From: a virus
Virus record (IMG/VR): IMGVR_UViG_3300035184_001224
Coordinates: 1 to 28,407 of that record
DNA length: 28,407 nucleotides
Reading direction: 5' to 3' (one strand)
Shown here: in pieces, positions 1 through 28,407 of the stretch
Position numbering within the stretch: position 1 is the first letter of the stretch
Layout of the letters: each line of letters starts with the position of its first letter
Notes under the pieces: generated by a model
The model's database searches: none
What the model was told of the DNA's origin: nothing
What the model saw: the letters and a program-made list of their open reading frames with translations, nothing else
Position numbers and translations under genes: made by a program

Positions 1-519
1 ATGACTGACACATTCACTGGTACACCAACATTCGTTGGTGATCGTCATGCAGTTCTAGCAACTCTGATCAACCAGCAAGCAAACCTAGTAGCACAGCGCA
101 CTCGTCGCGGTGCAGCAAACTGGGCAGTTGTTTCACCAGCAGCACTAACAGTGCTACAGTCAGCAACTACATCAGCATTTGCACGTACAACTGAAGGTAC
201 ATTTGAAGCACCAACAAACACTAAGTTCGTTGGCACTCTAAATGGCACAATGCGCATCTATGTAAACACATACGCATCAGACACTTCACCAGTACTTCTA
301 GGCTACAAAGGTCAAGGCGAAATTGATGCAGCAGCATTCTATTGCCCATACGTACCATTGATGTCTTCTGGCGTTGTTGTAGATCCTAACTCATTCGAGC
401 CAGTAGTATCATTCATGACACGTTACGGCTATGTTGAGTTAACAAACACAGCATCATCACTAGGTAACGCAGCAGATTACGTTTCAAAAATCGCAGTTGC
501 AAACCTATCATTCATCTAA
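1..519 (+). CDS. 23: Major capsid protein gp23, C-terminal part (5' end outside window)
   Basis: This is the C-terminal 172 residues of a T4-type major capsid protein, which builds the hexamers of the head. The frame is open from base 1. T4 gp23 is about 520 residues, so the ATG at base 1 is most likely an internal methionine and the gene starts upstream. Family-like stretches are QRTRRGAANWAVVSP (about 32-46), the FVGTLNGTMRIYV strand (76-88), YCPYVPL (114-120), the DPNSFEPVVSFMTRYG segment near residue 128, and a C-terminal region ending NLSFI. Codon use is strongly biased (CTA for Leu, GCA for Ala, CGT for Arg), as in the sheath and tube genes, which fits a very highly expressed protein. 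A strong terminator follows directly, so the capsid transcript probably ends here. Identity rests on remembered family motifs. Confidence 0.9.
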   Translation: MTDTFTGTPTFVGDRHAVLATLINQQANLVAQRTRRGAANWAVVSPAALTVLQSATTSAFARTTEGTFEAPTNTKFVGTLNGTMRIYVNTYASDTSPVLLGYKGQGEIDAAAFYCPYVPLMSSGVVVDPNSFEPVVSFMTRYGYVELTNTASSLGNAADYVSKIAVANLSFI

Positions 520-543
520 ATCTAGGTGTAATAATAATAAGAG

Positions 544-571
544 ACCCGGGAGTTCGCTTCCGGGTTTTTTT
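544..571 (+). terminator. Rho-independent terminator after gene 23
   Basis: A 9-bp stem (ACCCGGGAG against CTTCCGGGT, one G-T wobble) closes a TTCG tetraloop and runs into seven T residues. It lies 25 bases after the gene 23 stop and separates the capsid unit from the fibre unit. Confidence 0.93.
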
Positions 572-610
572 GTGTCTGTTGCATATATATTATTCTTTAT
601 ATGGTACAAC

Positions 611-620
611 TGATAAATAC
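611..620 (+). promoter_or_regulatory. T4-type late promoter (TGATAAATAC) for the large fibre gene
   Basis: TGATAAATAC matches the element repeated before many virion genes here and resembles T4 late TATAAATA. It ends 32 bases before the ATG at 653 and lies downstream of the terminator at 544-571. Confidence 0.75.
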
Positions 621-652
621 TATCATATAAAATATTGTATTAGGAAATTGAT

Positions 653-3600
653 ATGGCAGAACAAATTAAATTTGGTGATAGATTATTCTTGAGTGGCGAA
701 AGAGTTATTGCAGAAACCGATGTGCAAATCAACCGAGATTTGAAAGTTAACAGAGATGTAGTAATCCAAGGAAATCTAGATGTCAATGGTACAGTTACTA
801 CTATTGATACAACTGATTTGTTTATTGCAGACCCTATTGTCGGAATGAATTACGACCATACAGGACCAGCAAGCGAAGATGTTGGATTTGAAATTTACCG
901 AGGCGATGATACTAATGTATTTTTTGTTTGGGATGAAACATTAGATAGTTGGAGTACTCGTGGCACAGATTTAGTTGTGCGTAATTTCCATGCAACTGGC
1001 GACACACTTATTAACGGTACATTACATGTAGACGGCCAATCAACATTGTCGAGTTTAAACGTAGAAGACTTAACAGACAACAGAGTTGTTATTGTTGGAG
1101 TTGACGGCGAAATAGAAGATGATGCCAATTTTACATTTGATGCTACAGAACTTAATATTGGGTTAGGTAACTTCACGGTGGAAGTGGCCACTGGAAATAC
1201 ACAGATATTAGGGACATTAGATGTAGATGGACAATCAACATTAGCAAGTGTAAATGTAGAAGATTTAACAGATAATCGTATTATCATTGCAGGTGTATCT
1301 GGCGAATTAGAAGACGATGTTAATTTCACTATGGATGGTACTACATTTGACATTGGTCAAGGAAAATTTACAGTAGATGTCGCAACAGGTGACACCTACA
1401 CTGCTGGCCAAACAACTTTAGCTAGTGCAAATGTAGAAGATTTAACTAATAATAGAATTGTCATAGTTGGCGTAGATGGCGAATTAGAAGATGATGCCAA
1501 TTTCACATTCAATGCAACTGAACTTAATATTGGGTTAGGTAACTTCACAGTTCAGCAATCAACTGGTAATACACAGGTAATCGGCACATTGGATGTAGAT
1601 AGTCAAAGTATACTAGCAAGCGTAAACGTTGAAGACTTAACTGATAATAGAATTGTTATTGTCGGAACAAATGGTGAATTAGAAGACGATTTAAACTTCA
1701 CTATGGACGGTACTACATTTGATGTTGGACAAGGTAAATTCACAGTAGATGTTGCTTCCGGTATGACTACTATACAAGATTATACTAGTATAATTGCTAC
1801 GTCTGCCTTAAGAGTGCCGGTAGGTACAACAAATCAGCGACCTGGCGAAAGCGGAGTATTAATTCCAGTCGCCCAAGGACAAATTCGTTACAATACAGTA
1901 GATACTACATTCGAAGGTTACGATGGTACGCAATGGGGTTCACTTGGCGGGGTGAAAGACACTGACCAAGATACATATATTCTACCTGAAACTTCTCCTG
2001 GCGCAGACAATGACGAATTAGATTTTTATACTGCTGCAACACACCGTATGCGTATTGGTGCTACAGGTGATATTAGCTTCGGTGATAATTTAGATAAGTT
2101 TACAATTGATTATCTTACCGGCGATACTACTACATTGGGTGATCTAACTGTTGCACAAGATGCTACTATTACTGGTAATTTGACTGTAAATGGAACAGTT
2201 ACTACCGTCAATACTGAAACAATTTTACTTGCAGATAATATTTTAACTTTGAATAGTAACTATACAGGTTCAACTCCATCTGAAAATGCGGGTATTGAAA
2301 TTGAACGAGGTACGTTATTCAAGCCTGTAGTTCGATGGAACGAAATCAGTGACATATGGGAGTTTACCAACGATGGAACTGTATATAGACCTGTGCCATT
2401 TACTACAGATGATTTGAATGAAGGTGTAACTAATCTTTATTACACAGATACTAGATCACGTGCATCAATCGCTATTGGGGTAGACAGTTCAGAATTAGAA
2501 TGGGATCCATTAACTGGACTGTTAACATATGTTGGTTCTGCGGTAACACTCTCTGATGCGTCACCGACAAGTCCAGCACCCAAAGAAGGTGATATATGGT
2601 ATGATACATTAACTACTGGTAGAGCATATGTATATGCTGGACCAGTAGATGCATGGATTGATCTTTCTCCTGGATTAGCTGGACCAGACGGCCTTAGTGC
2701 CTATCAGGTTGCAGTACAAGAAGGATTTACAGGAACAGTAACTGCGTGGCTGGAATCATTGGAAGGCTTATCGGCATATGAAGTCGCAGTTGTTGATGGA
2801 TTTGTAGGAACAGCAACACAATGGTTAGCATCATTACAGGGTATTCAAGGTATCCAAGGTATTCAAGGTATCCAAGGGATACAAGGTAATACTGGTGATA
2901 CAGGACTTCAAGGAATTCAAGGTATCCAAGGCAATACAGGAGCAGACGGCGCTGATAGTACAGTTGCAGGACCTCAAGGAATTCAAGGTATCCAAGGAAT
3001 TCAAGGGATACAAGGCAATGCAGGAGCAGACGGAGCAGACGGAGCAGATGGCGCTGATGGTGCAGATGGTGTTGGGGTTGACTACATTGCAATATCCACC
3101 GCTGGCTTCACAACAACATTCCCTACTGTTTCTGGCGAGTACGACATCGCCATTGGTGTTGCTGCCACTGCTCAGGGTACTAAAGGCACTGCGGTTGGTT
3201 CTTTTGCAAATGCAGCAAACCTTGGCGACACAGTGTTCGGGTATCAAGCTGGCTCAAACAGCAGTAACACCTACAATTCAACTTCTATTGGACAGGGTTC
3301 CTTTTGTCGCTCTTCTGCTGCATTTGGTGCAGTTGGTACAGTCTCTATTGGAACCAGTGCTAAAGTAGACGGTGGTTCAGATGTAAATGGTGGTATTGCT
3401 GTAGGTCAAAATGCTGATTCGTCCTTTCGTGGTGCAATTGCTATGGGACGTGACGCAATCAGTGAGTCATTTGGTACTGTATCTATTGGTGAATATTCTA
3501 AAGTAGACGGAGGGATGATTGGTAGTGTTGCTATTGGCCGCGGCGCTAGGGTTCAGAATAGTACTAACTTAGGTGGCATTGCTATCGGTGGTAGTCAGCA

Positions 3601-4132
3601 AGCTTCAGCACAATACAGCAATTCTGCTGGCGCACAATCTTACTCTCGTGGCATTAATATAGGTAACATAGGCTCTAGTGCGACTAACAACACAATTCGT
3701 ATTGGTACAAGCTCACACACTACTGTTCAAGTTGGTAACACATCTTCTGACATCCGTGATAAAGTTGAAATTGAAAACCTGACTTTAGGTCTTGAGTTCA
3801 TTAATAGGCTAGAAACTAAAACTTTTGTTTATAACAACCGTGATCGTTATGATGACTGGGATAACTCTAGTGAATCGGAGAAAGATTCTTTTGTAACTAC
3901 CGGTATCATTGCTCAAGAAGTTCTTACCGCGTTGGATGAAGTTGGCTTTGATAAAGAGCATAACATTATCAAAGATATTGAACTGAACAAAGATGGTTAT
4001 GAGAGTGACCATGAGGCTTATATTGTCAAGATGGATCAATTCATTGCTCCGTTGATGAAAGCTGTTCAAGAACTTTCTGACAAGAATGAAGCACTAGAAG
4101 CTCGGCTTGCTTTACTTGAATCTAACCAATGA
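653..4132 (+). CDS. Large mosaic tail fibre with collagen-like, YadA-like and S74 chaperone domains
   Basis: This 1159-residue protein is a likely trimeric side tail fibre. The N-terminal region (1-125) has beta-rich segments such as NLDVNGTVTTIDTTDLFIAD, and a diverged copy recurs near 510-575. Residues 128-378 hold four repeats of about 59-66 residues, each containing NVEDLT. A glycine-x-y collagen-like stretch with GIQ and GAD triplets covers about 729-807 and is broken once by STVA. Next come YadA-head-like short repeats (AIAMG, SIGEYSKV, VAIGRGARV; about 825-1015). The C-terminus from about 1030 begins SSDIRDK, the Ser-Asp site of peptidase S74 intramolecular chaperones, which trimerise fibres and then cut themselves off; it ends in a coiled coil. 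The start is supported by TAGGAAA upstream and by the late promoter. Receptor specificity cannot be read. Confidence 0.88.
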   Translation: MAEQIKFGDRLFLSGERVIAETDVQINRDLKVNRDVVIQGNLDVNGTVTTIDTTDLFIADPIVGMNYDHTGPASEDVGFEIYRGDDTNVFFVWDETLDSWSTRGTDLVVRNFHATGDTLINGTLHVDGQSTLSSLNVEDLTDNRVVIVGVDGEIEDDANFTFDATELNIGLGNFTVEVATGNTQILGTLDVDGQSTLASVNVEDLTDNRIIIAGVSGELEDDVNFTMDGTTFDIGQGKFTVDVATGDTYTAGQTTLASANVEDLTNNRIVIVGVDGELEDDANFTFNATELNIGLGNFTVQQSTGNTQVIGTLDVDSQSILASVNVEDLTDNRIVIVGTNGELEDDLNFTMDGTTFDVGQGKFTVDVASGMTTIQDYTSIIATSALRVPVGTTNQRPGESGVLIPVAQGQIRYNTVDTTFEGYDGTQWGSLGGVKDTDQDTYILPETSPGADNDELDFYTAATHRMRIGATGDISFGDNLDKFTIDYLTGDTTTLGDLTVAQDATITGNLTVNGTVTTVNTETILLADNILTLNSNYTGSTPSENAGIEIERGTLFKPVVRWNEISDIWEFTNDGTVYRPVPFTTDDLNEGVTNLYYTDTRSRASIAIGVDSSELEWDPLTGLLTYVGSAVTLSDASPTSPAPKEGDIWYDTLTTGRAYVYAGPVDAWIDLSPGLAGPDGLSAYQVAVQEGFTGTVTAWLESLEGLSAYEVAVVDGFVGTATQWLASLQGIQGIQGIQGIQGIQGNTGDTGLQGIQGIQGNTGADGADSTVAGPQGIQGIQGIQGIQGNAGADGADGADGADGADGVGVDYIAISTAGFTTTFPTVSGEYDIAIGVAATAQGTKGTAVGSFANAANLGDTVFGYQAGSNSSNTYNSTSIGQGSFCRSSAAFGAVGTVSIGTSAKVDGGSDVNGGIAVGQNADSSFRGAIAMGRDAISESFGTVSIGEYSKVDGGMIGSVAIGRGARVQNSTNLGGIAIGGSQQASAQYSNSAGAQSYSRGINIGNIGSSATNNTIRIGTSSHTTVQVGNTSSDIRDKVEIENLTLGLEFINRLETKTFVYNNRDRYDDWDNSSESEKDSFVTTGIIAQEVLTALDEVGFDKEHNIIKDIELNKDGYESDHEAYIVKMDQFIAPLMKAVQELSDKNEALEARLALLESNQ
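1034..1786 (+). repeat. Four fibre repeats in an A-B-A-B order
   Basis: Four in-frame units of roughly 59-66 codons each contain NVEDLT. Units 1 and 3 share TELNIGLGNFTV; units 2 and 4 share TMDGTTFD followed by GQGKFTVDVA. A 29-base stretch at 1148-1176 is identical at 1520-1548, exactly 372 bases (124 codons) later. This indicates duplication of a two-unit block. Confidence 0.85.
2836..3072 (+). repeat. Collagen-like Gly-x-y coding repeat
   Basis: Short in-frame units reading GGTATTCAA/GGTATCCAA (Gly-Ile-Gln) and GGAGCAGAC/GGCGCTGAT (Gly-Ala-Asp) encode about 25 Gly-x-y triplets inside the large fibre. Such stretches form triple-helical stalks in phage fibres and are prone to slippage. Confidence 0.9.
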
Positions 4133-4160
4133 CATCACATGTCCCACATCGTAAAATGAA

Positions 4161-4170
4161 TAATAAATAT
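4161..4170 (+). promoter_or_regulatory. Probable late promoter (TAATAAATAT) for the 4201-8907 fibre cluster
   Basis: TAATAAATAT lies in the 68-base gap after the large fibre gene, 30 bases before the ATG at 4201. It is a weaker match to the window's late element (final T instead of C). It could drive the whole coupled cluster to 8907. Confidence 0.55.
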
Positions 4171-4200
4171 AGAATAATAAAAGTAATACGGAGATAACAA

Positions 4201-4722
4201 ATGCCAGAACACATTAATTCACTGAATTTTCCAATACAAGCATCTAATCAGGCAACACATACGCGATTTGGGAGAGAATACACATATGATTCGAGTACTG
4301 ACTCTTGGCTCGCAGTAACACCTACATTGCAAGTATTGGATCCTAGTAAATTATCACCGAAAGATTATACCCCAGTTATTCGTGATGACGGAGACACACT
4401 ACAAAATGGAGATTCATATTATAATACTATTGATGAGACAACATACACGTGGGATGAAACTTCTGGATATTGGAGAAGAACATCTGCTGGCGCGGTAGTA
4501 TCTGATACTGCTCCGGTTGATTTATATGATGGATTGATATGGCAAGATACAATTGCTGGTGGCACGTATATATACAATCAGTCGGGTGATACCTGGATTG
4601 AAGCCGGCGGCGCAGGTGGTTACGCAGTAGATCCACTGATGGTCATTGAACCTGAATCAAATGGTGATCCAGTTGCTAGTGATTTTGCGAACGGTGTACA
4701 ATTTGTGGTACAATATGAATAA
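4201..4722 (+). CDS. Fibre-associated virion protein with N-terminal YxY/W module
   Basis: I do not recognise a specific family for this 173-residue protein. It has short beta-strand modules built around aromatic residues: YTYDSSTDSW (27-36), TYTWDETSGYW, and TYIYNQSGDTW. Similar modules occur in small phage fibre or decoration proteins. The first one sits at nearly the same distance from the N-terminus as in three downstream neighbours. The start is preceded by ACGGAGATAAC, a good ribosome binding site. Its TAA overlaps the ATG of the next gene (TAATG), so the two are probably translationally coupled. Its place between the large fibre and two glycine-rich adhesins suggests a tail-tip or fibre-joining role, which is inference. 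Confidence 0.7.
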   Translation: MPEHINSLNFPIQASNQATHTRFGREYTYDSSTDSWLAVTPTLQVLDPSKLSPKDYTPVIRDDGDTLQNGDSYYNTIDETTYTWDETSGYWRRTSAGAVVSDTAPVDLYDGLIWQDTIAGGTYIYNQSGDTWIEAGGAGGYAVDPLMVIEPESNGDPVASDFANGVQFVVQYE

Positions 4723-5678
4723 TGCCTAAATTTTTTGTAAAAGATGAATCATCTATATATCAAGCATCTAAAGTATTTGTAAATGATGCTGGAACGGTAA
4801 GACAAGCTACCCAAATCTGGGCACTAGAAACTGGTGTTCCTAAACTTGTATATTTACTATCTGCCCAAATACCGTTATTGCCTGAGCAGAGCGACCCACA
4901 TATTAATGGTTATTTAAATATGCAAGGCCCAGTAAGAACAAGTGACTTCGGATTAGAAGATGGCGATACATTAATAATTTCTGAAAACTGGTGGCTTTGG
5001 TCACCGACCACAAGTCAACCCGCACTTATCATAGACACTCCTAAGGCAATTATTCAAAATTATGGTAATATTACAGGCCATGGCGGGTATGCATCAAGTC
5101 CTGGCGGACCTGCAATTGTATCAGAAGTGAGCAATTCTAGAATTTATAACCATCCTGGTGCATTTATTGCTGGTGGCGGTGGCGGTGGTGCTGGGTCACA
5201 GGGCGGCGGTGGTGCTGGACAAGCGCCTCCCGGACAAGCTGGGGCTGTTGGCGGTTCTTATAGTTACGGGGTAGGACTTGGTGGTGCGGGACCCACGTTT
5301 GGTTGTAGTGAAGGTGGAACTGTTCAAACTTCTGGTAGTTGTACTGGAACAGTTTCTGGAGTAATCGGTGCAGGTGGGAACCAAGGTGCCAGTGCTGGTA
5401 GTGGTAATACTTCCGGTGGAGGCTGCACTGTTACAAATGGTTCTGGTAGCTCTGGGACTGGTTGCTTCGTTTCCGGTATCCGATGGGGTGTAGGTGGACC
5501 TGCAGCATCTCCTAATCCGGGTGGACAGGGAGGCTCTATACTTTCAGATACCCAGAACCAAACAGTAAGTGGCGGAGGCTGGGGATTACCCGGCTCTGGT
5601 GGAGCAGCTGGCGGAGCTGCAATATCTGGTTCGTATATATCGTTATCCAATGATGGTACAATTTACGGTTCAACTTAA
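4722..5678 (+). CDS. Glycine-rich tail fibre adhesin (gp38-like architecture), copy 1
   Basis: This 318-residue protein has an N-terminal domain of about 140 residues (including DGDTLIISENWWLWSP, near 83-98) and a long glycine-rich C-terminal half starting at IAGGGGGGAGSQGGGGAG (about 149-166). Poly-glycine runs separated by variable loops are the layout of the T2/S16-type gp38 receptor-binding tip, where they pack as polyglycine-II helices. Several cysteines in the loops (around 200-250) are unusual in this block. It ends NDGTIYGST, like its neighbour. The next gene is clearly paralogous: DGDTLIISENWWLWS matches AGDTLFIPENFWVWS. The ATG overlaps the previous stop as TAATG. Receptor binding at the fibre tip is inferred from architecture only. 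Confidence 0.75.
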   Translation: MPKFFVKDESSIYQASKVFVNDAGTVRQATQIWALETGVPKLVYLLSAQIPLLPEQSDPHINGYLNMQGPVRTSDFGLEDGDTLIISENWWLWSPTTSQPALIIDTPKAIIQNYGNITGHGGYASSPGGPAIVSEVSNSRIYNHPGAFIAGGGGGGAGSQGGGGAGQAPPGQAGAVGGSYSYGVGLGGAGPTFGCSEGGTVQTSGSCTGTVSGVIGAGGNQGASAGSGNTSGGGCTVTNGSGSSGTGCFVSGIRWGVGGPAASPNPGGQGGSILSDTQNQTVSGGGWGLPGSGGAAGGAAISGSYISLSNDGTIYGST

Positions 5679-5697
5679 TAATATAAATGAGAATTCA

Positions 5698-6660
5698 ATG
5701 ACCAAAGGTATGTTTACAAATAGCGCAGTAGATGAAACAATCATTCGATTGTCTGATTTCCAATACAAGTATGATGCAATATCAAATATTTGGTTATTGA
5801 ATAGATTGGCTAAAACTGTTAATATATCTGTATTCGCAGATGTAATAATTAATAATATCACAAACAAATTAGGACCTACTACCGCATCATCTTTGGGAAT
5901 GTTCGCTGGTGACACATTATTCATCCCAGAAAACTTTTGGGTATGGTCAGATTATACTGGCGCTCCTGCAATCATTATGGATGTAGAAAATACTACGTTA
6001 GATAATCATGGAGTTATCATTGGTAGAGGTGGCAACGGTGGTGCCTCTGGTGGAAGCGGTGGTGCAGCAGGAAGTAACGGCGGCCCTGCTATTGCTGTAA
6101 CTGCTGAATTAGTAAAAATTAAAAACAATACAACTGGATTTATTGCTGGAGGCGGAGGCGGAGGCGGCGGTTCCGCTTATTCGTCTGGTGGAGGCGGAGC
6201 AGGTGGAGGCACGGGAGGTGGACCAACCGGCGACGATGGGTTTGGTTCATTCTACGGCGGATCTGCGGGTCCACTAAATTCAATCGGTAGTAATGGTAAC
6301 GGCAGACCCGGCTACTGGGGTTATGGCGGCGGCACAGGCGGCGGCGGCGGTAATACCATGGATGCAGGAGCAAAAAGTGAAAACCCATCCGGTTCTGGCG
6401 GTGGCGGTGGCAGAATATTAAGCGGCACGGGCGGTAGTGGAGCAAATGGTGGTAATGGTGGTTCACTAAATACTACTGGTGATACCGCCTACGGGACGTG
6501 GCCAAGTGGCGGCGGTGGCGGCTGGGGCGCATCAGGCGGCGCAGGCGGAATTAATAGCGGTGCCTCTGGTGCAGGTGGCATGGGTGGTAATGGAATTATA
6601 TGGAATGGAAACATTTCTGATGTAGTAAATAATGGCACAATATATGGAGGGTACACATAA
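5698..6660 (+). CDS. Glycine-rich tail fibre adhesin (gp38-like architecture), copy 2
   Basis: This 320-residue protein is a paralogue of the preceding one. It has an N-terminal YxY/W module (YKYDAISNIW, 23-32), then the shared domain with AGDTLFIPENFWVWS, and a glycine-rich C-terminal half with runs such as GGGGGGGGSAY and SGGGGGWGASGG, ending NGTIYGGYT. I chose the ATG at 5698, 19 bases after the previous stop, because the longer frame would overlap about 110 bases of the upstream gene in another frame and the module lies just downstream of this ATG. ATGAGA precedes it. The C-terminus overlaps the next start as TAATG. Two different glycine-rich tips in tandem could mean alternative receptor specificities or a two-component tip. 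Confidence 0.75.
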   Translation: MTKGMFTNSAVDETIIRLSDFQYKYDAISNIWLLNRLAKTVNISVFADVIINNITNKLGPTTASSLGMFAGDTLFIPENFWVWSDYTGAPAIIMDVENTTLDNHGVIIGRGGNGGASGGSGGAAGSNGGPAIAVTAELVKIKNNTTGFIAGGGGGGGGSAYSSGGGGAGGGTGGGPTGDDGFGSFYGGSAGPLNSIGSNGNGRPGYWGYGGGTGGGGGNTMDAGAKSENPSGSGGGGGRILSGTGGSGANGGNGGSLNTTGDTAYGTWPSGGGGGWGASGGAGGINSGASGAGGMGGNGIIWNGNISDVVNNGTIYGGYT

Positions 6661-7169
6661 TGCAAATTGATAAAGTACTTGTTAGATTGCGTGATTATGA
6701 TTATATATGTGATGAGGCGATTGAATACCTAGAGAATAATATATTAGGCAACGGATATACGTATAAAACCTGCATTAGAAAAATAGCATCTGATTCTTTG
6801 ATACCAACTGACCAACGGCGCGTATGGTTACGGAACGCTAGACGATTAAGATTGGAACCTAGTGCTATCAAACTTGGCATTGATGCATTGGAAGTGGATA
6901 CGTACCGAGTTGTGATAAAAAATATTCCAGTTTCAGAAGGTTCTCTTATTGAGTGCCATGCATATGTAGATAATTATGATTGGGTAAAATTTTCTAATGT
7001 AAATAATGCCACTACAATCATCGGAGATGTAAATAATTTTAATCGTGCAGAAACAGTTATCGGCGATGTATATTTTAATATACAAGAACTAAAATCACTT
7101 TCAATCGCGATTGAAGGTAAGATAGAAGATGTATCCAATGAATTTGTGATTTGGGAGAAAATATTATAA
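6660..7169 (+). CDS. Hypothetical protein in fibre cluster (169 aa)
   Basis: I do not recognise this 169-residue protein. The N-terminal half (1-70) looks helical and basic, with RRVWLRNARRLRLEP near 53-68. The C-terminal half looks beta-rich (VVIKNIPVSEG, TIIGDVNNF, TVIGDVYFNI). It has no signal peptide or membrane segment. Its ATG overlaps the stop of the glycine-rich adhesin (TAATG), and its own TAA overlaps the ATG of the following mini-gene in the same way. The position right after the adhesins is where fibre-assembly chaperones often lie, so a chaperone or a virion protein are both possible. Confidence 0.65.
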   Translation: MQIDKVLVRLRDYDYICDEAIEYLENNILGNGYTYKTCIRKIASDSLIPTDQRRVWLRNARRLRLEPSAIKLGIDALEVDTYRVVIKNIPVSEGSLIECHAYVDNYDWVKFSNVNNATTIIGDVNNFNRAETVIGDVYFNIQELKSLSIAIEGKIEDVSNEFVIWEKIL

Positions 7170-7285
7170 TGTCAAATTTTCCTAAAAATGTACCCGATGG
7201 TACTAAAGTAACATTACGGTCATATGTGTATGTGTATTTCGCTGCATCCAATAAGTGGAAACTTGAACGAAGAGAGATAATCTGA
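7169..7285 (+). CDS. 38-aa mini-protein consisting of one YxY/W module
   Basis: A 39-codon frame starts MSNFPKNVPDG and ends KLERREII. Its ATG shares the final A of the previous TAA (TAATG), and its TGA shares its last base with the ATG of the next gene (TGATG), so it fills the space exactly and must be read by coupled translation. Almost all of it is one module, YVYVYFAASNKW (19-30), followed by KLE. The same pattern sits near the N-terminus of three neighbouring fibre proteins. It may be a stand-alone docking or cap peptide, or a relic of a larger fibre gene whose adhesin was lost. No function is established. Confidence 0.65.
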   Translation: MSNFPKNVPDGTKVTLRSYVYVYFAASNKWKLERREII

Positions 7286-8907
7286 TGTCAAAAAATGATT
7301 TCACTAACAATATTCCAGCGCGTACTAATTACGCAGCTAGCCGTTATACATATGTATATGAAGCTGATACTAACAGATGGCGTCTTGCTGTCACACCGCC
7401 TGCTAACAAACGGCCTGTGATTGAAGTACCATTTGCAGATTTAACTGTGTACGAAGATAGTCTATTAAACTATCAATTTTCTGCAAATGTATTTTCAGAT
7501 CCAGACGCCACTGATATCCTTACTTATACTGCTACATTATCAACTGGTGCACCGTTGCCAACGTGGCTTAGTTTTAATCCTGTAACTAGACGATTCTATG
7601 GTACTCCGTTAAATGAACATGTTGGTATAATTAAAGTTAAGATAACAGCAACAGACGGTGAAAATTTGGACGTATCTGATATTTTTAACATTACTGTTAT
7701 TAATACCAATGATAGCCCTACCGCAGATAATCCAATCCCAGATCAGCAAATTACAGAAGATAGTACTGTTGTTGCGCGTCTTCCTCACAATACGTTCAGT
7801 GATATAGATGTCGGTGATATTCTGTCATATAATTTCACACTTACCAATGGTAATCCTACGCCATCATGGTTTTCGTTCAACTCCCAGACAGGAACTATTA
7901 CAGCATCGCCGTTGAATGGTGACGTTGGTTCAATAGAGATTAGTGTACTCGCAACTGATATATTCGGTGCAACTGCGGTTGATACATTTACTATTGTTGT
8001 GACAAATGTAAATGATGCGCCTACAGTAAATAATTCTCTAACTGCAACAAAGACTGCTACTGAAAATCAGGCATTTTCATATCAGTTTGCGGCAGATGCG
8101 TTCGATGATGATGATTTTATACACGGAGATATTATAACTTATAGTACTTCTACATTACCGAATTGGTTATCATTCAACGCTTCTACTCGCACATTTAGTG
8201 GAACTCCATTGTTCAATGAGGTAGGTACTGAAAATGTTGTAGTAACTGCCACTGATCTGGCAGGTGCTAGTGTGTCTACTAATTTTGATATAAACGTTGA
8301 GGAACAGACTGTTTATCCAACAGTTGCTAGTACTGAATATACATATTCAACTTCTAATATTGATATTAGTGATAGTGGAAATGTAGCAATTGGATTTGCA
8401 TATACAACTACTTATTCAGATGGTGATTTTGGAGCAGAAGGCTTTAGAGGTAAACCAGTAAATTCGTATTTTGATATTGCAACTCCGAATAATTTTGTTT
8501 GGGTAGATGAATCAGAAATACCCAATAGCAAAACATTAGATACTGCTTTGCCGGGTGACAGAGGAGTACAATCAGACTTTGGTAGATCGACAAGTGGTAC
8601 TACAAATGAATTTATATTTACTGATATGAGTGGCAGTGGATGGGCAATACGGAATCACAATTTGTCTGGTGACGATGCTGATAATCCAGATGTTGACGTA
8701 TATTGGAAGCAATTCGCTTTTGCTGAAATTAATTTTCTTGCTTCTGGATCTATAGATGCAAATGACATCTTAGTGACTAATAGTCAAGGTTTAAATGTTG
8801 ATCTAACACATTGCCAAATAACAAATAATGGCAATAATTGGAAAATAATCTTTTGGACATCAGATCCTGGAACAGGTAACAATTTCAATGTTTACAACAG
8901 ATTATAA
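7285..8907 (+). CDS. Cadherin-like (CADG-type) repeat adhesin
   Basis: This 540-residue protein starts with the YxY/W module (YTYVYEADTNRW, 21-32) and then has three immunoglobulin-fold repeats of the dystroglycan-type cadherin kind at about 43-144, 146-245 and 248-338. The repeats show the typical pattern: an edge strand with EDS or ENQAF, FSDPDATD or FSDIDVGD acidic calcium-type loops, PTWLSFN/PSWFSFN/PNWLSFN, and a closing ITATDG or VVTATDLAG strand. The C-terminal 200 residues are an unrecognised domain, probably the binding head. Such repeats act as rigid stalks in virion adhesins. Its start overlaps the mini-gene stop (TGATG). It converges on a minus-strand gene with only three bases between the two stops and no visible terminator. 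Confidence 0.78.
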   Translation: MSKNDFTNNIPARTNYAASRYTYVYEADTNRWRLAVTPPANKRPVIEVPFADLTVYEDSLLNYQFSANVFSDPDATDILTYTATLSTGAPLPTWLSFNPVTRRFYGTPLNEHVGIIKVKITATDGENLDVSDIFNITVINTNDSPTADNPIPDQQITEDSTVVARLPHNTFSDIDVGDILSYNFTLTNGNPTPSWFSFNSQTGTITASPLNGDVGSIEISVLATDIFGATAVDTFTIVVTNVNDAPTVNNSLTATKTATENQAFSYQFAADAFDDDDFIHGDIITYSTSTLPNWLSFNASTRTFSGTPLFNEVGTENVVVTATDLAGASVSTNFDINVEEQTVYPTVASTEYTYSTSNIDISDSGNVAIGFAYTTTYSDGDFGAEGFRGKPVNSYFDIATPNNFVWVDESEIPNSKTLDTALPGDRGVQSDFGRSTSGTTNEFIFTDMSGSGWAIRNHNLSGDDADNPDVDVYWKQFAFAEINFLASGSIDANDILVTNSQGLNVDLTHCQITNNGNNWKIIFWTSDPGTGNNFNVYNRL

Positions 8908-8910
8908 AAA

Positions 8911-9606
8911 CTAATCAGAATTAAAAAAGTGTGTCAGTGTATTTCGTAACCAAGAATTACTGTCGTCCTCTTTGTTATCATTAACCCAGTGTGGGAAGCG
9001 GATGAATAATTTTTTCCACTGTATTAGTTGATCATGGGTGTCAAATAATCTTTTAACATATTCTCCACTGTTTGCGATGGATTGAGTACTTGCCACTCCG
9101 TTTAATTGCAACTTACATGCATTAAGATCCTCTACGTCTTTGTCTATTGCCATAATTAAATCCGAGAAATCATCCACTGTCGAAAACATATTCATTAGAT
9201 ATATATGGTGGTCTTTTTTAGTCTTGCCGTTGTAAAGAAACATAATTTCTTGTAAGTCATAATATAATGCCTTTACCGGATTTATGCTTTCTCTGTATCT
9301 TTCCATTACTCTTTTTATTACAAATGCTTCATTCAATGTACTCAAATTCTCAAGAGCACTTGCGGCAAGCATATTAGATTTTTGACGATTTGATGTTATA
9401 CTTTTTCTATATAATATTTTTATCTTACTTACTACAGTATCTACTATAATCTTATCATTATCACTAAGATCAGATTTTAAGAATTCAATGTGGCCCGGAG
9501 TTGTATTGTTGATAGTCATACTTAGGCTGTCTGAAACTTTACTAGTTTTCAGATACTCCCTACATTCTTTTAGGAATTTTTGTTTTTTAAAATCTATTAT
9601 TTTCAA
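8911..9606 (-). CDS. Hypothetical helical protein, last gene of the neck operon
   Basis: I do not recognise this protein. The frame is open from a GTG at 9639 (242 residues). That GTG lies only two bases beyond the late promoter, near or before the expected RNA start. I therefore prefer the TTG at 9606 (231 residues, start -KIIDFKKQKF), which has AAGG about ten bases upstream. Composition is charged and mostly helical, with WLRNTLTHFFNSD at the C-terminus and no membrane segment or clear motif. It follows genes 14, 15 and the Nudix gene and also has its own promoter inside the Nudix stop. A tail-completion or morphogenesis role is possible but unproven. Confidence 0.65.
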   Translation of the reverse strand: MKIIDFKKQKFLKECREYLKTSKVSDSLSMTINNTTPGHIEFLKSDLSDNDKIIVDTVVSKIKILYRKSITSNRQKSNMLAASALENLSTLNEAFVIKRVMERYRESINPVKALYYDLQEIMFLYNGKTKKDHHIYLMNMFSTVDDFSDLIMAIDKDVEDLNACKLQLNGVASTQSIANSGEYVKRLFDTHDQLIQWKKLFIRFPHWVNDNKEDDSNSWLRNTLTHFFNSD

Positions 9607-9641
9607 AATATAAATTACCTTACATGTGCATACGTACACAT

Positions 9642-9651
9642 GTATTTATAG
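9642..9651 (-). promoter_or_regulatory. Late promoter (CTATAAATAC) overlapping the Nudix stop codon
   Basis: On the minus strand CTATAAATAC contains a perfect T4 late TATAAATA. Its TAA is the Nudix stop codon. It would allow separate late expression of the gene at 8911-9606. Confidence 0.7.
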
Positions 9652-10071
9652 GGATTTTATGATTGATTTAAGTAGAGTTAACTTCTTTTTCTTGAATAAT
9701 GTTCTTTGTGCACCGGGATGCATGGGTTTTGGAAAATAATTGCTATCTAACCAAGCATACCCGCCACTTTCATCATTAATAGACGGAGTAAATTCTTTCT
9801 CGACTATTACTACAAATGTATAATAGCTAAATGATTTGTCTCTTGCGTGGTACTGGTCAAATGGAAATACCTTAATAACATCTTGTTTTATATTTAGATT
9901 TATTTCCTCTTCTAATTCACGTAATAACCCTTGTGACACATTCTCAGTGCCTTCTATTTTGCCACCCCAGAACGCCCAATTCCTAGCGTATGAGCCTTTT
10001 AATGAGCGATGCTGTAGTAGTATTCTTTGTGTATCTTTTGCAACTATACACGCGCCAGCGGCTTTGATCAT
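9646..10071 (-). CDS. Nudix hydrolase
   Basis: This is a 141-residue Nudix-fold pyrophosphohydrolase, which cleaves nucleoside diphosphates linked to another group (for example ADP-ribose, dinucleotides or oxidised NTPs). The Nudix box is readable from GKIEGTE through RELEEEINL: the first Gly, the Glu six residues later, and the metal-binding RExxEE core are present, while the usual late Gly is Asn. WAFWGGKIEG before it is typical. I start it at the ATG 10071-10069, giving MIKAAGACIVA. This ATG overlaps the TGA of gene 15 (ATGA), and GGAGG lies about 13 bases upstream. A longer frame exists but would lie inside gene 15. Substrate cannot be predicted. T4-like phages often carry a Nudix enzyme, though its place among neck genes is odd. 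Confidence 0.88.
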   Translation of the reverse strand: MIKAAGACIVAKDTQRILLQHRSLKGSYARNWAFWGGKIEGTENVSQGLLRELEEEINLNIKQDVIKVFPFDQYHARDKSFSYYTFVVIVEKEFTPSINDESGGYAWLDSNYFPKPMHPGAQRTLFKKKKLTLLKSIIKSL

Positions 10072-11465
10072 TCTGGTGCCTCTGCCTCCTGTACTAATTC
10101 TAGTCTCCAATAGCCTCCCTCGTATATTCCTTGGAAGGTATCTACCCATTCATTTTTTTCTAATTTAAATTGCTGTGATGAAAATACATTTGTCACAAAA
10201 TGATTGTCATCTGTTTCGCTTGCATCTAAACTAACAACCCACGCAACTCCATTGAATTCTATAATATCATTTGCTGATATAGGTATTCCCCATTCTGGCA
10301 ATGCTGTTTCCGCATTTAAACACATATATCTTTGACCTGCAGATGCAAACGGTAAATTACCAAAGCCAGGTTTACTGGTAGATGGATCTATAATTTTATC
10401 TACTGGTGCAAGTGTGTTGCCTGGTAATGTATCTACATCAATAAGAATAGATAGTACTCCCGGGTCATTTGTACGAGTTAGTGTGCCAATAATATCAGCA
10501 TCTACGTTCTCAAGTTGCTTATGGTATTTAAGTCGAATTCTAGAGACGCCTTCTGTTAAGTTCGCATAATTTGACAGTACTTCGTCCCATGTAGTGTTGT
10601 CGTCCCAATTCCCATTTTCAAGCACTTTGGCAGTAACCGTGCCGTTATCATTTATTACACTGATTGCATAATTTCCTGGCGTAACTACAATACTTGTTTC
10701 CACTTGTAAATCTCTGAAGAATTCAAATGCGTCTGGGTCATAATCTAGTGTGTCTATATCGTTATATTGGTACACATTGTGAATAATATTCCTGATAACA
10801 TTTTGTCTTGTTACGAGAGCCGGCGGATTTATCCAAATTGGTATTTGAAAAAATAAACTTGCAATATCAATTTGATCTTCGATGCCCGCAGGGATTGATC
10901 TGCTGGTCCACTGTATGTCAGTAAGCTCGACAGTAGTTATAGTTGTCCAATCTACTGGGTTATCATTTTGTTGTATCTCTAATGCTGGATTAAATAGAAC
11001 TAATATCTGTTCTAGTAGTTGCAACTTCTGATCTGTATTAGAAGTCCAAATATCAACTTGCATATTCAATACATATGGCACTGGCATCATTCTTCCGACA
11101 TTATACTTGTTACCAGGTTCATCAGTGTATGCACTTGCTACTGGGTCCCATTGTCTCTCATTGACCTTTACTGTGTCACTGAAAAATGGTTCTTGTAATC
11201 GCTGTCTATCTGGTTGAAGACTCTGAATATACGAAGATATAAATGGTGCGGAATTAACAATGTTTTCGCTGTTGCCTTTGAGAATAGTGGCAGCCATACG
11301 AGATACATCTCCGTATCTACTCGGTACTTTGATATAGTAATCAGATGTCCCATCATTTAGTTTCTTACCAGTTTTTACGTTGAAACCACTAAAGATGCGA
11401 ATGAATTGTAAAAGGTAGCGTCTTACTTGCTCATCGTAGAAGTGTAATTGTCTTAAATCTGCCAT
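10068..11465 (-). CDS. 15: Tail sheath stabiliser / tail completion protein gp15
   Basis: This 465-residue protein matches the T4 gp15 family, which forms the hexameric ring ending the tail at the head-proximal side and fixes the last sheath ring to the neck. The N-terminus HFYDEQVRRYLLQFIRIFSG parallels the T4 FYNSSFRRYATLMGDLFS region. Further family-like segments are KVPSRYGDVSRM, MMPVPYVLNMQVDIWTSN and LLEQILVLFNPALEI. It is longer than T4 gp15 (272 residues): a C-terminal extension follows about residue 245. I chose the ATG at 11465, four bases after the gene 14 stop with GAGG upstream, over a start at 11486 that overlaps gene 14. Its stop overlaps the Nudix start. Confidence 0.85.
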   Translation of the reverse strand: MADLRQLHFYDEQVRRYLLQFIRIFSGFNVKTGKKLNDGTSDYYIKVPSRYGDVSRMAATILKGNSENIVNSAPFISSYIQSLQPDRQRLQEPFFSDTVKVNERQWDPVASAYTDEPGNKYNVGRMMPVPYVLNMQVDIWTSNTDQKLQLLEQILVLFNPALEIQQNDNPVDWTTITTVELTDIQWTSRSIPAGIEDQIDIASLFFQIPIWINPPALVTRQNVIRNIIHNVYQYNDIDTLDYDPDAFEFFRDLQVETSIVVTPGNYAISVINDNGTVTAKVLENGNWDDNTTWDEVLSNYANLTEGVSRIRLKYHKQLENVDADIIGTLTRTNDPGVLSILIDVDTLPGNTLAPVDKIIDPSTSKPGFGNLPFASAGQRYMCLNAETALPEWGIPISANDIIEFNGVAWVVSLDASETDDNHFVTNVFSSQQFKLEKNEWVDTFQGIYEGGYWRLELVQEAEAPE

Positions 11466-11469
11466 CTGT

Positions 11470-12477
11470 TTATGCCTCGCCATCAATCTTTGGTTTAATA
11501 ACTTGTGATAAGTTTACTCTTGATACTATTTCAGTGCCGTCATCAAGTGTTACAATGCCTGCATTGTTGATAAACTTGTGATGTAAATAATTACCCACTT
11601 GCCACGATCCGTCATCATCTTCTATTTTATACCATTTGTTGTCTCTATATTGAAATAATCTATTTGGTTCATAGTCTGTTCTTAGAAAGAATGCATTATC
11701 GTCTGGAAATTGTGGAAATGATATGCCACTTTCGACTGTGGAATAATCTACATCATCTGGGTGTCCAGACCCGTCTACTGCATATTCTAAGTTATTCTTT
11801 CTGTAGTCGTAGTATCTTCCTGGCACATTTTCTTGAGCCTCATTGACAATCGCTTCATTAATATTTAGTTCTTGGTTATAGGTAGATAGTAGATTTTTTA
11901 AATCATCTACTTCTTCGCCGGTACCAAATATATCTGAATACTCTTGGGTGTCTTGTAACTGCTTGCATCTTACGCGCCAAATATGTGGCCACCAACCTGG
12001 ATCAAATCCATCTGATGATTTTGATCCTTCTTGTACAACCCAGTATTGATTAACTGCTGCTGCATCCTCGTCGAGTAGTAAATCATCACGCATGTGTGGA
12101 AGTTCTATTACATCACCAGTCATTAGTTTGCGGCCAATATTTTCGACCATTGCATTAATATGCACCGAGAAAATAGTTTGGTCTGTTCCTAAAAACATAC
12201 CGAACTGTGATAGGTCGAAGTCTTGGTCATTTACAGTATATGTGCCACGTAGTTCAAAAACAGTAGTTTCGTATTTACGATCTCTGTTTTCCATGAATAG
12301 TAAATCTTGGATAGGAGGATTAGCCGGATCATAATTAGGATCAGTCTCGTCAACTGAGCCTAAGTACTTATGTATGAGTAATGCAGTACCGCCATGTTCA
12401 AAATGGGCTTGAACCATTTTATCGATGAACTTGTAATCGTTACCTTTGCGGGGATTCCATAAACTTAATCTTGGCAT
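11470..12477 (-). CDS. 14: Neck protein gp14
   Basis: This 335-residue protein belongs to the gp14 neck/head-completion family, which joins packaged head to tail together with gp13. Family features are the N-terminal LSLWNPRKGNDYKFIDKM segment, FEHGGTALLIHKYLGS (27-42), the central QFGMFLGTDQTIFSVHIN, DVIELPHMRDDLLLDED and WPHIWRVRCKQLQDTQEYSDI (about 166-186). It heads a minus-strand operon with gene 15, Nudix and the gene at 8911. The ATG at 12477 has AAGGA upstream and lies 23 bases after the late promoter at 12501-12510. Gene 13 is not adjacent but on the opposite strand at 14599, so the usual 13-14-15 order is broken. Confidence 0.87.
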   Translation of the reverse strand: MPRLSLWNPRKGNDYKFIDKMVQAHFEHGGTALLIHKYLGSVDETDPNYDPANPPIQDLLFMENRDRKYETTVFELRGTYTVNDQDFDLSQFGMFLGTDQTIFSVHINAMVENIGRKLMTGDVIELPHMRDDLLLDEDAAAVNQYWVVQEGSKSSDGFDPGWWPHIWRVRCKQLQDTQEYSDIFGTGEEVDDLKNLLSTYNQELNINEAIVNEAQENVPGRYYDYRKNNLEYAVDGSGHPDDVDYSTVESGISFPQFPDDNAFFLRTDYEPNRLFQYRDNKWYKIEDDDGSWQVGNYLHHKFINNAGIVTLDDGTEIVSRVNLSQVIKPKIDGEA

Positions 12478-12487
12478 ATCTTTTTCC

Positions 12488-12516
12488 TTGACTTGTCTCT
12501 GTATTTATCATATAAT
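12488..12516 (+). promoter_or_regulatory. Sigma70-type promoter for the 2OG-Fe(II) oxygenase gene
   Basis: TTGACT (12488-12493), a 17-base spacer and a perfect TATAAT (12511-12516) form a near-consensus host promoter. The expected RNA start is about 12523, leaving a leader of roughly 24 bases to the ATG at 12547. Confidence 0.8.
12501..12510 (-). promoter_or_regulatory. Late promoter (TGATAAATAC) for genes 14-15-Nudix
   Basis: The minus strand reads TGATAAATAC, 23 bases before the gene 14 start. It lies entirely inside the -35/-10 spacer of the opposing sigma70 promoter at 12488-12516. Confidence 0.75.
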
Positions 12517-12546
12517 ATAAAAGAACATATACCGGGAATAATAACC

Positions 12547-13251
12547 ATGATTGAATACTTAAATCGAAATAGTGCCGGAAACACTGTAATTAGAGACTTT
12601 CTATCACCTACGACTATACATCAATTTAAACTATGGGCAATGAATAACAACAATGCGCATCGTGGAAATGGAGTAGACGGTGAATACTACAATGAACATG
12701 ACGGTTCAAGGGAATATAATGTGTGGTGGACAACTCAACCACCAGCAGAGATGTGGTTGCCGCTTGTTTTAGAACTTACAACACACATCGACGCTCTATT
12801 TAGAACTACTAATTGGGAGACGCATGTAGTTGATTGTATTACTACACGTCCTCATAGCGACAAGATATATGCACACATTGATACTCCCTATCGTTTTGAA
12901 GAATTCGCAGATAGTACTGAAACATTAGGGGTACAAATTATTATTCCACTGGATAACTTCACGTTAGAGAATGGTGCAACTGCATATCTACCTGGCTCAC
13001 ATTTAGAGAATATAGATTTCAGAGATTTAGAAGACCGCCGCGAACATTATAATAATAGACTTACATCAGAAGGTCAGCAGTTTCTAGCGAATCCAGGTGA
13101 TGTGTTGATGTATGATGGCAGAACATTACATAGCACTATGCCTAACAACTCAGCAGATTTTCGTAGTGCATTGCTGATAAATGCACTTCGGCGAGATGTA
13201 ATTGATAGAGTACGAGAACTAGATAGTAACACTGATTTTGTAAAAACATAA
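12547..13251 (+). CDS. Fe(II)/2-oxoglutarate-dependent dioxygenase (PhyH-like)
   Basis: This 234-residue protein has the double-stranded beta-helix signature of Fe(II)/2OG oxygenases of the phytanoyl-CoA-dioxygenase type. H110-x-D112 (AHIDTPY) and H195 (LHSTMPN) can bind iron, and R206 (DFRSALL) can bind 2-oxoglutarate. LPGSH (148-152) and GDVLMYDGRTLHS are typical. These enzymes hydroxylate small molecules, proteins or nucleic acids; the substrate here cannot be read. I start it at the ATG 12547 (MIEYLNRN) with CCGGGAA upstream. A longer TTG start would lie inside the promoter. It has its own sigma70 promoter, unlike the neck genes on the other strand, so early or middle expression is likely. 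T4-like marine phages commonly carry such oxygenases. Confidence 0.85.
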   Translation: MIEYLNRNSAGNTVIRDFLSPTTIHQFKLWAMNNNNAHRGNGVDGEYYNEHDGSREYNVWWTTQPPAEMWLPLVLELTTHIDALFRTTNWETHVVDCITTRPHSDKIYAHIDTPYRFEEFADSTETLGVQIIIPLDNFTLENGATAYLPGSHLENIDFRDLEDRREHYNNRLTSEGQQFLANPGDVLMYDGRTLHSTMPNNSADFRSALLINALRRDVIDRVRELDSNTDFVKT

Positions 13252-13257
13252 TAAAAC

Positions 13258-13285
13258 TTGACATATGCCTCAGATAATGTATACT
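13258..13285 (+). promoter_or_regulatory. Sigma70-type promoter for the 415-aa gene
   Basis: Perfect TTGACA (13258-13263), a 16-base spacer and TATACT (13280-13285). The predicted start is about 25 bases before the ATG at 13318. It begins six bases after the oxygenase stop. Confidence 0.8.
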
Positions 13286-13317
13286 AAGATTAAATAACAC
13301 TATGGAGTGATTCGAAA

Positions 13318-14565
13318 ATGGTAGCAACTTTGAAACGTAAAAAAGCTAAGATGGTTAGAACGCCTAAGTTTGTAGACGAAAAGTATACAGGCCCAGAACC
13401 AGAGTGGCTTTACGCAGCGGATATGTCGGTCGAAGAATACTACAATGAGCGCCGTCGCACTACCTTCTATTATAATTATTTCTTTACTCCCAAGGATGGT
13501 AAGCCGTGGGTTGTCGAATGGATGAAGAATAACGAGTATACCAAAGAACAAATATCAGCAGTCAAAAATGTTGCAGACACATGGATTCCAATGACTCTGT
13601 GTTCATACTGCCGCGCTCAAAATAAAGGTATGCCTAGTAATCACCCTGATATGGCAAAACATCTTATGACTTTACCCGGAGTAGACCAATCTGCAATTAT
13701 GGATGTCGATTCATATATTCGTGGTAAACTTGAAATCGTAATTTCACACGGGATGGTTAAAAAAGAAGCAAAGGTGGAACAAGAGAAACAAAAAGATATC
13801 CCTCGTCCATCAATTCAACAATTACTACGTGACAAATCGGCACAGATGTCGATTGAGATTGAAGAATTTGTTGATAACTTTGATTACAAAAAAACAACAT
13901 TAAAGTCATTTGATCCACTAAAAATGCTACGTAAAGTAGATGCTAAAGGTAATCATGCAAAGCATATTCATTCATTTTTTGAAGGTGCATATTTAGAGTT
14001 TGATACATTACTTAACCCGCCAAAGCGAATGAATGAATCGAAGCAAGAAGATTTTGACCAACTAAAAGAAGGGTTTAGTTATCTTAAAAAAGATGAAATA
14101 AAAAATGCATGGACAATGTATCGTAGTGTACTTGATGCGTGTGATATGATTATACAAGAGAGTAAAGTAAATCGTACTCCTCGTAAGGCTAAGCCAGTAA
14201 GCAAAGAAAAGATTGTCGCGAAAGTAAAATACTGTAAGTCAGACACTGCAACTAAAAGTGTCAGTCAGAAGCCATTAGATTGCTTAGACGCACAAGCAAT
14301 TGTGACTTATAACACAAAGACACGTAAGTTGGGTATCTACTATCCGGCTGATAAGCACTCCTTGTCATTTAAAGGTACGACTCTCACCAACTTTGACGAA
14401 AAGCGTAGCGTACAAAAGACGATGCGCAAGCCAGCGGAACAAGTGTCTATGTTTAAAAAAGTTGCAAAGCGAAGCCTACAGAAAGAGTTTGGTACTATTA
14501 AGAGTGTGGAAACCAAGATGAATGGCAGATTTGGTGACCAAACTTTGATTTTGCGAATTTTATAG
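13318..14565 (+). CDS. Hypothetical basic protein with possible C2H2 zinc site (415 aa)
   Basis: I do not recognise a named family. The protein is basic, with Lys/Arg at its N-terminus (TLKRKKAKMVR). Residues 95-115 contain C-SY-C, ten residues, H, five residues, H (C95, C98, H109, H115), a spacing close to a zinc finger. The middle (150-300) is helical and charged. The C-terminal part (about 335-390) has beta segments such as VTYNTKTRKLGIYYP and SFKGTTLTNFDEKRS, which look like a compact domain. GGAG lies 11 bases before the ATG. With a strong sigma70 promoter and a basic, zinc-site-like character, a nucleic-acid-binding or takeover role is conceivable, but nothing proves it. A comparable conserved hypothetical may exist in other marine T4-like phages. 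Confidence 0.75.
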   Translation: MVATLKRKKAKMVRTPKFVDEKYTGPEPEWLYAADMSVEEYYNERRRTTFYYNYFFTPKDGKPWVVEWMKNNEYTKEQISAVKNVADTWIPMTLCSYCRAQNKGMPSNHPDMAKHLMTLPGVDQSAIMDVDSYIRGKLEIVISHGMVKKEAKVEQEKQKDIPRPSIQQLLRDKSAQMSIEIEEFVDNFDYKKTTLKSFDPLKMLRKVDAKGNHAKHIHSFFEGAYLEFDTLLNPPKRMNESKQEDFDQLKEGFSYLKKDEIKNAWTMYRSVLDACDMIIQESKVNRTPRKAKPVSKEKIVAKVKYCKSDTATKSVSQKPLDCLDAQAIVTYNTKTRKLGIYYPADKHSLSFKGTTLTNFDEKRSVQKTMRKPAEQVSMFKKVAKRSLQKEFGTIKSVETKMNGRFGDQTLILRIL

Positions 14566-14569
14566 TTTC

Positions 14570-14579
14570 TGATAAATAT
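14570..14579 (+). promoter_or_regulatory. Late promoter (TGATAAATAT) for gene 13
   Basis: TGATAAATAT lies 19 bases before the gene 13 ATG and just after the preceding stop. It gives this neck gene late control inside a block of sigma70-driven genes. Confidence 0.7.
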
Positions 14580-14598
14580 AGTATATCGGAGAACAAAA

Positions 14599-15351
14599 AT
14601 GCCACAAGCAAGAAATAAAGTTAGAAATGATGTAATCAAGCAAATCAGATTGTTACTAGGTGACGGGATGATTGATATTGAATTGGATCCAGAGCATTAT
14701 GATATTGCTTTAGATGTTGCAATATCTAAAGTTCGCCAGCGTTCTGAGAATGCAGTTGAAGAAGACTATTATGCGCTAGAACTAAAAGAGGATGTAGCTG
14801 AATATACTCTTCCAGATGAAATCATGGAAGTAAAGCAAATCTGGAATCGTTCATTTGGCAATGGGGTTTCAGGTGGCGTTGATATGGATCCATTTGAACT
14901 TGCATATGCGAATTCGTACTTCTTTATGAACAATCATATTGGTGGCCTTGCAACTGCTGATTTCTTTGCGCAGTATCGCGAAACGCTTAACAAAGTAGCG
15001 GCAACTGATATTATGTATCTTTGGAATCCAGTCACAAAGAAAATCAAACTTCTACGTAGAATGAGACACGATACGCTAGTATTGATACATGTTTACTTAG
15101 AGCGTGATGAAGATCAATTAATGGTTGACCCATACTTAAAGTCCTGGATCAGAGATTATGCACTTGCATATTGTAAGCGTATGCTGGGAGAAGCACGTGG
15201 TAAGTTCTCTTCTCTACCCGGTGCACAAGGTGGAGTTACCTTGAATGGTGCTGAGATGAAAGCAGAAGCGGATGTATTAATAGAGAAGTTAGAATTTGAT
15301 CTAGCAAATTACGTAGATGGTTCCTCTCCATTAGGATTTATCATAGGCTGA
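14599..15351 (+). CDS. 13: Neck protein gp13
   Basis: This 250-residue protein fits the gp13 neck family, which with gp14 closes the filled head and receives the tail. Recognisable segments are the N-terminal helix with IELDPEHYDIALDVAISKVRQ (about 26-46), MDPFELAYANSYFFMNN (96-112), ATADFFAQYRETLN, IMYLWNPVTKKIKLLRRM, LIHVYLERDE and the C-terminal WIRDYALAYCKRMLGEARGKF followed by LPGAQGGVTLNGAEMKAEA. ATCGGAGAAC precedes the ATG. It is separated from gene 14 by two sigma70-driven genes and lies on the other strand, so the neck genes have been rearranged. Confidence 0.88.
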   Translation: MPQARNKVRNDVIKQIRLLLGDGMIDIELDPEHYDIALDVAISKVRQRSENAVEEDYYALELKEDVAEYTLPDEIMEVKQIWNRSFGNGVSGGVDMDPFELAYANSYFFMNNHIGGLATADFFAQYRETLNKVAATDIMYLWNPVTKKIKLLRRMRHDTLVLIHVYLERDEDQLMVDPYLKSWIRDYALAYCKRMLGEARGKFSSLPGAQGGVTLNGAEMKAEADVLIEKLEFDLANYVDGSSPLGFIIG

Positions 15352-15400
15352 TATTACCTAGTGTTCACGCTAACAATGTGTGTTGTGTGTAAATATAGGT

Positions 15401-15610
15401 ATGGATTTGATCGAACTTAAAAAAGTGAATGAGATGTTCTTCGCAGTCAAAGGACATTTATTCCCTACCACATACACTGTAAACGAGATGCGTAGTGTAT
15501 ATAATAGTTACTTTACTAGAATGTGGGGTAACAACGAATTTTACCTTCATGTAGAACAATTTGAAGATGTTTGGAAAAACAGAACGGCATGGCTAACTGC
15601 TACAATTTAA
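15401..15610 (+). CDS. Small hypothetical protein (69 aa)
   Basis: I do not recognise this 69-residue protein, which starts MDLIELKKVNEMFF and ends RTAWLTATI. It is rich in aromatic residues (YFTRMWGNNEFYLHVEQFEDVW) and has no signal peptide or membrane segment. The start is uncertain: the ATG at 15401 has AGG only one base upstream, the frame can be extended to a TTG at 15380, and an internal ATG lies at 15434. It follows gene 13 by 49 bases and precedes the alternative oxidase promoter. No clear promoter of its own is visible, so it may be co-transcribed with gene 13. Confidence 0.6.
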   Translation: MDLIELKKVNEMFFAVKGHLFPTTYTVNEMRSVYNSYFTRMWGNNEFYLHVEQFEDVWKNRTAWLTATI

Positions 15611-15614
15611 CGCA

Positions 15615-15643
15615 TTGATGTTTCATGTTTTCCGTGCTATATT
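15615..15643 (+). promoter_or_regulatory. Sigma70-type promoter for the alternative oxidase gene
   Basis: TTGATG (15615-15620), a 17-base spacer and TATATT (15638-15643). The predicted RNA start is about 10 bases before the ATG at 15659, a short leader. This is the weakest of the five sigma70 matches in the island. Confidence 0.6.
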
Positions 15644-15658
15644 CAGATAAGTATTAGC

Positions 15659-16270
15659 ATGAAACATTATACCCCTCAAACATTTGGTGACCGAGTAGCA
15701 CTTGGTATTACACTATTCCTGCGTTGGTTCGCAGACACATTCTTTGCTAAACGCTATGGACATCGTGCAGTTGTACTAGAAACAGTGGCTGGTGTTCCAG
15801 GCATGGTAGCAGGTATGTGGAGTCACTTGCGTAGTTTGCGTAAGATGCAACCAGATGACAGAGGGTGGATTAAAACACTATTAGAAGAAGCAGAAAACGA
15901 ACGTATGCATCTAATGATATTCATTGAGATTGCAAAGCCAAATTGGTTTGAGCGTACACTTATATTATTTGCGCAGTTTGTATTCTGGCATTTCTATTTT
16001 GTTCTTTATGTGTTGTTCCCAAAAGTAGCTCACCGTATGGTAGGTTATTTCGAAGAACAGGCAGTGGTAAGTTACACACAATACTTGGAACAAATCGACA
16101 CTGGTGCAGTTGAAAATATACCAGCACCACAAACAGCAATTGACTACTATAATTTGAAATCAGATGCTAGACTGCGTGATGTAGTTATAGCAGTTAGAGA
16201 AGATGAAAGAGGTCACAGTGAAGTTAATCATGGCATGGCTAACATCCTTGTTCAAGAAGCAAGCGACTAA
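15659..16270 (+). CDS. aox: Alternative oxidase (AOX), cyanide-insensitive quinol oxidase
   Basis: AOX is a membrane-bound di-iron enzyme that oxidises ubiquinol and reduces oxygen to water, bypassing complex III and cytochrome oxidase without pumping protons. The 203-residue protein carries all six expected metal ligands: E41 in LETVAGVPGMVAGM, E81 and H84 in EEAENERMHL, a Glu at 132/133 in FEEQAVVSYT, and E183 and H186 in REDERGHSEVNH. The conserved Tyr of SYT (139) is present. Family-type segments FADTFFAKRYGHRAVVLETV and VENIPAPQTAIDYY are also seen. Hydrophobic helices near 100-122 fit monotopic membrane binding. Length is normal for bacterial AOX. It is AOX rather than the plastid-type PTOX of cyanophages. 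The canonical DEAHH motif is DERGH, keeping the ligand residues. It overlaps a small downstream gene. Confidence 0.95.
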   Translation: MKHYTPQTFGDRVALGITLFLRWFADTFFAKRYGHRAVVLETVAGVPGMVAGMWSHLRSLRKMQPDDRGWIKTLLEEAENERMHLMIFIEIAKPNWFERTLILFAQFVFWHFYFVLYVLFPKVAHRMVGYFEEQAVVSYTQYLEQIDTGAVENIPAPQTAIDYYNLKSDARLRDVVIAVREDERGHSEVNHGMANILVQEASD

Positions 16271-16394
16271 TCCCGATCCAGAATTCGATCCAAGAATTCG
16301 TATCAATTCAGAAAACATGACAGACGTTGAAAAGATGGATGTCGGTTTTAACGGCAAAACATACACCAACAACGGTATTGAATCAGATTTTTAA
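16230..16394 (+). CDS. Small protein overlapping the 3' end of the alternative oxidase gene (54 aa)
   Basis: A 54-residue frame starts at an ATG inside the oxidase gene (MAWLTSLFKKQ) and ends 124 bases after the oxidase stop with GIESDF. The overlap is 41 bases. After a short hydrophobic and basic N-terminus it is polar: ATNPDPEFDPRIRI, then NMTDVEKMDVGFNGKTYTNN. The coding-like composition continues well past the oxidase stop, and without it the gap to the pseudoazurin gene would be unusually long, so I consider it real. No known domain is visible. The overlap suggests coupled translation with the oxidase. A link to oxidase function is speculation. Confidence 0.6.
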   Translation: MAWLTSLFKKQATNPDPEFDPRIRINSENMTDVEKMDVGFNGKTYTNNGIESDF

Positions 16395-16403
16395 TTTAAT
16401 TAC

Positions 16404-16431
16404 TTGACTATTGAACAAGCTAAACTATATA
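16404..16431 (+). promoter_or_regulatory. Sigma70-type promoter for the pseudoazurin gene
   Basis: TTGACT (16404-16409) is followed by the AT-rich run TATATATAATATAA. TATATA at 16426-16431 gives a 16-base spacer; other -10 registers are possible. The ATG is at 16460 with AGAGGA upstream. Confidence 0.72.
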
Positions 16432-16459
16432 TAATATAAACACACAAGAGGAAACTAAT

Positions 16460-16888
16460 ATGAAAACATTACTATCAACTGTAGCCGTGATGGTTGCATT
16501 AACTACTTCCGCATTTGCAGAAGATACAACTGTAGAAATGCTAAACAAGCGTGATGATGGCGCTAAAATGGTATACAGTGAAGACATCACACGCATTGAT
16601 GTAGGCGACACAGTAACATGGGTACCAACATCAAAAGGTCACAATGTAGAATTCATTGCTGGCCCAGAAGGCTTTGACATTCCAAAGAAATCAAAGAACA
16701 GCAAAGAAGTTGCTATTACGTTTGATACGCCAGGCATCTATTACTACTGGTGCACCCCGCATAAAGGCATGGGCATGATTGCTCTACTCGTTGTTGGCGA
16801 TGATACATCAAACATTGATGATATTACAAAAGCAAAAGCAGTAGGCAAATCAAAGAAGAAACTAAAAGAATTACTGTCACAGTTGTAA
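16460..16888 (+). CDS. Pseudoazurin (type 1 blue copper protein), periplasmic electron carrier
   Basis: Pseudoazurins are small periplasmic cupredoxins that carry electrons, classically from the cytochrome bc1 side to copper nitrite reductase, nitrous oxide reductase or terminal oxidases. The 142-residue protein has a clear signal peptide (MKTLLSTVAVMVALTTSAFA, cleavage after 20). The mature part begins with the family-typical EMLNKRDDGAKMVY. Copper ligands are H61 (SKGHNVEF), C98, H101 and M106 in WCTPHKGMGM. The GDTVTWVPTSKGHNVE stretch and the helical C-terminal tail (about 115-142, Lys-rich) are typical of pseudoazurin and not of plastocyanin. It has its own sigma70-like promoter and ribosome site (AAGAGGAAACT). 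The basic surface could dock acidic partners. Phage origin of electron flow through it is inferred from context. Confidence 0.93.
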   Translation: MKTLLSTVAVMVALTTSAFAEDTTVEMLNKRDDGAKMVYSEDITRIDVGDTVTWVPTSKGHNVEFIAGPEGFDIPKKSKNSKEVAITFDTPGIYYYWCTPHKGMGMIALLVVGDDTSNIDDITKAKAVGKSKKKLKELLSQL

Positions 16889-16895
16889 TTTTAAC

Positions 16896-16924
16896 TTGAC
16901 AAAATCAATCTGTGATGCTATACT
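16896..16924 (+). promoter_or_regulatory. Sigma70-type promoter for the dNMP-kinase-like gene
   Basis: Perfect TTGACA (16896-16901), a 17-base spacer and TATACT (16919-16924). The -10 lies in the loop of a 15-bp perfect inverted repeat, so the promoter is a candidate for repressor control. The ATG at 16957 has AAGGAAC upstream. Confidence 0.82.
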
Positions 16925-16942
16925 GATTCACAGATTGATTTT
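16901..16942. repeat. 15-bp perfect inverted repeat around the -10 element
   Basis: AAAATCAATCTGTGA (16901-16915) and TCACAGATTGATTTT (16928-16942) are exact reverse complements separated by 12 bases. The left arm begins at the last base of the -35 box, the -10 box is in the loop, and the right arm spans the expected RNA start. It could be an operator, or, read as RNA from pseudoazurin, a terminator-like hairpin. Confidence 0.88.
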
Positions 16943-16956
16943 AAAGGAACTATCAC

Positions 16957-17487
16957 ATGCAACATGCTGAGTATAAACCCAAACTGCTTGTTATTGGACA
17001 CGGACGCCACGGAAAAGATACTGTATGTGAAATTCTACGTGACGAATATGGCTATACATTTGAAAGTAGTTCTCAGTTTTGTTCCAAATTATTCATTTAT
17101 GATAATCTAAAAGATACATATGGTTATGAAAATGAAGAAGAGTGCTATGCAGATAGGCACAGTCATAGGGAAGAATGGTATAATGCCATTTGCGATTACA
17201 ACATACCTGACGCCGCAACATTAGGCAGAGAAATGTTTGAAAACTATGACATATATTGCGGGTTGCGTAATAAGCGTGAATTCTTTGCAATGCAGAATAC
17301 TGGAGTATTTGATTACTGTATATGGGTTGACCGTGGCATGCATCTCCCTCCTGAATCCAAAGATAGTATGAGTCTAGAACATTGGATGGCTGATTATACA
17401 ATTGACAACAATGGCACACTAGAAGATTTGAAGTTCAACTTAGATCAATTAATGAGTTATTTAACTATTGATCCAGTACTTGAATAG
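16957..17487 (+). CDS. P-loop kinase, deoxynucleoside monophosphate kinase-like
   Basis: This 176-residue protein has an N-terminal P-loop: LLVIGHGRHGKDTVCEIL, with the Walker A core G14-HGRH-GKDT (14-22). The GxxxxGKDT form is characteristic of phage dNMP kinases such as T4 gp1 and of related adenylate-kinase-like proteins. A conserved-looking DAATLGREMFENYDIYCGLRNKREF segment in the middle and VFDYCIWVDRG (about 122-132) fit the same fold, in which the latter is a strand near the base-binding site. It ends with a helical tail. It probably phosphorylates (d)NMPs for phage DNA synthesis. That fits its sigma70 promoter, which suggests early or middle expression, in contrast to the sheath gene just downstream. 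The exact substrate is not readable. Confidence 0.75.
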   Translation: MQHAEYKPKLLVIGHGRHGKDTVCEILRDEYGYTFESSSQFCSKLFIYDNLKDTYGYENEEECYADRHSHREEWYNAICDYNIPDAATLGREMFENYDIYCGLRNKREFFAMQNTGVFDYCIWVDRGMHLPPESKDSMSLEHWMADYTIDNNGTLEDLKFNLDQLMSYLTIDPVLE

Positions 17488-17552
17488 TTTAGTAACATTT
17501 AACTATAATTGTCTATGTAGTTAATTCAAAACCACACCTTTTTCTCCATAAT

Positions 17553-17562
17553 GAATAAATAC
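17553..17562 (+). promoter_or_regulatory. Late promoter (GAATAAATAC) for the tail sheath gene
   Basis: GAATAAATAC lies 42 bases before the gene 18 ATG, in a 117-base intergenic gap that otherwise holds no gene. Confidence 0.7.
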
Positions 17563-17604
17563 TCTTAATAAACAATAACACATGTTTTCATAAGGAGAAA
17601 TAGA

Positions 17605-20283
17605 ATGGCGACATTAGTATCCCCCGGCGTATCAGTGATGGTTTCAGATGAATCACAATACGTAGCAGCTACACAAGGCACACTACCGTTAGTTGTAGTA
17701 GCAACCGCATCAAACAAAACAGATGGCTCAGGCTCAAAAATTGCAGCTGGCACAATTCCAGCAAATGCTGGCGTTGCATATCTAGTTTCCTCACAGCGGG
17801 AACTAGTAGAAACATTTGGTGAACCAAAGTTCTATCAAGTAGGCGGTTCAGTTGTACAAGGTGCAGAGACAAGCGAGTATGGTCTATTAACTGCGTATCA
17901 GTATCTAGGTGTTTCCAATAACGCTTATATCATTCGCGCTGATATCGATTTATCAGAACTAGAAGCGACCACGGTAGAACCATCAGGTGTACTAGAAGAC
18001 GGAACTTACTGGCATGAAATCGCAGACTCCGCATATGGTATTTTTGAACATGATGGTACCGACTGGGTAGCAGTAACACCAGCAGTATTAAATGATGCTC
18101 CTGGCACTGGCAATGTTGAATCAATGAATTCATCCGGTTATGCAGCCCCAGAAAACACATTCGGTTCAACTGGCGATATAGCAGTCGTTACTTCAACTGT
18201 AAAAATTACATATTGGAAAAAAGTAGGAACGTCATGGGTTCTACTAGGTGACGTAGGATCTCCGACATTTTCATTCAGTGCATATGCGCCAGCAGGTACA
18301 GTAGGTGATATATATGTGAGATTGACAAAACAGGGTGGTGGTCTTGACATCACGGTATCTACATATAATGCAGTTTCTGGAACATTCCAAGCATTGCAAG
18401 TTCCAGTATATTCGTCAGATGATGCTGCACATAATGTTGGATTAAACGTTGCGGGTGACACTTATTTGCAACTATACACCGATACAATGGGTGTCATTGT
18501 TTTACGTAGACATTCGGGTGCATCAACTATTTCACTACAAAGTGATACTGCTATGCCAACCACATCTTCAATTAGTGTAGCATTTAGTGTACTAGCTGAA
18601 GGCATGAATGCAACATTTGCCTTCACTACTATGACATTAGATTCGATTATTACTTCACTACAGTCAAATTCTGAATTGAATACAAATAACGTTAAAATTG
18701 AAAAAGTCGGTACAAACAAAATCAGATTTGTGAAAACTGATGGCAAAACAATGACACTTTCCTTCTCGTCTGGCGCAGCGGCTCTAGGCTTTACTGTATC
18801 AAACCTTGTTGAAGGTAGTGCATGGGATGATTTGACATATGAAGCAAATATAAACACCCCCAAAGGTGCTATTGATCCTGGTGCTCTGTGGTATAATGCA
18901 GATTTAGCAATTGAATTAATGCGCGTTGAATTTGTAGGCGGTGTTCAGCAGTGGGTAACATATGCATGGTCAGAAGACCAAGATGGCATCTACGGTAATG
19001 AACTACAACTGCGTTCAACAAAGCCGACTGTGCGTAAAGATGGATCAACTGTTCTAGTAGCAGGTGATATCTGGGTAGATGGCGATGCAGTACCGTATCC
19101 AACAATCTATCGCTGGAGTGGCACGACATGGGTAAAACTAGACGGTGCTGATCAATCTTCTGTTAACGGTGTTTTATTTGGTAACTATTCAAATGATGCT
19201 CCGTATGATGAGTTTGGAAATGCAAATGCACGTACTGAACATGCAAACACGCCAAATGCAGAGTTGCTACCAGAAAACATTCTAATGGTAAACATGGATT
19301 ATTCTACTTATAATGTTAAGCAGTATACCGATGGCGCATGGGAGTGGGTTTCAGGAGTCAATCTAGATGGTTCTGGTAAGTTTGGCACAGACGCACAACG
19401 TCACATGGTAACAGAAGCAATGAGTGCTGCACTTGCAGGCAACGAGGGTATTCGTGCAGAAGCAGTATACTTCAACTTAATTGCAGCACCTGGTTATCCT
19501 GAATTGACTGATGAAATGATTGGTCTAAACAAGGACAAGAAAGAAATCGCATTTGTAGTTGGTGACACTCCACTAAAACTTAAAGGCGACACTACTTCTC
19601 TCAAGGCGTGGGCAGATAACAATACAAACATCGATGCTTATGCAGGTGTGTATTACCCACATGGACTATCAACTGATTTGTCTGGCAACGATGTAGTGAT
19701 GCCAGCATCTGCTATCGCACTACGTACAATTGCTTTCTCTGATCAGGTATCATTCCCTTGGTTCGCTCCTGCGGGCCTAACACGCGGTATCGTTACTAAC
19801 GCATCACAAGTTGGCTATGTAAATGATGAAAATGAATTCGTTCGTGTTCGTCTAACTGAAGGTCAGCGTGACGTGATGTATACAAATCGTATGAACCCAA
19901 TTGCAGATATGCCAGGTACTGGTCTAGTTGTATATGGTCAGAAAACAATGCAATCATTTGCATCTGCACTAGATCGTATTAACGTTGCAAGACTAGTTAA
20001 CCATATGCGTTATAGTCTAGATCAATTGTCACGTGGTTTCTTGTTTGAGCAGAATGATAAAATCACACGTGATAACATGCGTGATGCAGTAGAACGTTTC
20101 TGTGGCGGACTAGTGAGTAATAGAGGTCTATATGACTTCTTGGTTGTATGTGATGAATCAAACAACACTCCAGCACGTATTGATAGAAACGAACTATGGG
20201 TAGATATTGCAATTCAACCAGTAAAGTCAGTTGAATTTATCTATATCCCACTACGTATTCGTAATACAGGTGAAGAACTATAA
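17605..20283 (+). CDS. 18: Tail sheath protein gp18
   Basis: This is the contractile tail sheath subunit. The N-terminus MATLVSPGVSVMVSDES (1-17) is the usual sheath arm start, followed by a core segment with VSSQRELVETFGEP and LLTAYQYLGVSNNAYIIRAD. The C-terminal third is diagnostic: FAPAGLTRGIV, LNPI-type NRMNPIADMPGTGLVVYGQKT, RINVARLVNHMRYSLDQ, FLFEQNDKITRDNMRDAVERF and a final VKSVEFIYIPLRI. At 892 residues it is longer than T4 gp18 (659); residues about 120-500 look like inserted surface domains, including a TIYRWSGTTWVKLDG module. AAGGAGA precedes the ATG by six bases. It has its own late promoter and a terminator, so it is a one-gene unit. Confidence 0.93.
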   Translation: MATLVSPGVSVMVSDESQYVAATQGTLPLVVVATASNKTDGSGSKIAAGTIPANAGVAYLVSSQRELVETFGEPKFYQVGGSVVQGAETSEYGLLTAYQYLGVSNNAYIIRADIDLSELEATTVEPSGVLEDGTYWHEIADSAYGIFEHDGTDWVAVTPAVLNDAPGTGNVESMNSSGYAAPENTFGSTGDIAVVTSTVKITYWKKVGTSWVLLGDVGSPTFSFSAYAPAGTVGDIYVRLTKQGGGLDITVSTYNAVSGTFQALQVPVYSSDDAAHNVGLNVAGDTYLQLYTDTMGVIVLRRHSGASTISLQSDTAMPTTSSISVAFSVLAEGMNATFAFTTMTLDSIITSLQSNSELNTNNVKIEKVGTNKIRFVKTDGKTMTLSFSSGAAALGFTVSNLVEGSAWDDLTYEANINTPKGAIDPGALWYNADLAIELMRVEFVGGVQQWVTYAWSEDQDGIYGNELQLRSTKPTVRKDGSTVLVAGDIWVDGDAVPYPTIYRWSGTTWVKLDGADQSSVNGVLFGNYSNDAPYDEFGNANARTEHANTPNAELLPENILMVNMDYSTYNVKQYTDGAWEWVSGVNLDGSGKFGTDAQRHMVTEAMSAALAGNEGIRAEAVYFNLIAAPGYPELTDEMIGLNKDKKEIAFVVGDTPLKLKGDTTSLKAWADNNTNIDAYAGVYYPHGLSTDLSGNDVVMPASAIALRTIAFSDQVSFPWFAPAGLTRGIVTNASQVGYVNDENEFVRVRLTEGQRDVMYTNRMNPIADMPGTGLVVYGQKTMQSFASALDRINVARLVNHMRYSLDQLSRGFLFEQNDKITRDNMRDAVERFCGGLVSNRGLYDFLVVCDESNNTPARIDRNELWVDIAIQPVKSVEFIYIPLRIRNTGEEL

Positions 20284-20311
20284 TATAAGTTCTATACAAA
20301 TATAAAGTTAA

Positions 20312-20338
20312 AAACCCGGCAGCAATGTCGGGTTTTTT
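20312..20338 (+). terminator. Rho-independent terminator after gene 18
   Basis: AAACCCGGC pairs with GTCGGGTTT (one wobble) around a six-base loop and runs into six T residues, 28 bases after the sheath stop. Confidence 0.9.
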
Positions 20339-20368
20339 ATTAACTGCAACCTTAATTGTATTCTATTT

Positions 20369-20378
20369 TGATAAATAC
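20369..20378 (+). promoter_or_regulatory. Late promoter (TGATAAATAC) for the tail tube gene and downstream cluster
   Basis: TGATAAATAC lies 36 bases before the gene 19 ATG and directly after the gene 18 terminator. It probably drives 19 through at least the genes to 23380. Confidence 0.75.
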
Positions 20379-20414
20379 TTGTATAGTTAAAATAACTACT
20401 TAGGAGACAATATT

Positions 20415-21011
20415 ATGGCAAGAACATTACAAAATTTCGGTGTTCCAACAGATAGCGGCGCGACAACGGGTACGGGCATTCTACAGCCTAAACTAAACTA
20501 TCGCTTTCGTGTACAAGTTGCTGGCTTTGGCGGCTTATCAGAGAATACAACCGATTTCACAAGACAAGTTATGAACGTTAAGAGACCACAGGTTTCTCAC
20601 GAATCAATTCCAATCGATTCATACAATTCACGTATGTTTATGATGGGAAAACACACATGGGCACCAATTACAATCACACTACGTGATGATGTTGCAAACT
20701 CATTAACAAAACTAGTTGGTCGTCAAGTACAATCACAGCTAGATCACAGAAACCAATCAGGACCTCTATCAGGTACTAACTATAAGTTTTCAACATTGAT
20801 TGAAACACTTAATGGTAATGATGGTAATCCAATTGAACAGTGGCAGCTAGAAGGTTGCTTCTTAACTAGTACAGATTATTCAAATTCTGATTATTCTGTT
20901 TCAGATGCGGTAACAATCGTATTAGAAATTCAATATGATAATGCAGTACTAACTGATACCGATCTAATGCCTTCACCTGGATTCACGAACAACTCCGGAC
21001 AGCTTGGATAA
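20415..21011 (+). CDS. 19: Tail tube protein gp19
   Basis: This 198-residue protein has the size and features of the T4 gp19 inner-tube subunit, which stacks in hexameric rings under the sheath. Key stretches are PKLNYRFRVQVAGFGG (24-39), FTRQVMNVKRPQVSHESIPIDSYNS, MGKHTWAPITITLRDD, the loop and helix LTKLVGRQVQSQLDHRNQS, and the C-terminal GNPIEQWQLEGCFLTSTDY plus AVTIVLEIQYDNA. TAGGAGACAAT precedes the ATG. It sits between the sheath gene and a protein that appears to contain a related tube-type domain, as expected for the tail module. Confidence 0.92.
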   Translation: MARTLQNFGVPTDSGATTGTGILQPKLNYRFRVQVAGFGGLSENTTDFTRQVMNVKRPQVSHESIPIDSYNSRMFMMGKHTWAPITITLRDDVANSLTKLVGRQVQSQLDHRNQSGPLSGTNYKFSTLIETLNGNDGNPIEQWQLEGCFLTSTDYSNSDYSVSDAVTIVLEIQYDNAVLTDTDLMPSPGFTNNSGQLG

Positions 21012-21024
21012 ATTGGTATAAAAA

Positions 21025-22665
21025 ATGGCGAATAAGTCTCTTAGTAACGAACGTACTGCCAGTACCATCCTAGCTGATAGTAATCAGGCTAGAAGTAAAT
21101 TTGGCTTTGCTGGCGAACATGGATCACCTATCACATCTGCACCTAAGATGTCAGATATGTGGTTCATTGAAGTCATTAAAACCGATGGTCAACGGGCAGA
21201 CGTTTCGTCATTTGCTAAGAGTGTATCGCCTATAACGGTGTCAACTGAAGTTGCATCAGTAGACAAATATGGAAAACGAGTTCATATACCTACATACGTT
21301 AATTTCCCACCAGTACAAATAAGCTTTTACGATAAAACAGATGGTAGTGGATTTGTATTTGCAGAAGATATATACAAAAACTTCTTTAAGAATGGCAGTT
21401 TATCAACATCCGGCGATTCGATTGATGAAACAATCCAATCTATAAATTCCGGCACTAAGTTTTCAGACAATGCGGCGGGAAGTGGATACTATAGAAGTTT
21501 TCAAAAAATTGTTATCTATCATTTCTTTGGGTCATTCGGAAGTACAGATACCTCATCTGGCATAGATCCTCGGGGAGATGATCAGCGTGGTATCAGCAAT
21601 GAAACAGTGTCGGATAACAATTCCGCTTCAATCCAAAAGATTGAACTTATTAATCCATTAGTAACCGACATTTCCTTTAGTGGCAGTGATTATTCTGATA
21701 GTTCAGTTCGTACCATTGATATGTCATTTCAACCAGAAAATGTTATATTTGGTACTCCAGAAGAAGCACCTGCAGTTCCAGAATGGATGAAACAAGGATT
21801 GGAATTTATTTTAGAAGATTTGAATCCTACTGATAGTGTGAAACGAGCAAAACAACTACTATCACAGGTACAAACAAATAAGAGACTTGATGCACTAATT
21901 ACTGATTTAGCAGATGGAAATGTCGGCAACGATGTTGGTGCTAACACTGATGCATCTTCCAGAGAACAATTAAGTCGCTTAAAGAAATTGAGCGGAACTT
22001 TAAAAATATTGGATAGTGATCCAAATGCAACTGAAGAAGACAGGAAATCCGCACTTGAATTATTCACTGAAGAGATTGCAAGTGCAATGCCTATGCCAGC
22101 ATCTGCATTAAAACAATATGACGACTTCGGAGAGCTACAATCTTCTATTGACGCAAATAACAGATTTGCGAACAATCCGTACTCAAGTGATGTTCTTTAT
22201 CCTAACGTAGCAGGATTTCCAGATGCTAGGCTACAATCTGGTGGCACAGACAGATTTACTGGCGTTGATTTAGGAAATCTAGTAACTAATGAATTAATAA
22301 CATCATTTATGAATGGCAAATCAATTAATCTTAATAATATCACTAGTGGAGTAGCACAAGGTATTTTGGGAAATTCTGGAATTGGCACACTTGGAAATTT
22401 GGGAAGAACCTCACAAAGTAAATTTGGTATAGAAGGTGATCTTGTAAGAGATAGTTTAATTCAGTCCACTCGACTCGGTGTTCCTACTTCTGGACCAAGA
22501 ACCACTATAGTTTCAACTACTCCGGTATCTACCCCAATTGCAAGAGCCGATTTTACGGATAAGGATATTAATAAGCCCGGGATGCAGTATGATTCTAGAT
22601 CAAGATCATCATCGCAGAACAATATATTTAATCTACAAAATATAATAAGGAAATTTATTAGATGA
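21025..22665 (+). CDS. Tail-tube-like baseplate/tube-junction protein (gp54/gp48-like candidate)
   Basis: I do not recognise this 546-residue protein outright. Its N-terminal 260 residues look like a tube-fold domain: SDMWFIEVIKTDG, HIPTYVNFPPVQISFYDK, QKIVIYHFFGSFG, and the closing KIELINPLVTDISFSGSDYSDSSVRTIDMSFQPENV (split here by its Gly-rich turn), which parallels the end of gp19. T4 gp48 and gp54 carry the same fold and begin the tube at the baseplate. The C-terminal part is helical and then glycine/asparagine-rich (GVAQGILGNSGIGTLGNLG), reminiscent of gp54's tail. It follows gene 19 by 13 bases with weak GG upstream, and its stop overlaps the next start (ATGA). Tube initiator or cap is my best guess; a tail completion role is possible. 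Confidence 0.55.
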   Translation: MANKSLSNERTASTILADSNQARSKFGFAGEHGSPITSAPKMSDMWFIEVIKTDGQRADVSSFAKSVSPITVSTEVASVDKYGKRVHIPTYVNFPPVQISFYDKTDGSGFVFAEDIYKNFFKNGSLSTSGDSIDETIQSINSGTKFSDNAAGSGYYRSFQKIVIYHFFGSFGSTDTSSGIDPRGDDQRGISNETVSDNNSASIQKIELINPLVTDISFSGSDYSDSSVRTIDMSFQPENVIFGTPEEAPAVPEWMKQGLEFILEDLNPTDSVKRAKQLLSQVQTNKRLDALITDLADGNVGNDVGANTDASSREQLSRLKKLSGTLKILDSDPNATEEDRKSALELFTEEIASAMPMPASALKQYDDFGELQSSIDANNRFANNPYSSDVLYPNVAGFPDARLQSGGTDRFTGVDLGNLVTNELITSFMNGKSINLNNITSGVAQGILGNSGIGTLGNLGRTSQSKFGIEGDLVRDSLIQSTRLGVPTSGPRTTIVSTTPVSTPIARADFTDKDINKPGMQYDSRSRSSSQNNIFNLQNIIRKFIR

Positions 22666-22925
22666 ATATAGATGTGCTATCTGCAAAACTCATTAAGAAG
22701 GGTTTTTCCATTGAACGTGCTAAGGTTTTTGCAAATGAAATATTGTCGACCTCTAAAAAGTACGGAGTTGATCCTTCATATCTAATTGACCAAGTGTCAA
22801 TAGATTTCAAATTAAATGATTTGGGTTCATTTATAATTAATAATGCTTTGCGATATGGGTATGTTACTGGAAAAATGTCAAGTAAACAACCGAATAAATA
22901 CATTGCAAGAGCAATTATTAAATGA
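22662..22925 (+). CDS. Small hypothetical protein upstream of gene 4 (87 aa)
   Basis: This 87-residue protein begins MNIDVLSAKLIKKGFS. It is mostly helical (ERAKVFANEILSTSKKYGV, SYLIDQVSIDFKLNDLGSFIINNALRYG) and ends with a basic tail. I do not recognise a function. Its ATG overlaps the stop of the tube-like gene (ATGA) and its own TGA overlaps the ATG of gene 4, so three genes are coupled in a row. In T4 the gene next to gene 4 is baseplate wedge gene 53, but this protein is much shorter than gp53 and shows no match I can defend. Confidence 0.65.
   Translation: MNIDVLSAKLIKKGFSIERAKVFANEILSTSKKYGVDPSYLIDQVSIDFKLNDLGSFIINNALRYGYVTGKMSSKQPNKYIARAIIK
22892..22901 (+). promoter_or_regulatory. 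Possible internal late promoter (GAATAAATAC) before gene 4
   Basis: GAATAAATAC, identical to the sheath gene's element, lies inside the coding region of the 87-aa gene, 20 bases before the gene 4 ATG. It may be chance, because it also encodes codons for NKY. Confidence 0.35.
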
Positions 22926-23380
22926 CGAAGTTTCACCAGGGTAAATATACAGTAAAAAATACACAAAAGTATGCAGGCGGCAAGACACCAACTTTCAGAA
23001 GTAGTTGGGAACATACGTTTATGTGCTTTTGTGATGACAATCCTAATGTAGTTGCATGGGCTAGTGAGCCAGTAAAAATTACATATCAGAATCCAGTGAC
23101 TGGCAAAGTTACTGGGTATGTCCCTGATTTTGTTATGACGTACATAGATGCAACCGGCAAAAAACATGCGGAGTTGATTGAAATAAAACCATCATCCCAG
23201 TCAAGACCAGAATTTGCAAAAGGTAGAGGTGACCAGGCACAAGTTGCAATAAACTATGCTAAATGGGAAGCAGCCACTTCATGGGCAACTAAGCGTGGAA
23301 TGAAATTTAGAGTTCTTAATGAGGGCGATATCTATCAAAATACTAAGAAACCAAAAGCAAAAAAGACTAAAAAGAAATAG
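22922..23380 (+). CDS. 4: Head completion protein gp4
   Basis: This 152-residue protein matches T4 gp4 (also called 50/65), needed to finish the head before tail joining. The diagnostic block is TFRSSWEHTFMCFCDDNPNV (22-41) followed by VAWASEPVKITYQNPVTGK, GYVPDFVMTY and LIEIKPSSQS. This is the TnsA-like nuclease-fold pattern, with E, D and E-x-K residues (E in SSWEH, D in VPDF, EIKP) placed as in an endonuclease core. A Lys-rich tail closes it. The ATG overlaps the previous stop (ATGA). The next gene begins only three bases after its stop. Confidence 0.85.
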   Translation: MTKFHQGKYTVKNTQKYAGGKTPTFRSSWEHTFMCFCDDNPNVVAWASEPVKITYQNPVTGKVTGYVPDFVMTYIDATGKKHAELIEIKPSSQSRPEFAKGRGDQAQVAINYAKWEAATSWATKRGMKFRVLNEGDIYQNTKKPKAKKTKKK

Positions 23381-23383
23381 GAT

Positions 23384-23923
23384 ATGACTATGACAAAAAA
23401 GTTAGAAGAGACTTTCAATCTATCTCCAATTGTTAATGATGAAGATGCAACAGTAGAAGAAATAGTAGAGAACCCTACTATGGAACAATCTAGTGCCTTA
23501 ACTGAACTACTTAATTCTGAAATTCAAACTATTGATAAAATAGATTCTGCATTGCCTACTGTACAAGACTTGAACCAGCATGATAGAGAGATGGATGATA
23601 TTCATACAAAGGCGTTAAATGCATTTGAAGAATTGTTTCAGTTGGGCATGAATGTAGAGGTACATGCAGGTGCAAAACTCATGGAAACCGCTAACTCAAT
23701 GTTGAAGACTGCAATGGAAGCTAAAGATAGCAAAGTTGATAGAAAACTTAAAATGATTAATTTACAAATGCAGAAGGCTAAATTAGAACACCAAATCGAA
23801 AAAGAAACTAAGAAAGTTAGTGGCGATTCCGAGATAGAAGGAGATGGCGCTATCGTTATTGATAGAAATGAACTGTTGCGGAGAATAGCTAAAGTTAAAG
23901 ATATAACAAAAGATGATAAATAA
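23384..23923 (+). CDS. 16: Probable small terminase subunit (gp16-like)
   Basis: This 179-residue protein is acidic at its N-terminus and helical through most of its length. The central part, DREMDDIHTKALNAFEELFQLGMNV (67-91), EVHAGAKLMETANSMLKTAMEA and KLKMINLQMQKAKLEHQIEKE, resembles gp16 small terminases of marine T4-like phages in length and in the two long antiparallel helices. The small terminase regulates DNA packaging by the gp17 motor. The match is by architecture, so I am only moderately sure; a scaffold or other coiled-coil virion protein is possible. Two ATG codons (23384, 23390) could start it, with AAATAGGAT just upstream. It ends in TAA 21 bases before the next start, with a late element overlapping its stop. 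Confidence 0.6.
   Translation: MTMTKKLEETFNLSPIVNDEDATVEEIVENPTMEQSSALTELLNSEIQTIDKIDSALPTVQDLNQHDREMDDIHTKALNAFEELFQLGMNVEVHAGAKLMETANSMLKTAMEAKDSKVDRKLKMINLQMQKAKLEHQIEKETKKVSGDSEIEGDGAIVIDRNELLRRIAKVKDITKDDK
23914..23923 (+). promoter_or_regulatory. Possible late promoter (TGATAAATAA) before the capsid-targeted protein gene
   Basis: TGATAAATAA matches the core of the window's late element but has A instead of C at the end. It overlaps the previous stop and lies 21 bases before the ATG at 23945. Confidence 0.45.
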
Positions 23924-23944
23924 GAATATAAATTGGAGAGACCA

Positions 23945-24517
23945 ATGAAGAGTTTTAAAGAATATTTAACAGAATCAGTTACCGAGAGAAAGCTAACTCT
24001 TAGATTCGCAACAGAAATGAGTGAAGAAGATGTCAATCGCATTGAACGTTTTCTAGGCAAGTATGATTTGATTTCGATCTCTCGTACTTCAACTACTCCT
24101 ATAACACAGAACCCACTGTTCTTTTCAGACGATGTGAAGAACACTAAAGTTTCTAAAATGGATATTGTTACTAGTTATCCAATAGCGGCTGATGTTTTGC
24201 GTCAACAACTATCAGATTTACTTCCAATGAATATGCAGTATATCGCAGTTCATCCAGAAGGTTGGGAACCAATGGAAGAAGTAGAAGAAGACGGTGATAA
24301 GAAAGCACTACTTGATAGTGAATACGATGATGCGTCTGACGATGGTAAAAACTATGGTCGCAAATTCATTGATGGCTTTTTAGCATCGTTGACAAAACGT
24401 GATGAGGTCACAGTTGAAAACGAACTAAGTGTTAAACCAAAATCTGATATTGCATTAGACATGATGGATACTGATGAGAAACCAAGTTCGTCAGTAATTA
24501 CAGGAGACGAAGAATGA
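23945..24517 (+). CDS. Putative internal head / prohead-core protein with capsid-targeting N-terminus
   Basis: This 190-residue protein starts MKSFKEYLTES. That strongly resembles the capsid-targeting sequence of T4 internal proteins (MKTYQEFIAEA), which directs proteins into the prohead core and is removed by the gp21 protease. LTE before Ser9-11 fits the gp21 cleavage rule (Leu/Ile-x-Glu). The body has a mixed alpha/beta segment (LTLRFATEMSEEDVNRIERFLGKYD-like region near 14-40 and SKMDIVTSYPIAADVLRQQL) and a long acidic tail. I chose the ATG at 23945, four codons inside the longer frame, because TTGGAGAG sits at the right distance and the signal then begins the protein. It overlaps the next gene by four bases (ATGA). 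Packaging into the head is inference. Confidence 0.68.
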   Translation: MKSFKEYLTESVTERKLTLRFATEMSEEDVNRIERFLGKYDLISISRTSTTPITQNPLFFSDDVKNTKVSKMDIVTSYPIAADVLRQQLSDLLPMNMQYIAVHPEGWEPMEEVEEDGDKKALLDSEYDDASDDGKNYGRKFIDGFLASLTKRDEVTVENELSVKPKSDIALDMMDTDEKPSSSVITGDEE

Positions 24518-25254
24518 AACATTATAATTTAACGACTACTGATAGAAATGGTAAGTCAATCACTACGACAAACACAAGTACTGAGTATCCAGAAGAACTA
24601 CTTCGTATGCTTGCATTGTCTGGATCATCAGTGGAGATCACTGACGATGGTAAATGTGGATGCGGCGAAGAATCATGCGGATGCGGTGATGAAGTAGAAG
24701 CACTAAATGCGGAAGCAGAATATAGAGCGGCTCCAGCAAATGATGAATTAGATTTAGATGATTTTTCAAAGAAAACTGCTAATTCTATTTCTATGCAGAA
24801 AAAAACATTGCAGCCTAGCAGAGGTGATAACCCGCTTGAGTATTCGACAAACGAAGGCGATATCTACGAAGCATTAATGTTAGAATATGACACAATGGCA
24901 GAAGATACCTCATTTAGAGATAGAGATAACTTTGTTACTAATTATATTTCAGCGGCAGAAGAACTAGCAGATGATGAATTCGAAGATGGTGATATTGACT
25001 GGAATCCTGAAGCGTTAGCAGCGATGAAAAAGGACGCAGAAACATTTTATAGCAAAGCAGAGAAATTGCTACAAACATTAGATGCTGATCCGAGCCAGCA
25101 TGGGTATGACTTTTGGTTAACTCGTAATGGCCATGGTGTAGGCTTCTGGGATAGAGGCTACGGAGAAGCAGGTGATAAACTAACTGCATTTGCAGAAAAA
25201 TTTGGCGAAGTTAATGTTTACAAAGGTGATGACGGCAAAGCTTACATCGGATAA
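24514..25254 (+). CDS. Conserved phage protein with CGCG cluster and C-terminal WLTRNGHG domain
   Basis: I know this layout from various phages but no function is established. The 246-residue protein has a Cys cluster, KCGCGEESCGCGDE (about 47-60), which could bind a metal, then an acidic low-complexity stretch and NPLEYSTNEGD. The C-terminal domain (about 125-246) includes DNFVTNYISAAEEL and HGYDFWLTRNGHGVGFWDRG followed by KLTAFAEKFGEVNVYKGDD, a segment recurrent in phage hypotheticals. It overlaps the previous gene by four bases, so the two are likely made together. If the upstream protein enters the head, this may be its partner or another internal virion protein. Confidence 0.65.
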   Translation: MKHYNLTTTDRNGKSITTTNTSTEYPEELLRMLALSGSSVEITDDGKCGCGEESCGCGDEVEALNAEAEYRAAPANDELDLDDFSKKTANSISMQKKTLQPSRGDNPLEYSTNEGDIYEALMLEYDTMAEDTSFRDRDNFVTNYISAAEELADDEFEDGDIDWNPEALAAMKKDAETFYSKAEKLLQTLDADPSQHGYDFWLTRNGHGVGFWDRGYGEAGDKLTAFAEKFGEVNVYKGDDGKAYIG

Positions 25255-25307
25255 TTAAAAAATTAAAACACAATATCACAATATTACAGTAGACAGGGAA
25301 ATATATT

Positions 25308-26465
25308 ATGTCATATTCGGTTAAATTCAGGCGCGGTACTACTATAGAACATGCTACTTTTACAGGCGGCGAAGGTGAGGTCACCGTAGATACAACTACT
25401 AATTCATTAGTAGTACATGACGGCGTAACAGTTGGCGGACATGCAGTCGCCAGTGGCGGCGGTGCAGGCGGCAGTGTTGCAATATACGCTAGTATTACTG
25501 CACGTGACGCGGTTTCATCAAACGAGGGGGATCTCGCGTTTCTAAGTGACTCTGATACACTACATGTATACAATGGCAGTGAATGGAATAGAGTTTGGGC
25601 AGGTCCAGATGCATTACCTACATGGACAACAGAATTGCCAGAATTGGTAACATTAAATAAAGACGGCACAGCGACTACACTAACTGTTGCAGCAACAGAT
25701 TCAGACGGATTTGATATAGAATATACATATGATACTAGTCCAAGTAATCAATCACAAGCAACAATTGCAAATAATAATGATGGTACATTTACATTAACGC
25801 CTAGTACATCTACATCAGATGCAGGAGAATTTACATTCCGTGCAAAAGCGACTGATGGATTACACGTTATATCTACCACTGCTACTGCAAAGTTGGCCTT
25901 TGGTGCAGATATTACATTCGATTCTACTGAGCCTGGAATAACAACGAATTCTACTAATTCTGTTGATTGGGCGATGGTCAGCGGCGGGACCGATACCAGC
26001 GGCCAGCCCGTAAGTAGTGAATTGGAATCTGGAAGAAAATATTTTGAAGTTGAAAATATTTCCAGTGGCGGCGCATGGTTCGCTGGCTTAGTGCGTAGTG
26101 ATGCTGGTCAGGGACAGGTTGGTTGGACTGATAACAATATAATTCAATTTTACTACAGTGTCTCGGTGGTCACTAATAATACTTGGATAAATGGGACAGG
26201 CTTAAATCAGGTGTCTGCGGGTGATATAATGCAATTTGCATATGATACTACAACAGGTGAAGTTTGGATTGGCCAAAATGGCAGTACATGGTGGCCAAAT
26301 GATCCAGCAAGTGGCGCTGGATCAGTGGTTGGTGGTACACCGGGGACAACATTCCGTTTGACATTCGGTAGCGGCGGCGGCGGCATGACGAGTTTCGCAG
26401 GTAATATTATTACAAGTGGAGTAACCTTCAATTATTCTGTGCCTACTGGATTTACGGGCCATTAA
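25308..26465 (+). CDS. Tail fibre/virion protein: Mtd-N-like domain, Ig-like domain and SPRY-like domain
   Basis: This 385-residue protein starts with MSYSVKFRRGTTIEHATFTG and the strand pair GEVTVDTTTNSLVVHDG (24-40), the N-terminal domain found in major tropism determinants and many phage fibre proteins. A glycine linker follows. The middle (about 103-200) is an immunoglobulin/cadherin-like beta domain (LNKDGTATTLTVAATDSDG, FTFRAKATDGLHVI). The C-terminal half (about 210-385) looks like a B30.2/SPRY-type lectin-like fold: GRKYFEVENISSGGAWFAGLV, MQFAYDTTTGEVWIGQNGSTW, TFRLTFGSGGG. These are usual in receptor-binding or capsid-decorating proteins. AGGGAAA precedes the ATG. I see no clear late promoter in the 53-base gap. 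No reverse transcriptase is present, so no diversity-generating system is shown. Confidence 0.75.
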   Translation: MSYSVKFRRGTTIEHATFTGGEGEVTVDTTTNSLVVHDGVTVGGHAVASGGGAGGSVAIYASITARDAVSSNEGDLAFLSDSDTLHVYNGSEWNRVWAGPDALPTWTTELPELVTLNKDGTATTLTVAATDSDGFDIEYTYDTSPSNQSQATIANNNDGTFTLTPSTSTSDAGEFTFRAKATDGLHVISTTATAKLAFGADITFDSTEPGITTNSTNSVDWAMVSGGTDTSGQPVSSELESGRKYFEVENISSGGAWFAGLVRSDAGQGQVGWTDNNIIQFYYSVSVVTNNTWINGTGLNQVSAGDIMQFAYDTTTGEVWIGQNGSTWWPNDPASGAGSVVGGTPGTTFRLTFGSGGGGMTSFAGNIITSGVTFNYSVPTGFTGH

Positions 26466-26482
26466 TAACACAAGAAATACTA

Positions 26483-26533
26483 AATGTGAAGTTTATTAGA
26501 TATATAATATACTATGCTAATAAACTTCACATT
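26483..26533. repeat. 17-bp perfect inverted repeat in the intergenic region
   Basis: AATGTGAAGTTTATTAG (26483-26499) and CTAATAAACTTCACATT (26517-26533) are exact reverse complements around a 17-base AT-rich loop containing TATAAT. There is no T tract after it, and the next late promoter starts two bases further on. It may be an RNA-stabilising hairpin, a terminator of unusual type or a protein site. Confidence 0.9.
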
Positions 26534-26535
26534 GG

Positions 26536-26545
26536 TGATAAATAC
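26536..26545 (+). promoter_or_regulatory. Late promoter (TGATAAATAC) for the 95-aa fibre protein
   Basis: TGATAAATAC lies 36 bases before the ATG at 26582 and directly after the 17-bp inverted repeat. Confidence 0.75.
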
Positions 26546-26581
26546 TAGTAATGAAATAAATCTTTTTAGGAGAAAGAATAC

Positions 26582-26869
26582 ATGGCTTATTCAGTACAAT
26601 TTAGACGCGGTACTACCGCAGAGCACGGATTATTTGCTGGTCTATCAGGCGAAGTTACCGTAAACACCGAAACAAATACGTTAGTAGTACATGATGGTAC
26701 AACTGTGGGAGGACACCCAGTCGGTGGATTCGCAGATGGCTGGACAATGTCTGCAAATGGTGCATCGGGAATCCGTATTGCCAAGGACGGAGTCAACCTG
26801 TTTGATTTAGACAGTTCAGGCAACCTTACAGTTATCGGTAACGTTACTGCTTATGGCACAATATCGTAA
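26582..26869 (+). CDS. Short fibre protein with Mtd-N-like domain (95 aa)
   Basis: This 95-residue protein is a paralogue of the N-terminus of the gene before it: both share FRRGTT, EH, GEVTV and NxLVVHDGxTVGGHxV. After this domain (1-50) it has only a short beta segment (ASGIRIAKDGVNLFDLDSSG) and LTVIGNVTAYGTIS, resembling fibre-stalk starts. It therefore lacks any receptor-binding head. It may be a plug or adaptor in the tail or baseplate, or a truncated fibre. TTTTTAGGAGAAAG gives a strong ribosome site. It is a single-gene unit with its own late promoter and terminator. Confidence 0.78.
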   Translation: MAYSVQFRRGTTAEHGLFAGLSGEVTVNTETNTLVVHDGTTVGGHPVGGFADGWTMSANGASGIRIAKDGVNLFDLDSSGNLTVIGNVTAYGTIS

Positions 26870-26890
26870 TATTTTTATACAATATAATTT

Positions 26891-26919
26891 AAAAAGCGTC
26901 TGTAATGGGCGCTTTTTTT
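26891..26919 (+). terminator. Rho-independent terminator after the 95-aa fibre gene
   Basis: AAAAAGCGTC pairs with GGCGCTTTTT (one wobble) over a seven-base loop and continues in T residues. Confidence 0.88.
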
Positions 26920-27000
26920 ATGCTTACATAAAATTATATAGAAATGGCGATTGCGCAAATTCATCATATAACTTAATTCCTCACGTGGTATTAGTATAGT

Positions 27001-27026
27001 AAAGCGTCCTTCGGGGCGCTTTTTTA
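27001..27026 (+). terminator. Second terminator with TTCG loop
   Basis: AAAGCGTCC, TTCG loop, GGGCGCTTT and a T run. The 80 bases between it and the terminator at 26891 hold no convincing gene or promoter. The same element recurs at 28277. Confidence 0.9.
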
Positions 27027-27058
27027 ATAATACAGTATCTTAATTTATATAAAATTGA

Positions 27059-27068
27059 TGATAAATAC
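27059..27068 (+). promoter_or_regulatory. Late promoter (TGATAAATAC) for the 383-aa fibre protein
   Basis: TGATAAATAC lies 27 bases before the ATG at 27096. Confidence 0.75.
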
Positions 27069-27095
27069 AGATAGAAAAGATTTTAGGAGAATTAA

Positions 27096-28247
27096 ATGGC
27101 TTTACAAACAACTGGAGTTATATCACTTGCCGATATTGCAACTGAATTTGGCGGTGATGCGCCGCATGGATTAAATGAATATTATGATGTAGCATCTGGG
27201 ATACCAGTTACTGGATCAATCGGACTGGCTCATTTCTATGGAACAACAGCAATTCCTTTAGCGCCAGCCGCAGTATGGACTAAAACATGGGATTTAGCTA
27301 CCGACTGGAGTTCAGCCGAAAGAATTGAAGAAACAACATCGTTAACTGTGAGGGTTAACTCAATAGATTCTCGCACCCCACACGGCGACACTAAACTGAC
27401 TTGGAGTGCAGATGGCTACTTCATGTACTTAACCGCCAGTGACTTCTGGATGCAACGTGAAGTTTCAACACCATATGATGCGTCTCTGGCCGCAAAAGTC
27501 GAAGATAAATCTGTTCATCTTAACGCAGCAGGTAACCCGACCACTCCTATGAGCAATCATTTAATGCGGAAGTATATGCAGGTTGTGAACAACGGAAATA
27601 ACACAATAGCATGGTATGGATATGGAACCTCAGGTAAAGTTTTATATATGGATGATCTAGCAACTGCGAATGATATAACTTCAGTTTCATTTACTACTAC
27701 CAATTTTTATGATATGGCAGATGATATAGATTCAGGTAGGCATACAGAGCAAGTTCAATTTAATGCAGACGGTACTGCCATGTATGTATTATTTGTACTT
27801 GGATTACAGTACAATTCGAGTACAGGTATGCTTGAAGATATCAATAATAATGACGCAAAATCTAGTATAATAAAGTATGACTTATCTACTGCATGGGATT
27901 TAACAACCGCATCAACTACAAGCACTTCATTCTACAATTTCTCTAGTTATGGTCGAGACGTTTCAATGGGATTCGTTATGAACCCAGACGAGACAGAATT
28001 CTTTGCGTTTATTGATGACAGCAGTTCATCATTTTTTATGGAAAGACATGAAATCCCAACTGCTGGAGACCTCTCAAGTATACCACCATACATATGGTAC
28101 AGCGGAACTAATGTATTTCGTAAATTGTTTAACTACACCATCAGTCAAAGCACAAGAACAGTTACGATGAGTCCAGATGGTAAGACAATAGCGACCTGGG
28201 AACCTAACGCCCATAGAGTAATCGGTATTGAGGCGCTCACATTATAA
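27096..28247 (+). CDS. Fibre/virion protein with common tail-protein N-terminus (383 aa)
   Basis: The N-terminus MALQTTGVISLADIATEFGG and SIGLAHFYG (1-49) is a short module frequent at the start of phage tail and decoration proteins, thought to anchor them to the virion. The remaining 330 residues are beta-rich with recurring motifs: KLTWSADGYFMYL, VQFNADGTAMYVLF, VMNPDETEFFAFI and VTMSPDGKTIATW. These spaced D/G repeats look like the blades of a beta-propeller, a possible binding head. TTTTAGGAGAAT gives a strong ribosome site. The last codons, including the stop, are tandemly duplicated just downstream. It is a single-gene unit flanked by late promoters and terminators. Confidence 0.72.
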   Translation: MALQTTGVISLADIATEFGGDAPHGLNEYYDVASGIPVTGSIGLAHFYGTTAIPLAPAAVWTKTWDLATDWSSAERIEETTSLTVRVNSIDSRTPHGDTKLTWSADGYFMYLTASDFWMQREVSTPYDASLAAKVEDKSVHLNAAGNPTTPMSNHLMRKYMQVVNNGNNTIAWYGYGTSGKVLYMDDLATANDITSVSFTTTNFYDMADDIDSGRHTEQVQFNADGTAMYVLFVLGLQYNSSTGMLEDINNNDAKSSIIKYDLSTAWDLTTASTTSTSFYNFSSYGRDVSMGFVMNPDETEFFAFIDDSSSSFFMERHEIPTAGDLSSIPPYIWYSGTNVFRKLFNYTISQSTRTVTMSPDGKTIATWEPNAHRVIGIEALTL

Positions 28248-28278
28248 TACAACTAAGCTCACATTGTAATACAACGAA
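28235..28278 (+). repeat. 22-bp tandem duplication over the gene end
   Basis: GCTCACATTATAATACAACTAA (28235-28256) is followed by GCTCACATTGTAATACAACGAA (28257-28278), differing at two bases. The duplication copies the last codons and stop of the 383-aa gene. Confidence 0.88.
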
Positions 28279-28302
28279 AGCGTCCTTCGGGGCGCTTTTT
28301 TA
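28277..28302 (+). terminator. Terminator identical to the one at 27001
   Basis: AAAGCGTCC, TTCG loop, GGGCGCTTT and T run. The 26 bases are the same as at 27001-27026, so the two flank the 383-aa gene as a direct repeat. Confidence 0.9.
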
Positions 28303-28304
28303 TT

Positions 28305-28314
28305 GCATAAATAC
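28305..28314 (+). promoter_or_regulatory. Late promoter (GCATAAATAC) for the gene at the right edge
   Basis: GCATAAATAC lies 29 bases before the ATG at 28344 and just after the terminator. Confidence 0.65.
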
Positions 28315-28343
28315 TATTATAAATTAAGTGAGTATATAATTAC

Positions 28344-28407
28344 ATGGCAGATTTAACAAAACGAGCATATAAAACTACCGAATTTACAGATGAGCAACTT
28401 AGCGAAT
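28344..28407 (+). CDS. Start of an unidentified gene, cut by the window edge
   Basis: An ATG at 28344, preceded by AAGTGAG and a late promoter, opens a frame that reads MADLTKRAYKTTEFTDEQLS and continues to the last base. Only 21 residues are visible, too few to identify. The context suggests another late virion gene. Confidence 0.55.
   Translation, partial: MADLTKRAYKTTEFTDEQLSE

What the first reader, a model, noticed from the sequence alone, without database searches (positions are those of the whole stretch)
16460..16888. Phage-encoded pseudoazurin with intact signal peptide and copper site
H61, C98, H101 and M106 form a complete type 1 copper site, and the EMLNK start and Lys-rich tail match pseudoazurin rather than plastocyanin. 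Pseudoazurin feeds copper nitrite reductase, nitrous oxide reductase or cytochrome oxidases. A phage copy could redirect periplasmic electron flow, possibly including denitrification steps, during infection.
Basis: partly seen in the sequence, partly recalled or inferred. Interest (0 to 1): 0.9.

Follow-up and report, generated by a model that had tools for sequence, protein, structure and literature searches.

The report
Phage cassette for respiratory electron disposal
A large ocean bacterial virus carries, side by side, a copper electron-carrier protein and an enzyme that passes respiratory electrons straight to oxygen, apparently a swappable cassette for steering an infected bacterium's breathing, much as known viruses of photosynthetic cyanobacteria steer photosynthesis.

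Summary
In detail: 16460-16888 (+) encodes a 142-aa exported pseudoazurin-type cupredoxin with an intact type 1 copper site, inside a T4-like jumbo-phage structural region, so it is not host contamination. A conserved 54-aa ORF (16230-16394) lies between. The three sit in a hotspot between head-tail adaptor and tail sheath. Among relatives with 95-99% identical adaptor DNA the slot holds AOX+pseudoazurin, AOX alone, DoxX+pseudoazurin, or neither. AOX and DoxX were never found together there and begin at the same spot. A bacterial chromosome also has an overlapping AOX-pseudoazurin pair. Phage copies are under purifying selection. Denitrification is not supported: none of 50 bacterial genomes with the closest pseudoazurins has NirK over cut-off; of 48 of them re-searched, none has NosZ or cbb3 oxidase over cut-off, while 37 show aa3 cytochrome oxidase. 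Best reading: a mobile cassette that keeps electrons leaving the quinone pool of an aerobic marine alphaproteobacterium during infection, the respiratory counterpart of the cyanophage plastocyanin + PTOX cassette. Function and host are inferred, not shown.

The parts
14599..15351 (+). Head-tail adaptor (phrog_211, Ad2): left border of the hotspot
   Evidence: 5.3e-33; the left border in all relatives compared
15401..15610 (+). Small phage ORF (69 aa from ATG; 76 aa from GTG 15380) whose C-terminus looks cut short at the junction with the AOX cassette
   Evidence: Relatives L297 and L088 have 88 aa and end ...VAHLGYD. The window copy ends in GGCTAACTGCTACAATTTAA, which in L083/L084/L086 directly follows the adaptor gene
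15615..15643 (+). Promoter-like site TTGATG-17-TATATT with TG before the second hexamer, upstream of AOX
   Evidence: 9 of 12 matches; conserved in L083, L084, L086. Consensus match only
15659..16270 (+). Alternative oxidase (AOX), 203 aa, di-iron quinol oxidase
   Evidence: PF01786 8.1e-82; E41, E81, H84, E132, E183, H186 invariant; fold matches are trypanosome alternative oxidase
16230..16394 (+). Conserved small ORF, 54 aa (..INSENMTDVEKMDVGFNGKTYTNNGIESDF), overlapping the AOX 3' end by 41 nt
   Evidence: Conserved behind AOX in L083, L086, L087 and behind DoxX in L311, L331. Function unknown; only a sub-threshold Pfam match
16404..16435 (+). Possible promoter for the pseudoazurin gene (TTGACT ... 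TATATATAAT)
   Evidence: Read by eye. TTGACT and a downstream TATA-rich stretch are shared with L083/L084 and TTGACA..TATA with L331. Not listed by the scan, whose spacer limit is 16-18
16460..16888 (+). Pseudoazurin-type blue copper protein, 142 aa, with signal peptide; ligands H61, C98, H101, M106
16896..16924 (+). Promoter-like site TTGACA-17-TATACT (11 of 12, TG before second hexamer) between pseudoazurin and the next phage gene
16957..17487 (+). Phage gene, possibly a (deoxy)nucleotide kinase; resumes the phage backbone
   Evidence: Conserved in the lineage; only a weak Pfam hit to DNMK, 0.026
17605..20283 (+). Tail sheath: right border of the hotspot
   Evidence: phrog_10581 1.3e-225; closest isolates are PA5oct-like jumbo phages, 39-40% identity

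Best explanation
The gene is one element of a mobile respiratory cassette carried by marine jumbo T4-like phages, probably of an aerobic alphaproteobacterium. SHOWN from sequence: an exported pseudoazurin-type copper protein with intact ligands; an adjacent AOX with all di-iron ligands; a conserved small ORF between them; same-strand order, promoter-like sites before AOX and in front of the next gene; purifying selection; movement in and out of one genomic slot; replacement of AOX by a DoxX-family membrane protein beside pseudoazurin. INFERRED mechanism: AOX in the cytoplasmic membrane oxidises ubiquinol directly with O2 without pumping protons, and pseudoazurin in the periplasm adds haem-free carriers between the bc1 complex and the host aa3 cytochrome oxidase. 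Both keep the quinone pool oxidised while host gene expression is shut down, so that NADH re-oxidation and precursor metabolism continue for phage synthesis. Neither needs haem or cytochrome c maturation. DoxX, found in the same slot of related phages, would be another quinone-linked partner.
For: Pseudoazurin identity. AOX identity. Adjacency also in phages with other surroundings: L094 (12-nt gap), L105 (overlap by the ORF caller's start). Chromosomal pair: L291, whose AOX and pseudoazurin overlap by 4 nt between housekeeping-like genes, that pseudoazurin passing the curated cut-off at 127 bits. Partner swap: AOX or DoxX starts 66 nt after the adaptor and is followed by the same small ORF, with pseudoazurin next or near. 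Toggling of the slot among phages with 95-99% identical adaptor DNA. In the wider phage set DoxX is the next gene after pseudoazurin in 34 of 77 loci, usually with start and stop codons touching or overlapping. A COX subunit IV-like ORF near pseudoazurin in many loci (sub-threshold). dN/dS 0.07-0.16 for pseudoazurin and 0.03-0.11 for AOX. Genomes with the closest pseudoazurins have aa3 but no NirK, cbb3 or NosZ over cut-off. Functional parallel: the cyanophage petE-petF-PTOX cassette in S-SM2 (PMC3037559).
Against: No expression, proteomic or biochemical data. The host is not identified: the only hints are the nearest homologues (Rhodobacteraceae) and a pseudoazurin that is a mosaic. AOX and pseudoazurin are not consecutive in any textbook pathway. 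Several relatives carry AOX without pseudoazurin (L086, L087, L088), and only 3 of 50 genomes with the closest pseudoazurin also have AOX, so the two are not obligate partners. Promoter matches are consensus only. Electron transfer from pseudoazurin to aa3 is assumed. The AOX model is of middling confidence (pLDDT 77).
Confidence: 0.6

Rival explanations
1. Pseudoazurin and AOX are unrelated passengers: the adaptor-sheath slot is an insertion hotspot that collects useful metabolic genes singly, and their adjacency has no joint meaning, though each works on its own.
For: AOX without pseudoazurin in L086, L087, L088; pseudoazurin without AOX in L311, L324, L331 and most other phages. In the window the two are 189 nt apart, probably with separate promoters.
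Against: AOX next to pseudoazurin recurs in different phage backgrounds and in a bacterial chromosome with overlapping reading frames. The recognisable non-backbone genes in the slot point to the respiratory chain (AOX, DoxX, pseudoazurin, COX IV-like).
Confidence: 0.28
2. One reading: pseudoazurin feeds copper nitrite reductase or nitrous oxide reductase, so the phage boosts denitrification.
For: The best-studied pseudoazurins donate to NirK and NosZ (general knowledge). Some SAR11 genomes have pseudoazurin in a nirK-cbb3 region (PMC12816887). A viral nirK-norB pair is known from oxygen-depleted waters (PMC8115048).
Against: 0 of 50 genomes with the closest pseudoazurins have NirK over cut-off. 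Of the 48 re-searched, 0 have NosZ and 0 have cbb3 over cut-off, while 37 show aa3 CoxA. The partner gene is an O2-reducing oxidase. No nitrogen gene was recognised in the window (by eye).
Confidence: 0.08
3. Stress defence: AOX (insensitive to NO, sulphide and cyanide) relieves reactive oxygen or a poisoned cytochrome oxidase during lysis, and the copper protein buffers copper or carries electrons to a periplasmic peroxidase.
For: AOX is classically a stress-relief oxidase (general knowledge); DoxX-family proteins have been linked to redox homeostasis (general knowledge, not tested here). The AOX itself is present and complete.
Against: No peroxidase, copper exporter or chaperone was recognised in the cassette. 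Little separates this from the best explanation at the sequence level.
Confidence: 0.12
4. Host contamination or a wrongly joined contig.
For: The closest single homologue is a bacterial chromosomal gene (L163, 83% identity over the full length).
Against: The same genes stand in the same slot of independent contigs L083, L084, L086, L088, L311, L324, L331 between phage adaptor and sheath genes; regional G+C does not change (0.376-0.385).
Confidence: 0.01

Closest known systems
Cyanophage petE (plastocyanin) + PTOX cassette, e.g. Synechococcus phage S-SM2 (petE-petF-PTOX)
   Same: T4-like marine phages carrying, close together, a small exported copper carrier and an AOX-superfamily quinol oxidase, proposed as a mobile cassette that stops electrons backing up (PMC3037559)
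   Different: Window AOX vs S-SM2 PTOX is 22% identical, E 0.04; window pseudoazurin vs PetE 30%. Different genes, a probably non-photosynthetic setting, a different phage lineage and DoxX as an alternative partner. PMC3037559 found petE and PTOX only in cyanophages among 26 T4-like genomes
Bacterial pseudoazurin (NCBIfam TIGR02375; e.g. PDB 1bqk, 1paz, 3tu6)
   Same: Fold, four copper ligands, signal peptide, two C-terminal helices; 38-43% identity to solved structures
   Different: 106.7 bits against the curated cut-off of 109.85; the nearest chromosomal homologue L163 (106.4) also falls short. Marine alphaproteobacterial subfamily not linked to nirK/nosZ here
Alternative oxidase (PF01786)
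   Same: Full-length match, all di-iron ligands, fold of trypanosome alternative oxidase
   Different: Viral copies group apart from ordinary alphaproteobacterial AOX (starred branch) and read LETVAGVPGMVAG where most bacterial ones read LETVAAVP
Phage C48C1 (OQ984149.1) AOX
   Same: Only record in the phage collection with a recognisable AOX relative (57.5% identity)
   Different: Annotated hypothetical; beside clamp-loader genes; no Copper-bind gene in the whole record

Membership tests
Pseudoazurin | Type 1 copper ligands His-Cys-His-Met in GHN...CxPHxxMGM arrangement | tested here: met
   H61, C98, H101, M106 invariant; 85 of 85 viral homologues keep the motif
Pseudoazurin | Cupredoxin barrel followed by two C-terminal helices | tested here: met
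   AF2 helices 119-123 and 130-141; top 27 PDB fold matches are pseudoazurins
Pseudoazurin | Score above the curated NCBIfam equivalog cut-off (TIGR02375, 109.85 bits) | tested here: not met
   106.7 bits; the nearest chromosomal relative also falls just short (106.4). Hence 'pseudoazurin-type'
Pseudoazurin | Export to the periplasm by a signal peptide | tested here: inconclusive
   Signal-peptide-like N-terminus by eye (MKTLLSTVAVMVALTTSAFA); no predictor run
Pseudoazurin | Blue copper absorption and one-electron transfer | not testable with these tools
   -
Plastocyanin / cyanophage PetE | Closer to plastocyanin than to pseudoazurin | tested here: not met
   39.6 vs 106.7 bits; PetE hits about 30% identity; plastocyanins rank below all pseudoazurins in the fold search
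Alternative oxidase (PF01786) | Score over family cut-off with complete di-iron ligand set | tested here: met
   274.5 vs 22.7 bits; ligands invariant
Alternative oxidase (PF01786) | Cyanide-insensitive quinol oxidase activity | not testable with these tools
   -
Cyanophage PTOX | Recognisable sequence kinship with cyanophage PTOX | tested here: not met
   22% identity, E 0.04; no PTOX record hit at E 1e-3
Phage auxiliary metabolic gene | Host-type metabolic gene embedded in phage genes, conserved in related phages, under purifying selection | tested here: met
Phage auxiliary metabolic gene | Expressed during infection and changes host metabolism | not testable with these tools
Denitrification electron donor (NirK/NosZ partner) | Nearest homologues occur with nirK or nosZ | tested here: not met
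   0 of 50 with NirK and 0 of 48 with NosZ over cut-off

The most novel reading that the evidence does not exclude
Pseudoazurin, an interchangeable quinone-linked membrane protein (AOX or DoxX) and the conserved 54-aa protein form a phage-borne respiratory bypass module, not described before, which phages of heterotrophic marine bacteria exchange as a cassette, so that viruses control the exit of respiratory electrons to oxygen in infected bacterioplankton.
Probability: 0.3. Interest if true: 0.85.

Novelty: new variant of a known kind. Interest (0 to 1): 0.7.

Why it matters
Viral takeover of electron transport is well documented for cyanophages and photosynthesis. This points to a parallel solution in viruses of heterotrophs: single-gene oxidases and haem-free carriers that act on respiration. 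At least 380 viral stretches encode relatives of this pseudoazurin and 102 encode relatives of this AOX in IMG/VR, so infected cells could consume oxygen and carbon with lower energy yield, which bears on how virus infection enters marine respiration budgets. The near-identical phages with and without the cassette (L083, L086, L313, L311) are a natural comparison set. In the papers searched I found no report of phage pseudoazurin and AOX only in the PTOX setting, but the library lacks most subscription papers.

Tried and rejected
Plastocyanin/PetE origin: rejected. PTOX origin of the oxidase: rejected. Host contamination: rejected by repeated synteny. Denitrification: not supported. T4 late-promoter motif TATAAATA: not enriched, 85 found vs 75 expected with one mismatch. 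A tree put window pseudoazurin with Ascidiaceihabitans and the sister phage L084 elsewhere, but identity along the gene shows a mosaic, so I do not claim two independent acquisitions. DoxX alignment against PDB sequences: no significant hit; no NCBIfam hit. No CRISPR-spacer host search was possible.

Full report
Observation. The ORF 16460-16888 (+) is real and reads as described. It is a pseudoazurin-type cupredoxin: PF00127 4.4e-16; NCBIfam pseudoazurin 106.7 bits, far ahead of amicyanin and plastocyanin but 3 bits under the curated cut-off, as is its nearest chromosomal relative; all best PDB sequence hits and the 27 best fold matches are pseudoazurins. The copper ligands H61, C98, H101 and M106 are invariant and the motif is kept in all 85 viral homologues read.

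The neighbour. Between the two lies a 54-aa ORF (16230-16394) conserved in relatives. Promoter-like sites stand before AOX and after pseudoazurin, with a third possible one before pseudoazurin seen by eye and partly shared with sister phages. The right-hand one matches the sigma-70 consensus in 11 of 12 positions. The region holds 19 such matches against 12.1 expected, so single sites prove nothing.

The carrier. The window is a 28.4-kb IMG/VR record. It is a T4-like myovirus: capsid protein end, adaptor, sheath, tube, head closure. Its sheath and head-closure proteins are closest to jumbo phages such as PA5oct (39.6% and 49%), and relatives with a similar adaptor include contigs of 246 and 342 kb. 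The gene is flanked by adaptor and sheath on this and on independent contigs, which rules out host contamination.

A hotspot with exchangeable contents. I compared the stretch between adaptor and sheath in the window and in 81 related loci, two of them duplicates of others. Most have only a small backbone gene or two. Some have AOX + small ORF + pseudoazurin (window, L083, L084), AOX without pseudoazurin (L086, L087, L088), DoxX + small ORF + pseudoazurin (L311, L330, L331, the last two with a COX IV-like ORF), or pseudoazurin + DoxX (L324, L327-L329). AOX and DoxX were not seen together. In L083, L084, L086, L087, L311 and L331 either one starts 66 nt after the adaptor and is followed by the same small ORF. 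Phages whose adaptor genes are 95-99% identical in DNA differ in slot content: L083 AOX+pseudoazurin, L086 AOX, L313 neither, L311 DoxX+pseudoazurin. L324 type (95% to L326) carries pseudoazurin+DoxX, L326 neither.

Recent transfer. AOX synonymous divergence between the window and L083/L086 is 0.48/0.35, against 1.87 for the adaptor next door. The window's small ORF 15401-15610 is cut short at a stretch that in L083 directly follows the adaptor gene. Both fit a recent import of the AOX segment. Pseudoazurin is a mosaic: its second 60-nt block is 92-93% identical to L083/L331, while blocks further on are closer to Ascidiaceihabitans L163 or virus L032.

Wider distribution. IMG/VR holds at least 380 stretches encoding relatives of the pseudoazurin and 102 of the AOX. 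Of 50 AOX records searched whole, 3 also have a Copper-bind gene; of 50 records from the pseudoazurin side, 2 have AOX, both among those first fetched through AOX. So the pair is a minority state. In 77 pseudoazurin loci DoxX is the next gene in 34, with start and stop codons usually touching or overlapping. AOX is the gene before pseudoazurin in 5. On a bacterial contig (L291, a MAG named Rickettsiales bacterium SP101, between a pyruvate-kinase-like gene and glycine-cleavage-like genes by eye) AOX and pseudoazurin overlap by 4 nt. In single cell AG-325-G13 (L292) pseudoazurin and DoxX are adjacent, with AOX about 4 kb away.

Origin. The nearest bacterial pseudoazurins are from Rhodobacteraceae (Ascidiaceihabitans; 83% full length; 90% over the mature part) on contigs where no phage backbone gene was recognised. 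The tree needs at least 4 exchanges between viral and bacterial labels on starred branches (few columns, quick method). Viral AOX mostly form their own group apart from ordinary alphaproteobacterial AOX. Among the exceptions are L249, part of a phage-like contig in a MAG, and L271/L293 on a 2.75-Mb contig. A host among marine alphaproteobacteria is likely but not shown.

Function. The aa3 result shows that the searches had power in these partly incomplete genomes. This favours aerobic respiration with aa3, although a nirK-cbb3 region with pseudoazurin exists in some SAR11 (PMC12816887). I infer that AOX gives quinol a direct exit to O2 and that pseudoazurin adds carriers toward aa3. Which proteins exchange electrons is not shown.

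Comparison. Cyanophages carry petE and PTOX together (S-SM2: petE-petF-PTOX), described as a possible mobile cassette that prevents electrons from backing up (PMC3037559). The window works like that cassette but is not a member: AOX vs PTOX 22%, pseudoazurin vs PetE 30%. I rate it a new variant of a known kind.

Noticed in passing
window 16230-16394: Conserved 54-aa ORF of unknown function that follows AOX in some phages and DoxX in others; the constant element of the cassette.
   Followed up: partly
L021:7738-7953 and L331:10060-10257: Short single-membrane-span ORFs resembling bacterial aa3 cytochrome oxidase subunit IV (PF07835, just under cut-off), often near phage pseudoazurin.
   Followed up: partly
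L124:10243-11439: Phage-borne 5-aminolevulinate synthase (TIGR01821, 582 bits), a member of a cluster found in 19 AOX or pseudoazurin phage loci.
   Followed up: no
L001:14962-15513 (phage C48C1, WJE87901.1): Alternative oxidase annotated as hypothetical protein in a public phage genome.
   Followed up: yes
L293:8019-12041: Virus-type AOX (LETVAGVPGMVAG) on a 2.75-Mb bacterial contig beside MotA/MotB-like genes that look like a Zorya-type defence system (by eye).
   Followed up: no
L166 and L184: MAGs named Muricauda and Neomarinimicrobiota contain contigs with many phage-cluster genes, so probably misbinned phages.
   Followed up: partly
window 12493-13251: PhyH-type 2-oxoglutarate dioxygenase (1.5e-17), conserved beside the adaptor in nearly all relatives.
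   Followed up: no
window 9646-10149 (-): NUDIX hydrolase (4.5e-16) beside minus-strand virion genes in an otherwise plus-strand structural region.
   Followed up: no
L126:2079-2870 (cluster of 32): Secreted, possibly beta-barrel protein with signal peptide (by eye), common in AOX and pseudoazurin phages; no Pfam match.
   Followed up: no
L032:7521-7766: DUF1127 small proteins (4.1e-12) often just upstream of phage AOX or pseudoazurin.
   Followed up: no

Follow-up and report, generated by a model that had tools for sequence, protein, structure and literature searches.

A predicted RNA hairpin around a host-type promoter may confine translation of a phage kinase gene to transcripts from that promoter

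In the present study, we analyzed a 28,407-base virus contig (the window, meaning this whole stretch of DNA) and found a perfect dyad around the promoter of a kinase-like gene. A single RNA hairpin is predicted to span this putative host-type (sigma70) promoter; its left arm would be the promoter spacer, and its right arm would form the start of the kinase leader and abut the Shine-Dalgarno (SD) sequence. Sequence comparisons and folding models make it probable that the kinase is translated only from RNA of its own promoter, and that RNA arriving from upstream folds into the hairpin and stays silent. Upstream transcripts (from the cupredoxin, alternative oxidase [AOX], and adaptor genes; probably late RNA) would carry both arms and fold, and the folded read-through RNA would bar ribosomes from the kinase start. 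Transcripts from the embedded promoter, which would start within the right arm, would have no left arm and would be translated. The kinase would be made solely from its own, presumably early, promoter despite its place in a late structural cluster. We infer promoter activity, its timing, read-through, and the translational effect from the features in Table 1 and from their relatives.

Table 1. Features of the window around the dyad and its neighboring genes
Feature	Position	Strand	Remark
Left hairpin arm AAAATCAATCTGTGA	16901-16915	+	In the -35/-10 spacer, 5' of the predicted RNA start
Right hairpin arm TCACAGATTGATTTT	16928-16942	+	Predicted +1 falls within
-35 hexamer TTGACA	16896-16901	+	Exact in 59/59 distinct kinase promoters
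Extended -10	16916-16924	+	TG 16916-16917, TATACT 16919-16924
Shine-Dalgarno AAAGGA	16943-16948	+	Directly at the stem base
Deoxynucleoside-monophosphate-kinase-like gene, 176 aa	16957-17487	+	Behind the promoter; phrog_38514 8e-54, phrog_139 1.7e-11
Cupredoxin (plastocyanin/azurin family)	16460-16888	+	Upstream of the hairpin; PF00127 4.4e-16
Head-tail adaptor gene	14599-15351	+	phrog_211 5.3e-33
Tail sheath gene	17605-20283	+	3' of the kinase; phrog_10581 1.3e-225
ATAAATA, late-promoter-like	14572-14578	+	5' of the head-tail adaptor gene; bare 7-mer not above chance frequency
ATAAATACT, late-promoter-like	17555-17563	+	5' of the tail sheath gene; 5 in the window vs 0.87 expected

The arms of the dyad are complementary at 15 of 15 positions and enclose a loop of 12 nt, and the left arm shares one base with TTGACA. 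The promoter reads TTGACA-17-TATACT, with a 17-nt spacer plus the TG of an extended -10 element. The predicted +1 lies at approximately 16931, in agreement with the AUG of relatives, which is mostly located 6 nt past the -10 element. With the left arm in the spacer, RNA from the local promoter would be devoid of the 5' arm; RNA begun a few bases earlier would include more of the right arm, still without the left arm. Two perfect dyads with arms of at least 12 and loops of 3-25 were present in the whole window. In 400 first-order Markov sequences, 0.0475 dyads with arms of at least 12 and 0.0025 with arms of at least 15 were expected per window. The RNA fold of the dyad was predicted at -21.5 kcal/mol (z -5.6), and none of 200 shuffles was equally stable. 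The original prediction had described a 15-bp perfect dyad in which the left arm lies at the end of TTGACA, TATACT lies in the loop, and the right arm covers the predicted +1. This description was exact in its pairs, coordinates, and geometry, and the expected number of dyads bears out the claim that a chance origin is improbable. The suggested relevance of the dyad to RNA arriving from upstream also holds. Further copies of the half-site, which the original prediction had proposed to look for, were absent from the remainder of the 28,407-base record at up to 2 mismatches. Scans of the window against Rfam and for tRNAs returned no match.

The window encodes a T4-like sheath and tube, a head-tail adaptor, an alternative oxidase, and a cupredoxin. 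Among cultured phages, the nearest relatives of the sheath are found in jumbo myoviruses, for example PA5oct (approximately 39% identity). The alternative oxidase and cupredoxin genes adjoin each other (15659-16888) and are flanked by the adaptor gene and the kinase; cupredoxin was absent from every other kinase locus fetched. The motif ATAAATACT resembles the T4 late promoter core and occurs on the + strand at 613, 17555, 20371, 26538, and 28307. Four of these five copies lie shortly 5' of ORFs, among which are fibre-like, sheath, and tube genes. The kinase gene has no ATAAATACT ahead of its start, and the nearest late-like motifs are those at 14572 and 17555. ATAAATA at 14572 is a possible source of late read-through RNA. 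Placed among virion genes, a metabolism gene would form part of all late messages, and the hairpin or a leaderless start would tie the kinase to its own promoter.

The second perfect dyad of the window, at 26483-26533, has 17 of 17 bp paired and a 17-nt AT-rich loop, and is directly followed by ATAAATACT (26538-26546). We rejected it as the same device because no -35 element is present in register; it resembles a hairpin that precedes a late promoter. Another promoter-like sequence, TTGACA-16-TATACT at 13258-13285, is located directly 5' of a 415-aa gene (phrog_11903), and no hairpin over the SD was found at this promoter or in 7 relatives (p 0.10-0.92).

Sequence and folding support the promoter, the hairpin, and its position in the window, and the promoter, the complementarity, and the locus are conserved among kinase relatives. 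Two scans yielded 160 kinase loci, plus the window. Since the loci partly share contigs, distinct sequences or clusters were counted. Four loci with a match near the contig end (L011, L021, L078, and L521) were kept out of the promoter analysis, which covered 157 loci including the window and superseded an earlier set of 29 hand-picked distinct leaders. Seven of the 157 were set aside: L060 had no start, and L464, L467, L494, L496, L499, and L524 had no recognizable promoter. The sheath gene is next in five of these six. The 157 loci gave 59 distinct promoters, with a spacer of 17 nt in 55 and 16 nt in 4; 35 had a leader and 24 were leaderless, with the AUG 5-6 nt past the -10 element, at the predicted +1. 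A sheath gene was nearby in 152 of 167 kinase loci and an adaptor gene in 139 of 167. On the - strand, L003, L009, L035, L058, L061, L075, L076, and L080 carry a leaderless near-perfect promoter with the AUG 6 nt after the -10 element; the gene behind it begins MKVLVxGDxIxDKYIYG and is sugar-kinase-like by eye.

Arm sequences vary widely across the kinase relatives though the promoter stays. In L058, CTCCTAAC is paired with GTTAGGAG, and in L510, AGTTCCTCTG is paired with CAGAGGAAC. The core of the window arm, TCAATCTGTGA, was missing from all kinase relatives and occurred in 4 of 531 loci, two of which are the window itself. Kinase proteins in a sample of six were 84-94% identical to the first one while the arms vary, and, thus, the leader evolves much faster than the gene. 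The predicted helices contain G-U pairs in 30 of 34 kinase leaders, and the window stem is the longest unbroken one among them. On these sequence comparisons, the conserved feature is the complementarity of the promoter spacer or -10 element with the ribosome-binding region, not the arm sequence. Leaderless relatives would reach the same end by a second route, with the AUG at the predicted +1. A leaderless message has no space ahead of its AUG for an SD, and its read-through RNA should, therefore, be poorly translated. Distant kinase homologues were present in 35 records of cultured phages. Seven regions were opened, and all had same-strand neighbors, mostly of nucleotide or DNA metabolism; in six, DNA polymerase, thymidylate synthase, or pyrophosphohydrolase was beside or fused to the kinase; among the five homologues scored, there was no promoter-like match above 8/12.

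We compared the predicted cost of opening the ribosome-binding region in read-through RNA, in own-promoter RNA (start 7 bases past the -10 element), and in RNA with a shuffled spacer. In the 35 kinase leaders, SD opening required 6.71 kcal/mol in read-through RNA, 1.01 in own-promoter RNA, and 3.31 in shuffled RNA (p<=0.05 in 15/35). The zone from -20 to +6 required 11.66, 2.77, and 7.19 kcal/mol, respectively (p<=0.05 in 17/35). The remaining 18 of 35 were not significant singly by this footprint, and L067 and L076 look open. In the window, this zone required 12.9 kcal/mol in read-through RNA, 4.2 in own-promoter RNA, and 5.2 in shuffled RNA, with a p value of 0.024, the floor of 40 shuffles. 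The SD of the window lies outside the stem, and SD opening alone required 1.5 kcal/mol in read-through RNA vs 1.0 in own-promoter RNA (p 0.10 and 0.15). Since the SD of the window is barely harder to open, it is the ribosome footprint that carries the gating claim for the window. In many relatives, such as L003, L058, and L510, the SD is inside the helix.

Spacers were also swapped between clusters. SD opening decreased from 6.79 to 3.28 in the kinase (8 clusters, P 3e-5) and from 9.13 to 4.77 in a second gene family, M (16 clusters, P 1e-5). With random cluster members (9 and 16 clusters), the floor of P 0.001 was reached in 100 of 100 draws by both measures. These swaps support a specific pairing, as modeled, in two unrelated gene families. 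The fixed-register paired fraction was above that of shuffles and was reached by 19/2000 in M and 0/2000 in the kinase. Double-change pairs did not exceed shuffles (M, 4 vs 3.2; kinase, 5 vs 4.5), and the same was true of pair types. The weak covariation probably results from a right arm held by the SD and from register shifts between lineages.

As a positive control, T4 gene e gave an SD opening cost of 14.4 vs 2.9 kcal/mol, and the method, thus, recovers the known case. AU-rich leaders fold readily, which is a caveat on the folding evidence. As a negative control, 89 viral promoter-SD-ORF units among the matches listed by a pattern scan gave 2.42 vs 2.45 for the null, with p<=0.05 in 4 of 89 (4.45 expected). 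On this sample and on the promoter at 13258 with its 7 relatives, a strong promoter close to an SD does not by itself bring the device with it. Since the 89 units showed no effect, the arrangement is a trait of particular genes, not of promoters generally.

The M family (phrog_27048) has no assigned function and is unrelated to the kinase; its protein had no match in the phage collection. L240 was left out, and the distinct leaders L200 and L227 were not evaluable. A promoter was present in 32 of the 40 evaluated leaders, in which SD opening required 10.4 in read-through RNA, 3.1 in own-promoter RNA, and 3.5 in shuffled RNA, with p<=0.05 in 22/32. None of the 8 leaders without a promoter reached this level. 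The device is stronger in the M family than in the kinase. A third family, found through L284, showed p<=0.05 in 8 of the 15 leaders that had a promoter and in 1 of the 13 that had none, counts that are biased by the choice of L284 for showing the device; a subset of 80 loci was evaluated, and 7 loci without a start were dropped. The homologue of this family in Melnitz phage starts 11 nt past the upstream gene, which leaves no space for a promoter between the genes. In three further single genes, the spacer likewise shows complementarity to the SD region: L160:219 (8.7 in read-through vs 1.0 kcal/mol in own-promoter RNA), L122:9167 (8.1 vs 1.3), and L277:9138 (11.4 vs 3.5).

A perfect 15-bp dyad centered on the -10 element may also be read as a DNA operator, in which a repressor or activator dimer occupies both arms and regulates the RNA polymerase at the promoter. 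We consider this very unlikely. The original prediction had named such a site and had taken arms that are not conserved beside a conserved promoter as counting against its reading, which is what the kinase relatives display. TCAATCTGTGA is missing from them and rare elsewhere, the record holds no second half-site, and 24 of the 59 promoters are leaderless, with an AUG too near the -10 element for a leader arm. The right arm follows the ribosome-binding site, and the G-U pairs in predicted helices also argue against the binding of a protein to DNA. Since complementarity is conserved though the arms are not, the dyad points to an RNA structure acting on translation.

The hairpin may instead end the cupredoxin message, after which a promoter would serve the next gene; such an arrangement is reported for the PeSL cassettes of T4-type phages. 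The original prediction had likewise proposed the end of the pseudoazurin transcript. The window stem does end in UUUU, and a T run of at least 5 follows the stem in 3 of 31 M-family stems. However, the U tract of the window is just 4 long and is itself paired, the loop is 12 nt, the stem is AU-rich, and it was not among the terminator-like sites of a scan confined to loops of 3-8. The stems of relatives run into the SD, and none of 34 kinase leaders has a T run of at least 5 at the stem end. The upstream ORF stops a median of 3 nt before the -35 element (32 of 34 leaders in which an upstream ORF was found), which leaves no room for a terminator. A dyad of at least 9 bp after the stop was found in 14 of 80 cupredoxin relatives, a figure with no chance rate beside it, and, as noted, the other kinase loci fetched lack cupredoxin. 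We rejected termination as a general explanation and consider it unlikely for the window, while retaining it as a rival for some M-family leaders. The perfect stem and its z of -5.6 would also suit a hairpin that affects the decay or processing of read-through RNA alone, as a ribonuclease site or protective stem, and not the start of translation. We regard this as highly improbable because it leaves unexplained both the pairing of the spacer with the SD region in relatives and the leaderless alternatives at the same locus.

The gating of translation by promoter choice may extend beyond this kinase. In a large group of uncultured marine T4-like phages, genes with host-type promoters in late operons may translate solely own-promoter RNA, through a hairpin or a leaderless AUG at +1, interchangeably, and the T4 lysozyme switch would be reversed (on early, off late); we consider the case for this wider proposal to be evenly balanced. 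If gating of this kind is real, phages insulate single genes from neighboring transcription at the level of translation, and they do so repeatedly 5' of unrelated genes. The promoter's own spacer would be the blocking strand, and a region usually deemed free of information would carry RNA structure. It would also be a simple blueprint, amenable to testing, for genes that are read solely from their own promoter, and may provide a route to predicting early-expressed genes in the late clusters of uncultured phages.

Related arrangements exist in other systems. In IS10 and IS50, external RNA with the outer inverted-repeat arm hides the transposase start, and RNA from the internal promoter does not. 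These elements differ from the window in being transposons, the arms of which are terminal repeats. The PeSL cassettes of RB49 and phi1, reported by Arbiol in 2010, are said to combine a sigma70-like promoter with a stem-loop and to be terminators and repeated mobile cassettes. The window resembles them in having a sigma70-like promoter with a stem-loop in a T4-type phage. However, neither a terminator nor repeats were found here, with a U tract of 4, a loop of 12 nt, and a half-site that is single within the record.

Translational gating by a hairpin over the ribosome-binding site is described for T4 e, soc, 49, and I-TevI in the excerpted text of PMC3014915, in which the e and I-TevI promoters are late and the effect for e is 100-fold. 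As in that account of e, the promoter in the window lies between the arms, longer RNA would hide the ribosome-binding region, and local RNA would lack the 5' arm; the costs predicted for the window zone (12.9 vs 4.2 kcal/mol) also place a helix over it. In contrast, T4 relies on late promoters (TATAAATA) that leave these genes off early and on late, whereas the window promoter is of the sigma70 type, the sequence of which suggests that the kinase is on early and off late. The SD of the window is also at the stem base, not inside the stem. For Bacillus subtilis sigG, the excerpt of PMC5942855 proposes that a large hairpin blocks the translation of spoIIG read-through RNA; RNA from the sigG promoter itself cannot fold into it. 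This absence from own-promoter RNA would be shared with the window; however, sigG belongs to a bacterium, not to a phage, serves sporulation, and has a promoter of the sigma F/G type. In seg43(25) of Aeromonas phage 25, a very stable hairpin has the ribosome-binding site immediately 3' of the stem base, as in the window, and the excerpted text of PMC2988022 mentions no sigma70 promoter inside it. That text leaves the effect of this similar hairpin on translation undecided, which counts against the gating reading. The same review, as excerpted, gives the endonuclease-specific promoters of T4 homing genes as middle or late, with none early (PMC2988022). The literature searched, with subscription papers mostly outside its coverage, contained no report of a sigma70 version of a hairpin-embedded promoter in phages, and we, therefore, class the present arrangement as a variation on a known type of gating. 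The proposed gating principle is that of T4 e and sigG, combined here with a promoter of the sigma70 type and a gene lodged in a late structural cluster.
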